A stretch of DNA of 64,000 nucleotides from Armatimonadota bacterium (GCA_020846535.1 JADLDR010000041.1:1-64000); one strand, 5' to 3'; shown: positions 1-64,000, counted from the first letter of the stretch. Made by a program: numbers and translations. The notes: generated by a model from the letters alone, not told the origin.

Positions 1-9
1 AGGTGTCCG

Positions 10-381
10 ATGAAGCGTCCGCAGTATACACCGGAGTTCCAGGATGAAGCCGTGCGCCAGGTTCTGGACGGCCAAGAGACCCTGGCCCGGATCGCTCGGA
101 ATCTGAGCATCCGTGACAACACGCTTGTGACGTGGAAGAAGACGACTCGGAAAGGGCATGGGGGACCTCCGCGCTCAACGCTGGGGAAGAGCTATCCCAG
201 ACGGAACGGGCCCGTCTCAGGCGGGAGAACCGTCAGTTGCAGCTGGAGCAAGCGATCTGAAACAAAGCGATGGGTATCGTTGCGAGGGCACGGTGAGCCG
301 CTACCAGTTCATTCGCGAGCCGAGCAAGCCGTTCTCGGGCCTTGTTAATGCAACGCATCGAGTAACCTTTCCGAATCGTAG
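10..381 (+). mobile_element. Degenerate IS3-family transposase remnant (OrfA N-terminus, frameshifted OrfA coiled-coil, start of OrfB)
   Basis: MKRPQYTPEFQDEAVRQVLDGQETLARIARNLSIRDNTLVTWKK is IS3 OrfA HTH-like; another frame reads ERARLRRENRQLQLEQAI, then SRYQFIREPSKPFS (OrfB start), then unrelated sequence. Confidence 0.8.
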
Positions 382-459
382 CGGTTGAAGGAATGCAAGG
401 GCGGCATGACAAAAGTAGAAGTAATGTTATTGGCAGCTTTTCGAAGACTCGGAGGTAAC

Positions 460-1297
460 ATGCTCTCCCGCCGCCAATTCATCAAACAGGCGTTCCGAAG
501 GGACGTTCCGATGCTCGGTGGGGGTGCGGCCTATTCGCTGGCGGAAGCCTCCTGACTGAAAGTGTACCGGGTCAATGCACCCCTTCCGGGGCTGCCGGCC
601 CCGCTGGAGGGATTCACGATCTGTCAGATGACCGACCTGCACCAGGGGCCGCTGGTGACCGAAGCGCACATCCGCCGGACATCGGGCATGGCGATGAGCC
701 TCAACCCCGATATGATCGTCCTGACCGGCAACTTCGTTCAGAACAGCGCCCGCTTCGCCAGAAAGCTGCGGTGAAGCCCTTTCCATGCTCAGGGCGTGTT
801 ACGGGGTCTACGGGGTCTACGGGAACCACGACCACTGGTCCGGCGATATCGCGGGAGTGATCGCAGGGCTGCGGCCAAGCGGGATGACGCTGCTGGTCAA
901 TCAGGCCGTGAAAATCAAAGCAAACGATTACGAATGGTGGCTGTGCGGTCGGGACGATTCCTGGGCAGGACGTCCCGACCTTCCGAAAACGCTGGCGGAT
1001 ATGCCGGAAGGAGCCTTCAAAATTCTCCTCTGCCACGAACCGGATTTTGCCGATACCGCGGCGAAATATGATATCGGGCTGCAACTATCCGGCCACTCCC
1101 ACGGAGGACAAGTGTCCCTTCCCCTGACCGGCCCTATCATCCTGCCGCCGCATGGCCGAAAATATCCGGTCGGCTTGCAGCAAGTCGGCGATACCGGCTC
1201 ATGGGTCTATACCAGCCGGGGGATCGGCGTCTCATTTCCGCCCGTCCGCCTGAACTGCCGCCCGGAAATCACGCTGCTGACGCTGAGCAGGGCGTGA
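460..1297 (+). pseudogene. Metallophosphoesterase (YkuE/YaeI-like, twin-arginine-like leader) disrupted by in-frame TGA (553-555) and a frameshift near 772-785
   Basis: MLSRRQFIKQAF..EAS*LKVYRV..GFTICQMTDLHQGPLV..DMIVLTGNFV, then shifted frame YGVYGNHDHWSG..LLCHEPDF..LSGHSHGGQVSLP; metallophosphoesterase motifs in collinear order. Confidence 0.85.
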
Positions 1298-1330
1298 AGC
1301 AAACATAACCGACTGGAGATCTCCTGATCT

Positions 1331-2371
1331 ATGAAACTGCATCCGGTCTTCGACGACCCCTCGGCGGTGGTGGTCTTCCGCGCCGTCGTTCCTTCCGAAC
1401 CGGCCTGGCCCGATTTTCGCCGGGCCGCCCGCGAAGCCCTGAGCGCCTTTCAGTTGCGGCTGGAAGGCGAGAAAGCCGTCCTCAAGCCCAATGTCACGGT
1501 CGGGGAGTATCACGGCAATCCGGAGAGCGGCATCCAGACCCATCCAGCCTTCGTCTGGGGGATAGCGGAATACCTGAAAGAAAACGGCGTCCGGCGGGGC
1601 GGCGTCTACGTGCTGGAAGACCCTCGCGATACCGATGACAACAACCCCCGCCACTGGAAGGGAACCGGCTACCTGGAGGTGGCCGAAGCCACCGGAGCCA
1701 AGCTGCGCTGCCCGACCAGCTTCACCTGCGTAAAGAAGCCTGTCGCCCGGCCCCATGTCTGGCCTTATCAAAATGTCAGCCGCCTGGCCGTGGATCCGAA
1801 TGGGACCGTGCTTCTCAATGTCCCGAAATTCAAGACCCACAATCTGGGCATCACTACCCTCTGCATGAAGAACTTGATGGGCGTGGTCAATGCCTGGGAC
1901 CGCCATTACTGCGGCCAGGCGATGAGCGACCTGCCGCCGGAGGTGGCTGCGGAGGTGCGAACGAAGCGCGAGGCGCACGAACTCTACCAGGAGGGGCTGG
2001 GAAAACGCCTGTCCGATCTGGCCCAGGCGGTCCAACCGCACCTGAATATCGTGGAAGGGGTGATCGGGCGGGACGGGACAGGGTTCCAGAGAGGGAGCAA
2101 CTACCCCCTCGGCCTGGTGGTCGCCGGGCGGAACATGGTAGCCGTGGACAGTGTGTGCAGCTTTATCATGGGCTTCGATCCCCGAAAGATCGTCTACCTG
2201 CGCGTGGCGGCGGAAACCGGCCTGGGCACCAACGACCTTGCCGACCTGCGCCTCTATAGCGTAGGCGACGGCGAGATCGTTCCCTGCGCCCGCCCGGAAA
2301 CCCTGCGCGCGCAGCCCCGCTTCCGCGTCATTACAGGCGTCGCGGGCGACGACAGCGCCTATTACGGATAG
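1331..2371 (+). CDS. DUF362 domain-containing protein
   Basis: EKAVLKPNVT..VLEDP..LLNVPKFKTHNLGITTLCMKNLMGVV..VAVDSVCSFIMGFDP are DUF362-type motifs. Confidence 0.85.
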   Translation: MKLHPVFDDPSAVVVFRAVVPSEPAWPDFRRAAREALSAFQLRLEGEKAVLKPNVTVGEYHGNPESGIQTHPAFVWGIAEYLKENGVRRGGVYVLEDPRDTDDNNPRHWKGTGYLEVAEATGAKLRCPTSFTCVKKPVARPHVWPYQNVSRLAVDPNGTVLLNVPKFKTHNLGITTLCMKNLMGVVNAWDRHYCGQAMSDLPPEVAAEVRTKREAHELYQEGLGKRLSDLAQAVQPHLNIVEGVIGRDGTGFQRGSNYPLGLVVAGRNMVAVDSVCSFIMGFDPRKIVYLRVAAETGLGTNDLADLRLYSVGDGEIVPCARPETLRAQPRFRVITGVAGDDSAYYG

Positions 2372-2388
2372 CCTGACGGCAAAAAACG

Positions 2389-2817
2389 CTACACGAAGAT
2401 GATATTGGAGTTCATCTTCATGACAAAATCCCGGAAGGGTTCCCAGAGTTCCGGGCGGATGCCGTAGGAGTCGCCTTCGGGGAAGCCTTCCGCCAGGCCG
2501 CACAGTCCCGCAAGGCTGGCAGCGCCCTTCAGATCCTCCGCCGTGACCGGCTTGACGAGTTTGACGAGAAGCTGGGCGGTTACGGTCATCAGGTCCAGGT
2601 CGCTGCATTCCGCCCGGTCGTCGCGGGGCAGCACATTGTTCACATAAATCTGAGTGATGCCGATATCCTTCCAGTAGATGAAGAGCTTGTCCCCGAGCTT
2701 GATATCCGAGGAGACGCAGAACCACTTGCTGTCTCCCGGCTGCATGGCATCCCAATCCTCCTCCCGGGCCACCGGGACGATCCACTGCTTGCACACCACC
2801 CTCAACATATGAGACAA
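2389..2817 (-). CDS. Hypothetical protein, possible EVE/PUA-like fold
   Basis: Compact 142 aa ORF; WIVPVAREEDWDAMQPGDSKWFCVSSDIKLGDKLFIYW resembles EVE/PUA-like N-termini. Confidence 0.5.
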   Translation of the reverse strand: MSHMLRVVCKQWIVPVAREEDWDAMQPGDSKWFCVSSDIKLGDKLFIYWKDIGITQIYVNNVLPRDDRAECSDLDLMTVTAQLLVKLVKPVTAEDLKGAASLAGLCGLAEGFPEGDSYGIRPELWEPFRDFVMKMNSNIIFV

Positions 2818-2884
2818 CCTCCTCCGGTTTGGTAGTCACCACCAACAGTATAGCACAACCCGTGCGCTTCTGCAAGGTTCACAC

Positions 2885-2913
2885 TTGACGGCCATAACAA
2901 AAGGGTATAGAAT
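2885..2913 (+). promoter_or_regulatory. Sigma70-like promoter upstream of the MNT/HEPN pair (TTGACG - 17 bp - TAGAAT)
   Basis: TTGACG at 2885-2890, 17-bp spacer, TAGAAT at 2908-2913, about 31 bp upstream of the ATG. Confidence 0.6.
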
Positions 2914-2930
2914 AGTCGTAAGAAACGACT
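2914..2930. promoter_or_regulatory. Palindromic operator candidate AGTCGT-N5-ACGACT
   Basis: Perfect 6-bp inverted repeat directly after the -10 box. Confidence 0.5.
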
Positions 2931-2943
2931 GGGAGCGAGAGAA

Positions 2944-3276
2944 ATGTCCACTCTATCCCGATTGGAGAAGCGGCGACGGGAGCGACGCGAATCGATGAGG
3001 CTGGAGGCGCTGAGCCTGCTGCGGGCGGCGCTGACCGAGATCCTGCCCGGTCAGCCGGTCTATGTCTACGGATCCATCCTCCGGCCCGGAGCGTTTTCGG
3101 AACAGTCAGATATCGATATTGCGCTGGTCGGACCGCCACGCGACGGCTCCGTTTATCTGGTTCAGGCCCGAATCGAAGAAATCGTCGGGCGGCCCGTGGA
3201 TGTGGTTTTGCTGGAAGAAACACGTCTAAAGGTCAAGATTATGCGGGAGGGCGAGTTATGGACGAGTTGGGACTGA
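2944..3276 (+). CDS. MNT-type nucleotidyltransferase (MntA-like antitoxin)
   Basis: YVYGSILRPGAFSEQSDIDIALVGP: GS..SDxDxA minimal nucleotidyltransferase motif. Confidence 0.85.
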   Translation: MSTLSRLEKRRRERRESMRLEALSLLRAALTEILPGQPVYVYGSILRPGAFSEQSDIDIALVGPPRDGSVYLVQARIEEIVGRPVDVVLLEETRLKVKIMREGELWTSWD

Positions 3277-3737
3277 AGGTGCTGTCTGCCGAAATGCAAG
3301 AAGATATGAGAGCCATGGCTGAGGCCTGCCAGACCGCCAAGGAGCGGTTGGGCGGCGGTTCCGATCCCGAAATCGAGGCGGCGGCGTTTCATCTGGCTCG
3401 CGTCTATAACATTCTGGAACAGATGGCCCTGCGCGTTGCGAAAGCCTTTGAGAACCGGATCGATGAAACCGGCGGCTGGCATATTGAACTCCTCCGCAGG
3501 CTGTCCCTGGAGATACCCGGCGTTCGGCCTGCTCTCTTTCCTCAAAGCCTGCTCCCCGATTTGCAGGAGCTTCGCGCCTTCCGGCATATATTCCGGCACG
3601 CCTATGACCTGGCGCTCAGGCCGGAACGCTTCCGCCCCTTGCTCGATACCGCTGACCGTGTGTCCACAACACTTCCCGGTTTGACCCGCGCATTCATCGC
3701 AGCGGTGGCCCGACAGGAAGGCTGGGACACACCCTGA
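3258..3737 (+). CDS. HEPN (HepT-like) domain protein
   Basis: Helical; LRAFRHIFRHAYDLAL HEPN-like motif; overlaps the MNT gene by 19 bp. Confidence 0.8.
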   Translation: MDELGLKVLSAEMQEDMRAMAEACQTAKERLGGGSDPEIEAAAFHLARVYNILEQMALRVAKAFENRIDETGGWHIELLRRLSLEIPGVRPALFPQSLLPDLQELRAFRHIFRHAYDLALRPERFRPLLDTADRVSTTLPGLTRAFIAAVARQEGWDTP

Positions 3738-3750
3738 CAGACGAACGGTT

Positions 3751-6700
3751 CTAATTGGACCGGCGGACGGCAGCCATCAAAAAGCGCAGGGCCGCCTGCT
3801 GAACCGCCGGGCCGTTTTCCGGGTCGTGCAGCAACCCACCCCATAAGTACAGGATGCGCCCTTTCCCGCCGGGAAGGGAGACCAGCCCTCCGGCGTCACC
3901 GTATAGTTTGCCGCTCGATCCCCGGACAGTGTAGATAGGGGTGTAATGGGCCCCTTGCGGCAGGCGGGATCGGTCGATGCTTCTCAGGCGCGGGTCGCCC
4001 GGCGGGAAGGGGAAGCGTTCGGGAAGCTCCGGCAGGGCGGTCTGGCCGACAATCGCCTGCACGGTCAGAGCATCCTTCGGGGCAGCCTCGATAGCGTTGT
4101 AAATGGGAACACCCAGCCGGTCGGTGAGGGGTTCGGCGCGGTGGAAGCCCGGCCCGTTGGCGTAGTAAAGCGGGAAGGGGCCGGGCGAAAGAAGGAGAAG
4201 GGTTCCACCTTTCTGCACGTAGCGCGCAACGGCCTCCGCAGCGTCGCCGGGAGAGCGGACCGTATGAAGATACTCCTCCCCGCCCGCATAGACGGCTGCC
4301 GGGAATCGCCGGACATTGAAAAAGGCCGGATCCGCCAGTTGCTCCCCGCTCAGGAAGACTGAACGGCTTCCCAGGCCGACCCGCTGCATCAGGTTGATGG
4401 CAGGCCCGCCCGGATTGGGCGGGAGGATCGCTACCGAGTCGGGAGGGACAGCAGCCGTTTCATCCTTGAGGGCCGCTATCGCCGCCTCTTCGCGCCGTTC
4501 GCGCTGCCACTGGGCTGCTCCGGCTTGCAGCCTCCGGATGACATTCGGCAGTTCCTTTTCCTGACCGGGGGGAATCAGCGTGGCGGCCCAGACCGTTCTG
4601 CCGCCCGGATCGATGCCTGTCGCGCTTTTGCCGTCCAGAGGAAAGAGATTGACCAGCAGGCGGGCCGTGTAGACCGGCGGCCAGGCCCGCCAGGCGAGGG
4701 CTTCGGTGGCAGAGTCGGCAGTTTGCTTGGAACCGTCGGAAAGGAGAACGGAAGGCAGGTCGCTGCCGCCTGCGCTGTAGGCCAGCAAGAGGGCCGGGCC
4801 GGCAACCGGGGCCGCGAACGAAACAGGCTCCGCAATCCTTCTCCTCTCATTGACAGGAGCGAGATCGAACGGAACGCCCCAGGCCCACAGACGGCCTTGA
4901 GGCAGCCCGACCCAGTTGTCCATGCTGCTCCACGCGCTGTCCGGGAAGGAGGTGTGCGGCAGAGGAATGGGCTGATACGGGCTGCCTGCCGGCAACGCCG
5001 CCACAACCCCTTCAGTCAGAGGCGGTAAACTCGGTAAAATCGTGCCGTTTTCGTCCGGCTCTCCGATCAGGATGCGATCTTCGTTACGCAGATTCTTGAT
5101 ATAGAGCGACCAGAGCGCATGGGGCGGGCGGATGAAGTCCCGGCCTTCGGTCAGGGGGCCGGTTCCCCCGTTCCTCACGATATAGACGGATCGCCTGCTG
5201 ATATCCACATAGGGAACCGTCAGGGACAGGTCGAACCGCGGGCGGCGGCTTCTCAGATTGAAGGAAAGATGCCCGTCCGGGTTGTAGCGGTAATCGCTGA
5301 TCGAAGTATGCGCCCCTTCCTTGTTGAACACCATCGCCGCCTTCTCTCCGGCCAGCACCCGCACGACCGAATCCCCCACCGGCTCGGTCATGAAGAGCGG
5401 AGAGGAGAAGCCGTAGCCAGCCCTCATCCCCACTCCGTAGACATTGCCTGCATAGAGGCCGTAGCCTTCGGTCATATCGGAAGGAATATAATCGGCAAGA
5501 GAATCGCGGTAGCTTTCCCGGTAGAGCAGGTGCCATCTCGAAAGAGACCCCTGCAAGGCCCACATCAGGACAGGATCGCCGGTATGCACGGCGGTCTGGG
5601 CGAGGGTGTCCAGGTTCCAGAAGACCTCGTTGGCGCAGGCAGCCCCGGTCCAGTCCCGACCGCTGTTCGGCTCCCAGAGAAAGGCGCTGTCCAGGTTGTC
5701 ATAGCGGTTGTTATCTGAAGGCCAGAGGATCATATAGCGATAGGTGAAAGCGCGGGCCAGTTCCAGAGCGCGGCGGGCCTGGTTGCGGAGCGCCTCCTCC
5801 GCAGAGTCCTTGAACGTCATATAGAAATCCAGGCAAAACGACGCGCTCAGCGTCCCGCCGATGGCGAACGGGGACGAGGGCACATCGGCGAACTCGTTGC
5901 GCGTCCAGGCGATATATTTCGCCCAGTTCAGAACGCCGTTCGCGATATCGAGGTACTCTTTTTTGGCGAAATCGCGGTAGAGGCCCAGGAAGAGACGCCC
6001 TGCCGCGAAGCCGTTCGCATTGTGGAGGGTGGTGGCCGCCTTCCCACCCCATTCGGGCGTCCAGGCCCCTTCCAGGGGCTTTTCCCAGTAGACGCACTCC
6101 TCGCCTTTGACCTTGAAACGCTTCGCATAGCGCAACAGGGCCTGCGCTTCGGTATCCATCGCCTGGAGCCGCGCGGCATCGCCCTGCCGGGCCGCCGCGG
6201 CGGTCGGGCTTTCGTTGTGCCAGCCCCAGCCGGAGATCAGCTTTGTGCCGGGAACCTGAAAGCTCCCTTCCACCCCCCCGATCAGGCTGCCCCCGGCAGG
6301 CCCTCCGAAGTCTTTCAGCCTCAGCCCGCCCGGAACCCAGGAGAGATCCACCGTTTCCGGAACGGGCGGCAGCCGGTCTTTGGCCTGCTCCCAGAGATAT
6401 GTCCAGAAGAAGCGGTTCGGATCGTCGCTGGCAGGCAGGCTCCGGCTCCAGAGAAGCGCCCCGCGTGAGGCGATGCCCTGTCCTGCCTTCGGAAACACCA
6501 GTTGCTGGTAGCCGGTTCCCCCGAACGGATAGACCAGGGCCACAAATTGCTCCTGCCGCGCTTTCGCTTTCAGGTCGGCAGGCTTCCATCGGTAGCCTGT
6601 AGCGACATCGCGCTCCGAGTTGTCCTGAAGGCGGGTTGTCTGAAGCTCCAGACCGGCGTATTGTCCTGCCCGCGAATCCCACAACCCGATGACCGGGATC

Positions 6701-7281
6701 GGGTGGGCTCCGAGAGGCGGCGTATAACTCCACTGCCGGTTATAAGGATAGGCGGAGATTTCCGGGGTTCCAACATGCGTATCCAGAAGAAGGGGAAAAG
6801 GATCCGCATAAGGGGTCGCGTTCAGCCATCCGCGATGATGCCAGCAGTCGGCCTCAGACAATGAAAGGGTCAGAAAATGAAACGGCTGTTTTCCGGCCAC
6901 CGCCTGCCACCGGGCGGCATCGAACGCCTTGAAATTCAGGCGAAACGAAATATACGGATAGGCCGGGGCTTCGGGCCTCAAAGCGACCGTGAAATAATCC
7001 TGCACCCCCAGCGCCAGGCCACTTCCCGCTTTTCCCTTGAGCATGGTGAAAGTGAGGACATTTCCCTGCGAGCTGACAGCGCATCGATCCGCCGTCACCA
7101 GCCGGTCGGTACTGAACGCTACAGACGCCACCGTCTGCCCATCCGAACGCACCACAAAGCCTGTATAAGCTGCGCCTTCCTTGACCGGGCGCACCCGGAT
7201 CGAATCGTTCCCGATTTCCTGGGCGTCCGAGGCTATGGATCCGACCACAAATCCGATTACACATGCCAGCCAGCAGCGCAT
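3751..7281 (-). CDS. Large secreted protein (about 1176 aa), putative carbohydrate-active enzyme with (alpha/alpha)-barrel-like middle and GATase-like C-terminus
   Basis: Signal peptide MRCWLACVIGFVVGSIASDAQ after an AGGAGG RBS (start moved from 7362 to 7281); C-terminus AVARYVQKGGTLLLLSPGPFPLYY. Confidence 0.7.
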   Translation of the reverse strand: MRCWLACVIGFVVGSIASDAQEIGNDSIRVRPVKEGAAYTGFVVRSDGQTVASVAFSTDRLVTADRCAVSSQGNVLTFTMLKGKAGSGLALGVQDYFTVALRPEAPAYPYISFRLNFKAFDAARWQAVAGKQPFHFLTLSLSEADCWHHRGWLNATPYADPFPLLLDTHVGTPEISAYPYNRQWSYTPPLGAHPIPVIGLWDSRAGQYAGLELQTTRLQDNSERDVATGYRWKPADLKAKARQEQFVALVYPFGGTGYQQLVFPKAGQGIASRGALLWSRSLPASDDPNRFFWTYLWEQAKDRLPPVPETVDLSWVPGGLRLKDFGGPAGGSLIGGVEGSFQVPGTKLISGWGWHNESPTAAAARQGDAARLQAMDTEAQALLRYAKRFKVKGEECVYWEKPLEGAWTPEWGGKAATTLHNANGFAAGRLFLGLYRDFAKKEYLDIANGVLNWAKYIAWTRNEFADVPSSPFAIGGTLSASFCLDFYMTFKDSAEEALRNQARRALELARAFTYRYMILWPSDNNRYDNLDSAFLWEPNSGRDWTGAACANEVFWNLDTLAQTAVHTGDPVLMWALQGSLSRWHLLYRESYRDSLADYIPSDMTEGYGLYAGNVYGVGMRAGYGFSSPLFMTEPVGDSVVRVLAGEKAAMVFNKEGAHTSISDYRYNPDGHLSFNLRSRRPRFDLSLTVPYVDISRRSVYIVRNGGTGPLTEGRDFIRPPHALWSLYIKNLRNEDRILIGEPDENGTILPSLPPLTEGVVAALPAGSPYQPIPLPHTSFPDSAWSSMDNWVGLPQGRLWAWGVPFDLAPVNERRRIAEPVSFAAPVAGPALLLAYSAGGSDLPSVLLSDGSKQTADSATEALAWRAWPPVYTARLLVNLFPLDGKSATGIDPGGRTVWAATLIPPGQEKELPNVIRRLQAGAAQWQRERREEAAIAALKDETAAVPPDSVAILPPNPGGPAINLMQRVGLGSRSVFLSGEQLADPAFFNVRRFPAAVYAGGEEYLHTVRSPGDAAEAVARYVQKGGTLLLLSPGPFPLYYANGPGFHRAEPLTDRLGVPIYNAIEAAPKDALTVQAIVGQTALPELPERFPFPPGDPRLRSIDRSRLPQGAHYTPIYTVRGSSGKLYGDAGGLVSLPGGKGRILYLWGGLLHDPENGPAVQQAALRFLMAAVRRSN

Positions 7282-7499
7282 GATGGAATCCTCCTGTGCG
7301 GCGTCAATGAATATATAAGGGCTTTCGCTTGTTGCCTTGTGTGGCCGATAGTCTGTGAGCAACTTATTCTGTAGTGAAAGCAGGGTTCCTTTCTGCTTGC
7401 ATCAGAGGAAATTGATAAAGAGCAGTTGCTTGACAGCATCACTTCTTTCCTTCTTTCTGTATAATATCACGCGCGGTTCGCAGTTTTTTCGCCTCCGGC

Positions 7500-7529
7500 T
7501 TGACAGAGGCGGGATCTATCGATTATAAT
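7500..7529 (+). promoter_or_regulatory. Consensus sigma70 promoter of the TetR-emrAB-like operon (TTGACA - 18 bp - TATAAT)
   Basis: TTGACA 7500-7505, TATAAT 7524-7529. Confidence 0.75.
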
Positions 7530-7532
7530 CGA

Positions 7533-7565
7533 AATCAAACAACCGTTTAAAATAAATGTTTGATT
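7533..7565. promoter_or_regulatory. Palindromic operator AATCAAACA-N15-TGTTTGATT between promoter and TetR start
   Basis: Perfect 9-bp inverted arms immediately 5' of the TetR ATG (7573). Confidence 0.65.
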
Positions 7566-7572
7566 AACAGCG

Positions 7573-8268
7573 ATGGACATCGAAAAAGCGGACACAAAAG
7601 AACGGCTTCTGGATGCAGCGGAACGGCTTTTCGCGGAAAGAGGAGTTCAGGAAACCTCGGTGCGTGAGATCACCGCCCGGGCCGGGGCCAACCTGGCCGC
7701 TGTGAACTATCATTTCGGCTCCAAGGATGACCTGATCCTGGCGGTCATCGCCCGGCGGTTAGGGCCCCTAAACGAGGAGAGGCTCTGCCTGCTGGACGCC
7801 TGCGAAATCCCGGGTTCCCCCCTGAATTTGACCCTGGAAAGGGCGCTGGACAGCTTTATCGCCCCGGCCATCCGTCTCTACCTGAAGCATCCCTATTTCA
7901 TGCGGCTGGCGGGCCGAATCGTCTTTACGGCGGACACGCAGCTTCGCCGGCTCTATATCACCCAGTTTGAGAAGGTCTATATGAAGATGAGGGACCTGTT
8001 GGCGAAGTTGCTGCCCGATCTTCCGAAAACGGAGCTGCTCTGGCGGATTCACTTCTTGCTGGGCGCGATGATCAATACCCATACCAACCATGCCGATCTG
8101 TACGAACTGTCGAGAGGACGGTGTGGCATCGAGAGCGTGCAACGAGTGGCGGACCGCCTGGTCGCCTTCTGCGCCGCAGGCTTCCGCGCGCCCGTCCCGA
8201 CGCATAATTATCCTGAGACAGGAGAGTGGAATGACGCAAATGCAAGCCCCACTGGCGGGGAAGGATAG
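7573..8268 (+). CDS. TetR/AcrR family regulator (CerR/DUF1956-like C-terminus)
   Basis: KERLLDAAERLFAERGVQETSVREITARAGANLAAVNYHFGSKDDLI; C-terminal LLPDLPKTELLWRIHFLLGAM. Confidence 0.93.
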   Translation: MDIEKADTKERLLDAAERLFAERGVQETSVREITARAGANLAAVNYHFGSKDDLILAVIARRLGPLNEERLCLLDACEIPGSPLNLTLERALDSFIAPAIRLYLKHPYFMRLAGRIVFTADTQLRRLYITQFEKVYMKMRDLLAKLLPDLPKTELLWRIHFLLGAMINTHTNHADLYELSRGRCGIESVQRVADRLVAFCAAGFRAPVPTHNYPETGEWNDANASPTGGEG

Positions 8269-9814
8269 TAGTTATCGAGAAACCGGCGGTCCAGCACCAG
8301 GGAAGGGCCGTGCCAGATATCTTGCGCTGGGAATTCTGGCGCTTTCGCTGGTGGTCGGGGGAACGCTGGGGCTGCGCTACTGGAGCTATGCTTCCAGCCA
8401 TGCCACCACCGACAACGCCTATCTGACCTCCGATGTGATCCAGATATCGCCCCAGGTGAGTGGCACAGTCAGAGCAGTCCCTTTGAAAGACAACCAACTG
8501 GTGAAAGCAGGCGACCTGCTGGCGGTTCTCGATGACGCAACCTACCGGGCCGCATACAACCAGGCGAAGGCCAACCTGGAGGCCGCGCTGGCCCAGGCGC
8601 AGGGCGCGGGCGAGGCGGTGTCCCTGGCCCGGGAGGCGGGCAACGCCCAGATGGAGCAGGCGGAAGGCATGGTAGCGCAGGCCGAGAGTGGGATCGCCGG
8701 GGCCAAAGCGGATGTGGCGCGGTCGCAGGCTGCAATCGCCAACGTCCGGGCGGTCGCGAAAGGGGCTGAGGCTAATACTCTTACCGCCCAAGCCGGATTG
8801 CAGACCGCCCGGGCGAACCGTCAAAAGGCGCAAGCAGGGGTAAAGGCCGCCCAGGCCGCCGTTGTAACTGCTCGGGCGCAGGTGGGCGCGGCTCAGGCCG
8901 TACTCGAAACCGCTCAGGCCGCCCATGATCGGGCCGCCCGCGACGCCCGCAGGTTCGCCGCCCTGCGGGCTGAAGGGGCCATCAGCGAACAGTCAGCAGA
9001 CCAGGCGGCCACGGCGGAACGGGCTGCGAAAGCCCAGGTGGAGAACGCACGCCAGCAGGTGGTTGCTGCCGGGGCAGTGGTGGAGGCCCGCCAGGCCGAC
9101 CTGAGCGCCCAGCGCGAGCAGCTCTGGGCGGCGGAGGCTGGCATCGTACAGGCGCAGGCACAGCAGGCGGCGGCCCGGGAGCAGGCGGACGCGGCCTGGG
9201 CAGAGGTGAGACAGGCTCAGGCGCAATACAGTGCCGTGCGCCAGAGCGTCCGCCAGGCGGAAGCCAAGCGCCAGCAGGCCCTCGGCCAGCTTGCCCAGGC
9301 CCGGACAGCCCCTCGCCAGGTAGCGGTCAGCCTGAGTTCCCGGTCCCAGGCGCAGGCGAAAATCGATCAGGCAAGAGCGGCTCTGGAGGCGGCCCGCATT
9401 CAATGGAATTACACCCGCATACTGGCCCCGGCGGACGGGCAAGTAAGTAAGAAAACCGTGGAGGTCGGCGCGCTGGTGCAGCCAGGGACGCCTCTCATGG
9501 CTATCTTACCGCGGAACGACCTCTGGGTGGTGGCGAATTTCAAGGAAACGCAACTGGCTCACGTGCGGTCCGGCCAAGCGGTGGAGATCGATGTGGATGC
9601 CCTCCCGAGACGGAAGTTTGCGGGCAAGGTAGAGAGCATCGCTGCCGCAACCGGCGCGACCTTCGCCCTCCTTCCCCCGGACAACGCGACCGGCAACTTT
9701 ACCAAGGTGGTGCAGCGCATTCCGATCAAGATCGTCCTGGAAGACGAGCAGCCCGATTTCGACCGTCTCTGCGCCGGGATGTCGGCTACGGTGTCAATCC
9801 GCACGCAGGACTGA
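8231..9814 (+). CDS. HlyD/EmrA-type membrane fusion protein with very long Ala/Gln-rich coiled coil
   Basis: TM segment, DNAYLTSDVIQISPQVSGTV..KDNQLVKAGDLLAVLD, TRILAPADGQVSKKTVEVGALVQPGTPLMAILP; start chosen at 8231. Confidence 0.93.
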   Translation: MTQMQAPLAGKDSSYRETGGPAPGKGRARYLALGILALSLVVGGTLGLRYWSYASSHATTDNAYLTSDVIQISPQVSGTVRAVPLKDNQLVKAGDLLAVLDDATYRAAYNQAKANLEAALAQAQGAGEAVSLAREAGNAQMEQAEGMVAQAESGIAGAKADVARSQAAIANVRAVAKGAEANTLTAQAGLQTARANRQKAQAGVKAAQAAVVTARAQVGAAQAVLETAQAAHDRAARDARRFAALRAEGAISEQSADQAATAERAAKAQVENARQQVVAAGAVVEARQADLSAQREQLWAAEAGIVQAQAQQAAAREQADAAWAEVRQAQAQYSAVRQSVRQAEAKRQQALGQLAQARTAPRQVAVSLSSRSQAQAKIDQARAALEAARIQWNYTRILAPADGQVSKKTVEVGALVQPGTPLMAILPRNDLWVVANFKETQLAHVRSGQAVEIDVDALPRRKFAGKVESIAAATGATFALLPPDNATGNFTKVVQRIPIKIVLEDEQPDFDRLCAGMSATVSIRTQD

Positions 9815-9825
9815 AAGGGGGCCGG

Positions 9826-11421
9826 ATGGCGACTGCTACCATGGAGGCACACCATGCCGAGCATGAGGATTATACGGGCATTATCCGGTGGATCGTCACC
9901 GCGGCGGTGCTGCTGGGCGTCATTCTCGAAATTCTGGATGTGAGTATCGTCAATGTGGCAATCCCCAGCATGATGGGAAACCTGGGGGCCACGGTCGACC
10001 AGGTGAGCTGGGTTTCCACCGGCTATATCATTGCCAATGTGATCGTCCTACCATTGACCGGCTGGCTCTCCGCCCACTTCGGACGGCGGCGCTACCTGGC
10101 CGGTTCGATGATCCTCTTCACGGCGGCCTCCTTCCTGTGTGGGACGTCGCGGTCTCTAAATGAGCTGGTACTCTTCCGTATTCTCCAGGGGGCGGGCGGG
10201 GCCGCGCTCCTGTCCACCGCGCAGGCCACCCTGTTCGAGATATTTCCGCCCCGGCAGATCGGAATGGTGCAGGCCCTGTTCGGCATCGGGGTGACCGCCG
10301 CGCCGACCCTGGGCCCGACCCTGGGCGGCTGGGTGACTGACAACTATTCCTGGCCGTGGATCTTTTTCATCAATATCCCCATCGGAACCTTCGCCGCCGC
10401 CCTCACCCTCCTATTCCTGAAGGATTCGAAATACCACCAGGGAGGGCCGCGCAGGGTGGATGCGCTTGGCATCCTTCTGCTGGCGGTGGGCCTGGGGTCG
10501 CTCCAGACCGTCCTAGAAAAGGGAAGAAGTGAGGACTGGTTCGAATCTTCCTTCATCGTGATCCTGAGCATCCTGGCGGCGGTCGGACTGGCCCTTTTTG
10601 CCTGGTGGGAGATGAGAACCCCGGAACCGGCGGTCAACCTGCGTGTTCTGAAAAACCGGGGCTTCGCCGCCGGAGTACTCTTCGCGGTGGTACTGGGGTT
10701 CGGGCTATACGGAGGCATTTTCATCCTCCCCATCTACCTTCAGCAGCTCCGGGGCTATTCGGCGATGCAGACAGGGATGATTCTACTGCCCGGCGGGATC
10801 GCCACCGGTATGATGATGCCGATGATGGGTCGCCTTGTCTATAAGGTGCCGCCGCGCAACCTGGTGGCCCTCGGCTCCCTGGGATTCGCAGGCTCCATGC
10901 TCATGCTCCGCAACATCACGATGGACACCGGGCCGGAACACCTGCTGATCCCTCTCCTTCTGCGCGGCGCGGCTCTGGGCTTTCTCTTCATGCCCCTCAA
11001 CCTGGCGACCCTCATCAGCCTGCCCCCGAAGGATATCGCCTACGGGACGGGCCTTTTCAACCTGGCACGCCAGCTCGGGGGCAGTGCGGGCATCGCCTTT
11101 CTCTCCACCTTCCTGGATCACCGGATCGATTTCCACCGGGCGTCCCTGGCGGAGTACATCAGCCTCTACGATCCGGCCACCCTGGAGCGCCTCAGAACCC
11201 TTTCCGCCGGGCTGATAGCGAAGGGCTTTCCCCTCGCCATGGCCCGCCAGCAGAGCCTTGCCATCCTCAGCCGCATCGTGCAGGGGCAGGCGTCCATCCT
11301 GGCTTTCGAGGACTGCTTCCGCATGATCGGGGTCGCCTTCCTGCTGGCGATTCCGCTGCTCCTTCTCTTCAAAAAGGGCATCCCCGCCGCCATGCGCGGC
11401 AGGCCCCATGCCACCGAATAG
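9826..11421 (+). CDS. DHA2 family MFS efflux permease (EmrB-like)
   Basis: LDVSIVNVAIPSM..LTGWLSAHFGRRRYL..APTLGPTLGGWVTDNYSWPWIFFINIPIG. Confidence 0.95.
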   Translation: MATATMEAHHAEHEDYTGIIRWIVTAAVLLGVILEILDVSIVNVAIPSMMGNLGATVDQVSWVSTGYIIANVIVLPLTGWLSAHFGRRRYLAGSMILFTAASFLCGTSRSLNELVLFRILQGAGGAALLSTAQATLFEIFPPRQIGMVQALFGIGVTAAPTLGPTLGGWVTDNYSWPWIFFINIPIGTFAAALTLLFLKDSKYHQGGPRRVDALGILLLAVGLGSLQTVLEKGRSEDWFESSFIVILSILAAVGLALFAWWEMRTPEPAVNLRVLKNRGFAAGVLFAVVLGFGLYGGIFILPIYLQQLRGYSAMQTGMILLPGGIATGMMMPMMGRLVYKVPPRNLVALGSLGFAGSMLMLRNITMDTGPEHLLIPLLLRGAALGFLFMPLNLATLISLPPKDIAYGTGLFNLARQLGGSAGIAFLSTFLDHRIDFHRASLAEYISLYDPATLERLRTLSAGLIAKGFPLAMARQQSLAILSRIVQGQASILAFEDCFRMIGVAFLLAIPLLLLFKKGIPAAMRGRPHATE

Positions 11422-11485
11422 GAGGAATTGGGGAGCAAATATCGAAATAACACCTGTGAACAACGAACTCGACAGGAGGCCCGCC

Positions 11486-12343
11486 ATGCGCCCTATCTCC
11501 GATTTGCTCCCCGACGAGGAAGATATCGCCTTTTATCGGGCAAACGGGCACTGGATCGCCCCGATGATTCTTTCGGACGGGGAACTGGAGGAAGCCCGGG
11601 AGCACCATGCCCGGGTGATCGCCGGCATATACGGGACAGTTCGCGCCCCGTGGAACCGGAACATTGAGCCGGGCCAGCCTATCGATCATATCGTCAAAAT
11701 CGATAACAGTTACTGGGCCGATACGATCATGGCCCGGCTGGCTCTGAATCCTGTGGTCGGGGCGATGGCGGCGCGATTGGCGGGCGCGAAAGCGATCCGC
11801 CTCTGGCACGACCAACTGCTTTACAAGCCTCCGAAGAGCGGGGAGGCCGGGCATGTAGGGTGGCACCAGGACTTCGGGTACTGGCAGTGCGCGGATCCGC
11901 CGGAACTGCTGACTGCCTGGATCGCCCTGGACGATGTAAACGAGGAGAACGGCTGCATGAAGGTGGTTCCCGGCAGCCACAAATGGGGGCTTGTGCCGGA
12001 GGGCAATTTCTTCGATCCCAACCTGAAAGGGCTGGAGGAGAAGATCACGGCCTCGACCGGCAGATCATTCGAAACCGCCTCCTGCCTTCTGCCTGCCGGT
12101 TCTTTGAGCTTCCACCACTGTATGACCCTTCATGGCAGCGGCCCCAACCTGAGCGCCGGGCCGCGCCGCTCCCTGGTGGTCCACCTCATGCCAGACGGCA
12201 CGCGCTACCGGGCCGGAACCCCCGGCGAAGGCCACATGAATGTCCGCCTTTTGAGCGGCAAGGACGGCGACCCCTTCGCGGGGCCTTATTTTCCGGTGCT
12301 TTTTCGGGAAGGAATGCGGAGCAATCCGTGGGAGGTGGGGTGA
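11486..12343 (+). CDS. Phytanoyl-CoA dioxygenase (PhyH) family protein
   Basis: GWHQDFGYW (HxD), NGCMKVVPGSHKWG, distal H in LHGSGPN. Confidence 0.9.
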   Translation: MRPISDLLPDEEDIAFYRANGHWIAPMILSDGELEEAREHHARVIAGIYGTVRAPWNRNIEPGQPIDHIVKIDNSYWADTIMARLALNPVVGAMAARLAGAKAIRLWHDQLLYKPPKSGEAGHVGWHQDFGYWQCADPPELLTAWIALDDVNEENGCMKVVPGSHKWGLVPEGNFFDPNLKGLEEKITASTGRSFETASCLLPAGSLSFHHCMTLHGSGPNLSAGPRRSLVVHLMPDGTRYRAGTPGEGHMNVRLLSGKDGDPFAGPYFPVLFREGMRSNPWEVG

Positions 12344-12572
12344 TTTGATCGCGCAGCCTCGGCCCAATCTATCGCCACTTTCGCAGGCGGCCACCCAGCC
12401 ATATCGCCACATACCAACCCTACACCCGCCGCTCCGGCAAGTCAGAGGATCGTATCGCGGTAAAATGACAGGACAACTATTCCTATGAGGCATACGATTC
12501 ATAACCGCAACAGCAGCCCCAGGATAGGATTTCCGAAAAGTCATCAGGCTTGCGCTTTTTCATACCCTTTCA

Positions 12573-14516
12573 CTACTTCATCTGCGGCAGGATGATGCCT
12601 CGCAGGATGATCTTCTGGCAGAAGAGAAAGACCAGGAGGACGGGGATGGAGTTGAAGATGAAGGCGGCCATGACGGTGTAGGGCTGGGCGCTGAGGGTCT
12701 GGTGGAACTGGTAGGTCCAGACGGCCACCGTCCAGACGCGGGGGTCCTGGCAGACGATGATGGCCCACTCCCAGCCGTTGTAGGCCGCGATGAAGCTGTT
12801 GAGGAGGCTTACGGCCAGGATGGGCTTGACCAGAGGCAGCGAGATGCGGGTCAGCACCACCCATTCGGGAGCGCCATCGATGGCGGCGGCCTCGTAAAGC
12901 TCTTTGGGCAGGGAATCGAAGAAACCTTTCAGCAAAAAGATGGTCATGCCGTTCGCCGCTCCGGGCAGCACCAGGGCGGCGAATGTGTTTAACAGGCCCA
13001 TATCCCGCAGGAGGAGAAAGCCGGGGATGGCGGCCACCGCCGCGGGAAAGGCCGTGGTCGCCAGGCAGAAGACGATCACCTTTTCCGAGGCCCGGAGGCG
13101 GAAGCGGCTGAGGGCGTAGCCGGCCAGGGGATTCACGGTCAGGGTGACCAGAAGGGAGAGCAGCACCAGGATGACAGTGTTGCGGACGGCCTGCCCGCGC
13201 TGGAAGAGGTAGTCCACCACCGCCGCATAGTTGCCGAGAACGCCGTCCCGGAAGAGATCGCCCCCTCGCCGGGCGAAGGTGACCAGGACGGACTCTTTCA
13301 GCGGGATGGGAAGCTGTTGGATACTTGCCAGCTTCAGGCCATAGGCCCGGTTGACTGCCTCCAGGCTGCCATGACGATGGAGGGCGAATTCCTGGAAGGC
13401 TCGCTCCGGCAGGGTGCTGCGGATGCGCCACTGCCGCACCGGGACATCGGTTTTCACGAAATCCATCCAGACTTTGGCGGCGGGCATGGGTGGGACGGTG
13501 GGAGTGAGGGTCAGGGCGTCCCAGTCTGCCGCGCGGCTTTCCAGCACCCGGTTCATATATTCCAGGCTGCGGAAGCGGCGGACGAGGAACTGCCGGAAGG
13601 CCCTGCGCCGGGTCGGGGTGATCTCGATGGCGATATGGCGCAGAGGGAAGCTGTTCAGGAGAAACTTCTCCCAGGCGGCTCTCACGGTCGGATCGGCCTG
13701 AGGGGACACGGGGAAGGGAAGCGCCCGCAGCTTCACCGGATCGGCCAGCTTGATCTGCGCGGCGGCGAACTCCTCCCAGAGATATCGCAGCGACGCCGGG
13801 CGCAGGCAGCCTGCCGGGGAATCCCTGCCGGACAGGTAGGGGGTGTAGCGCCCGTCGCGGTACGCCTGGCGGAAGGCCAGCAGGTCCAGGTATCGGGTAT
13901 CGGCCAGAGGGAGGTAGCCCTGCTGATCTATCGGCTCGCCGCTCCATTCGGGGGCGGTGGCTTTGGCGAAATCATCGATGGAAACCTCCCAGGCCGCATT
14001 GAAGCGTTCCAAGGTTCCATACCGCTCTCGCAGGAAAGGAGCCACATGGCGCATATCGAAGGCCAGGATTGTTTCCTTCAGATCCCAGTCCGCCATGAAG
14101 TCCCCGTAATCGCCGGCGGCGGTCTCCATCCGGGCGCGTTCCTCCGGGTCTTTCAGGGTTTCGAGCTGACGCTGCGCCCAGGCGTCGCTGGCCGGGGTGT
14201 CGTCCCCGATCTGCGCCCAGGTCTGCCAGCTTTCGGGCATGCCGGGAAAGAGGCTCCGGAGCTGCCGGATGGAGGCCCGGTGCGAAGGCGGAAACCAGAG
14301 GCAGAGGGCGCGAAGGAAGCGGTCCTCCCGCGACCGGAAATGACGCGGCAGGGCGCTGCGGCGCTCATAATCGAACCCCGTGCCCATCGAGCCGGTGACC
14401 ATCACCATAAAGGGGTAGATCATAGTCAGGCCGCCCAGGATGAGCAGCAGGTAGATTGCCGTCAGCAGCAGGCGGCCCTTCGGGCTTTTGAGATCGGTGT
14501 GGCTGAGAACGGGCAT
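12573..14516 (-). CDS. Carbohydrate ABC transporter permease (MalG-like) with ~380-aa insertion between TM1 and TM2
   Basis: N-terminal TM; C-terminal ~220 aa is canonical MalG with EAA loop (EAAAIDGAPEWVVLTRISLPLVKP); long polar insert in between. Confidence 0.9.
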   Translation of the reverse strand: MPVLSHTDLKSPKGRLLLTAIYLLLILGGLTMIYPFMVMVTGSMGTGFDYERRSALPRHFRSREDRFLRALCLWFPPSHRASIRQLRSLFPGMPESWQTWAQIGDDTPASDAWAQRQLETLKDPEERARMETAAGDYGDFMADWDLKETILAFDMRHVAPFLRERYGTLERFNAAWEVSIDDFAKATAPEWSGEPIDQQGYLPLADTRYLDLLAFRQAYRDGRYTPYLSGRDSPAGCLRPASLRYLWEEFAAAQIKLADPVKLRALPFPVSPQADPTVRAAWEKFLLNSFPLRHIAIEITPTRRRAFRQFLVRRFRSLEYMNRVLESRAADWDALTLTPTVPPMPAAKVWMDFVKTDVPVRQWRIRSTLPERAFQEFALHRHGSLEAVNRAYGLKLASIQQLPIPLKESVLVTFARRGGDLFRDGVLGNYAAVVDYLFQRGQAVRNTVILVLLSLLVTLTVNPLAGYALSRFRLRASEKVIVFCLATTAFPAAVAAIPGFLLLRDMGLLNTFAALVLPGAANGMTIFLLKGFFDSLPKELYEAAAIDGAPEWVVLTRISLPLVKPILAVSLLNSFIAAYNGWEWAIIVCQDPRVWTVAVWTYQFHQTLSAQPYTVMAAFIFNSIPVLLVFLFCQKIILRGIILPQMK

Positions 14517-14672
14517 ATGGGAGTCCTTCCATGATCTCGTCAGGGATGATCGGATGCTGTCCGTTCAAGGCCCGCCGTTTTCAGAGGTGCTGCATGCTCT
14601 CAGCTATGTTCAGCCACGATCCTCCCAAGGACGTATATAAGGGCATATTGCCCCGGGCGAACTGCCGGTTCC

Positions 14673-15269
14673 CTATCCCTTCTTCGCCCGGTCCAGGGCG
14701 CATTTGTAGCAGAGCGGCTCCCCGTATTTGTGGACGCTCATTTCGATGAGTTTTTCGACATTGTATTTGGAGTGCGGGGTGATCGGCTGGCGACAGTTGG
14801 CACAGACGGGCGGGCCTGAAGGGGCCTGCGGGGCCTCTTTGACGCCCGGGCTGGGCTTGGTTTGGGCTTGCTGCGGCTGTGGTTGCGGTTCGGTTCTCGG
14901 GGGAGGGGCGGCTTCCAGGGAAGGGATCGGCTCCCCTGCCTCGGAAGAATCGAATTCCGGGGCGAACTGGGTTCCGAAGCCGCACATCGCCAGCGCCCGG
15001 CCCACGGCTCCGGTTTCGGCCTTTTCCACATAATCGTTGAAATCTTTGTGGTTTTCCATCTTGGTCGCCCGGGCCAGGATGCGGCCCGATTCCTCCTTGA
15101 TGGTCGCCTCGAAGACAGCCACACCCTGCTCGATATCGAGGATGATCGGGTGGGTCTCGATGCTCCAGTCCGGGTGAACCTCCCGAAACCAGACGAGACG
15201 CTGGGCGACCGGCAGGTAATCCTGATTGCCGCGGAGTCGGATCAGATGTTCGTTCGGGTCGTATCTCAT
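14673..15269 (-). CDS. Putative single-strand annealing/Rad52-ERF-like protein with C-terminal CxxC...CxxC zinc ribbon
   Basis: YLPVAQRLVWFREVHPDWSIET..MENHKDFNDYVEKAETGAVGRALAMCGFGTQFAPEFD resembles phage-type recombination proteins; VCANC..LCYKC. Confidence 0.5.
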   Translation of the reverse strand: MRYDPNEHLIRLRGNQDYLPVAQRLVWFREVHPDWSIETHPIILDIEQGVAVFEATIKEESGRILARATKMENHKDFNDYVEKAETGAVGRALAMCGFGTQFAPEFDSSEAGEPIPSLEAAPPPRTEPQPQPQQAQTKPSPGVKEAPQAPSGPPVCANCRQPITPHSKYNVEKLIEMSVHKYGEPLCYKCALDRAKKG

Positions 15270-17407
15270 GATGTCTCCCTCACCGGATTCTTGGCTCCTG
15301 CGCTGCAGGCTCTCACTCGGTTGCGCCCGTCGCGCTTGGCGGTATACATGGCGGCATCGGCGGCATAGACCATCTCTTCGCGGGTGGCCCCGTGCAGCGG
15401 AAAGGTAGCGATCCCGATGCTCACCGTCACGGTAAATCTCATATTGCTTTGACTCTCGATAAAGGCATATTGCTCAACGGCGGCCCGGAGTCGCTCCGCC
15501 GCCTGAAGGGCGCTTTCTGCATCGGTCTGGGGCAGGACGGCGACGAACTCCTCTCCGCCGTAGCGGGCGATCACATCGGACGCCCGGACGGTCTGCTTGA
15601 TGAGGGAGGCTACCTGCCTCAGCACCCGGTCCCCCGTGCCGTGGCCGTAGGTATCGTTGACGCTTTTGAAGCGGTCGATATCGATCATCAGCAGGGAGCA
15701 GGCGAACCTGTAGCGTTCGCTGCGCCTGATCTCTTCCTCCAGGCGAGTCTGGAAGAAGCGATGGTTATAGATGAGGGTCACCGGATCGGTGACCGCCATC
15801 ATTCCCAGCTCCTTATAGCGGAGCGCCCGCTCCACCGCCACCACCGCCTGGCTCGCCAGAATCGAGAGGAGCCGGACATCCTCCTCCGAAAACGCCTCCG
15901 GCTCGGAGTGCCCCATATTGATGACCCCGGCCACCTCGTTTTCCATCAGGAGCGGAACGGACACGAACGAGCCGACCGCTCGCCTCTCCCGGGCCGCCTG
16001 GTAGAGCCGGGCCTCTTTGGACAGGTCGGGAATGAGTATCTGCTTGCGCTGCTGAGCCACCCATCCCGATATCCCCACCCCGGCGTCGAAGCGGATGTGC
16101 TCGATCAGGTTAATGGAGCGCCCCCGTGTGACCACCGGCTCCAGGGTACGCTTCTCCCGGTCGAACATGAAGATGGTACAGTGTTCGTAGCTCACCGCGT
16201 CTTTCAGGAGATCGAGGGTGGCGTTCAGGATGCGCTCCGGGTCCTGGGTAGACTGGGTGACTCGGGCGATCTCGGAGAGAACCGTCAGTTCCTTGCGGGC
16301 CTGCCGGAGCCGGGCGGCATTCCGGAGCATCTCCAGGGTAAGGGCGGCCTGCTCCGCCAGCCGCTGTAGAAGCTGCTTGTCGCCCTCGTCGAACGACGCC
16401 CCAGAACGTTTGTCGAAGGCGGAAAGCAGGCCGACCATCATCCCGCTGCGCTTGATGGGGGCATTGATCTGAGACAGGGGGCGCGTGTCGGTGTCATGGG
16501 CTTCCAGGAGGGAGAGCAGGGCTTCCTCCCCTTCCGGGCCGATGAGGGTCGGGGTCAGGGTTTCCTCGGACGATATTTTCCGGGTCGTTTCGGCCCGGCC
16601 CAGCGCCGCTTTGACCTCGATTTCGCTCCCCTGGCGGTTCAGGAGCCAGAGTTCCCCGCCCTTACAGCCCATCGCCGCGGTCACGGTCTGCACCAGCGCG
16701 CGGTAATTCTTCTCCAGTTCCTCCTCCGGGGGAAGAGAGGCGATTTTGAAGAGAGCCGAGGTTTCATCCAGCTTCTTTTTGGTTTCCCGGTGAAGCTGGT
16801 TCGTTTCCCGAAACGAGGCTTTGAGCTGCCGTTCCTCCGCCTCCAGTTCGGCGACGCGGGCCGCCAGGTCGTCCACAGTCTGCTGCTTGAGAAGCGCGCT
16901 GTTCCGCACCTGCTCCACCGACAGCCCCAGAAGGATGGAATAGGCCAGAAGCGCCGCGCTCCGGGCGAAGGCATGGCCCAGGATGGAGCGGTCCAGAGGA
17001 ATGGTCAGGCTGAAAATTGCCAGCAGGAGATAGGCGACGGCGCAGACGACCCCCGCCCCGATGCCCCCCGCCCTTCCGAACCGGACAAAGGCGGCAAAGG
17101 GTAGCAGGAAATAGAGCAGGTAGAGGTCGCTGGCCGCCCTGCCGTTGGCCCAGATCAAAATCGAGATCACGCCTGCATCCACCAGGATATCGGCGAACCG
17201 GTAGTTATCGGACTTGTCCCACCGCCGGGCGGCAGCCGCCAGGGCCGCGACATTCCAGGCGAACGCGGCCAGGAGTACATATCGCAGCATTCCGGGAATG
17301 GCCATGCCGCGAATCAGATAGTAGAGCAGCACCGCCACCAGCCCGGCCAGCCTTAGAGCGGCGATCTTTTTCTCCAGAGCGAACAGTTCGCCCGACCACG
17401 AGCGCAT
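15266..17407 (-). CDS. Membrane-anchored GAF-GAF-GGDEF diguanylate cyclase
   Basis: N-terminal TM array, GAF-like regions, ARYGGEEFVAVLPQTD active site; start placed at 17407 downstream of a TTGCAT-17-TATAAT promoter. Confidence 0.93.
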   Translation of the reverse strand: MRSWSGELFALEKKIAALRLAGLVAVLLYYLIRGMAIPGMLRYVLLAAFAWNVAALAAAARRWDKSDNYRFADILVDAGVISILIWANGRAASDLYLLYFLLPFAAFVRFGRAGGIGAGVVCAVAYLLLAIFSLTIPLDRSILGHAFARSAALLAYSILLGLSVEQVRNSALLKQQTVDDLAARVAELEAEERQLKASFRETNQLHRETKKKLDETSALFKIASLPPEEELEKNYRALVQTVTAAMGCKGGELWLLNRQGSEIEVKAALGRAETTRKISSEETLTPTLIGPEGEEALLSLLEAHDTDTRPLSQINAPIKRSGMMVGLLSAFDKRSGASFDEGDKQLLQRLAEQAALTLEMLRNAARLRQARKELTVLSEIARVTQSTQDPERILNATLDLLKDAVSYEHCTIFMFDREKRTLEPVVTRGRSINLIEHIRFDAGVGISGWVAQQRKQILIPDLSKEARLYQAARERRAVGSFVSVPLLMENEVAGVINMGHSEPEAFSEEDVRLLSILASQAVVAVERALRYKELGMMAVTDPVTLIYNHRFFQTRLEEEIRRSERYRFACSLLMIDIDRFKSVNDTYGHGTGDRVLRQVASLIKQTVRASDVIARYGGEEFVAVLPQTDAESALQAAERLRAAVEQYAFIESQSNMRFTVTVSIGIATFPLHGATREEMVYAADAAMYTAKRDGRNRVRACSAGAKNPVRETS

Positions 17408-17426
17408 CGGATACACCTCACCATCC

Positions 17427-17455
17427 ATTATACACATTTAAACGCCTGGATGCAA
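17427..17455 (-). promoter_or_regulatory. Sigma70-like promoter for the diguanylate cyclase operon
   Basis: Minus strand TTGCAT (17455-17450), 17 bp, TATAAT (17432-17427). Confidence 0.6.
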
Positions 17456-17751
17456 GCATTACCAGATAAAGCGGGCAGGGAAGACAAAAGAAATCGATTG
17501 CTTGTGGAACAGCGGATCATGAAAATTCTGAGGGTGGGGAAGAGAAATATTTACAGTATCAAGATAATGATACATCAGAATCTAACTGCGGAGCCGGGCC
17601 ATAAACGACCCAGCTCCCAAGCCCATGCGAACAACCCTATACTTAATAGCTATGGGGAGATCATGAGGATTGCCCCTACGAATTGGCCCGGGACATTCTC
17701 AATTTGAAGATTGACGCCAGCGTCTTGCTTAGCCGGCGGCAGTCTCGTCCT

Positions 17752-18738
17752 TTATCCCGCCACGCCTGCCGGAGCCGGATGGGACAGCCATACGGGGAAG
17801 TCCTGCCGGACGCGCTTGTGCCCGTTTTCCGGCTCGCAAGTGGCTTTGAGGGTAAAGAGGGTGATTTCCGGAGGGCAGTTGAGGCGGAAGGGAGCGCCCG
17901 TGCCGACGCCCCGGCAGACATAGAGAAGGGCTTCTCCGTCCTCGTACCAGCCTTCGATGTATTCGCAGGTGCCGATCCCTTCCTCCCTGGCTCCCATCGC
18001 CCGCGCCCCGCGGCCCTCGTACCAGCTCATCAGGGACTTCAGGCCGGGCAGGGCCACAAGGGTGCGCTGAGGCAGGAGGGGCAGCCCCACCTGGCCGCCG
18101 TGGGTATGACCGGAAAGCATCAGGACCGGACGGTGCGCCGCACGGGGGAGCATTTTCGGATTGTGAGAAAGTAAAATCGCTGCCCGGCTTTCGGGAAGAC
18201 TTACGAAGGTTTTCGCCAGGTCCGGCGTTCCGGCCATCAGGTCGTCCACTCCGGCGATCCACAGGCCGGGGGCCGCCTCGATGTTATCATTGATAAGCAC
18301 TCGGATGTTCCGGCTCTCCAGCGCCCGGATCACCCTTCCGGCCCCTTCCCAGTAGTCATGGTTCCCCAGAACCGCATAAATACCGCAGCGCGGTTTCAAC
18401 GCATCCAGTTCCGCCAGCCCGGCCTCCAGACAGTCGAAGTGGTATTCCACGTAATCGCCGGTCAGGACAACGATATCGGAATTCAGGGGAACCGCCGCCT
18501 TCATGATGCGGCAGATATCCTCCGGCTTCACATAGCGGCCCAGGTGGAAATCGGTCAGTTGCAGCACCTTCAGGCCGTCCAGGTCGAAAGGAAGGTGCTG
18601 CAACGGCACATCGTACCGGGAGACCTCCAGCCTCCGGCGCTCCAGCCAGTAGGCATCGATCAGGATTCCTGCCGCAAGAGCCGCCAGAGAGGACTGCCAC
18701 CAGGGGAAGGGTTTGCGGTTGTCGGGTTCAGAGGGCAT
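17752..18738 (-). CDS. Metallophosphoesterase (YkuE/YaeI-like), intact
   Basis: LQLTDFHLG..VVLTGDYVE..VLGNHDYWEG..LLSHNPKML..LSGHTHGGQVGLP. Confidence 0.93.
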   Translation of the reverse strand: MPSEPDNRKPFPWWQSSLAALAAGILIDAYWLERRRLEVSRYDVPLQHLPFDLDGLKVLQLTDFHLGRYVKPEDICRIMKAAVPLNSDIVVLTGDYVEYHFDCLEAGLAELDALKPRCGIYAVLGNHDYWEGAGRVIRALESRNIRVLINDNIEAAPGLWIAGVDDLMAGTPDLAKTFVSLPESRAAILLSHNPKMLPRAAHRPVLMLSGHTHGGQVGLPLLPQRTLVALPGLKSLMSWYEGRGARAMGAREEGIGTCEYIEGWYEDGEALLYVCRGVGTGAPFRLNCPPEITLFTLKATCEPENGHKRVRQDFPVWLSHPAPAGVAG

Positions 18739-18829
18739 AGTCGCTCCTTGGTAGGGGATAGGAGTCAGGATGTAGGGTATAGGGAGCGGACCGGCGGGGT
18801 GTGGGTTCTGCGGGAGGGAAATGCATACC

Positions 18830-20062
18830 TTATCCTTTCGTTCCGGCGCGCTGTTTTCGGTCCGTGCCTGCGAGTTGCATCAGCATGCCGAGGGCGATGA
18901 AAATAATGGAGACCAGGAAGATATAGCGCACGTCGTAGCCGTGGTGGCGGAAGTAGCTGATCATCCCGGCTCCGATGAAAGGGGCGATGACGCCGCGGAT
19001 TCCCAGGAGGCTGGAATGAAGAGCCTGGTACTGGGACGCCTTGTTCGGCTCGGAATAGTGGAGGATGCCATTGAAGTAGGACATCTCAATGCCTGCGTTA
19101 GTGATGCCTGCAATCACATAGGAGGGTGTCAGATGCCAGGGCTTGGTCGCCAGAAAATAGTTGACCGGGATCAGGATGTTCAGGAAAACATTGATCAGCA
19201 CGGCCTTCAGGGGGTTGTGGCGGTCCACGAACCGGCCCCAGTAGAGGTACGAGACCATCCAGAAGGCGGAGCTGATATTGTTGAGCAGCCCTACCTGCTG
19301 TGTGGTCATGTGGAGCCTGTCCACCTGAAAGATCGGGTAGAGAGGGCTGGTCAGCAGGTTTCCGAATCCGAAGGTGAAGACCGACATGGCGAACCAGCGG
19401 AAGGGAACGTTTTCCTTCAGGATGCGAACCGTGTTGGCGAGAAAATGAAAAGACTGCCGCCAGCACACGCGCTCTCCGACTGGCGGGCGCGTGCGGACCC
19501 GGCTGAAGCAGAGCGTGCCGACGACCCCAAAAAGCGCGCCGACCGGGAAGAGAATGCGGTAAGCGTCCTCGCTCTGGTTCAAGGCCCAGCCTGCCAGGGG
19601 CGCGACGAGGAGCGTGACAAGGGCCATCCGGCCCCGGCAATAGCTCATGATGCGCCCGCGGTACTCGTCCGGGTATACGTCGGCCATCACTGCGGCGTAG
19701 GCCGGAGAGGTGACGGTCGCGAATATCTGGGCCACTGAGACCAGGATCACGAAGGGCCAGGCGTGAGTGACGGCGACCATCAACAGGAGGCTGAAGCGGG
19801 CGGCCAGGGCGGGATAGATGACAAAGGGCAGCTTGTTTTGCCCCTCCATGACATGGGCATAGAAAAGGGCGAAGAGATTCCCGACAAAAGGGGCTGCCAT
19901 CATAAAAGCGATGGCCTGCTCGCTGGCATGGAGGCGGTCCCGGGCGATCAGACCCAGGAACGGAAAGATGGCGCTGATATAGACCCCGGCGAGAAACGAG
20001 GCGCGGGCATCCCACTCGTAAGCCTGGCGCGCCTCCTCCGGCACGCGGTTGGAGAAAAACAT
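18830..20062 (-). CDS. MFS transporter
   Basis: About 12 hydrophobic segments; internal start MFFSNRVPEEARQAYEWDARASFLAGVY preferred over 20200. Confidence 0.85.
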   Translation of the reverse strand: MFFSNRVPEEARQAYEWDARASFLAGVYISAIFPFLGLIARDRLHASEQAIAFMMAAPFVGNLFALFYAHVMEGQNKLPFVIYPALAARFSLLLMVAVTHAWPFVILVSVAQIFATVTSPAYAAVMADVYPDEYRGRIMSYCRGRMALVTLLVAPLAGWALNQSEDAYRILFPVGALFGVVGTLCFSRVRTRPPVGERVCWRQSFHFLANTVRILKENVPFRWFAMSVFTFGFGNLLTSPLYPIFQVDRLHMTTQQVGLLNNISSAFWMVSYLYWGRFVDRHNPLKAVLINVFLNILIPVNYFLATKPWHLTPSYVIAGITNAGIEMSYFNGILHYSEPNKASQYQALHSSLLGIRGVIAPFIGAGMISYFRHHGYDVRYIFLVSIIFIALGMLMQLAGTDRKQRAGTKG

Positions 20063-20264
20063 CACGCTTCCCTGCTGCACACAGTCTGGAGGGCAGGCCA
20101 GAGCCGGACGCCCCCACTGTCCGCCCGCCGCCAAATCGAGGTTTTTCGGGGTAGTCAACGCTCCCTTTATACTATACGCTATATGGGGGATATTTACCAT
20201 TAGGGTGTAGTATGAACCGCGAAGGAGTAGCTGCCCCCTAATTCTGTTTTCTATCCCCTATTCC

Positions 20265-21581
20265 CTACACCCTCCCCCTTCCGCTGAGGGCGATCAGCAG
20301 GTCGCGCAGGGATGTGCGCTTTTCCTCCGGGATGTAGCGCAGCAGGAGAATGGAGGGGAGCCGGAGGATGCCGGTGAGGAGGAAGAGGAGGCGGTACTGG
20401 TCGAAGGGCAGTCCCCAGGCGGTGAACGAGCTTTCCTTGAGTAGGCCGGCGAGGTAGCCGCCGGCGGCAGGGGCGATAAAGGCGGCCACACCCATCACGG
20501 CGGAATAGAAGCCCACCACGTACACCTTTTCCTCGCTTTTGGGGAAGACCTCGTAAAAGAGGTTGTTGGCAGCCAGGCCGACGGCGGCGTTGACCAGGCC
20601 CGCGAGCAGAGCGGACGGGTAGAGGACGAGATAATTGTGTGGCGAAGCCCACAGATAGGACGCCTGGATGAGGCAGCTTATATAGAAGCCCAGCACGAAG
20701 ACCGTGCGGCTGGAATGCCTGTTCAGCAGTTTCCCCCACGGCTTGTAGGTGAGGAGCGAGAAGAGAGTGGAAACGCCGGTGATGACCCCGATCCTGTCCA
20801 GGGGGATGCCCAGGGTCTTCATCATAAAGACCTGCTGGAAGGGCAGGGAGACGTAGCTTGCCATGATCCAGACCACGTAGAAGAGGGTGAACCACATAAA
20901 CCCCGGGTAGCGGAACGGGACGGTGATCACCCCGTGCCAGGGCATCCGGGACGGTTCATCCTCGGAGCGGGTGACGTCCGGGATCCACCACAGCGCCCAC
21001 CCGCTGGCCGCGGAAGCGGCAGCGCCCAGGCTGAAGAGGACGGCGTAACCGGTATAGCCGGGAACGGCCTCCAGGAAGCGGCCCACCAGGTACATGGCGA
21101 CCAGGCCCACCGTGGAGGAAACGATGCTCCGGGTGGCGAGATAGGCGGCGGTGGAGCCGGAGGGAAGCAGGTTGGCGAACCAGGCGTTGAAAAGAGGGCT
21201 GCCAAGGGCAGCGGCGCAGCTTGCCAGGCCGACCAGGGCCACCAGGGCCGTCACGCGGTGGGCCTCCGGCGCGAGCAGGGGGATCAACAGCATGCCCCCC
21301 AGCAGCAGGCCGCTCGCGATGCGGGCGAAGATCACCACCCTCTTACCGTGCCGGAGCCGGGCCGTCCAGCCTGCGGTAAGGAGCTGGAGTATCTGGGCGA
21401 TATTCGGAATGGCGGCCAGGTAGCCGATCTACTGGTCGCTGGCCTTCAAGTATTTGGTGTAGAAGGCCGCAAACCCCAGGCCCTGCGCCAGGTGCGCCTG
21501 AAGGGTGGAGAAGGCCACATCCACATTCAGGAGTTTAAGGCCGCGGTTTCGATCTTCCTCATTGAGAATCAAGCGACACAT
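20265..21581 (-). pseudogene. MFS transporter interrupted by an in-frame TAG (21429-21431)
   Basis: MCRLILNEEDRNRGLKLLNVDVAFSTLQAHLAQGLGFAAFYTKYLKASDQ*IGYLAAIPNIAQILQLLTAGW..; both halves are in the same frame and collinear. Confidence 0.8.
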
Positions 21582-21586
21582 CCCTT

Positions 21587-22542
21587 CTACGGCTTCCAGA
21601 GGACGAGAGCGACGCCTTTGCTGAGGTAGTGGCCGTTGCAGGTGAGGATGAAGCCGTCGCCGAGGAGGGCGGAACAGAGGTGTGAGGAGGTACGGGTGAT
21701 AGCGGCCCGCTTCATATAACACCCGGAGGGGCGACCAGGTTCTGCCGTCATCTTCCGATAAGGAAATGCCCAGCCCCTCCGGCTATCGTCGAATTCGGCG
21801 TCCTCGGTGAGGTCCACATAATAGCGCGGCGGGATCGTCAGGCGGTGGGCCGACACGAGCCGTCCGTTTTCAGCCCGCACAAGCGACCCTTCGCTGGAGC
21901 CGGCCATATAATCTTTGCCCTCGTGCCGGACAGCGAGATTCCATTCGTCGGGCTTGATCTCCCTGCCCCAGGTGCGCCCCCCGCCCTCCGACCACCGGAT
22001 GCGGTTCTCGAAAAGCGCGGCGTACCGGGGCTGATGGCGGGGATAGCCGTACCCGATTTCCGCCACCCGGACAGGCAGGCCGGTTTCCACCAGTGGGTTC
22101 CCCTCCACGCTCCAGCCCAGCCCGTCATCGGCAGGGGGAACCGGCACGCGCTCCGGCCAGGTCCGCCCGTAATCGTGGCTGAAGAACCGTTCTCCGGAGG
22201 CGGTCGCTCCGACGGCCACCTGGAATGAAAGGCAGCCGTCTCCCAGATAGGCTAGCATCATCGGCCTGCCGTTCACATCCTCCGAACCTGACGGAACGCA
22301 CTCCAGGTCTCTCCCCGGTCGGCGCTGATGGCGACGACGGGCCGGAATTCGCTGGGGTTCTCCGCACTTGCCAACAGGAGAATCTCCCCGTTATCCATCT
22401 GCGCCACCCCGAAAGGCACACAGCGCATCACTCCGGGCGCGTGCAGGAAGCGGACGGAGCCAGACCGCTCGATCCATCCGCCCTGTCCACCCCCCTAGCA
22501 GGCCGGATGGGGCATCCAGCCTTCGGTGGGTCGGTTGTTCAT
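21587..22542 (-). pseudogene. Sialidase/BNR-repeat-like protein with frameshifts
   Basis: MNNRPTEGWMPHPAC* / GWIERSGSVRFLHAPGVMRCVPFGVAQMDNGEILLLASAENPSEFRPVVAISADRGETW / NGRPMMLAYLGDGCLSF..FFSHDYGRTW lie in different frames. Confidence 0.7.
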
Positions 22543-22569
22543 ACGGATCGGTCCCTTATTAAATAATGG

Positions 22570-23694
22570 TTATGGATAAGATAGCGAGCCGCCTGCAGTC
22601 TTCTTGGGATCGGCCAGCGCCCGGTATCGCAGGAGGCGGGCGACGCCTTGCAGCCGGTAGGAGTCTTTTTCCTTGAAAAGCGTAAAGGCGTGTTCCGCAT
22701 CCCGGTAGAGCGCCTGGCCGGTCTCTTTAGGAACGCGGGGCGCGAGAATGAGCCAGTAGTAAGCAGAATAGGGCATGTAGGTGCCGCCCTTGCCCTCCCC
22801 GGCCACGGTATCGGCCCACGTCCCGTCCGGACGCTTCACTTTTTGCAGCCAGGTCTGCGCGAACCGGCTCATGTCGCGGGCGTTAAAGACGATGCGGTCC
22901 CGGGCGCACAGGGCGGCGAAGGTGACATTGGCTCCTGCGTGGGAGATATCCTCGCTGTCGGGGCCGTCTTCGGTTTCCCGCGGCCAGTAGGCCCAGTCAT
23001 AGAGATCGGGAGAAGGCCGGCGGAGGCGGTTCTTGAAATAGCGGGCCAGGCGGGAGGCTTTGTCCCGGTAGGCTCCGGAACCGGTGGCCCGGCTCATCTC
23101 CAGCAGGACGATTCCCAGCGAGTTCTGCTGGTTGGTGGGCAGGACAGCCTTCAGGTGCGCCCCGGTATAGAAACCCTCACCCTTCCCGGGGCCTTCCTGC
23201 CAGTAGAGATCGGCATCCCGGATAGATTCCTCGATCCGGGCGCGGTATTCCTCCGCTTTCGCCCCGAATTCGGTCTGAAGAGATTTATCTTTCTTTACGA
23301 CCCGCACAAACTCCGCAGGGGCAACCAGGATCATGCCGGTATGGACGATCCAGACATGCCACCTGCCTTCCGAGTATTCGGTGGATCCCCAGCCTGTCAG
23401 CGGCCTGCCCGCATAGGCGTCCGCCCGGCCCAGGATATCGTCCCGGTTCTTCAGCATCCGGTCGAAATGGGCCGTCAGGCGGCGCAGGTAGTCGCGGTCG
23501 CGGGTGGCGTGGAACATATCCATATAGGCCATCAGGATATAGCTTTCCCCCCAGGCCAGCGTGCCGCCGTTGGCGGCCTCGGAATAGCCTTTGCCCCCGT
23601 TGAGGGCGGCATCGAGCCTGTCGAACTCCGCTTTCATCTCCGGCGCGGGCGCTGCCGCGCTGAAAAGGGCCATCATCAATATAAGTAAAGGCAT
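22570..23694 (-). CDS. Secreted (alpha/alpha)-barrel protein, glucuronyl C5-epimerase/glycosidase-like
   Basis: Signal peptide-like start; WIVHTGMILVAPAEFVR..HAGANVTFAALCARD helical repeats. Confidence 0.55.
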   Translation of the reverse strand: MPLLILMMALFSAAAPAPEMKAEFDRLDAALNGGKGYSEAANGGTLAWGESYILMAYMDMFHATRDRDYLRRLTAHFDRMLKNRDDILGRADAYAGRPLTGWGSTEYSEGRWHVWIVHTGMILVAPAEFVRVVKKDKSLQTEFGAKAEEYRARIEESIRDADLYWQEGPGKGEGFYTGAHLKAVLPTNQQNSLGIVLLEMSRATGSGAYRDKASRLARYFKNRLRRPSPDLYDWAYWPRETEDGPDSEDISHAGANVTFAALCARDRIVFNARDMSRFAQTWLQKVKRPDGTWADTVAGEGKGGTYMPYSAYYWLILAPRVPKETGQALYRDAEHAFTLFKEKDSYRLQGVARLLRYRALADPKKTAGGSLSYP

Positions 23695-23762
23695 TTTTCC
23701 TCCTCATGGCTCTGACTCCGTTCGATAAGACCAACGCTCCTCCGGGCATGGCGAAAAAGCCC

Positions 23763-23889
23763 TATCGATTAGGTCTGCGAGGGCGAAGCCCGAAGCAATC
23801 TCCAGAGTAGCGCCCATGTGCAGAGCCTTCGTCATTTGGCACGCTGGAGATTGCCGCAAAGCTAAAGCTCCTCGCAGGCCTAATCGACT
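23763..23889. repeat. Degenerate palindromic intergenic element (GCGAAGCAATCTCCAG family)
   Basis: Left ATCGATTAGGTCTGCGAG..GAAGCAATCTCCAG pairs with right CTGGAGATTGC..CTCGCAGGCCTAATCGACT. Confidence 0.6.
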
Positions 23890-23971
23890 ACGGCTGCTGC
23901 TTGGTTGTGTTACGGCTTCATCGCTGTGTTCCTCGCAGGCTGCATTGACTCCTGACACTCCGGCACAAATA

Positions 23972-25291
23972 TTACCGCCAGGCATTGGCTCCGGTTCCGC
24001 GCAAAGAGGCCCAGGGGGTCATGCGGCGGGGGTCGCCGGACCAGAGGCGGTCAGCGGCCCAGGGGAGCGGGCGGGGCGGCCCGGCGCATTCCAGGCGGAT
24101 CACGGGAAAGAGGGGCGTGGGCGGCTCTGCGGGCAGGTCGCGCAGATGGAGACAATCCCCGGCCTGCTCAAAGGGAATCTCCTGTCCGGTGGTCAGCAAG
24201 ACGGCTCGCTTCACCGCTGTCTCCAGGCCGCTCAGAGTGAGAGCGCCCTGCCCGTCCCAGAAGCGGATAATCAGATAGAGGTTATTTGCCTTTTGGGTTT
24301 GGCGGCCATAGGTGATGAATTCGCACACCTCGCCCGCCTCGGAGCCGTAGATAGCCTCCCCGTGTACGCGCATCCATGCCCCGATTTGCTCCGTCCGCAG
24401 GGTGAATTCCTCCGGCAGACGCCCCTCGGCATCGGGGCCGACATTGAGGAGGAGGTTGCCTCCCTTGCCGGCCGCTTCTACCAGCATATCGAGCAGCACA
24501 TCGGCAGGCCTCCATCTTTCCCCGGCGGTATAGCCCCAGAGCCGCCATGTGCTGACCTGGCAGGACTCCCACAGACGGCCCGATTCGGCGGTGATGTAGT
24601 GCTCAGGAGTGCTGAAATCGCCCAGCGACCGGGATTCTCCCGCCGATTCCGCCGCGGGGGAGGTGGGGGAGGCGGCGCGGTCGAGCCGGTTGTTCACCAG
24701 GATGCCCGGCTGGAGCGAGCGGATCGTGGCGACCAGTTCCTCGGCCCGCCAGTCCCCGGCGGAATGGGGCCAGGCCCCGTCGAACCAGAAGATGTCGATA
24801 GGGCCGTAATCGCTCAGCAGCTCGCACACCTGGGCATGGATGTAATCGCAAAAAACTGTCCATCCCTGCGGGTCGTACTCCGGCCCCTCCCAGTAGGCGG
24901 GGATGCGCCAGTCCGCCAGGGAATAGTAGAGGCCCACCCGCAGCCCGGCGGTGCGGAAGGCGTCCGTATATTCCTGAACGAAATCCCGGCCCGGGGCCTG
25001 CCGGGCGCTGGTGTAGTCGGTTGCCTTCGATCCCCAGAGGCAGTAGCCGTCATGGTGGCGTGTGGTGAGTACCGCGTAGCGCATCCCGGCGTTTTTCGCC
25101 GTTTCCGCCCATCTTGCCGGGTCATAGCCCTGCGGGTTCCAGGCGCAGGCCCGCCGTTCGTAGTCTCGCGGGTCCAGGTGTTCGCGGAAGAGTACCTGCT
25201 CCCCGCGCCCGTAGGCGGCGTAAGGCCCCCAGTGAACGAACATCCCAAAGCGGGCCTCGGGAAACCACTGCCAGTGTGCGGGCAGGCGCAT
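23972..25291 (-). CDS. Alpha-L-fucosidase, GH29
   Basis: RFGMFVHWGPYA..YAVLTTRHHDGYCLWGSKATDY..IDIFWFDGAWPHSAGDW. Confidence 0.93.
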   Translation of the reverse strand: MRLPAHWQWFPEARFGMFVHWGPYAAYGRGEQVLFREHLDPRDYERRACAWNPQGYDPARWAETAKNAGMRYAVLTTRHHDGYCLWGSKATDYTSARQAPGRDFVQEYTDAFRTAGLRVGLYYSLADWRIPAYWEGPEYDPQGWTVFCDYIHAQVCELLSDYGPIDIFWFDGAWPHSAGDWRAEELVATIRSLQPGILVNNRLDRAASPTSPAAESAGESRSLGDFSTPEHYITAESGRLWESCQVSTWRLWGYTAGERWRPADVLLDMLVEAAGKGGNLLLNVGPDAEGRLPEEFTLRTEQIGAWMRVHGEAIYGSEAGEVCEFITYGRQTQKANNLYLIIRFWDGQGALTLSGLETAVKRAVLLTTGQEIPFEQAGDCLHLRDLPAEPPTPLFPVIRLECAGPPRPLPWAADRLWSGDPRRMTPWASLRGTGANAWR

Positions 25292-25311
25292 CGTGTAACC
25301 TCCTCAAGTTT

Positions 25312-25325
25312 AGAACGAATGTTCT
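25312..25325 (-). promoter_or_regulatory. AGAAC-N4-GTTCT palindrome (Gram-positive SOS-box-like) upstream of the GH29 start
   Basis: agaacgaatgttct, 21 bp upstream of the start codon. Confidence 0.35.
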
Positions 25326-25414
25326 CGAAACGACCGGATATGACTTCTCTGTAGAACCGACAGATCCCTTTCCTGCTGCCCTGCAAACCCACCGCCAGCA
25401 GCCCTTTTATATCT

Positions 25415-26713
25415 CTATCGCGCATAGAGCCTCATCTGCTCCTCCACCTGCTTCTGCACGAAAGCCAGGGCTTCTTCGGGGGTTTTACGCCCGCTGAGAA
25501 CCATGTCAGACTGGCCGTAGAGGAGGGACTGATAGTACTGGGTGACCGGCAGGGAGGGGAAGTAGCGGGGGTGCGGGCCGTTGGCGATGTTTTTCAGGAT
25601 ATAGCCGAGGACTTCCCTCTGTCGGGAGCCTTGAGTCAGGCGAGGAGAGTTCAGGAGGGAGCGGAGGGTCGGCAGGTTGTTCATGCCTGCGGCGTATTCC
25701 TCCTGCTGGGTGGGCTGCTCCAGCCAGCGGATGAACTTCCACGCCTCCTCCGGGTGGGCGGCCTCAGAGGGGATCATCATCACATCGCCGGACTGCATGG
25801 AGACGGAGCCGCGCTTTGCCAGACGCTTCGGGTAAGGGACGGGGGCCACACCATAGTCGAGGCCGGGAGCGTACTGCTGGATGTGCATGGCGGTCCATTC
25901 GCCGTCCAGCTTCATCGCGATCCGGCCTGCAAAGAAGGGGTTGAAGGCGCTTTCAGAATTGCCGGCGCTGGCGTTGAAGCGGTTGATGGCGGTGTAGCCT
26001 CCCAGCCGGTCGGCGAGCTGCCGAAACCAGCGGAAAGCGGCGACATTCTCCCGGGTGGAGGCGGTGATGCGTCCGGCGGCTTCGTCATAGAATCCTCCGC
26101 CCATATTGAAGGTGAGGGCGATGATATCGGGAAGCTGCATGCCCTGCACCCGGATATTGCCCTTCTCATCCTTTTGCGTGAGCCGGACGGCGAGGGCGGC
26201 CATCTCCTCCAGGGTTCGGGGAGGGCGCTCCGGGTCCAGCCCCGCCTTGCGGAAGACGGCCTTGTTCCAGTAGAGGGCCGAGGTGTCCCGGGTGACCGGC
26301 ATGGCATAAATCTTACCGCGGTAGCTTCCCTGCGCGATGGCGGCGGGGAGAAAGTCTTCTGCCGTGAAGCCGCTCTGGCGGAAGTAATCGTCCAGGGAGC
26401 GGGCCGCGCCATTGGCGGCAAGGGGACCGACCAGTTGAGTGCCGTAGAAATAGAAGAGATCGGGCGGCGTTCCGGCAAGGATCGCGCGGAGGGCGCGCCC
26501 CTCGTCCAGAGCGCCCACATTCCTGATCCTCAGACCCGGGTTTTCCTTGCGGTAGCGGGCGAGGAGCTTTTTGAAGGCCCTTTCCTCCATGCCGGTGGGG
26601 GCGGACCAGATGGTGAGAGTTCTCACGCCGGGCCTGTTTGCCTCCGGGGGGTTGCCTCTGAGGAGGTAGGCCAGGGCGATCAGGGCGAGCAAAGACAGGA
26701 GAATGCGTCCCAT
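25415..26713 (-). CDS. ABC transporter sugar-binding protein (family 1 SBP)
   Basis: LTIWSAPTGMEERAFKKLLARYRKENPGLRI..YAMPVTRDTSALYWNKAVFRKAGLDPERPPRTLEEM. Confidence 0.93.
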   Translation of the reverse strand: MGRILLSLLALIALAYLLRGNPPEANRPGVRTLTIWSAPTGMEERAFKKLLARYRKENPGLRIRNVGALDEGRALRAILAGTPPDLFYFYGTQLVGPLAANGAARSLDDYFRQSGFTAEDFLPAAIAQGSYRGKIYAMPVTRDTSALYWNKAVFRKAGLDPERPPRTLEEMAALAVRLTQKDEKGNIRVQGMQLPDIIALTFNMGGGFYDEAAGRITASTRENVAAFRWFRQLADRLGGYTAINRFNASAGNSESAFNPFFAGRIAMKLDGEWTAMHIQQYAPGLDYGVAPVPYPKRLAKRGSVSMQSGDVMMIPSEAAHPEEAWKFIRWLEQPTQQEEYAAGMNNLPTLRSLLNSPRLTQGSRQREVLGYILKNIANGPHPRYFPSLPVTQYYQSLLYGQSDMVLSGRKTPEEALAFVQKQVEEQMRLYAR

Positions 26714-26716
26714 CGT

Positions 26717-27556
26717 TCAACCTTTCATGCCGGTCAGGGTGATACCCTGGATAAAGGTGCGCTGGGCCAGGAAGAAAATGATGACCATCGGCAGGCTGAG
26801 GACTGTGGCGGCGGCCATCAGCAGGTTCCACTGCTGAGAATGCCGGCCCATGAAGGCGGTCAGACCGATGGCGAGGGTATACATCGAATCGTCGTTGAGG
26901 TAGACCAGAGGCCCCATAAAATCCATCCAGGCCCCCATGAAGGAGAAGAGGGCGATGGTCGCCAGGGCGGGCTTCGAAAGAGGGGCGATGATGCGCCAGA
27001 AGATGCCCCACTCCCCGCACCCATCGATCCGGGCGGCGTCGGAAAGCTCCTGCGGGATGGTCAGGAAGAACTGGCGCAGGAGGAAGATCGAGAAGGCGCT
27101 GCCGAAGAAGGCGGGGACGATGAGGGGCTTGTAGGTTCCCGTCCAGCCCCAGTTGCGGAAAAGGACGAAGACCGGCAGCATGGTCACCTGGTAGGGCAGC
27201 ATAATGGTCGCCAGCATCAGGTAGAAAAAGAACTCTCGCCCGCGCCACCTGAGCCGGGAGAAGCCATAGGCGGGCAGGGCGGAGGAAAGCACCGTTCCCG
27301 TCACGGTCATCAGGGCGATGAAGAGGGTGTTTCTCAGGTAGCGCCAGAAGGGAAAGGAGGCCAGGGCCAGCGGATAGTTTTTCCAGAGCGCGGGGTCGGG
27401 AATCCAGCGGGGCGTCGGGGTAAAAATCTGGGTGTCGGGCTTGAGGGAGGTGGAGACCATCCAGGCGAACGGGGCCAGGAAGACGACCGCCAGGGCGTTC
27501 AACACGAGGAAATAGAGCGTGGTCTGCCAGACGGATCCTCCGGTGCGTCCTTCCAT
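26717..27556 (-). CDS. Carbohydrate ABC transporter permease (MalG-type)
   Basis: SDAARIDGCGEWGIFWRIIAPLSKPALATIALFSFMGAWMDF; ends ITLTGMKG. Confidence 0.95.
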   Translation of the reverse strand: MEGRTGGSVWQTTLYFLVLNALAVVFLAPFAWMVSTSLKPDTQIFTPTPRWIPDPALWKNYPLALASFPFWRYLRNTLFIALMTVTGTVLSSALPAYGFSRLRWRGREFFFYLMLATIMLPYQVTMLPVFVLFRNWGWTGTYKPLIVPAFFGSAFSIFLLRQFFLTIPQELSDAARIDGCGEWGIFWRIIAPLSKPALATIALFSFMGAWMDFMGPLVYLNDDSMYTLAIGLTAFMGRHSQQWNLLMAAATVLSLPMVIIFFLAQRTFIQGITLTGMKG

Positions 27557-27652
27557 AGAAAATACGGCCAGGAGACTGTTCGCCTTCAGACGACAGAGGA
27601 AGGGCCGCAGACCCTTCGGGCCTGCCCCTCCCCTGGCCTCCTCCTTTCTTTT

Positions 27653-27853
27653 CTGCGATTCGGAAAGGTTACTCGATGCGTTGCACTAACAAGGCCCGAG
27701 AACGGCTTGCTCGGCTCGCGAATGAACTGGTAGCGGCTCACCGTGCCCTCGCAACGATCCCCATCCCTCGTCGTAAGGGATCCTGCTCCAGTTTTAGCTA
27801 CCGGTTCTCCCGCCTGAGACGGGCCCGTTCCGCCTGGGACACCTCTTCCCCAG
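27653..27853 (-). mobile_element. Second copy of the truncated IS3-family remnant (inverted relative to 181-381)
   Basis: Reverse complement ctggggaagaggtgtcccaggcggaacgggcccgtctcaggcgggagaaccg...gtgagccgctaccagttcattcgcgagccgagcaagccgttctcgggccttgtta.tgcaacgcatcgagtaacctttccgaatcg matches 181-381. Confidence 0.88.
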
Positions 27854-27929
27854 AGTGATTGTGATCTCTATCTCTTGTGCGGATACCCCATTCGTAGCAC
27901 CCATTCAACCAAACCATCGTTGTAGAATT

Positions 27930-28306
27930 AACTCAAGTTGCCCCCTAGCCCGGGGTCGTTTGCCGCGGTAGGGGCGCGATGCATCGCACCCCATCGCGAT
28001 CCAGAGAAGGGGAAACATCCTCCGCTCCTGGGGGCGGGGTGACCGCTCTCCCCTAGGAGGGGTTACCTCTCTCCCCTAACCCCTCTCCCCGAAGCGGGGA
28101 GAGGGGGACAGAGGGTGCGGTGCTTGAGGGATAATCTCTCCCCCTGCCCGTTTCGGGAAAGGGGAGGGGGGGTTAGGGAACGGGCGCCCCAAGTCCCGAA
28201 TCCCGCCCCGGCGGGACAGTCACCCTGATCGGGATCGCGATGGGGCGCGAGGAATCGCGCCCCTACCCCGCATCGCCCTCCATTCGGATAGGGAGCAACT
28301 TGGGTT
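27930..28306. repeat. About 377-bp terminal-inverted-repeat element with nested GC-rich palindromes (MITE-like)
   Basis: Outer arms AACTCAAGTTGCCCCCTA / TAGGGAGCAACTTGGGTT; nested GTAGGGGCGCGATGCATCGC.. / ..GAGGAATCGCGCCCCTAC; internal CCCTAACCCCTCTCCCC-type motifs. Confidence 0.65.
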
Positions 28307-28548
28307 AGAATCAGGAAGACCCATCACCCAAACGGCCTTGACAACGTGGGATGGCTACTATTCCGGCATCCCGCCTTCCAATTCCTCCCTCATTGTCCTA
28401 CCTTTCCGAATCGCAGTCCTTCTTCTCTTGCGCGAGGCGTACTTTCCTTCTTTTAGTCGAACGAAGCCGCGTAAGGGTTTCACGGAGCGGGAAGGCATCT
28501 TTCGCTCGGTGCCGAATCTCCCCGTTACAACCATACAAGGAGGCCCTT

Positions 28549-30624
28549 ATGCCTGAACGCTCATACGAATTCCGAAAGCGCCTGAATGCCGTTCACCTGC
28601 CCGACCGCCGGGACAAAACCCTGAAGCCGGGGCCGGATGAAACGGCCATAGAGGACGGCTGGCGCATTGTGGTCAGCCCATCTGCCAGCCCTTATATGAT
28701 CCGGATCGCTCAGGATTTTCAGGATTACCTGTTCGCCAGCATGAACATTTCCGCCCTCCTCGTCCACGAAACGGCGAAGGGATCCGGGCGCAGCATCCGG
28801 CTGACCACCCGCCCGGAATCGCCGGAGTTCGGGGACGGGTTGGAAAAAGATCGCAGTTACCGTATTATCGTCGGGAATGAGATCGTGGTGTGCGGCTGCG
28901 ATGAGCGGGGGACGGGGCAGGGATGCTATTACCTGGAGGATGTGATGAATCTGCGGGAGGCCCCCTTCCTTCCCATAGGGGAGGAAACCAGGTCGCCCGT
29001 TTTCTCGCCCCGGATGGTTCACTCCGGCTGGGGCATCGATCAGTTCCCCGACCCGCACCTGAACGCCATCGCCCATACGGGTATGGACGCGATCCTGGTG
29101 TTCGTGAAGGGGGTGGACCTGACGACTACGGGTTACCTCGATATCAACGACCTCATCGACCGGGCGGAGCATTTCGGGGTGGATGTCTACCTTTACAGCT
29201 ACCTCATCAGCGCCAGGCATCCCGACGACCCGGAGGCCCTGAGCTATTACGAAAACACCTACGGCGCTCTAATGCGGGCCTACCCAAAGGCCAAAGGGAT
29301 CGTCCTGGTGGGCGAGTCGTGCGAGTTTCCCAGCAAAGACACGCGCACGACGGGCCGCCTGCGCCTCGATCCCTCCCCGGACGGCAAGCCGGACAGCCGC
29401 CCCAGCCCGGGATGGTGGCCCTGCACCGATTATCCCGATTGGCTGGAGATGCTCAAAGGCATCGTCCGCAAATACAGTCCCGGGGCCGATATCGTTTTCT
29501 GGACGTACAACTGGGGCTGGGCCCCGGAGGCCGACCGGCTGGCATTGATTCGCGCCCTCCCGACCGATGTTTCGCTCCAGGCCACCTTCGAGATGTTCGA
29601 GGATATCGAAAAGAACGGTATCGCCACCCGCTGCGTCGATTACACGGTTTCCTTCGAAGGGCCGGGCCGCTATTTCCGCTCCGAGGCCGAGGCCGCCCGC
29701 GAACGGGGCCTTCGGCTCTATACGATGTCCAATACCGCCGGGCTGACATGGGATATCGGAGTGATCCCTTACGAGCCGGTACCCTTCCAGTGGATGCGCC
29801 GCCACGAGGCCCTTCTGGAAGCCTCCGAAAAATGGGGGCTGGCCGGATTGATGGAATCTCACCACTACGGCTGGTGGCCCTCGTTCGTCAATGAGATGGC
29901 GAAATGGGCCTACTGGTCGCCCCGCCGCAATCCGGAAGATATGCTGATACGGATCGCCTGCCGCGATTTCGGGCCGGAGGGCGGGCCAATGGCCGTTCGG
30001 GCCTGGGAGTATTGGAGCGAGGCGATCCGCTGCTATGTGCCTACCAATGAAGACCAGTACGGCCCGTTCCGCGTAGGGCCTTCCTACCCCTTGGTTTTCA
30101 AAGACGACCCCGGGCCGCTCCCTTCGGCTCCTTACGCGCACTTCGGCAGCGACATCGTCACCGTCCATTACCAGCCGCATCGCCCGGAGGACGTGCTGGC
30201 GGAAATCGAGCTTCTGGAACGGATGCGGTCGCTCTGGCAGGAAGGCGCCGGCTGGATGGAACAGGCGGCGGCATCCACGCCCGAACGAAAGCGCCCCGAA
30301 GCATCGAGAATGCTGAATTTGGGCCGCTTCATCGCCAACTGCGTCACGACGACCATCCATGCCAAGCGGTGGTGGCTCCTCCGGGATCAGCTTTTCAGCC
30401 AGCCCGGCGATCCGCAGTCCTGGTCGACCCTGCAAGAGATGCGAAAGCTGGCCGAAGCCGAAATCGCCAATGCCGAAGCGACCCTCCCTCTGGTCGAAGC
30501 GGATTCCCGCCTGGGCTGGGAACCGAGCATGGAATACATGACCGACCGGGCCCATCTGGAGTGGAAGATAAGGCAGTTGAGGCGCGTTTTAGACTCGGAG
30601 ATGGGAAAAGATTCTGACGCTTAA
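28549..30624 (+). CDS. Putative glycoside hydrolase (GH20/GH67-like N-terminal domain plus TIM barrel)
   Basis: AAGGAGG RBS before ATG 28549; IVVSPSASPYMIRIAQDFQDYLFASM..RGTGQGCYYLEDVMNLREAPFL typical of beta-hexosaminidase/alpha-glucuronidase-like N-domains. Confidence 0.7.
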   Translation: MPERSYEFRKRLNAVHLPDRRDKTLKPGPDETAIEDGWRIVVSPSASPYMIRIAQDFQDYLFASMNISALLVHETAKGSGRSIRLTTRPESPEFGDGLEKDRSYRIIVGNEIVVCGCDERGTGQGCYYLEDVMNLREAPFLPIGEETRSPVFSPRMVHSGWGIDQFPDPHLNAIAHTGMDAILVFVKGVDLTTTGYLDINDLIDRAEHFGVDVYLYSYLISARHPDDPEALSYYENTYGALMRAYPKAKGIVLVGESCEFPSKDTRTTGRLRLDPSPDGKPDSRPSPGWWPCTDYPDWLEMLKGIVRKYSPGADIVFWTYNWGWAPEADRLALIRALPTDVSLQATFEMFEDIEKNGIATRCVDYTVSFEGPGRYFRSEAEAARERGLRLYTMSNTAGLTWDIGVIPYEPVPFQWMRRHEALLEASEKWGLAGLMESHHYGWWPSFVNEMAKWAYWSPRRNPEDMLIRIACRDFGPEGGPMAVRAWEYWSEAIRCYVPTNEDQYGPFRVGPSYPLVFKDDPGPLPSAPYAHFGSDIVTVHYQPHRPEDVLAEIELLERMRSLWQEGAGWMEQAAASTPERKRPEASRMLNLGRFIANCVTTTIHAKRWWLLRDQLFSQPGDPQSWSTLQEMRKLAEAEIANAEATLPLVEADSRLGWEPSMEYMTDRAHLEWKIRQLRRVLDSEMGKDSDA

Positions 30625-30665
30625 CACAAATTGCGCCGAACTCGGGCTTGGTGCCGTTTGCCGAT

Positions 30666-30725
30666 GTAGGGGCGCGATTCATCGCGTCCTTCAAGGCCGT
30701 TGGGCGCGATGAATCGCGCCCCTAC
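30666..30725. repeat. 21-bp perfect inverted repeat GTAGGGGCGCGATTCATCGCG between convergent genes
   Basis: Arms 30666-30686 and 30705-30725, 18-nt spacer. Confidence 0.8.
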
Positions 30726-30792
30726 ACCCCCAAAGACACCCAATTCGATTAGGCAGCGAGGGGCTAACGCTTAGAACGCCTTCCCACCCTCT

Positions 30793-31797
30793 TCAGATCA
30801 AACGTTCCATCTCATCCAAGGCTTTCAGCGGTTTCAGCAGCCCAGAGGTGAAATAGTCCAGGCGGTGTTCGGGGGCGACCTTGGCCATGCCGGAAACACG
30901 GCAGTAGAGCCAGCGGGCGCGAACGAAGAGGGGAAGCGCGGACGCCTCCTCGGAGGAAAGGCGGTTCCCCGAAAGATAGGCGTCCATAAAGACGCGGTTA
31001 CGTTCCGGGGAAGGCTGCCAGGTCTGCGTAAGGGAAAAGATGTCCCCGGCATCGATATCGCTGGCCCGCTCCCCGCAGAAGAGGAACAGCCCATCGGCCA
31101 GGTCGCGAAGGCGAGGCTGCACTGTGGCCCAATCCAGATCGAAGACGCCGCTGACCTCATTCTCCTGGAAAAGAAGGTTGCCCGGATGGTAATCACCATG
31201 AATAACCAGCCGGGGGAGGCTGCGGTAGCGTTCGTCGGGCAGGGCGGACTCCAGGAGGGCGACCTGATCCATCAGATAGGCGCACTCCTCCGCAGAAAGG
31301 CGCTGGCCCAGTTCCTCGCACATCGCCTCCACGCCTTCGCGGGTCAGGCAAGGGCTGTCGTAGCGGGGCCATTCCTTGCCGGGCGGCGGAGCGAAATCCC
31401 TCACCGCCCGGTGATAGGCGGCCAGAGATCGGCCTGCAGCGGCGATCTGAGGCAGGGAATGCCGGTCATGCGGGCCGCCGGGCCGGAAGGGACAGAGTTC
31501 GTAAACCTCCCCTTCGAGCCGGAGCCACCTCCGGCCCTCGCGGGTGGGAATAGCCAGGGGCGTGCCGAGATCAAAAGGGGCCAGATACTCCATCAGGGCA
31601 TGATCGAACGCCACATAGCTTTCCACTGCGTATTTCGGATTGCGCCGCTTGAGGAAGTAGATTCCTGTAGAAGTTTCCAGCCTCAAGTTGGTATTGGCCG
31701 TGCCGCTGCCCGGCTGAGGGTCCCCATGCAAGAGGCCGACATTATAATGGCTGAGAACGGTCTCAAGTTCCTGCGGGGTGATCGGTTGTCGTAACAT
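30793..31797 (-). CDS. Phosphotransferase/aminoglycoside-phosphotransferase-fold kinase (homoserine kinase type II-like)
   Basis: RLVIHGDYHPGNLLFQENEVSGVFDLDWA: HGDxxxxN and DxD motifs; start moved to 31797. Confidence 0.9.
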   Translation of the reverse strand: MLRQPITPQELETVLSHYNVGLLHGDPQPGSGTANTNLRLETSTGIYFLKRRNPKYAVESYVAFDHALMEYLAPFDLGTPLAIPTREGRRWLRLEGEVYELCPFRPGGPHDRHSLPQIAAAGRSLAAYHRAVRDFAPPPGKEWPRYDSPCLTREGVEAMCEELGQRLSAEECAYLMDQVALLESALPDERYRSLPRLVIHGDYHPGNLLFQENEVSGVFDLDWATVQPRLRDLADGLFLFCGERASDIDAGDIFSLTQTWQPSPERNRVFMDAYLSGNRLSSEEASALPLFVRARWLYCRVSGMAKVAPEHRLDYFTSGLLKPLKALDEMERLI

Positions 31798-31857
31798 GAC
31801 CCTATTATTACACAGCGATTGATCGAATTCCTCTGTATATGCCTGAAGCCCTCCCAT

Positions 31858-31898
31858 CAGTCGGCCCCTTCCGGATAAGCGCCGGAAGGGGCCGACTG
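31858..31898. promoter_or_regulatory. 17-bp perfect stem-loop (CAGTCGGCCCCTTCCGG) in a divergent intergenic region
   Basis: Arms 31858-31874 and 31882-31898, 7-nt loop. Confidence 0.7.
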
Positions 31899-32022
31899 CC
31901 TTTCCCGGCGACCGCGCTTGCTTTTTTTGCTTCCAGATTGGATAATAGGGTATAGAATCTGAAATGTCGCTTCTGGAGGTGTTGACCTGTCTAATCCGTC
32001 GGACGTCAATGCTCACGGCAGC

Positions 32023-33951
32023 GTGTGGCGAGCGGTGCTGCTGGGGATTGCGGCCATGCTCGTTGTCTGCGCGGTCGTGTCCTACGCCGAACTGGTGACC
32101 AAAGAGATACAGATCGGCTTCCTCCAGCTTCCGCCTGTCGTGGTGGCGATGCTCTTTTTCCTGATCCTGGGCAACCGGGTGATGAGCAAAATCTCCCGGC
32201 GGCTCAGGCTGTCCCCGCAGGAAATCATCGTCATTTATGGGATGATGCTGATCGCCTCCATGATCTCATCCCGCGGTCTGATGGAAGACATCCTGCCGAC
32301 CCTGGTAGGCATCAATTACTATACCAACGAAACCAACAACTGGGACAAGATCTACTATCCCTATATCAAGCCGTGGATGGTGCCGTTCGACCCCGCGAAA
32401 GGGGAGAAGCAGCCGGTCTCCAAAGGGTTTTACGAAGGGCTGCACTACGGGGAGCCGATCCCCTGGGGCGACTGGGTGGTCCCTTTAGCTTGCTGGAGCA
32501 TCCTGATCGGCCTGGTCTTTTTCGCCTTCATTTGTCTGGCGACGATCCTCTACCGTCAGTGGTCTTCCAATGAAAAGCTCTCCTTCCCCCTGGTGCAGCT
32601 GCCCCTGGAGATGGCCCGGGACGGGGAAAGCGGATCGTTCTTCAGCAACAGGCTGACCTGGCTGGGGTTCGCCCTCCCGGTCTTCCTCTTCGGCTTCAAC
32701 GGCCTCCACGCCCTCTACCCTTCTGTGCCCGGCATCAACTTGCAGCTCGATATCCACCAGTATTTTACCAGCCGCCCCTGGAGCGATATGGGCTTTACCG
32801 TGCTGTATATGTCCCTGGCCGGGGTCGGGTTCTTCTATCTGCTGCCCACGGAACTCCTGCTGAGCCTCTGGCTCTTCTTCGTCATCGCCCGGCTGCAAGA
32901 GGTGGCGGCCTCGGCCTTCGGGATGGAGCCGCAGGGGATGCCGCATGCGGCCTCCAGCGTGATGGTGGGCTATCAGACCGCCGGAGCCTATTTCGTGCTG
33001 GCTCTCTATTTCGTCTACATCGCCCGTCCCCATCTGAAGCAGGTGGTCAAGCGGGCCTTCGGTCGGGGCAAAATGGACGACAAGAATGAAATGATGCCCT
33101 ATTCGATGGCCTTCTGGGGGCTGGTCGGCAGCTTTGGCGGCATCGTTCTCTGGTGTCAGGCCGCCGGGATGAAGCCCGGCATGGCGGTCATCGAATTCGG
33201 CCTCTACATCTTCGTGCAGGCCATCGTGATGGTGCGCTGCACGGCAGAGGCCGGGCTGATCATGACCGAAGGCTCATGGAACCCTATCGATATCGTCGGC
33301 ATCGCGGTTCCCAAGCATGTCGTCGGCCCGCAAAACCTTACGGTCATGGCCTTCACCGATGCCCTCTATACCCGCGACCTGCGTGGCATCCCCCTTACCG
33401 GCTTCATGGATATCCAGAAAGCCTCCGACGAGGTGCGGGCGAGGAGACGAAAGCTGCTGGTCATCATCTTCCTGGCGATCCTGGGGGCCATCGTCTTCGC
33501 CGGGGCAATACAGATATGGCTCCCCTACCGGAGCGGGGCCATCAACCTCTACACTTACCCTTATGTCGCCAACAACATCCAGTTCTTCCGGGAGAACCAG
33601 CCGATGATGGAAGGTTCTGTCCTTTACGACTGGCAGGCTCCGGTCTTTTTCACGGCGGGAGCCGTCGTCACCGCGCTGCTGGGGTGGCTACGGTTGACCA
33701 TCTGGTGGTGGCCCCTGCACCCGCTGGGCTACGCCATGAGCGTTTCCTGGGCCATCTGCGTCTTCTGGTTCCCGATCTTTGTCGCCTGGGTCTTGAAATC
33801 GCTCATCGTTCGCTATGGGGGGATGTCCCTTTACGCCAAAGCCCGTCCTCTCTTCCTAGGCCTCATCTTCGGCGAGTTCACCATGGCCGTTTTCTGGACG
33901 GTGATCGCCTGGATATGGAATACACCCACCCCGTTCTTCCCATGGCCATAG
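32023..33951 (+). CDS. DUF6785/DUF6784-like multi-spanning membrane protein
   Basis: Many TMs; RQWSSNEKLSFPLVQLPLEM; WWWPLHPLGYAMSVSWA..LKSLIVRYGG; exact start uncertain. Confidence 0.8.
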   Translation: MWRAVLLGIAAMLVVCAVVSYAELVTKEIQIGFLQLPPVVVAMLFFLILGNRVMSKISRRLRLSPQEIIVIYGMMLIASMISSRGLMEDILPTLVGINYYTNETNNWDKIYYPYIKPWMVPFDPAKGEKQPVSKGFYEGLHYGEPIPWGDWVVPLACWSILIGLVFFAFICLATILYRQWSSNEKLSFPLVQLPLEMARDGESGSFFSNRLTWLGFALPVFLFGFNGLHALYPSVPGINLQLDIHQYFTSRPWSDMGFTVLYMSLAGVGFFYLLPTELLLSLWLFFVIARLQEVAASAFGMEPQGMPHAASSVMVGYQTAGAYFVLALYFVYIARPHLKQVVKRAFGRGKMDDKNEMMPYSMAFWGLVGSFGGIVLWCQAAGMKPGMAVIEFGLYIFVQAIVMVRCTAEAGLIMTEGSWNPIDIVGIAVPKHVVGPQNLTVMAFTDALYTRDLRGIPLTGFMDIQKASDEVRARRRKLLVIIFLAILGAIVFAGAIQIWLPYRSGAINLYTYPYVANNIQFFRENQPMMEGSVLYDWQAPVFFTAGAVVTALLGWLRLTIWWWPLHPLGYAMSVSWAICVFWFPIFVAWVLKSLIVRYGGMSLYAKARPLFLGLIFGEFTMAVFWTVIAWIWNTPTPFFPWP

Positions 33952-34020
33952 GGCGGTTTTGCAAGAACCGGATGAGGGCGGTTGCCATCTCAACCATGAG
34001 GTATCGGAGGTTTTGCTTGA

Positions 34021-35973
34021 ATGTTCATTCCCACCAAGACAGGTGAGGCTGCGGCAAGGGAACTCCGCGTTCGAAGCGGGATGACCTGGCGCGGGATACT
34101 GGCAGGCCTGGTCGGGTCGCTGGTGCTGGGGGTCGGGGCCGTTTATGGAACGATGCAGATTCGCGGCTCCTATATGGATATCGACTTCTCGACGGCAGGG
34201 GCGGTCTTCCTCTTTTTTATCCTCGTGGGCATCATCAATTCGGTGCTGGGCCGCCTGCGCCGCTCGTGGGCGCTCAGCCCGGCGGAGCTCATCACCGCAT
34301 ACGCTATGATGGTGGTGGCCTCGGCTATTCCCACCATGGGCTTCACAGCTCAGATCCTTTCGATCATCTCCAGCCCGTCGTATTATGCCAATGCCACCAA
34401 CCGCTGGGGCGAGATTATCGCGCCGCACCTCAAGCCCTGGGCCGTGCCGCACGGCAAAGAGACGATCCGGGCCTTCTATGAAGGGATGCCGGGCGGCGCG
34501 ACGATCCCCTGGATGGCCTGGATAAAGCCTCTGCTGGCCTGGATGCCCTTGATGATCTCCCTCTATGTGGTGATGATCTGCATGATGGTGCTGATCCGCC
34601 GCCAGTGGGCGGACCGGGAACGGCTGGCTTATCCCATCACCCAATTGCCTACCGATATGGTCGGCGAGCCGACCTTCTGGAAGAACCGCCTGATGTGGGC
34701 CGGATTCCTCATCCCCTTCGCCATCGGCAGCCTGATCGGCCTGCACTATTACTATCCTTCCATTCCGATGCTGAATCTCGTCTGGCGCTTCCCCTGGTTC
34801 CGCAGCCTGGAAACGCTGGTGCTGCGAATCAGCCTCCCGATGATCGGCTTTCTCTATCTGGTCAACCTGGATACCCTCTTCAGTCTCTGGTTTTTCAATC
34901 TCGTCGCCCAGATGGTGCGCGGCACGCTCAATATCATGGCGGTCGAATTCAAAGGGTTCATCAGCCCCTACGGCTCGCCTTCCCCTATCTTCGGCTATTT
35001 GGGAATGGGAGCCATGATCGCCCTGGTCCTGGTCGGCCTGAGAACCGCCCGGCCCCATCTGAAGGAAGTCTGGCGCAAGGTGATCGGCAAGGGGCCGCAG
35101 ATAGACGATTCCGGGGAAATCCTGCCCTACCGGCAGGCATTCGTGGGAATGACGCTGGGCCTCGTCGTGATGGCGGTCTGGCTTTCGATGAGCGGCATCC
35201 CTCCGCTCGCGCTGGCGCTCTTTCTGGCCGCGGCGTTCCTCCTCTTCTATGGCCTGACCCGCGTGGTGGTGGAAAGCGGGATGGCGGAGGCGGTCGCCTC
35301 CACCATCGCCCCGGGCATCGTCACAGCGGCCTTCGGCACTTCGGTCGCGGGACAGCAGGGGATGGCGGCCCTGGGGCTGACCTATGTTTGGACCGCCGAT
35401 ATTCGCACCTTCGTGATGGCCTCTGCCGCCCACAACCTCAAGATGGCGGAAACCGTCCCCGGCAGGAGACGCGGCCTCTTCTGGGCCATGCTGCTGGCGA
35501 TTGCGGTCACGATGGCCTCCACTCTCTGGCTGACGATCTATCTGGCCTATCACCGCGGGGCGATCAATCTCAATAGCTGGTTCTTCAACGGCGGGCCAAT
35601 AGCCGCCTATACGTGGGTGGGCGACCGGATTACCAACCCCGTGCCCCCGAGCGGCATAGGCTGGGCGCTGATGGGTTCGGGCTTCGCTTTCATGACCTTT
35701 CTGATGTACATGCGCCAGACTTTCCTCTGGTGGCCCTTCCACCCCATCGGATTCTGTATCGGCACGACCTGGATCATGGACGAACTCTGGTTCACCTGCT
35801 TTCTGGCCTGGTTTTTCAAGTTCCTCATCGTCCGCTACGGGGGCCTGCGCCAGTTCCGAAACTTCCGCCCCTTCTTCCTGGGGCTGATCCTGGGGCAGTT
35901 CGTCTGTAACGGCATGTGGCTTATCATCGACGGCCTGACCGGCCAGCAGGGCAACCAGATTTTCTGGATATAA
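34021..35973 (+). CDS. DUF6785/DUF6784-like multi-spanning membrane protein (tandem paralog)
   Basis: RRQWADRERLAYPITQLPTDM; LWWPFHPIGFCIGTTWIMDELWF..FKFLIVRYGGLRQFR..GLILGQF parallel the preceding gene. Confidence 0.82.
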   Translation: MFIPTKTGEAAARELRVRSGMTWRGILAGLVGSLVLGVGAVYGTMQIRGSYMDIDFSTAGAVFLFFILVGIINSVLGRLRRSWALSPAELITAYAMMVVASAIPTMGFTAQILSIISSPSYYANATNRWGEIIAPHLKPWAVPHGKETIRAFYEGMPGGATIPWMAWIKPLLAWMPLMISLYVVMICMMVLIRRQWADRERLAYPITQLPTDMVGEPTFWKNRLMWAGFLIPFAIGSLIGLHYYYPSIPMLNLVWRFPWFRSLETLVLRISLPMIGFLYLVNLDTLFSLWFFNLVAQMVRGTLNIMAVEFKGFISPYGSPSPIFGYLGMGAMIALVLVGLRTARPHLKEVWRKVIGKGPQIDDSGEILPYRQAFVGMTLGLVVMAVWLSMSGIPPLALALFLAAAFLLFYGLTRVVVESGMAEAVASTIAPGIVTAAFGTSVAGQQGMAALGLTYVWTADIRTFVMASAAHNLKMAETVPGRRRGLFWAMLLAIAVTMASTLWLTIYLAYHRGAINLNSWFFNGGPIAAYTWVGDRITNPVPPSGIGWALMGSGFAFMTFLMYMRQTFLWWPFHPIGFCIGTTWIMDELWFTCFLAWFFKFLIVRYGGLRQFRNFRPFFLGLILGQFVCNGMWLIIDGLTGQQGNQIFWI

Positions 35974-36000
35974 TCTCACCCATCGTATCGGAGGCAAAAG

Positions 36001-37434
36001 ATGAAAGCCGGTTTTGCGGAACGCGATATCACCCCGGAGGCCGGAATGGAGCAGCCGGGGGGTTATGGGAAAGCGTATCATTCGGGATATGTACACGACC
36101 CGTGCAAGGTGCGGGTTGCCGTTTTCGATGACGGATCGGGGAGGGCGGTACTGGTCGGCGCGGACACCCTCATGGTTCCCCGCGCTCTGGCGCAGTCCGT
36201 CCGGGCCGCGGTGGCCGAAAGCTGCGGACTGAAACCGGAGGCGGTTTTGATCGGAGCATCCCACTCGCACAGCGCCGGGCCGCTGGGGATGGTGCAGCCC
36301 GGGGAATACGACCACGCCTCTCCGCTGGCCCGAAAGCTGGCCTACGAAATGTCCTCCTGCGCCGATGCCCGCTACCTGGAAAGCACGCGCCGGCAGATGA
36401 TCGGGGCCATCGAGGACGCCTGCCGCAACCTGGCGGCGGCGCGGTGCGGCGTCGGATCAGGCCAGGAAAGCACTGTTGCCTTCAACCGCCGGTTCCGGAT
36501 GAAAAACGGCCTCAGCTACACCCATCCGGGCAAGGGCAACCCCGATATCATCGAACCGGCAGGCCCTATGGACCCGGAGGTAGGCGTCATCGGGGCGTGG
36601 AGCGAGGAAGGCCGATTCCTCGGCTGCGTGGTGAATTACGCCTGTCACGGCACGACCGGGCCGGGCGGGGCTTCGGCGGACTGGATCTACTACCTGGAGC
36701 AGACGATCCGGGGCGTTATGGGACAGGAGGCTGTCGTCGTCTTCCTGAACGGTGCCTGCGGGGATGTCACCCAGGTCAATAATTTGAGCCCCTATGCCAC
36801 CGAATATGGCGAACGCTCGGCTCGCCTGGTCGGAGGGCGCGTGGGAGCAGAGGCGGTGAAAGTTCTGGTGGGCATGGAGGCGGGCAACCTGACGCCGGTG
36901 GCCGCCCGATCCAGAACGCTCCGGATCACCCGCCGACATCCAGGCCGGGAGAGGCTGAAGCGGGCTGTCTCGATAGCCGAGCAGGACCCGAGCAGCGCCG
37001 ACGCCACCCCATGGACGTTCGCCAAAGAAACCGTCCTGCTGGACGCCCTGGTCGCACGGGAGCCGGTCGCGGAGGTCGAAACGCAGGCTGTCCAGATAGG
37101 GCCTGCCGTCTTTCTCGCCAATCCCGCCGAATTCTTCTGCCAGTTCGGCCTGGATATCAAACAGGAAAGCCCGTTCCCCTACTCCTTTCCGGTGGAGCTT
37201 GCCAACGGCTGCGTCGGCTACGTCCCCACGCCGGAAGCTATGAGCGAGCGCGGCGGCGGCTATGAAACTCGCCTTTCCTCCTACACAAACCTCGACCTAC
37301 AGGCAGGCCCGCAAATCGTGGCCTCCCTGGTCGGCCTCAGCCAAGAGATGACGCCCGGCGCATCTCCCGAACCGCCCCTCGCCCCACCTTTCAGCGGCCC
37401 CTGGAGCTACGGAAACGTGCCGCCGGAAGTGTGA
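36001..37434 (+). CDS. Neutral/alkaline non-lysosomal ceramidase-like N-terminal domain protein
   Basis: AGFAERDITPEAG..VLVGADTLMVP..VLIGASHSHSAGPLG..NYACHGTT..VVFLNGACGDVTQVNN. Confidence 0.85.
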   Translation: MKAGFAERDITPEAGMEQPGGYGKAYHSGYVHDPCKVRVAVFDDGSGRAVLVGADTLMVPRALAQSVRAAVAESCGLKPEAVLIGASHSHSAGPLGMVQPGEYDHASPLARKLAYEMSSCADARYLESTRRQMIGAIEDACRNLAAARCGVGSGQESTVAFNRRFRMKNGLSYTHPGKGNPDIIEPAGPMDPEVGVIGAWSEEGRFLGCVVNYACHGTTGPGGASADWIYYLEQTIRGVMGQEAVVVFLNGACGDVTQVNNLSPYATEYGERSARLVGGRVGAEAVKVLVGMEAGNLTPVAARSRTLRITRRHPGRERLKRAVSIAEQDPSSADATPWTFAKETVLLDALVAREPVAEVETQAVQIGPAVFLANPAEFFCQFGLDIKQESPFPYSFPVELANGCVGYVPTPEAMSERGGGYETRLSSYTNLDLQAGPQIVASLVGLSQEMTPGASPEPPLAPPFSGPWSYGNVPPEV

Positions 37435-37726
37435 CTACTTTAGGCTGCTGCAAGTCGAGCCGTGTGTCCCTCCGGGACACAAATTGGCAGAAGCAAAGGC
37501 TGGGGCTGGCTTCCTGACGAGGCCGACAAGGGCCCGCAGAGTGCTGCGTCCTGGAGGGACGCCCAGCCGCAGGTTTGTAAACCTCGGAATTTTATTCCGT
37601 CGATCCTCAGGCCACCGGTTCACATCTCGGTTTGCCCTGCCTTTTCCAAATGTGTCGGGTACTCAGCCCTATGGATCAGCCCAGATCGTTCCCCATCGAA
37701 TCGTCTTTCCCTTCCCGGCCTCGCTC

Positions 37727-40558
37727 CTACTCCGACACGACCTGCAACAGGTCGAACCAGGCCGTTCCCGCGCTGATCAGTTTGTAGTTGATATTGACCC
37801 GGCCTCCGGTTTTCGCCGTGCCGCTCAAAACGTATTCTTTCCATTCCGTGGTCAGGGTGTAGTCCTGGTCTTCGCGGTCAAGGCCGGGAAGGGTGATGTG
37901 AAACCTGAGCCCATCGCTTTCCCCTCTGGCCCGGATGGAGAGACGGTATCGTTTTCCGGCCTCCAGTTGGATGGGGAAGGGAGAAAGGGAAAGGCCTTGG
38001 CCTTCCGCCGGGCAGGTGATCCGCAGCGAATGGAGGCCGTGCGCCGCCATTCGGGGGTCTACAAAGAGCGAAGCGCCTTTATCGGTTCCCACATACACAT
38101 AACAGCCGTCGGGCGTGCCCGCATTGGCGGACTGCTCGAAGCTGGAGTTTGCGGTCAGGTTTTTCGACGCGACCTTCAGGCTCTCTTTCCAGGGCAGGCC
38201 GGAAGCGAGCATCGGAAAGCGGTAGGCCCGCGTGCCGAAAGCATCGATGATATCCTCTACCACGCCGTTTTTGACGGCGACCGTGCGGTTTTCGAAGAGA
38301 ACTTCGGCCTGGCCGGTATGGGTTGCGTCCTGGACTTTGATTTTCAGCGGTCCGGGCCGGTTTTCCGTGTTGGCGGCCAGAACGACGGCATATCCCCGGT
38401 CATACCGGGCCGCCGCGTGGATCGCTCCGGAGGAGGCCGCTTTCAGGCGAGGCTCTTCGGACAGGAGCGCGGAGGCGAGTTCGGCCCCTTCCAGGGCCAG
38501 ACGGCGGCATTCCGACCAGAGGCTCGGGGAGATGGGATTGCCGACCGGGGCGCGGCGGACGAAATACTGGATGCCGGTGGCCCCGTGGATGAGGGCCAGG
38601 TAGGTCATCACCCGCTCCTCCCGGGCGCTCGGCTCCCTTGCCCACCATTCCCCGCCTCCGAACGCCTGCGGCACGATCCAGAGCGGCATCCGGTAGTTGG
38701 CCGCCCGGTTCATGGTATCCGCCCACTCGCTGACCCGGGTGACCGGCGCGTTCGGAATCGGGTACGGATCTACCATCAGGATATCCATACATTTGAGATA
38801 ATCTTTGACCCGGCTGGGCGACATCAGCACGATGGTGATGGGGTGATACGGATCGAGATTTTTGATGAAGCGATAGGATTCCTCTAGAAGCGCCGGGGCG
38901 ATGCCCTGGCCGTCCGGCTCGTCGGAGATATACCAGGAGAGGAGGGCCGGGTGGTCTCTGAACATCTCCACCTCGGCCTTCAGCAGCGCCCACTTCTCTT
39001 CGGACGGCGGGAGGGTGGCCGTGCCCATCAGGTGGTAATTGACTTTCATCCCCAGGGCGGCGGCCCGATCCATATAGGCCCGGATGCTCTCCCAATCCGA
39101 CTCGGAGCGCCCCTTGGCCGATCCCTGATAGGGAGAAAGGAGGGTAAATCCCTGTGGGGCCTCCTCTCCAGCCAGGCTCGCCGCCGGGTCCCTGTCCGAA
39201 TAAAAGCCGAACGGAAAATAGGGCAGCCCGTTCACGATCAGCCCTCGCCGGTTGTAATCGATTTTGGCTTCATTCGGGCGTGGCGGGTGCTTGCGAATCG
39301 TATAGCGGGCGGAGAGGAGTTCCCTGCCTTTGAACATGAGGCGGCAGTCCAGTTGGCTTTCGTCCATCGGCAGGGCATCGAGCGGGAAGCGGACGCTGTA
39401 GCGGCTCCCGCCTTTGAACGAAGCGGGCGGCGTCAATGCCTGGCCGCCACGCTCTATGGCAAGGACAACCTCCTTATTTTTCAGCGCCGGGACGGTGTTG
39501 ACCGTGATGCTTCCCTGGCGCTCCGAGGTGTAATAATCCCGGTCAGGCCCCATCGCGGCGAGCGGGCCGACCTGCATCGGCATCTCCGGCAGGCGGAGCA
39601 GTTCCTTCCCTCCTGCGGACAGCAGGCTGAATACGGCCCGGCACTTGCCTTCCTGCAAGACCGGAATAGCGATATCCCATACAGAAGGCGTCGGTTTGAG
39701 AGCTAGCAGCGCGGATTCCACAACCGGCCCGTCTTTGAGTCTGAGCCTTGCCTTGACCTGCCCCGGCCCGTTCTTGGCCTGCATCAGATGCGCCTGCACC
39801 CGCACATACCCGTCCTCGACCCGGGAAGGATATTCCACTCTGTCTATGATCAGGCCATTTTCCTTTACTTTGTCTTCCGAGAAGATTATGTCCACAATGA
39901 ACGACTTGGTTGCGCCTCTGGCTACCGGCTTGTCGAACCCGATGACAAAAGCCCCGTTCCGGTCCGGGTAGTCCCAGAGCATCACCGGCTCGCTCGATTT
40001 CCAGGTCAGGGTTCCGAAGCGGGAGCGCAGGCGGAAATGCCCGGTATTCTGAAGCGGGTGGCTGCCGATCAACGGGTTGTAATGCGGGGGAATCAGGACG
40101 CGCTCGGCCTTCGGCCTGTCCAGGATATCCGCCAGGCTCCCTGCCCAGAACGATTCGACCGGGCGGGCGACTCCCAGTTCCAGGCCCGCGTTGTCCCATT
40201 CGTTCTGGCGGTAAAGATATTCGATCCTGACCCGGTTTCCCGGCCCGACCGTAAACCTTTGCTGCCAGTTCATACCGCTGCCTTCGTATCGAACAGTAAG
40301 AGAAGAACGCCCCTTCTCGGCCTTCGTGAAATTGTTGGGGGCTCGGTACAGGGCTTTTGTCCACTCCCGATTGTGAATCGTCAATTGATTATAATAGGGG
40401 ACAAAAACCGGACGCCCTTTATAGCGTATCTGAAAACCTTCCCCTTGCTCCCAGACAAGGGCCGTTTCGGCGCTCTTCAGTTCGGCCTGTTGAACCGGAC
40501 CGAACGGTAATGAACCGACCATCATCAGCATCGTCCACAACAGGCATATCGCCATCAT
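37727..40558 (-). CDS. Secreted TIM-barrel glycosidase-like protein with C-terminal galactose-binding-like domain
   Basis: RGLIVNGLPYFPFGFYSDRDP..LLSWYISDEPDGQG..DILMVDPYPIPNAPV; C-term NLTANSSFEQ..GLHSLRITCPAEGQGLSL..FDLLQVV. Confidence 0.75.
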   Translation of the reverse strand: MMAICLLWTMLMMVGSLPFGPVQQAELKSAETALVWEQGEGFQIRYKGRPVFVPYYNQLTIHNREWTKALYRAPNNFTKAEKGRSSLTVRYEGSGMNWQQRFTVGPGNRVRIEYLYRQNEWDNAGLELGVARPVESFWAGSLADILDRPKAERVLIPPHYNPLIGSHPLQNTGHFRLRSRFGTLTWKSSEPVMLWDYPDRNGAFVIGFDKPVARGATKSFIVDIIFSEDKVKENGLIIDRVEYPSRVEDGYVRVQAHLMQAKNGPGQVKARLRLKDGPVVESALLALKPTPSVWDIAIPVLQEGKCRAVFSLLSAGGKELLRLPEMPMQVGPLAAMGPDRDYYTSERQGSITVNTVPALKNKEVVLAIERGGQALTPPASFKGGSRYSVRFPLDALPMDESQLDCRLMFKGRELLSARYTIRKHPPRPNEAKIDYNRRGLIVNGLPYFPFGFYSDRDPAASLAGEEAPQGFTLLSPYQGSAKGRSESDWESIRAYMDRAAALGMKVNYHLMGTATLPPSEEKWALLKAEVEMFRDHPALLSWYISDEPDGQGIAPALLEESYRFIKNLDPYHPITIVLMSPSRVKDYLKCMDILMVDPYPIPNAPVTRVSEWADTMNRAANYRMPLWIVPQAFGGGEWWAREPSAREERVMTYLALIHGATGIQYFVRRAPVGNPISPSLWSECRRLALEGAELASALLSEEPRLKAASSGAIHAAARYDRGYAVVLAANTENRPGPLKIKVQDATHTGQAEVLFENRTVAVKNGVVEDIIDAFGTRAYRFPMLASGLPWKESLKVASKNLTANSSFEQSANAGTPDGCYVYVGTDKGASLFVDPRMAAHGLHSLRITCPAEGQGLSLSPFPIQLEAGKRYRLSIRARGESDGLRFHITLPGLDREDQDYTLTTEWKEYVLSGTAKTGGRVNINYKLISAGTAWFDLLQVVSE

Positions 40559-40578
40559 AGGTTCTCCTGTATGATCCG

Positions 40579-42126
40579 TTATATCTTTCTTGTCAACCGG
40601 GCGAGCATGCCCCGCCTGAAGCGCAGAAGGCTCAGGAATTCATCGACGCTCTTCTCCCAGAGGCCCCAGTCCGCAGATTGGGAGGGCCAGCCTTCGGCGG
40701 CGGTGTCTGCAATGGCGGCGGGCATATAGAGGGCGAACGCCTTCAGGGAAGAGCGGGCGTCCCATGCGGACTGCTTGCGGGATTCCCCTTCTGCGATGCG
40801 GCGGCGGTAGGAGGCGAGGACAGCCCGGGAGAGTTCGGCGCTCCAGGGCCGAAGATGGGCTTTCAACAGGGTCAGCGCCGGATGCTCGTCGTGGATTGGT
40901 TCCCTGCGGCTGTCGAACGATTCCAGGGCCACTTTTTCCAGGCGGGTTGGAGGGATGCAGTGGAGGAGGTGGGCAGCATTGGCCCCGGGCGGCATAGCCT
41001 TTTCGCCCGAAAGATACCACCACCGGGTGATGGCCTCGGCCCATTCGCCGTCCGGGATGCGCCTTGCCGCATCGCGCCAGCCGGTGAGGAGGGCGTCCCG
41101 CCACTCGCTCTTGGCCCCGGCGCGGATGATCTCCTCGGGCGTTTTGTTCCAGAGCCGGGGCCAGAGGCCGGGCGGCATCAGGCCGACCATCTCGCAGAGC
41201 CACCAGGCGGATTTGCCCATCGCCTCCGGGGGAGTCGGGTGGATGCCGTCCCGCGTCATGGCGCTGTCGCAGTCGACGGGCGGAGTCACCTCTATGCGGT
41301 CCCCCCCGATCAGGCCACGCTTGATGGAGAGGAGCGGCAGGAGGCGGTCGAGTACCCGCCGGTGGAGGCGCGATTCGGGCAGGCGGGCGAGAAGCTCGGC
41401 GGCGGCCCGGCGCGTCTTCTGCTGCCGGGCATCGAGGGCGCTTTCCAGAAACGGCTCGTCCTCCATGCTCAGATTGATCGAAAGGGCCTCCAGAAAATAG
41501 GGGCGGTCGGCTCCGGTCTCGGTTTTCCAGGTGGAAGCCAGCAATTCGCGGGCGCGGGCCGGGTCTTTGCGCCGCAAGTTTCGCAGGAAGGCGATGCGCC
41601 TCTCTTTCTCTCCGGTCTCCCAGGTCTCCTCGTCTTCCGGCGGCTCCACCGCATAGGCCCACTGCGGGTTCTGAAGAGCCAGCCAGCGCCCCCGGCTGCC
41701 GATCACGGGCAGAAGCCAATCCCTCAATTTCCGGTCGCGATAGCCGGCGTCCAGCAGGCCGGGCAGCGTTTCGGTCGGCGCTCTCAGGCCGCCCCCTGCG
41801 GCGGCCTGGAGCCATTCGGGGAGGGCCTGAGCGTACAGGCTGCCCTCCAGCATCACGACCGCATCCTGCACGGATGCCTCAGGACAGGGTGGCAGCGCCT
41901 CCGGCTCGCAGGGAGCGATCTCCGGCTCGGGTTCCACCGAAGGCCGGGATCCTGCCTGTCGCCAGAGGGCCGCCGCTCCTGCCGCCGCCAGCAGCGCCTC
42001 TTCCCGATGATCGGCGGGCAGTTTTCCGAGAATGTCCCCCAGCAGTCCCTCCGCCTGCAAAGCGATGCCGTCCTGGCGATGGGTTCCTGCCAGGGCTGTT
42101 TTCAACAATTCATCCCAGAGTTGCAT
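40579..42126 (-). CDS. DUF5691-family protein
   Basis: MQLWDELLKTALAGTHRQ..ILGKLPADHREEALLAAAGAAALWRQAG; overlaps the SWIM gene by 17 bp. Confidence 0.75.
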   Translation of the reverse strand: MQLWDELLKTALAGTHRQDGIALQAEGLLGDILGKLPADHREEALLAAAGAAALWRQAGSRPSVEPEPEIAPCEPEALPPCPEASVQDAVVMLEGSLYAQALPEWLQAAAGGGLRAPTETLPGLLDAGYRDRKLRDWLLPVIGSRGRWLALQNPQWAYAVEPPEDEETWETGEKERRIAFLRNLRRKDPARARELLASTWKTETGADRPYFLEALSINLSMEDEPFLESALDARQQKTRRAAAELLARLPESRLHRRVLDRLLPLLSIKRGLIGGDRIEVTPPVDCDSAMTRDGIHPTPPEAMGKSAWWLCEMVGLMPPGLWPRLWNKTPEEIIRAGAKSEWRDALLTGWRDAARRIPDGEWAEAITRWWYLSGEKAMPPGANAAHLLHCIPPTRLEKVALESFDSRREPIHDEHPALTLLKAHLRPWSAELSRAVLASYRRRIAEGESRKQSAWDARSSLKAFALYMPAAIADTAAEGWPSQSADWGLWEKSVDEFLSLLRFRRGMLARLTRKI

Positions 42127-43435
42127 AGGGTTGTTCGTTTCCGTCCTCGAAGACCCAATAACGCATCGGATAGAAGCTGTAGCCGTCCCACTCTCCGAAC
42201 AACGGGATCGGGCGGCCTCCGCTGGCGGCCAACAGGTTCCAGCCCTGGGTATAGCGCGGGCTGACTGGCGCGACAGCCCCCTGCGAGTCCCGGATGGCCC
42301 AGCGGTCGCCGCTTCTGAGGGGGACGGCCCCGGACAGCATGGCCGGGAAGCTTTCGAGCCAGGGATTTTTCGACAGCGCGGCCCCGCAGGCGCAGGCGAC
42401 CGCCCCCAGGGTGGGATAGCCGGAAACGGGACGGGAGGGAACGGCAGGTGACAGCCGAGCCTTGATGACCGCTCGCAGTGGATACGCGCCCGGATAGAAG
42501 ACGATCTCCGCTTCGAAGGCGGAGCCGACCAGAAAGCTGGCGTCCAGCGGCTGCCCGTAGGCGGCGAAATGGAGGATCAGGGCGGCCTGCCCGCCCCGCT
42601 CGCCCCACAGCCAGGTGCGCTGTGCGGCGATCCCCTCCTCCTCCGTCGTCTCCTGACCGGTCACAAGCCAGCGGTCCACCCGGCCCGGCTGGGAGAGGAG
42701 TTCTTCCTGCCGCATCGTCCATCCGATAGCAGCCCGGATATCGGCCTGCGTCTCCTCCGGCAGGCTGTCGAACCGCCTCACGCCCTGAGCCAGCAGATAG
42801 AGCCTCCCGATCCGCTCCAGCATCCTCTCCTGCCACCCTTCGCCGGTGAGGGGAAGGGTCGCCATCTGGCGCACCCACCGAGCGGTCCCAGGAGCCTGGG
42901 CGTCCACCAGCCGGGCGGCCTGATCCCACCAGAAGGAAGGCGGCCTGGCGGGAGCCGAAGCCAGCCCTTCCCGCACCAGATCGGCGAGCCACAATTCCAG
43001 AGACTCCATCCCGGCCCGCGTTCGCGCCAGGCGTTCCCCGGCCCGCTTTTCCTGGGCAAAGGCGCTTCGCGGGGCGGCAGCTTCCTTGTTTTCCGCCTTC
43101 CGGCTCCGCGCCTCGCGCTTTGCCAGCCATTCGATCACCCAGTCGGGCGCGGGCTGCTCCAGCAGGGATGCCGGGCGGTCGGCGTACATCAGGAAAAGGC
43201 CGAGGGCATGCTTGCAGGGAAACTTGCGGCTGGGACAGGTGCAGTAAAAAGCCGGTTCCCCCGGATCGACCATTACCTGATAGGGCTGGGATCCGCTCCC
43301 CTTGCACTCCCCCCAGAGCGCGCGTTCATCTCGCCCCAGCATAGCCCACTTGTGAGAAGAGGCCAGCCCCTTCCCTGCCTTCGCCGAAGCGTCATCCGGA
43401 GCGAGCTTGATCACCTGTTCCGTCGTATAACCCAT
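42110..43435 (-). CDS. SWIM zinc-finger protein
   Basis: YTTEQVIKLAPDDASAKAGKGLA..WGECKGSGSQPYQVMVD..FYCTCPSRKFPCKHALGLFLMY (CxC...CxH); start at 43435. Confidence 0.92.
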   Translation of the reverse strand: MGYTTEQVIKLAPDDASAKAGKGLASSHKWAMLGRDERALWGECKGSGSQPYQVMVDPGEPAFYCTCPSRKFPCKHALGLFLMYADRPASLLEQPAPDWVIEWLAKREARSRKAENKEAAAPRSAFAQEKRAGERLARTRAGMESLELWLADLVREGLASAPARPPSFWWDQAARLVDAQAPGTARWVRQMATLPLTGEGWQERMLERIGRLYLLAQGVRRFDSLPEETQADIRAAIGWTMRQEELLSQPGRVDRWLVTGQETTEEEGIAAQRTWLWGERGGQAALILHFAAYGQPLDASFLVGSAFEAEIVFYPGAYPLRAVIKARLSPAVPSRPVSGYPTLGAVACACGAALSKNPWLESFPAMLSGAVPLRSGDRWAIRDSQGAVAPVSPRYTQGWNLLAASGGRPIPLFGEWDGYSFYPMRYWVFEDGNEQPYATLG

Positions 43436-43690
43436 GAAACTCCTTGAGTTGAAAAGCAACCGGCTCCTTGAGGAGCAATCGCCCCGAAGCCTGGGGAGGT
43501 ACTTTTCCCCACAAAGCAAAAGTCCGTTTATATTCTTCGGTTCGCATACAGGTTTTCCTTTCTCCGGCGAAGGCGGTTCCCCGGAAAAGATTCCCCTTGC
43601 CGCAGAGAAGGCATTTTTTCTTCTGTCTCGAATAGGAACGATAATTCATCGGGCGGAGCGAAGCGGTTTGCGGACGCCGGGAGGAAAACC

Positions 43691-46645
43691 ATGCCTTTAT
43701 CGATGCTTCTGGGAATGGCCCTGTCGCTGGGGGCCGCCGAAACCGTTCCTTACGGCATCGACCAGTGGCCGGAGGCTTATGGGAACCACCGCGCCCGCAT
43801 CCGCGTGGCGGCTCAAGCCGATGCCATATATGTGCGCCTTCCCTGGCGGCGGCGCGATACGGAGCCGGAGAAGAAAAATATCGTCGTGGTCGATGCGGCC
43901 ACAGGGCATGAGATCAAAAACCTTGTCCGCCTGAGCGTCGCCCCGGAGCGCGGGGAACTGGTGTTCCAGCCGCAGACGGCCCCGGGCGAGTACTACGTCT
44001 ATTATATGCCGTATGCCCTGTCGGGCTGGACTTATATGCCCTCCCTCTCCTATGGAGCCGTTCAGTCCTCTGCCGATCCCGAATGGGTCGGGCGGCAGGA
44101 TTTGTCGCCTGGGAGGGTCGCCGAATTGCCTTCCGCCCAAGTGCTGGAGTTTCAGGCCCTCTCCGATTTTCACCGCTTCGATCCGATGGAGGCGGTCGCC
44201 TCGGAGGAAGAGATCAAAGCCCTCCTCTCAGGACATCCCGAGAGCTGCCTTGTTTTCCCGGAAGACCGGCGCAATCCGGTTAAAATGCGCGATAATCTGC
44301 CGCTCCGGTGGATACAGAACGGCCCATCCCGCGCGTTTTCGGAAGAAGCCCTGCGGGGCGAGTTTTATGTCTTTCAGATCGGCCTCTACGCCGCCCGAAA
44401 ATCTCTCGAAAACCTGGCCGTCCGCTTCGGCGGGCTGAAAGGCGAGAGCGGTTCCGAGATTCCGGCCTCCGCCTTCCGGTGCATCAATACGGGAGGCGTC
44501 GATTGGGCCGGTCGGCCATTCACGCAGCCGGTCGATATCGAGGAAGGGCAGGTCGGCTCGCTATGGATCGGCGTTCAGGTTCCGGAGGAGGCGAAACCGG
44601 GGCTGTACAGGGGCGAGATCGAAATCGCTCCTGCCAACGCTGAATCCGCCCATGTCCATCTTTCCATCAAGATATCCCCTCAGGCGATGGATAAGCGCAC
44701 CGACAACGAGATCTGGCGACATACCCGCCTGCGCTGGCTCGATTCCACCCTGGCGGTGGATGAGGAGGTAACAGCCCCCTATACGCCGCTTCAGGCGAGG
44801 GGCCGTTCGGTGAAGTGCCTGGGCCGGGAAGTCCGCTACGGGGTCGACGGCCTGCCGACAGCGATCCGGAGCGGCAGGCAGGATATCCTCGCTCGCCCGG
44901 TTCGCTGGGTGATCGAGGCAGAGGGCGGCCCGGTGGCCTGGCAAAAGGCCCGCTCCAAAACGGTCTCCAAAACGCCCGGCTCGATGGTCTGGGAATCCGC
45001 CGCCGAAGGGGACGGACTTGTCATGGCGTCCCGGGCGAAGATGGAATACGACGGCCATATCGCCTGGTCGGTCACTTTCAAAGCCGAAAAGGATATCGCC
45101 CTCCGGGATATCCGCCTGGAGCTTCCCTTCAGGAAGGAATCGGCGGCCTTCATGATGGGAATGGGCCGCAAGGGGGGCCTGCGCCCGCAAGCGTGGAACT
45201 GGAAGTGGAACAAAGCCAAGCACCAGGACGCCGCCTGGATCGGCAGCGTCCATGCCGGGCTGCATCTCAAGCTGAAAGGGCCGGACTACAGGCGGCCTCT
45301 CATCAATATCTACTACGCCCACCTGCCGATCCTGCCGCCGGAAGGGTGGGACAACGGCGGCAGAGGAGGGTGCAGCCTGACCGAAAACGGCGAGGAAGTC
45401 CTCTTCAGCGCCTTCAGCGGGGAGCGGACACTCCGGGTCGGACAGGAGGCGCGATTCGATTTCGACCTCCAGGTCACCCCCGTCAGGCCCATCGATTACG
45501 CCGCCCACTGGAACACCCGCTACTACCATTCCTCCGAGCCGCCGGAAAACGCAGTGCGGGCCAGGGCCAATGTGATCAATCTCCACCACGGCAGCGAACT
45601 CAACCCTTATATCAACTACCCCTTCCTGGCCGCCGGCAGGCTGAAAGCCTATATCGACCGGGCGCACGGCCTGGGCCTGAAGGCCAAAATCTACTATACT
45701 GTCCGCGAGATGACCAACCACGTCCGGGAGATATTCGCCCTGAGAAGCCTGGGGACTGAAATCTACGCCGACGGCCCGGGCGGAGGGGCCTCCTGGCTTC
45801 AGGAGCATCTGCAAACCGGCTATATCCCGGCCTGGTATCAGCCCCTCGGCGACAGAGAGGGGGATGCCGCCATCATCAATACCCCGCTCTCCCGCTGGCA
45901 CAACTACTATCTGGAAGGGCTGGCCTGGCTCATCGAAAATGTGGGGATCGACGGCCTCTACATTGATGACGTCTCCTACGACCGGGACGTGATGAAGCGC
46001 GTCCGCAAGGTGCTGGACCGGATGCGGCCCGGCAGCCTGATCGATCTCCACTCCTGGAACCATTTCAACGACCGGGCCGGGTGGATCAATTGCGCCCTTC
46101 TGTATATGGAATTGTTCCCGTACCTGGACAGCATCTGGTTCGGGGAGGGTTTCGATTATAACGAATCGCCCGATTTCTGGCTGGTGGAGGTGTCCGGCAT
46201 TCCCTTCGGGCTGATGGGCGAGATGCTGGAGGGCGGAGGCAACCCCTGGCGCGGGATGCTCTATGGCATGACCAGCCGCGTCCCCTGGAGTCAGGAGCCG
46301 CCGAAGATGTGGGCTGCCTGGGACAGTTTCGGGATCGCCCGGTCGCGCATGATCGGCTACTGGGAGCCGGAGTGCCCGGTCAAAACGGATCGCGCCGACG
46401 TTCCCGTCACCGCCTATGTCCGGAAGGGCAAAACCCTCGTCTCCCTGGCAAGCTGGGCTTCCGGCCCGGTCGATGCCCGCCTCCGGATAGACTGGAAGGC
46501 CCTGGGCATCCTGCCGGAGAAAGCCTCCCTGCACGCCCCGGCCATCGCCAATTTCCAGCCAGAGCGTCGCTTCGACCCGAACGGCCCCATCCCGGTCGAG
46601 CCGGGCAAGGGCTGGCTGATCGTCATAGGAGAAGCCGATGAGTAA
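43691..46645 (+). CDS. Secreted glycoside-hydrolase-like protein (DUF6067/GH123-like)
   Basis: KARARxNVINLHHGSELNPYINYPF..GIDGLYIDDVSYDRDVMKRVRKVLDRMRPGSLIDLHSWN TIM-barrel signatures. Confidence 0.7.
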   Translation: MPLSMLLGMALSLGAAETVPYGIDQWPEAYGNHRARIRVAAQADAIYVRLPWRRRDTEPEKKNIVVVDAATGHEIKNLVRLSVAPERGELVFQPQTAPGEYYVYYMPYALSGWTYMPSLSYGAVQSSADPEWVGRQDLSPGRVAELPSAQVLEFQALSDFHRFDPMEAVASEEEIKALLSGHPESCLVFPEDRRNPVKMRDNLPLRWIQNGPSRAFSEEALRGEFYVFQIGLYAARKSLENLAVRFGGLKGESGSEIPASAFRCINTGGVDWAGRPFTQPVDIEEGQVGSLWIGVQVPEEAKPGLYRGEIEIAPANAESAHVHLSIKISPQAMDKRTDNEIWRHTRLRWLDSTLAVDEEVTAPYTPLQARGRSVKCLGREVRYGVDGLPTAIRSGRQDILARPVRWVIEAEGGPVAWQKARSKTVSKTPGSMVWESAAEGDGLVMASRAKMEYDGHIAWSVTFKAEKDIALRDIRLELPFRKESAAFMMGMGRKGGLRPQAWNWKWNKAKHQDAAWIGSVHAGLHLKLKGPDYRRPLINIYYAHLPILPPEGWDNGGRGGCSLTENGEEVLFSAFSGERTLRVGQEARFDFDLQVTPVRPIDYAAHWNTRYYHSSEPPENAVRARANVINLHHGSELNPYINYPFLAAGRLKAYIDRAHGLGLKAKIYYTVREMTNHVREIFALRSLGTEIYADGPGGGASWLQEHLQTGYIPAWYQPLGDREGDAAIINTPLSRWHNYYLEGLAWLIENVGIDGLYIDDVSYDRDVMKRVRKVLDRMRPGSLIDLHSWNHFNDRAGWINCALLYMELFPYLDSIWFGEGFDYNESPDFWLVEVSGIPFGLMGEMLEGGGNPWRGMLYGMTSRVPWSQEPPKMWAAWDSFGIARSRMIGYWEPECPVKTDRADVPVTAYVRKGKTLVSLASWASGPVDARLRIDWKALGILPEKASLHAPAIANFQPERRFDPNGPIPVEPGKGWLIVIGEADE

Positions 46646-47714
46646 CCTACCCTATTCCCGCCGTGGCCTCCTCCGGATCGGGTTGGGCAGCGCCGCAGCC
46701 GCTTTTCTGGCGTCCTCCGGCGAAACCGCTCCGGAGGGCCGGAAAGTCGACCCTCCGAAGGAGATCGTCAAAGCCTTCAATATCGATTTCAACTGGGATA
46801 ACGGGGCGGCCTCCCCGCCCGGAACCTATGCCCATGCCGACCCGAAGGAGCATATGCGGTTCTATCAGGAGATGGGCGTCAATACGATCCAGACCTTCTG
46901 CGTCACCTATAACGGCTACGCCTGGTTCCCCAGCGAGGTCGCCCCCGTCACGCCCGGCCTGAAAAGGAATTTCCTGGGCGAGATGGTCTCTTTGGGCCAC
47001 CAGGCCCGCATCAAGGTTTACGGCTATTTTTGCCTGGGTGCCAATCCCTTCTGGGAGGGGAAGCACCCGGAGGAAGTCCACGGCAGCGATTCCGATTATA
47101 TCAAAGCGCCCCTGACCCTCAAATATCTGGATTACTTCTCCCGTTCCGTCCAGGACGCCCTCCGCAAAACCGATATCGACGGCTTCATGGTAGACTGGGT
47201 GCGCCCTCCGAAGCATACCCGCTGGCTGGAATGTGAGCGTGGGATGTACCGGGAACTGATGGGGGAGCCGTTTCCCGCCTCCGGCAGCCCTTCCGCAGAG
47301 GCCACCCTCGAATACGACCGGCGCTCCCTGGCCCGAGCCTGGAAGCAGTTGAAGCAGGCCGTCCGCTCTATCCGCCCGGCCCGCATCTGGACGAACCACC
47401 CCTTCGAGCGCCCCGGCGACCCGCTCTGGAACGACCACCCTCTTCTGAAGGAAGTGGACTGGCTCCTGAACGAAAGCCCGGATCAGGGACTTCTCGGCTG
47501 GCTGGAGCGAAATATCGGCCCCCGGACCCGGATCCTCCAGAACCTCTGCGGCTGGGCCGACCATGACGCCTCCGCCTGGAAAAAGCTCGATCCCCGGAAG
47601 TTCGGGCTCTACGGGTTTGCCCAGGCAGACCGGAAGACCACGCTCCCCAGCGCCGAAAACGCGGCCAATATCAAAAACATCGAGGCGCTTCGCGAGGCGT
47701 ATCATGCGCTCTGA
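46638..47714 (+). CDS. TIM-barrel family protein with Tat-like signal (hypothetical glycosidase)
   Basis: [37 protein letters not shown]; overlaps the upstream CDS by 8 bp. Confidence 0.65.
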
Positions 47715-47818
47715 AGTGGGGGAAAGGATTCCGTGTGGATGGGGGCGCATCTGGATGTGTGCGCCCGCAAACGGGGCAGACCTGTTTGTCTGCCTCTACA
47801 GGTAGCCTGTTTGATAGG

Positions 47819-50251
47819 ATGAGTGCTGTGCAATTGATGATCAGGCGACTGTTGATCCTATTTTTTGCCGTAATCCTGAATATATCTATAGGGAGAGGGT
47901 GGAGCATGTCAGACGCAAATGCCAGGAAACCGGAGCCGGGAGAGTTCGGCGCGATGACGCTGTGGTATCGACAGCCGGCCCGCGAGTGGATCGAGGCGCT
48001 GCCGGTCGGGAACGGGCGGCTGGGGGCGATGGTCTTCGGAAAGATAGACGAGGAGCGCATCCAGTTAAACGACAACACGCTCTGGGACGGCCACCGGCAG
48101 GACACCAACAACCCGCAGGCCCTGCAATACCTGCCCCGGGTGCGGCAGCTTCTCTTCGAGGGCAAAAACCAGGAGGCGACCGAGATTGCCGACCGCTACC
48201 TGATGGGCAACCCCAAGGGCGTCAAATCCTATCAATCGCTGGGTGACCTGTGGCTGGAGGCCGGGCAGGACGAGGCGGTGGAGGATTACCGCCGGGAACT
48301 GGACATGGACAGTGGCATCGTCCGCATCACCTACCGGATCGGGGATGTCCGCTATGCGCGGGAGATTTTCGCCTCCGCCCCGGACCGGGCAGTGGTGGTC
48401 CGGCTGACGGCCAGCAAGAGAAGCAAGATCAACCTGAAAGTGCGGATCTCGCGCCCGCAGGACGCCTCCAGCTTCACCGAAGGCAACGACCGGCTGATCC
48501 TGCGCGGGCAGGTGGCGGATATCCCACCCGGAGCCTCGGAAAGCCTGGGGATGAAATTCGAGGCCCACCTACTGGCCCGCCCCCAGGGGGGCCGCCTGGC
48601 CGCCGAGAGCGACACCCTGGTGATCGAGAGGGCCAACACCGCCACCCTCATCCTCTCCGCCGCCACCGGTTACAAAAGCGATGACCCCGCCCAGGCGTGC
48701 CGGGATTCGCTGGCGACCGCCTCCTCCAAGGAGTTCGCCCGCCTTCGCAGCGTCCATGTCGCCGACCACCGTAAGATCTTCCGCCGTGTCCGGCTCGACC
48801 TGGGCCGCAGCCCAGGCGACGACCTGCCGACCGATGAACGGCTGGCCGCCGTCCGGGAAGGGACGGACGATCCCGGGCTGGCCGTCCTCTATTTTCAGTT
48901 CGGGCGCTATCTGCTGATGGGTTCCTCCCGACAGGGCGGCCTGCCCGCCAACCTCCAGGGCCTCTGGAACGAACACATGAACGCGCCCTGGAATTCGGAC
49001 TACCACACCAATATCAACCTCCAGATGAATTACTGGCCCGCGGAGGTGGGCAACCTCAGCGAGTGCCATGTGCCCCTCCTCGATTACCTGGCCTCTCTGG
49101 TGGAACCGGGGCGCAGGACGGCGCAGGTTCACTACGGGTGCAAGGGGTTTGTGGCGCATCACCTTTCGGATATCTGGGGCTTCACCACGCCCGCCGACGG
49201 GGTGTGGGGCATCTGGCCGATGGGGGCCGCCTGGCTCTGCCAGCATGTGTGGGAGCATTACGCCTTCAGCGGCGACCGGGAATTCCTCTCCCGGAAGGGC
49301 TACCCGGTGATGAAGGAGGCCGCCGAATTTCTGATCGATTTCCTGGTGGAAGACCCGCAGGGCCGCCTGGTCACCAACCCTTCCCACTCGCCGGAGAACA
49401 CCTTCCGCAAGCCCGGCGGCTCGGTCTCCGCCTTCACCTACGGGGCCACGATGGACTTGGAAATCGTCCACGACCTCTTCACCAACTGCATCCAGGCCGC
49501 CGAAATCCTCAACACCGACGCCGCCTTCCGGGATCGCCTGAAGCAGGCATTGAACCGCCTGGCCCCCTTGCAGATCAGCGCCCGAACCGGCAGGCTCCAG
49601 GAATGGATCGAGGATTACGATGAACCGGAGCCGGGCCACCGGCACATGTCCCACCTCTACGGCCTCCACCCGGGCCGGCAGATCACCCTGCGCGGCGCTC
49701 CGGAGCTGGCCCGGGCTGCCCGCAAGTCTCTGGAATACCGCCTCAGCCACGGCGGCGGGCATACGGGATGGAGCCGCGCCTGGATCGTCAACTTCTGGGC
49801 GCGGTTTGAGGAAGGCGATCTGGCCTATCAGAATCTGAAGGCCCTGCTCCAACACAGCACCGCCCCTAACCTCTTCGATCTCCACCCGCCCTTCCAGATC
49901 GACGGGAATTTCGGGGGGGCCGCCGGCATCGCCGAAATGCTCCTCCAGAGCCATGCCAGGGAGGTCAGCCTCCTTCCGGCCCTGCCCGCAGCCTGGCCCG
50001 AAGGCTCCTTCTCCGGGCTGAGGGCGCGGGGAGGCTATGAGGTATCCGCCGCCTGGAAAGCGGGCAAACTCGCCGCCGCCTCGATCCGGGCCTCTCTGAA
50101 GAACGCCTGCACGCTCCGCGTCCCCCTCGGCCAGCAGGTGGTGGAGATCGCCCTTTCGGGATTGGCGATCCCTCTGGAGCGCACCGCCGACCCCTGTATC
50201 GTCCGATTCAACGCTCAGCCGGGCCGGAGCTACAGCATCGTCATGAAATGA
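47819..50251 (+). CDS. GH95 alpha-L-fucosidase
   Basis: [38 protein letters not shown]-type start, [66 protein letters not shown]. Confidence 0.96.
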
Positions 50252-50260
50252 GGAGGGCTT

Positions 50261-51186
50261 ATGCCGCGAGAACTGGTCGCTATCGCGCCGCGCCAGCCGG
50301 TCATCCGGGAGTATGACGACCCGCCCCTGAAGGAAAACCGGGTGCGGATCCGGTCGGAGTTCAGCACCCCCAAGCGCGGCACGGAGCTGGGGATCTACCG
50401 GGGCGTCTCGGCCTTTTCCCTGCGCCGGTGGGATTCGGAGTGGAATATGTCCTTTCCCGGGAGCAGGCCGAGTCTGCCGGTTTCCCCATGTCTCTCGGGA
50501 ATATGACCGTGGGAATGGTGATCGAAACCGGAAACGCCGTCGCCCGCTACCGGGCCGGGGGCCGGGTGTTCGGGCACTTCCCGATCCGCGAAACGCACAC
50601 CGTGGCCGAAGGCCGCATCGAGGCCGTCGCGCCCGAGGGGATGTCCCCTCATGCCAGTGTCTGCTGGGATCCGGCGAAATTCGCCCTGGGAGCCGTCCGG
50701 GACGCCCATATCCGTCTCGGTGAGCGGGTGGCGGTCTTCGGGATGGGGGCTATCGGCCTGATCGCCCTCCAGATGGCCCGCCTTTCCGGGGCCGCCTGGG
50801 TGCAGGGCAGGCCCGGATGTGGCGATAGAGGCCAGCGGGGCCTATCCCGCCCTCCAGGAAGCGGTTCGCTGCTGCGCGGTCGGGGGCCGGGTCGTTCCCC
50901 TGGCCTTCTACGAAGGCGAAGCCTGCGGCCTGCGCCTGGGCGAAGAGTGGCACATAAACCGCGTCACCGTCCTTTCCTCCCGTGCCTGCACGGAGCCGGA
51001 CCGGGACTATCCCTTATGGGACAACCGCCGGGTCCGCGAGACCGCCTTCAGCCTGCTGCGGGAGGGACGCCTCCGGGCGGACGGCATATCGATCCTATCG
51101 TGCCCTTCGAGGCATCCGCCGACGCCTACAGAGCGATTGATGAGCGTCCCTGGAAAAGCGTGCAGCTGGGAGTTGTCTACGGATGA
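50261..51186 (+). pseudogene. Zinc-type (MDR) alcohol dehydrogenase remnant with several frameshifts and an internal deletion
   Basis: MPRELVAIAPRQPVIREYDDPPLKENRVRIRSEFSTPKRGTEL / GNMTVGMVIETG..RVAVFGMGAIGLIALQMARLSGAAWV / VAIEASGAYPALQEAVRCCAVGGRVVPLAFYEGEACGL / PIVPFEASADAYRAIDERP in different frames. Confidence 0.85.
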
Positions 51187-51201
51187 GTTGGGAGAACCCT
51201 G

Positions 51202-52242
51202 ATGACAGGTTATGAGCGTATTCACAGTGTTTTATCCGGGCGCAAGCCCGACAGGATGCCAGTTCTGCCGATCCTGCATACCGGGCTGGCCCCTCTGTGC
51301 GGCGTTCCGCTGGGGCGCTTCTTCACCGATGCGAAGGTGATGGCCGGGGTGATGGCGGAAGGCTTCCGGCGCTTCGGCTATGACGGGATCCAGCTTTCGA
51401 TGGGCGTTACCGGGGAGGCGGAGGCGCTGGGGGCGGAGGTGGCCCAGCCGGAGAACGGCTCCCCTCTGCTCAGGCAGCGTCTTTTGGCCGACCCCTCGCA
51501 ACTGGAAACCTTACGCCAGCGCGATCCTCTGACCGGAGGGCGGATGCCCCTCTTTTTCAAGGCCGTTGCCGAGACAGTGCAGCAGGCCGGGGAGGAAGCG
51601 TTCGTGATCGCCACCATGCGCGGGCCGCTGATCGCCGCCTCCCAGCTCCGGGGCGTGGAGCAGATTCTGATCGACATGGTGGAAGAGCCGGATATGCTGG
51701 AGGCTATCCTCGATTTCACCGCAGGGATGGCTCTGAGGCTGGGGAAAGCCCTGCGCTGCACCGGAGCGCAGGGCCTGATCCTGGGGGAAGCCACCTGCTC
51801 CCCGAACTTCATCTCCCCTGCCCACTACCGCAGCCTGGTGCTGCCGCGCCACCGCCGCCTGATCGCCGGCCTCCAGGAAGCGGGCTGGGAGGCCCTTGGC
51901 CTCCATATCTGCGGCAACACCCTCCCCATCCTGGAAGATGTGATCTCCACCGGTATCACCCTCTTCGATATCGACTATCAGGTGGATGCCGTTGCAGCCG
52001 CGCGGGCGGCGGCTGGGCGTGTCACCCTGCGCGGCAACCTCGACCCCAGCTCCGCCCTCCGCTTCGGCAGCTCGCAGTCTGTCTATGATCAGACGAAAAA
52101 GCTGTGCAGCCTTATGCGGAATAACCGGTGGATCGCGGGCAGCGGATGCGATGTCCCGCCAGGGACGTCTGCTGCCAATCTAACGGCCATGGTTGCTGCG
52201 GCGCAGGGACGCCCGATGGACGCCCGGGGAGGCTCATCATGA
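51202..52242 (+). CDS. Uroporphyrinogen decarboxylase family protein, MtaA-like (HxC...C Zn motif)
   Basis: GLHICGNTLPILEDVISTGITLFDID..GNLDPSSALRFGS..SGCDVPPGT. Confidence 0.88.
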   Translation: MTGYERIHSVLSGRKPDRMPVLPILHTGLAPLCGVPLGRFFTDAKVMAGVMAEGFRRFGYDGIQLSMGVTGEAEALGAEVAQPENGSPLLRQRLLADPSQLETLRQRDPLTGGRMPLFFKAVAETVQQAGEEAFVIATMRGPLIAASQLRGVEQILIDMVEEPDMLEAILDFTAGMALRLGKALRCTGAQGLILGEATCSPNFISPAHYRSLVLPRHRRLIAGLQEAGWEALGLHICGNTLPILEDVISTGITLFDIDYQVDAVAAARAAAGRVTLRGNLDPSSALRFGSSQSVYDQTKKLCSLMRNNRWIAGSGCDVPPGTSAANLTAMVAAAQGRPMDARGGSS

Positions 52243-53135
52243 AACGTTACAATGTTCTGAGCGAGGCTCAGGTTCGGCATTTTCTGGAACGCGGGCATAT
52301 CATCATTCACGAGGCTTTTCCGCGGGAGACGGCGGCCCTGTGGACGGAGCATTCTTTCTCCCGCCTGGGATACGACCCTTCAGACCCTGCCACCTGGCAG
52401 CAGCCCATCATCCACATGCCGACCGTTCACCGCTTCGATATCTGCGAATTCGCTCCCGACGCCTGGGCGGCGGCCTGCGACCTGATGGGCGGAGCGGATC
52501 GCATCCGGCAGCCCTGCATGATCGGGGACGGCTTTATCGTCAATTTCCGGTGGGAGGCGGACCGCCCCTGGCAGCCGCCCTCCACCGCCTCTCCGGGCTG
52601 GCACAAAGACGGCGATTTCTTCCGCCACTTCCTGGACAGCCCGGAGCAGGGGCTTCTCACCCTGGTGATCTGGTCGGATATCGCCCACCGGGGCGGCGGA
52701 ACCTATATCGCCTGCGATTCGGTCGCTCCGGTCGCCCGGTATCTTGCGGCCCGACCCGAAGGCGTGCTGCCCAATGATTTCGATTTCCGCACCCTCGTTT
52801 CCGGGTGCCGCGACTTTCTGGAATATAAGGGTCAGACCGGGGATATCGTACTCATTCATCCCTACATCCTGCACGCCTCCTCTCAGAACCTTTCAGGCAT
52901 CCCTCGCTTTCTGACCAATCCGCCCTTCGCCCTGAAAGAGCCGATGAACTTCAACCGCGCCAACCCGGACGACTACTCCCCGGTCGAGTTGGCCGTCCTG
53001 GGCGGGCTGGGAGTGGAGCGGCTGGACTTTCTTCCCGCCGCACCCCGGGAGCGCGTCTATCCTGAAAGGGAGCGAATCCAGCAGAAGATGCTCGAAGAGG
53101 AGCGGGCGCGGCTGGGCGAGGGAATAGAGGAGTGA
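52239..53135 (+). CDS. Phytanoyl-CoA dioxygenase (PhyH) family protein
   Basis: GWHKDGDFF (HxD) and distal H in YILHASSQN; ATGA overlap with upstream gene. Confidence 0.8.
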   Translation: MKRYNVLSEAQVRHFLERGHIIIHEAFPRETAALWTEHSFSRLGYDPSDPATWQQPIIHMPTVHRFDICEFAPDAWAAACDLMGGADRIRQPCMIGDGFIVNFRWEADRPWQPPSTASPGWHKDGDFFRHFLDSPEQGLLTLVIWSDIAHRGGGTYIACDSVAPVARYLAARPEGVLPNDFDFRTLVSGCRDFLEYKGQTGDIVLIHPYILHASSQNLSGIPRFLTNPPFALKEPMNFNRANPDDYSPVELAVLGGLGVERLDFLPAAPRERVYPERERIQQKMLEEERARLGEGIEE

Positions 53136-53139
53136 TGCG

Positions 53140-53937
53140 ATGATAAAATACCTGCTTCCCGAAATGACCTCCAGAGAATGCCAGGCGTACCAGGTTCAGG
53201 GCGGGGACATCATGGTCGTGCCGGTCGGCTCGGTGGAAGTTCTGGGGCCGCACCTGCCGGTGGGAGGGCGGTGCTTCGTGGCGGAAGCCTTCTCCCGCCT
53301 GCTTGCCCAGGAGGTCGGCGGCCTCTGCCTTCCTGTCACCCCCTTCTCCAGCGTCCGCAATACCTTCGACCGACCGGGCAGCGTGGATGCGCCCGAATCC
53401 GAAGTCAACGCCTATATCCGAGCCGTGTTCGACGATCTCTTTGCCACCGGCTTCCGGCGCATCCTGCTGGTTACCTACCTCGATTACCTGCGCTATTACA
53501 TCCCCCAGGAGTTCTACGAGGATCGCCAGGTGGCGGCAGGCGGCATCCACCTGGAAGAACTTCTCCATGACCGGGAAGGCGTCGGACAAGGCGCGTGCGT
53601 CGCCGGGGCGCTGCGGATTCTGGGTCGGGCGGAGCGGGCGGACAGAATCGAAGCCGAAAACCGGCGGCTCCTGGAGGAAGGCTGCCCGCCGCCCGCCCTG
53701 CTGGAATCGCTGGCATCGCTCCTCGATGTGGGGTCGGTAGGCTTCACCTATCCGCCGGGAGCGTACCCTTGCCCGCCCGAGCCCGGCCTTTCCGGAGAGA
53801 TGGGCGAACGGGCGCTCCGCCAGGCAGCCCGCGAACTGACTCCAGCGGTGGAGAGCCTCCGGGGATACAACGAATTTCTCGCCCGACGGGGCGGCAGCCG
53901 CGGCCTGCTCTGGCGGGGCTGGAGGTGGCCTTCATGA
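53140..53937 (+). CDS. Creatininase-like protein lacking several canonical metal ligands
   Basis: VPVGSVEVLGPHLPVGGRCFVAEAFSRLL; TYLDYL occupies the NGHGGN position. Confidence 0.75.
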   Translation: MIKYLLPEMTSRECQAYQVQGGDIMVVPVGSVEVLGPHLPVGGRCFVAEAFSRLLAQEVGGLCLPVTPFSSVRNTFDRPGSVDAPESEVNAYIRAVFDDLFATGFRRILLVTYLDYLRYYIPQEFYEDRQVAAGGIHLEELLHDREGVGQGACVAGALRILGRAERADRIEAENRRLLEEGCPPPALLESLASLLDVGSVGFTYPPGAYPCPPEPGLSGEMGERALRQAARELTPAVESLRGYNEFLARRGGSRGLLWRGWRWPS

Positions 53938-54734
53938 GTGCCTGTTCTTTGCTGGATATGTTTCCCTCCGAGATCGAAAGCAGGCTCCGGGAGGGGAACG
54001 ATATCGCCATCCTACCGATAGGCTCGATAGAGCAGCACGGCCCACACCTCCTGCTGGGCACAGACGGCTTTTTCGCTCAGGCGCTGGCGCTGGAGATCGG
54101 GGCGGCCTCCGGGGGATTCGTCCTGCCGCCCGTCCCCTTCTCCTGGGTCGGATGCACCAACGCTTTTGCCGGAGGCATCGGTGTGCGGGAATCGGTCTTT
54201 ATCGCCTATCTGAAGGCAGCGGTGTCCGGCCTCTGGCAGTCGGGCTTCCGGCGCATCCTGGTGGTGAACGGGCACGGCGGCAACTTCTACGCCCTGCGAG
54301 ACTTCCCCCACGACCTCTACAAAGAGACAGGCATCCCGGTCATGAGCGTCTACGGCTTCACCGGATGCCGGGAAGCGGATGCGCTCATCGAGCGAGCGGG
54401 CGGCGGCGAGGGAACCGGGCTGGCCGGGGCGCTCCTCCTGCTGGGCCGCGAAGACCTGGTGGAAATCCTGCGCCAGAACACGCGCCGGGCCGTGGAGGAA
54501 TTCGGCAACCGGCCCGATGTACGGCTGGAGCCAGAAGCCGCTCGGGAATCGCGCCGCCTGGGAGTGGTGGGCCACGACTATTCCCACGAATGCCTGCACG
54601 TGTCTCCTGACGCCCGCCTCGACCCGGAAGCGGGCGCTGCCGCGATCCGGCTGGCGGCGGCGCATGTGGCAGGCGTGATGGGCGATTTCAAATCTTATGT
54701 GGAAGCGGTTCTCGCGGACAGGAGCAAAGGATGA
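53934..54734 (+). CDS. Creatininase family protein (canonical motifs)
   Basis: LPIGSIEQHGPHLLLGTDGFFAQALA; ILVVNGHGGNFYALRD; ATGA overlap. Confidence 0.9.
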   Translation: MSACSLLDMFPSEIESRLREGNDIAILPIGSIEQHGPHLLLGTDGFFAQALALEIGAASGGFVLPPVPFSWVGCTNAFAGGIGVRESVFIAYLKAAVSGLWQSGFRRILVVNGHGGNFYALRDFPHDLYKETGIPVMSVYGFTGCREADALIERAGGGEGTGLAGALLLLGREDLVEILRQNTRRAVEEFGNRPDVRLEPEAARESRRLGVVGHDYSHECLHVSPDARLDPEAGAAAIRLAAAHVAGVMGDFKSYVEAVLADRSKG

Positions 54735-55714
54735 GAGAAATCCGTGTTGCCAGCATCCAGCCTGTGCGCCAGCCTCATCTCGATCCCTTCGGCGGGGAAC
54801 GGGACAGGGCGATGGGCCGGGCTAAAATCGAGGAAAACCTGGAGATGGCCTGCCGCCTGCTGGATCGGGCCGGGCGGGAGGGGTGCGACATCGCCTGCTA
54901 CCCGGAAGACATCCAGGGTATCGCCCATTACAGCTATTATCAGGACGATCCCGGCCTTTTCGCAGGCTTCGTAGAGGAGATTCCCGGCCTCACTGCCGCC
55001 CTCATCGCCGGAGCCGCCAGGGAACACCGGATGAATATAGTCTTCGGCCTTTTTGAGCGGGAGGGAGAGAGGATATACAATACCGCCGTGCTGATGGGCC
55101 GGGACGGGAGCATCCTCGGAAAATACCGGAAGGTTCACCTGCCCTTTTCGGAGACCTGGGCCGAGACCTCCGGCGATTCTTTCCCGGTCTTTCGAACCGA
55201 TTTCGGCACGGTGGGGATCATGATCTGCTACGATATCAACTTCCCCGAATCGGCCCGATGCCTGGCTTTACACGGCGCGGAGATTCTCTTTCATCCCACC
55301 ATGGGCTACAGCGTGGCCGGGATGTGCGAGGGCAACGGCCTGATGCGCGTCCGGATGCGGGCCATGGACAACCTGGTCCCGGTCGTTGTGGCAACCTGCG
55401 GCCAGGATTCTGTGATCGCCGGCAGCGATGGGAGCGTCCTGGCGATGGCCCGCCCGGAACAGGAAGATATCGTCTATGCCACCATCGACCTGGACGCCGC
55501 GCCGGAGGATCACAGCCAGTGGGAGATCATCACCGGAACGGCGGACATGAAAGCCAGACTCTTCCAGGAGCGAAAGCCCGGAGCCTACGCAGCCATCACA
55601 GACCCCAACCCGCCCCTTCTGGAGCGATACCGGCATCCGGGGAAGCGGCTTCGCTCCTCTCCCGAAGAGATACGCGCCTCCTATGAAGAGATCCGGAAGT
55701 GGTGGTCGCATTGA
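54731..55714 (+). CDS. Carbon-nitrogen hydrolase (nitrilase superfamily)
   Basis: E/K/C triad in CYPED, GKYRKVHLP, IMICYDINFPE; ATGA overlap. Confidence 0.92.
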   Translation: MREIRVASIQPVRQPHLDPFGGERDRAMGRAKIEENLEMACRLLDRAGREGCDIACYPEDIQGIAHYSYYQDDPGLFAGFVEEIPGLTAALIAGAAREHRMNIVFGLFEREGERIYNTAVLMGRDGSILGKYRKVHLPFSETWAETSGDSFPVFRTDFGTVGIMICYDINFPESARCLALHGAEILFHPTMGYSVAGMCEGNGLMRVRMRAMDNLVPVVVATCGQDSVIAGSDGSVLAMARPEQEDIVYATIDLDAAPEDHSQWEIITGTADMKARLFQERKPGAYAAITDPNPPLLERYRHPGKRLRSSPEEIRASYEEIRKWWSH

Positions 55715-55870
55715 GGTGTATCGATGTCATTGTCATGTCGCTTACGCTCCTCGCAGACTGCATCGATGATAGTTGCTGTCTGTTGACCTTACGCTGGAGA
55801 GGGCCGCCAGGCTGAATCTCCTGGTAAGGACAGACAAGTGAGAATTCTACTTATATTCAAGGAGGCTTCC

Positions 55871-56704
55871 ATGAAAATCCTTATACCTCTCTTCCTCATG
55901 GCCCTGGCGCTTCTCTCCGCCACCCATGCCGCGCCGCAATCCTCGGTCATTCACTTCATCGAGCGATTCGATGACGCCGATCTGCTCAAACGGGGGTGGT
56001 ATGACGGCACGAAGTTCGCCATCTCCCGCGAATCTCCCCGCCTAGGTGCGGGCTGCATCGAATACCGGTGGGAGGAGGGAGGGCAGGTTCCGGTGAGTTC
56101 CACTGGCATCCGGCATCTTTTCAAACCGAGCGAGGAAATCTATCTGCGCTTCTATATCCGCCTTTCGGCGAACTGGGGATGGTCAGGGCAGAACTACCAT
56201 CCGCACCTCACCCACTTCATGACCACTGAGAACGAGAAATACCGCGGCCCGGCATCCAGCCACCTCACCCTTTATATCGAGCCGGTCAACGGAAAGTTGA
56301 GGCTGGCCGCCCAGGACATCCAGAATGAAAGCGCCCCGCACGGCCTGACCCAAGGCCCCCTGCGAGGCGGCTACAACGCTCAAATGTACGACAGCCGGGA
56401 GGTACTCTTCAAGGATGACAAGTGGCACTGCGTGGAGGCATATTTCAAACTGAACAGCGTGGACGTCAAAAACGGCTCCTGGAAAGCGGACGGCATCGCC
56501 CGTGGATGGTTCGACGGCAAAAAGGTGATCGACCGCGCCGATATCGTCCTGCGCTCGGTCGATTTCCCGAACATGAAGTTCAACCAGTTCCTGCTGACCC
56601 CCTATTTCGGGGAGGGCCTCCTGCCCCACGCTCAGACCCTCTGGATCGATGAACTGGCGGTCGCGACCAAACGGCTGAAGCCGATTACCTCTTCGAATAA
56701 ATGA
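55871..56704 (+). CDS. Secreted concanavalin-like (polysaccharide lyase/laminarinase-like) protein
   Basis: Signal MKILIPLFLMALALLSATHA; FIERFDDADLLKRGWYDGTKF..WHCVEAYFKLNS..LWIDELAVAT beta-sandwich style. Confidence 0.6.
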   Translation: MKILIPLFLMALALLSATHAAPQSSVIHFIERFDDADLLKRGWYDGTKFAISRESPRLGAGCIEYRWEEGGQVPVSSTGIRHLFKPSEEIYLRFYIRLSANWGWSGQNYHPHLTHFMTTENEKYRGPASSHLTLYIEPVNGKLRLAAQDIQNESAPHGLTQGPLRGGYNAQMYDSREVLFKDDKWHCVEAYFKLNSVDVKNGSWKADGIARGWFDGKKVIDRADIVLRSVDFPNMKFNQFLLTPYFGEGLLPHAQTLWIDELAVATKRLKPITSSNK

Positions 56705-56737
56705 CCTTTACACGCTTATAGCAGCAATCCCCATCGA

Positions 56738-56844
56738 TGTCATTGCGAGCGAAGCGAATCAATCTCCAGGCTGGTAAAAGCATAAGTCATTCCGGCCTTG
56801 GCGAGCCTGGAGATTGATTCGTCGCTTCGCTCCTCGCAATGACA
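56738..56844. repeat. Palindromic intergenic element TGTCATTGCGAGCGAAGCGAATCAATCTCCAGGCT
   Basis: Left arm pairs with right AGCCTGGAGATTGATTCGTCGCTTCGCTCCTCGCAATGACA, with small insertions in the right arm. Confidence 0.88.
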
Positions 56845-56868
56845 TGGGTATTCTCAAAGGAGGCAACC

Positions 56869-57705
56869 ATGCCCGGAACCATTCTGATCGGTGTGGATGT
56901 GGAAAGCGCCAGCGAGGCCAGCGCGGGATACGCCCGCTACGGGGCCGAAATGCTGGCGCAGGAGGCAACGCCCGCCACCTGGTATGTCACTGGCAGCACC
57001 CTGGAGCGGTATCCCAGCCTCTTTGCCGAACTGGATCGGGCCGGAACAGTCGACATCCAGTCCCATACCTACAGCCATCTCCTGCTCAAAACAGTCTGCA
57101 TCGAAGTGCCGCCGGGCCGCACGGTCCACGGGAAGACCGACTGGTATATCCAGCCGGGCGGCACCAATGAAGAGATCGATACCGACCTGGATCGATGCCA
57201 GAAGCTGTTTGAGGATGTCTTGGGTCGCCGGGCCTTCGGCCTGACCTGCCCCTGGAACTACTATCGCGGCCTGATGGACCGGCTTGATCTGCTGGAGATC
57301 GTTCGCAGCCACGGCTTCCGCTTTCTCCGGGCCTTCGGGCGCAACGAAAAAGACGGCCAGCCGACCCCGCTGGAATGGCAGCCCTTCTTCTACGCCCCGC
57401 AGGGCTTCGGGGATATGCTGGAAATCTTCATCCACGACTACCAGGACGCCTTCTACTTCATCCAGTTCAACGCCCTGACCGACGCCAGGACCTATCCGGA
57501 TCACCTGCGGAAAGTGGCGGACCGGGTGGCCTCCGACAACCTGGTCTGGAGCCTGGCGACCCACGACCACGGCTGCGCCGACCGCGAATCCTTCGAGCAA
57601 AAGCAGTTCTGGCTCCGGGAGCTGATCCGTTACGCCAAATCCCTGGGCATCCGCTTCATGACAGGATCGGAGTATTACCGGGAGAGGATTGAGGACAGCG
57701 GATAG
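56869..57705 (+). CDS. Polysaccharide deacetylase family protein
   Basis: ILIGVDVESA..ATPATWYVTGSTLERYPSLFAELDRAGTVDIQSHTYSHLLLKT. Confidence 0.85.
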   Translation: MPGTILIGVDVESASEASAGYARYGAEMLAQEATPATWYVTGSTLERYPSLFAELDRAGTVDIQSHTYSHLLLKTVCIEVPPGRTVHGKTDWYIQPGGTNEEIDTDLDRCQKLFEDVLGRRAFGLTCPWNYYRGLMDRLDLLEIVRSHGFRFLRAFGRNEKDGQPTPLEWQPFFYAPQGFGDMLEIFIHDYQDAFYFIQFNALTDARTYPDHLRKVADRVASDNLVWSLATHDHGCADRESFEQKQFWLRELIRYAKSLGIRFMTGSEYYRERIEDSG

Positions 57706-57784
57706 CGCCGCGAGTGAAGAAGGATATTCCCGCCCCCTGGCGCAATCATTGATTGACACTTATTGCGACACAAAGCAGGAGGAG

Positions 57785-58534
57785 ATGATGTCCCTTTCCC
57801 CACTCGAAATCGAGCGATACCGTGAAGAAGGCTACCTCATGTTTCCCGCCCTCATCCGCGGCAAAAAGCTGGCCCGCTATAAGGGCATTTTCGACGAGCT
57901 GGTGGAGCGCAGCCGTTCCATGCAAACCTCAGAGGGCGGCTACTCCCTGGCCCCCGATGAGAACGGCAAACCCGTTCCGGGACGGCTTCACAAGATTCAG
58001 GGGGTCTGCGTGGTCGATGAGCGCGTCCTGGACCTGGCCCGTGAGGAGGCCATCCTGGACCGGGCGGCCTCTCTGATCGGCCCGGACCTGGATGTCTTCG
58101 GCACCAAGTTCTTTCCGATGCTGGTCCGGGGAGCCACCTCTACCGGCTGGCATCAGGACAATCACTACTTCGGCACCAACTCCGACCGGGTGCTGAGCTG
58201 CGCCATCTATCTGGAGGAGACCGACCGGGAGAACGGCTGCCTGCAAGTGGTTCCCGGCAGCCACCGGACAGGCGATCTGGCGGAACACACCTTCGGGTCG
58301 GGGGTCATGGCCCACGGCGAGTGGGTGGATGTGGACGAGAGCCGGGCGGTGGATATCATCTGCCCGGGCGGAACGGTGGTCTTCTTCTCCGCCAACCTCC
58401 TCCACGGCGCACTCCCGAACACAAGCGACCGCACCGGCTACCGCACCGCCTGGCACTACATCCCCGGCGACCTGAACCTGGCGATGTTCCCGCGCGGCGG
58501 CTACCGCGACCGGCATATCGTGAGAGGGAAATAA
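57785..58534 (+). CDS. Phytanoyl-CoA dioxygenase (PhyH) family protein
   Basis: GWHQDNHYF (HxD), NGCLQVVPGSHRTG, distal H in LLHGALPNTS. Confidence 0.93.
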   Translation: MMSLSPLEIERYREEGYLMFPALIRGKKLARYKGIFDELVERSRSMQTSEGGYSLAPDENGKPVPGRLHKIQGVCVVDERVLDLAREEAILDRAASLIGPDLDVFGTKFFPMLVRGATSTGWHQDNHYFGTNSDRVLSCAIYLEETDRENGCLQVVPGSHRTGDLAEHTFGSGVMAHGEWVDVDESRAVDIICPGGTVVFFSANLLHGALPNTSDRTGYRTAWHYIPGDLNLAMFPRGGYRDRHIVRGK

Positions 58535-58555
58535 GAGGCGTTTCCCAAGCCTGCC

Positions 58556-58876
58556 ATGAACCTGTTTCATTTTATCGCACTGGCCTCAGCCAGCGTCCTG
58601 CTGTCCTACATCACGATCCGGCTGGGCGGCAGAACCGCATTGAGCGAGTACCCATGGCTTGCGCTTGCCTGGGTGCTGCTGGTTTTTACGATTGGCCGTG
58701 TGGCGGATCGTGAAGGACTGTCCCCTCGCCCCGAACAGGAATTGGACAGAGACAGGCGGATTCATTCTGCCTGGGGCTGGACGGTCGGCCTGCTCATTCT
58801 CATCGGATTGGTATGGCTGATTTTCATCTCACCCTATGCTGCCCTCCTGCGCCAGTTACTCGGTTATGAACCCTGA
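58556..58876 (+). CDS. Small membrane protein, 3-4 TM
   Basis: FIALASASVLLSYITIRLGG..WLALAWVLLVFTIGRVAD..WTVGLLILIGLVWLIFIS. Confidence 0.6.
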   Translation: MNLFHFIALASASVLLSYITIRLGGRTALSEYPWLALAWVLLVFTIGRVADREGLSPRPEQELDRDRRIHSAWGWTVGLLILIGLVWLIFISPYAALLRQLLGYEP

Positions 58877-58887
58877 AGGAGCCTGCG

Positions 58888-60180
58888 ATGTCCTTAACAA
58901 ACCTCATCCCTAACGGCGATTTCACCCAAGGAGCGGGCGGCCCCCTGCCTGCGGGCTGGGAGCCGGTCTGCCCGAACCCGGCCCTCGCCCCTCGCTTCAG
59001 ACGGGAGGCGGAAGACGGCCCGCCCTGCCTGACGGCCTCCGGCAGCGGGCGGGAGGAATGCTTCGGCTATATGCGCTGCCCTGTCCGTCTGGAAGGCGGG
59101 AAAACCTACCGGATGCAGGTCGTCCTCCGCTATCGGGGGATGGATGACCTGAACCGCCATCTGGTTCACGGCATCTTTTCCCCGCATTTCAACAACGGCG
59201 TCTTCTCCTACCGCAAAGAGGGTGACCGGGTGATCGGGGAAGGCACATTCCCCGGCCCGCAGGAGGGCGAGGGCGGCGAAATCCGGCTCTACTTCCGTTT
59301 CAGCCCCCGGGGAAAGGTCTATTGGGAGTCGGTCTTTTTAGAGGAATGCGCCCCCATCCCGCCGCGCCCGGCCAGAATCGCCTGCGCCTGGGGAACAGGT
59401 GATCTGGATTTCTGGAGCCGCTGGCTCGACAGGGCGGGCGAAAAGAAAGCCGATATCGCCCTCCTGCCCGAAATGCTGAACGGCAAAGGCGCTCAGGACG
59501 CTGAACCCCTGGACGGCCCGACCGGGGAGATGATGGCCTGCAAGGCCCGGCAGTGGGGCATGTACGTCAGCGGAACCTTCGACGAAAGGCGCGGGGATAT
59601 GGTCTTCAATACCGCGCCCCTTTTCGACCGGAAGGGCGACCTGGCGGGCGCTTACAGCAAGAACCAACTGTTCGACCCGGAAGAGGACGACGGCGCGACC
59701 CCGGGCGTCGGCTATCCCGTCTTTCATACCGATTTCGGCAGGGTCGGCATCATCATCTGCTACGATAGCTGGTTTCCCGAACCGACCCGACTGCTGGCCT
59801 ACAAGGGGGCCGAACTAGTACTCTTCCCGAACGCCGGCTATTTCACCGGCCTCATGCCCGCCCGCTGCGCCGACAACGGGGTCTGGATGGCGGTCAGCAG
59901 CCTGTCCGGGCCTGCCGGGGTCTGGGATTCCGGCGGGACCTGCGCGGGCGAGATGCACCCGGACCCCACGCGCCACGTCGCCTCCTCCATTCTGAACTTC
60001 GAGAAGGATGAGGCCATAAGGATGATCCTTGCCTCCGTCGATCTCAGCATCCGCTACAGCCCCCACTGGTGGGGCGGCCCCATGCGCTCCGCCCCGGGAG
60101 GCCGCAGGCTCCGCCAGACCTTGATTCATCCCATAGAGGAAGAAATCGCCCGAGAATCCCGCCGGTGGTGGGAAGAATAA
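58888..60180 (+). CDS. Carbohydrate-binding-like domain fused to carbon-nitrogen hydrolase
   Basis: N-term LIPNGDFTQGAGGPLPAGWEP..CPVRLEGGKTYRMQVVLRYRG (CBM4/9-like); C-term nitrilase LLPEML, YSKNQLF, IIICYDSWFPE. Confidence 0.85.
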   Translation: MSLTNLIPNGDFTQGAGGPLPAGWEPVCPNPALAPRFRREAEDGPPCLTASGSGREECFGYMRCPVRLEGGKTYRMQVVLRYRGMDDLNRHLVHGIFSPHFNNGVFSYRKEGDRVIGEGTFPGPQEGEGGEIRLYFRFSPRGKVYWESVFLEECAPIPPRPARIACAWGTGDLDFWSRWLDRAGEKKADIALLPEMLNGKGAQDAEPLDGPTGEMMACKARQWGMYVSGTFDERRGDMVFNTAPLFDRKGDLAGAYSKNQLFDPEEDDGATPGVGYPVFHTDFGRVGIIICYDSWFPEPTRLLAYKGAELVLFPNAGYFTGLMPARCADNGVWMAVSSLSGPAGVWDSGGTCAGEMHPDPTRHVASSILNFEKDEAIRMILASVDLSIRYSPHWWGGPMRSAPGGRRLRQTLIHPIEEEIARESRRWWEE

Positions 60181-60194
60181 GGACAAGGAGACTC

Positions 60195-61241
60195 ATGCCA
60201 CAAACATCCCGCGAGATTATGACACGATGCCTGAAGTTCGAGCATCCCGAACGGATGCCCCGAGACCTCTGGGCGCTGCCCTGGGCCGATTGGACTTTCC
60301 CTGAGACGATGGCGAGACTTCGAGGCCGCTTCCCTTCCGATATCGGCGGCCCGGCCTATGTCTATCAGCCTTCGCCCCGCGTGCAGGGCGACCCTTACCG
60401 GATCGGAACCTATGTGGACGAGTGGGGCGCGATCTTCACCAACATCCAGGCCGGGATGATCGGGGAGGTCCGGACGCCCGCGCTGGCCGATATCAAGGAC
60501 TGGCGGCAGATCACGCCCCCTTACGAAATCCTCCCCGAAGACCCCTTGAAAGCCCGCGATGCCGTCAACCGGAGCTGCGCCGCCTCGGAGAAGTTCATCC
60601 TGGCGGGCTGCCCCCGCCCCTGGGAGCGATACCAGTTCCTGCGCGGCAGTGAGAACGCCATGCTCGATATCATGGAGCCAGAATGCGGAGCGGAGGGCTT
60701 CCTCCAGGCCATCCACAACTTCTACCTGACCGAAATGGAGTTCTGGGTGACCACCGATGTGGACGCCATCGCCTTCATGGACGACTGGGGAGCGCAGAAC
60801 CAACTTCTCATTCCGCCGCGCATCTGGCGGGAGCTTTTCAAGCCTTTATACAAAGACTACTGCGACCTGGCCCACTCCAACGGAAAATTCATCTTCATGC
60901 ACTCCGACGGGCATATCTCGGAGATATACGAGGACCTGGTCGAGATCGGGGTGGATGCCATCAACTCGCAATTGTTCTGCATGGACATGGCCGACCTCTC
61001 TCACCGCTTCAAAGGGAAGATCGCCTTCTGGGGCGAGATCGACCGCCAGCATGTGATCCCCTCTCCCGACCCGCAGATGGGGCGCAACGCCGTCCGCGAG
61101 GTGGCCCGCCACTTCTACGATCCCGCCGGGGGCGTGATCGCCCAGTTCGAGTTCAGCGCAGGCGGCAACCCCGACACCGTCCTGGCGATTTTCGAGGAAT
61201 GGGAAGCCGTGCAGGCCGAAGCGGGCAGGCAGACGGGATAG
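60195..61241 (+). CDS. Uroporphyrinogen decarboxylase-fold protein lacking the MtaA HxC...C motif
   Basis: SREIMTRCLKFEHPERMPRDLW..HSNGKFIFMHSDGHISEIYEDLVEIGVDAINSQL..GEIDRQHVIP. Confidence 0.88.
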   Translation: MPQTSREIMTRCLKFEHPERMPRDLWALPWADWTFPETMARLRGRFPSDIGGPAYVYQPSPRVQGDPYRIGTYVDEWGAIFTNIQAGMIGEVRTPALADIKDWRQITPPYEILPEDPLKARDAVNRSCAASEKFILAGCPRPWERYQFLRGSENAMLDIMEPECGAEGFLQAIHNFYLTEMEFWVTTDVDAIAFMDDWGAQNQLLIPPRIWRELFKPLYKDYCDLAHSNGKFIFMHSDGHISEIYEDLVEIGVDAINSQLFCMDMADLSHRFKGKIAFWGEIDRQHVIPSPDPQMGRNAVREVARHFYDPAGGVIAQFEFSAGGNPDTVLAIFEEWEAVQAEAGRQTG

Positions 61242-61247
61242 CCAGCT

Positions 61248-63956
61248 GTGAAAGCGTGGATCGCTCCATTCATCTTCGGACTGCTGCTGGCGGTGACGGC
61301 CCATACAGGAGTCAAAGGGATGCCCGCGCATTTTCTGCTCCCCGGCGAATGGCCCGCCTTTCGAGGCGGCGTCTCCCTCGACGCCCGCTCGTCCCTGAAG
61401 GGGCGCATCACGCGGCCTGAAGTTGCCTGGAAGCATTTTGTGGGCGCTTCCGAAACGCTGCTCATCGCGGAGCCGGGCAAAGTTTCTACAAAACTGACTT
61501 TGCCCGGCCCGGAGACAGCAGGACATATAGAGGGCTCCTATGACGCCCGGTGGGGCCTGACGTCTCCTGTCGGGGAGATCGAGGGGAAGATCCAGCCGAT
61601 CATCCGCGCCACGACCGTCACCTATGCCAGAGTGATCCCCGGAGAGAAGGGGCTGCAAAAGCTGGAGTTCGAAAGCGGCTTTTCCAAGCCGACCGCCAGC
61701 GGCCAGTGGCAGCCGTGTGTCGGGCGGTGCTTCGTCTGGCGGGACGGAAAGTGGGAGATGGTCTGGGAGACCGAATCCATCGAGATGCTCTTCCAGCCCC
61801 TGCCCATCGCGGGCGACTTCGATGGCGACGGCCAGCCGGAGGTGGCGATCCTCCCCTGGTATGAGATTCTGATGCTCGATGCCCGCACGGGCCGGGTCAA
61901 AGACCGCTGCCGGTTCACCGAAGGACGCAGCTATGGCTTTTTCGGGGTCTACGATCTGGACGGAGACGGGAAAAGCGAATTCCTGGTGCAGTCGGATTTC
62001 TCCAAGCATGTGGAGGTTTTAGGCTACCGGGGCGGCAAGCTCTCCCTCCTCTGGCAGAAGGAGATCGAGAGTGATATCTCCAATCCGCAGAAAATCCTGC
62101 GCGTCGGCCCCAACCCGGCTGCCGACCTGGACGGGGACGGCAGGCTGGAGGTGACGGTTAATCTCTACAACGGCTCCGGGGACGGCAGGTGGCATATCAC
62201 TGTCCATGACGGCCTCACCGGCAGCCTCAAGGCCGATCTCCCCGATGAACGGCTGGACAGCCTGGCCGATGTGGACGGGGACGGCATCACCGAACTCTTG
62301 ACCACCCGAACCGATCCGGACACCCTGCGCGGCTTCGGGGCGGTCCGGGTGAGAAGCCTCGCCCGGGGAAGAGAAGGCGTGCTGTGGGAGATGCCGGACG
62401 TTCGCTGGCAGACCTGGGAGCCACCCTTCCCGCCGAACGTCAACAGCACCGCCACCTTCGGGCAGAGAGACGTCCTCTGGCGGCCTGTCGAGGGCAAGGC
62501 AGTCGTTGTTCTACAAGTCGGATTATCTCCTTTAGAGGATAATCCGCGACCCCGGTTACTGGCTGCCTCCTGGGGCAAAGATGGGTTCGAGCGGGATATT
62601 TTCGTCGACATCCGACTTGGCCCGGCATCGGGATCCGCAGCAAGCGACCTTGTGGAAGCGATAGCTCTGGACGCTCGCAAGAATGTGTTGATGAGAGCGA
62701 CCTCTTCCCCCGACAAATCCATGACTTTGGTTTGTCAGAGGGGACATCTCAGAACCCTCGGCTCCCGCCCTGAATCCTCGCCTGCCGGAAATCCCGCCGT
62801 AGCGATGGATCGGAACTCGGGCCGCCCGGTGATCGTCCTCCAGGGCAGCGGGGAAGAGCTTGTGGCCTTCGCGCCCCCGATTGACGGCCAGCCCGCCCGC
62901 GAGTTATGGCGGCTGCCGGGCAGAGGACAGAGTACCGCCTGGCCGCAGGATATCCTCGGCCCGGTTCTGACCGACCTTGACGGCGACGGGAGACGGCAGG
63001 TGATCTATGCCGCCTCTTCCGGAAGCTGCGCCCGCCTCCAGGCCGCCGCTCTCGACGGCAGGCCCTTATGGCATCACGATTTCACCGCCCTGCCGGGCGG
63101 CCCGCCGGTCTGGAACACGGGCGGCATTATCCTCTGGCAGACCAGCCACTTCACCCACCCGAAACGCCGGGACGTTCTGGTGACCGTCCGCCGCTCCATG
63201 ATGCACAGCGAGGAAACCCTGCTCCTGTCCGGTAAGGACGGGAAAGCACTATGGCGCAGGGACCGACAGATCAGCAGCCGGGGCGTGGGAGGAACCCCTT
63301 TCGCCATCGCGGATTTCGACGGAGACGGGCTGGACGATATCGCTTCCTTCCATCCCAGCCTCTTCTACATTCTCAAGGGCGCAACAGGCAAAGATATCAT
63401 CGCCCGCGATGCGGTCTGGGAGCCGGTTCCCGCCAAACCGGTTTACTGGGGCCTGCCGGTGGCCGGCGATTTCGAGGGAGCCGGAAAGCCTTCCGTTTTC
63501 TTTGCGACCACCCGCAGCTCGATGACCGGCCTCATCCGCCCCGACGGCAGCCTAGCATGGTGGGACGCCCTGGACAAAAGCCCCGCCTCCTGGCCCGCCT
63601 TCGGCGATTTCAGCGGGAGCGGGCGCGTGGAGGCAATCGGCGTCGGCTATGAAGACGGCATTCGCTGCTATGACACCGCCACTGGGAAGCCGCTCTGGCG
63701 AATGCCTTCTCCGATCCCCGGAAACCCGACCGGATCCGCCAGCGCGGACATCGACTCCGACGGCAGGGACGAGGCCCTCTTCACCTCCGGCCACACCCTC
63801 TACTGTTTCGGCACGCGGAACCGCAAGGGGAAGATCCTCTGGCAACTGGACCTGCCCGCCCCGGTCGGCCCTCCCGCCATCGCCGATACGGAAGGCCGGG
63901 GCGAAGCCTCGATTCTGCTGTCAGGAGGAGACGGCTATGTATATTGCATTCGCTGA
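61248..63956 (+). CDS. Secreted FG-GAP/VCBS repeat (beta-propeller) protein
   Basis: GDFDGDGQPEVAIL, DLDGDGKSEFLV, DLDGDGRLEVTV, DVDGDGITELL, DLDGDGRRQVIYA, DFDGDGLDDIASF, DIDSDGRDEALF. Confidence 0.88.
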   Translation: MKAWIAPFIFGLLLAVTAHTGVKGMPAHFLLPGEWPAFRGGVSLDARSSLKGRITRPEVAWKHFVGASETLLIAEPGKVSTKLTLPGPETAGHIEGSYDARWGLTSPVGEIEGKIQPIIRATTVTYARVIPGEKGLQKLEFESGFSKPTASGQWQPCVGRCFVWRDGKWEMVWETESIEMLFQPLPIAGDFDGDGQPEVAILPWYEILMLDARTGRVKDRCRFTEGRSYGFFGVYDLDGDGKSEFLVQSDFSKHVEVLGYRGGKLSLLWQKEIESDISNPQKILRVGPNPAADLDGDGRLEVTVNLYNGSGDGRWHITVHDGLTGSLKADLPDERLDSLADVDGDGITELLTTRTDPDTLRGFGAVRVRSLARGREGVLWEMPDVRWQTWEPPFPPNVNSTATFGQRDVLWRPVEGKAVVVLQVGLSPLEDNPRPRLLAASWGKDGFERDIFVDIRLGPASGSAASDLVEAIALDARKNVLMRATSSPDKSMTLVCQRGHLRTLGSRPESSPAGNPAVAMDRNSGRPVIVLQGSGEELVAFAPPIDGQPARELWRLPGRGQSTAWPQDILGPVLTDLDGDGRRQVIYAASSGSCARLQAAALDGRPLWHHDFTALPGGPPVWNTGGIILWQTSHFTHPKRRDVLVTVRRSMMHSEETLLLSGKDGKALWRRDRQISSRGVGGTPFAIADFDGDGLDDIASFHPSLFYILKGATGKDIIARDAVWEPVPAKPVYWGLPVAGDFEGAGKPSVFFATTRSSMTGLIRPDGSLAWWDALDKSPASWPAFGDFSGSGRVEAIGVGYEDGIRCYDTATGKPLWRMPSPIPGNPTGSASADIDSDGRDEALFTSGHTLYCFGTRNRKGKILWQLDLPAPVGPPAIADTEGRGEASILLSGGDGYVYCIR

Positions 63957-64000
63957 TAGATTATCTCTATTCGTAGAAATCACATATTGATGCAATCTAT

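Follow-up and report, generated by a model that had tools for sequence, protein, structure and literature searches.

A conserved creatininase-family gene pair with one metal-site-less member in a five-gene locus of an Armatimonadota bacterium

Five closely packed genes

We analysed a 64,000-nucleotide stretch of DNA (the window) from an Armatimonadota bacterium (GCA_020846535.1, JADLDR010000041.1:1-64000) whose genome comprises 6.14 Mb in 253 contigs. ORF calling on the window gave five ORFs spanning 51202-55714, all on the + strand. These genes, and the broken gene that precedes them, are as follows:

50261..51186, + strand: broken medium-chain dehydrogenase, directly 5' of UroD1, with ADH_N and ADH_zinc_N matches in different frames
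51202..52242, + strand: UroD1, URO-D fold, MtaA/CmuA-like, with the Zn-type HxC...C ligands (H235, C237, C316)
52239..53135, + strand: PhyH1, divergent Fe(II)/2OG-oxygenase-like protein
53140..53937, + strand: Cre1, creatininase-fold protein without a metal site
53934..54734, + strand: Cre2, creatininase-fold protein with E33, H35, D44 and H114 intact
54731..55714, + strand: Nit1, carbon-nitrogen hydrolase with an E59-K134-C166 triad

The ORF calls and the sequence bear out the strand, junctions and operon-like packing described in the original prediction. ATGA overlaps join UroD1 to PhyH1 (at 52239), Cre1 to Cre2 (53934) and Cre2 to Nit1 (54731), and 4 nt separate the PhyH1 stop from the Cre1 ATG. 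No terminator-like site was called on the + strand between the five genes and one was called inside the Nit1 ORF, in a scan that overall gave no excess over shuffled sequences. An Rfam search over the window gave no match.

The five family assignments made earlier were confirmed by Pfam (URO-D, PhyH, Creatininase twice, CN_hydrolase). Scores were 202.6 bits for UroD1 (PF01208), 149 bits for Nit1 (PF00795), and 64.2 and 123.2 bits for Cre1 and Cre2 (PF02633, gathering score 31.3); PhyH1 barely exceeds its cut-off (PF05721, 23.0 bits against 22). In NCBIfam, none of the matched proteins reaches a curated equivalog or subfamily cut-off, and PhyH1 is unmatched. Nit1 has the E-K-C triad of the N-carbamoylputrescine amidase/beta-ureidopropionase branch of the CN_hydrolases and finds its best-scoring model there, but its 110 bits against the N-carbamoylputrescine amidase model fall below the cut-off of 410.

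The Cre1-Cre2 pair and the metal site of Cre1

The relatives available for comparison include none from the genus or family of the window genome, and the comparisons are therefore distant only. Used as an anchor for neighbourhood comparison, Nit1 has one ortholog, which pointed to a conserved Cre1-Cre2 module. The two genes occur in that order and overlapping in three genomes from two phyla: the window genome, Armatimonadetes Ch33 and Poribacteria Dive96_bin1.70. The overlap measures 4 bp both in the window and in Ch33; in the Poribacteria genome it is ~11 bp long. The order in Ch33 is Nit1-Cre1-Cre2, with identities of 59, 61 and 70% (59-60% for Nit1). In the Poribacteria assembly the 5' part of Cre2 comes immediately after Cre1 (~68-69% identical), Cre2 being split over two contigs. 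A nitrilase ortholog thus adjoins the pair in two of the three genomes (window and Ch33); in the Poribacteria genome the best Nit1 relative is 39% identical and located away from the pair.

The module is rare, with two genomes found besides that of the window. Apart from the window genome and Ch33, it and the Cre1 ortholog are absent from 291 Armatimonadota genomes, and among 85 genomes of the poribacterial phylum they are absent from all except one. When 84,980 species genomes were scanned with Cre2, relatives turned up in two, the scan using exact peptide patterns that more distant relatives may escape. Among plasmids, Cre1 and Cre2 matched only weakly and in part, and no Cre1 relative was found in viral contigs. 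Identity is similar within and between phyla and presence is patchy, which suggests that the module was probably transferred horizontally. The flanking genes differ from genome to genome and so leave the substrate unconstrained: names read from the sequence by eye are, presumably, an acyl-CoA ligase 3' of Cre2 in Ch33, and a sulfatase before the pair and a Gfo/Idh oxidoreductase after Cre2 in the Poribacteria genome.

Cre1 has lost most of the family's metal site. The metal ligands of P. putida creatininase are E34, H36, D45 and H120, with D45 bridging (numbering is that of the P. putida enzyme, checked against the alignment). The corresponding columns of a 24-row family alignment read E, L, R, L in the window Cre1, E, L, R, V in Ch33 and E, L, R, L in the Poribacteria ortholog, and all other rows covering these columns keep E, H, D, H. 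In the window protein E34 is kept as E33, while L35, R44 and L114 replace H36, D45 and H120; the dinuclear site of an active creatininase is accordingly missing (H36L, D45R, H120L). The original prediction of two creatininase-fold proteins is right about the fold of both, but the metal site is gone from Cre1 with three of its four ligands, and since Cre1 lacks these ligands the idea of two ring-opening enzymes is unsupported.

The fold itself is retained. Modelled with AlphaFold (pLDDT 84.5), Cre1 resembles creatininase structures with TM values of 0.5-0.66; its matches at E<1e-5 are creatininases only (Foldseek 2e-7 to 3no4), and the sole other significant match is one ribosome-complex chain at 9e-4. 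The Cre2 model (pLDDT 90.3) does better, with TM up to 0.74 and significant matches that are all creatininases. Both proteins thus share the fold of the creatininase family (PF02633; P. putida 1j2t, Nostoc 3no4) at 13-25% identity to the solved members, and differ from these in forming a tandem of an intact paralog and one without three of the ligands.

Cre1 is not decaying, and it evolves nearly as slowly as the intact Cre2. Its pN is 0.20-0.25 against a pS of 0.61-0.75 (Nei-Gojobori), near the values for Nit1 and slightly above those for Cre2. For the window and Ch33, the sole pair with moderate dS and the only one for which we give the ratio, dN/dS is ~0.24 for Cre1, ~0.22 for Nit1 and ~0.14 for Cre2 (Nei-Gojobori). 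Residues invariant in all three Cre1 orthologs include R44, GGRCFVAEAF, YLRYYIPQE and a C-terminal RGxxWxGWRW, a tail absent from Cre2. In the family tree Cre1 groups with Cre2 as its sister (90/87), within a subfamily of eight rows (100/100) that takes in two single-copy relatives, and the Cre1 stem is long (1.25).

Cre2 and a candidate two-subunit hydrolase

Cre2 retains all four of these ligands, with E33, H35, D44 and H114 as the equivalents of E34, H36, D45 and H120. A fifth ligand would be E122 or the glutamate of the late ETS motif. Cre2 differs from P. putida creatininase (1j2t) at the position of E122, where it has Gly, like Nostoc 3no4, with another nearby Glu conserved, and in lacking the late ETS motif. 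As the HAxExETS motif is present in most family rows and missing from Cre2, the activity of Cre2 on its own is not assured. The creatininase equivalog model TIGR04448 gives 39.5 and 64.8 bits for the Cre proteins against a cut-off of 235. Cre2 and the single-copy relatives have a common C-terminal Y(S/T)(H/D)ExxH, absent from other family rows, that could form an additional site for metal or substrate.

Creatininases are oligomers, and the P. putida enzyme is a hexamer. Cre1 shares the fold of Cre2, is strongly constrained and is translationally coupled to it, but has no metal site; the simplest reading is that it is the non-catalytic subunit of a mixed oligomer. We therefore favor, as probable though well short of certain, a reading in which the part of the operon that matters is a small hydrolase module made up of Cre1 and Cre2, with Nit1 present or not, and in which Cre1 acts as the non-catalytic companion of Cre2 and probably joins it in a hetero-oligomer. 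Both proteins would descend from a duplication that took place long ago within a single creatininase subfamily. Cre2, having retained the metal site, would be the catalytic subunit, and Cre1, having lost it with Arg replacing the bridging Asp, would persist as a conserved partner that completes, gates or stabilises the Cre2 active site. Going by family chemistry, our guess is that Cre2 hydrolyses a cyclic amide, a ureide or a similar bond, and that Nit1 may then cleave the product at an amide or N-carbamoyl bond. That the pair is found in three genomes only, and the link to Nit1 in two, we count against this reading.

A bolder form of it can be put forward tentatively: a heteromeric creatininase-family enzyme whose pseudoenzyme subunit, which has a conserved WxGWRW tail of its own, completes or gates the site of its sister, in a module that moves between phyla with a CN-hydrolase and carries out an undescribed two-step hydrolysis.

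Creatininase-family genes are often labelled creatinine hydrolases from the fold alone. Cre1 is a conserved member of the family without the usual metal site, kept beside an intact sister in two phyla. If the complex forms, the pair would represent a creatininase whose pseudo-subunit has a regulatory or structural role, an arrangement of which we found no earlier report in the literature searched, and Cre1 by itself would be mis-annotated and would appear inactive in screens. The literature searched yielded no paper that deals with Armatimonadetes creatininases, with a pseudoenzyme among creatininases or with these genes as a set, in keeping with the original statement that the genes match no described pathway.

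The subfamily might instead lie nearer to IolN (3-dehydro-scyllo-inosose hydrolase), a diketo-cyclitol C-C hydrolase, and the module might degrade a sugar or cyclitol derivative. Both Cre proteins find their highest curated score with the IolN model NF041098 (75.4 and 43.7 bits), carbohydrate genes flank the operon (GH123_N, GH95 and a polysaccharide deacetylase), and the presumed Gfo/Idh oxidoreductase lies 3' of Cre2 in the Poribacteria genome. The alignment with IolN covers the N-terminal half only, however, with scores far under the cut-off of 245; the match to solved creatininases is comparable, and a CN-hydrolase adjoins the pair in two genomes. We consider this substrate assignment unlikely, and it is compatible with the two-subunit reading.

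A second possibility concerns Cre1 itself, which might be an enzyme with metal-independent or re-sited chemistry that performs a second step on the Cre2 product. The strong conservation of its new residues across phyla (GGRCFVAEAF, YLRYYIPQE and RGxxWxGWRW) is what such an enzyme would display, and the long stem branch is consistent with a change of function. A recognisable catalytic set is nevertheless absent, and a stoichiometric partner would account at least equally well for the translational coupling of Cre1 to Cre2 seen in each of the three genomes, which leaves a catalytic Cre1 rather unlikely.

The five-gene set and its surroundings

The original prediction envisaged one pathway for all five proteins, in which a methylated cyclic amide is demethylated or hydroxylated and then hydrolysed stepwise. 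Neighbourhood comparison shows no conservation of the five-family set elsewhere, which for the full set is the outcome that the original prediction named as refuting it; what recurs, in two phyla, is its Cre1-Cre2 part, accompanied by the nitrilase or not. PhyH1 orthologs (44-70% identical, in ~20 of 291 Armatimonadota genomes) and UroD1 orthologs (55-60%, in two genomes) lie outside any such set and never adjoin the other genes. As a pathway anchor PhyH1 was rejected: across 22 ortholog neighbourhoods no shared neighbours emerged, window proteins of the other four families were not nearby, and the neighbours present recur in two or three genomes at most. UroD1 was likewise rejected, its orthologs standing alone.

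PhyH1 has the facial triad HxD...H and the 2OG Arg (H122, D124, H212, R223), residues that do not vary across 23 rows. UroD1 can be aligned along its length with the MtaA/CmuA methylcobamide methyltransferases, has their HxC...C and finds its best PDB match in 4ay7 MtaA; it differs in staying below the cut-off of TIGR01463 (mtaA_cmuA; 166.1 bits against 235.4) and in having no adjacent corrinoid gene. The lack of a corrinoid protein had been raised earlier as an objection to methyl transfer. It holds for the immediate neighbourhood, but the objection is weaker than stated, as a stand-alone corrinoid protein of 216 aa is encoded elsewhere in the genome. That protein lies with pterin-dependent methyltransferase-like, UroD-like and DUF1638-like genes in what is likely a corrinoid methyl-transfer system. 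UroD1 may work with this corrinoid protein, with no tie of UroD1 to the Cre module.

The tight, overlapping packing, the Zn-type HxC...C of UroD1 and the corrinoid protein in the genome all suit a five-protein pathway, and the established chemistries of the families can be strung together. Against it stand the separate occurrence of the PhyH1 and UroD1 orthologs, the missing metal site of Cre1 and the sub-threshold mtaA_cmuA score of UroD1. Moreover, UroD, CN-hydrolase and creatininase genes are numerous in the source genome (65, 25 and 14 first-look candidates), so chance or opportunistic neighbours would be unsurprising. We regard the single pathway as improbable, and a pathway shared by UroD1 and PhyH1 with the Cre module is not supported. 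The two are probably independent local recruits, joined to the module in this lineage only, and five genes packed tightly into an operon do not have to make up a pathway.

That Cre1 is a functionless, decaying duplicate held in place by operon structure would agree with the loss of three ligands and with the broken gene just upstream, but its intact frame, its 61-68% identity across phyla, a dN far under dS and the same loss pattern in all three genomes largely refute this and make it very improbable.

The broken dehydrogenase gene (50261-51186) lies between the GH95 gene and UroD1, has three frame switches and is apparently missing a portion of its Rossmann domain; it is probably a pseudogene or an assembly error. 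Just 3' of the operon, at 57689-61241, are a second PhyH gene, a CN-hydrolase gene whose product has a long N-terminal region that is not catalytic, and another UroD-like gene, which reads HSDG in place of HxC, so that similar families occur twice within ~10 kb.

Genes that we read by eye as PF04909-like amidohydrolases adjoin creatininase-subfamily genes in two genomes, as two adjacent genes in one (G296) and as one long ORF, resembling both of these, in Ch33. A link of the module to such amidohydrolases was considered and set aside, a similar protein not being found in the window. At 32023-37434 the window encodes two membrane proteins of the DUF6785/DUF6784 type, and a ceramidase-like gene comes next. 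In G296, genes related to both kinds adjoin a Cre-subfamily gene; in Ch33, a DUF6785-like gene is located 3' of Cre2.
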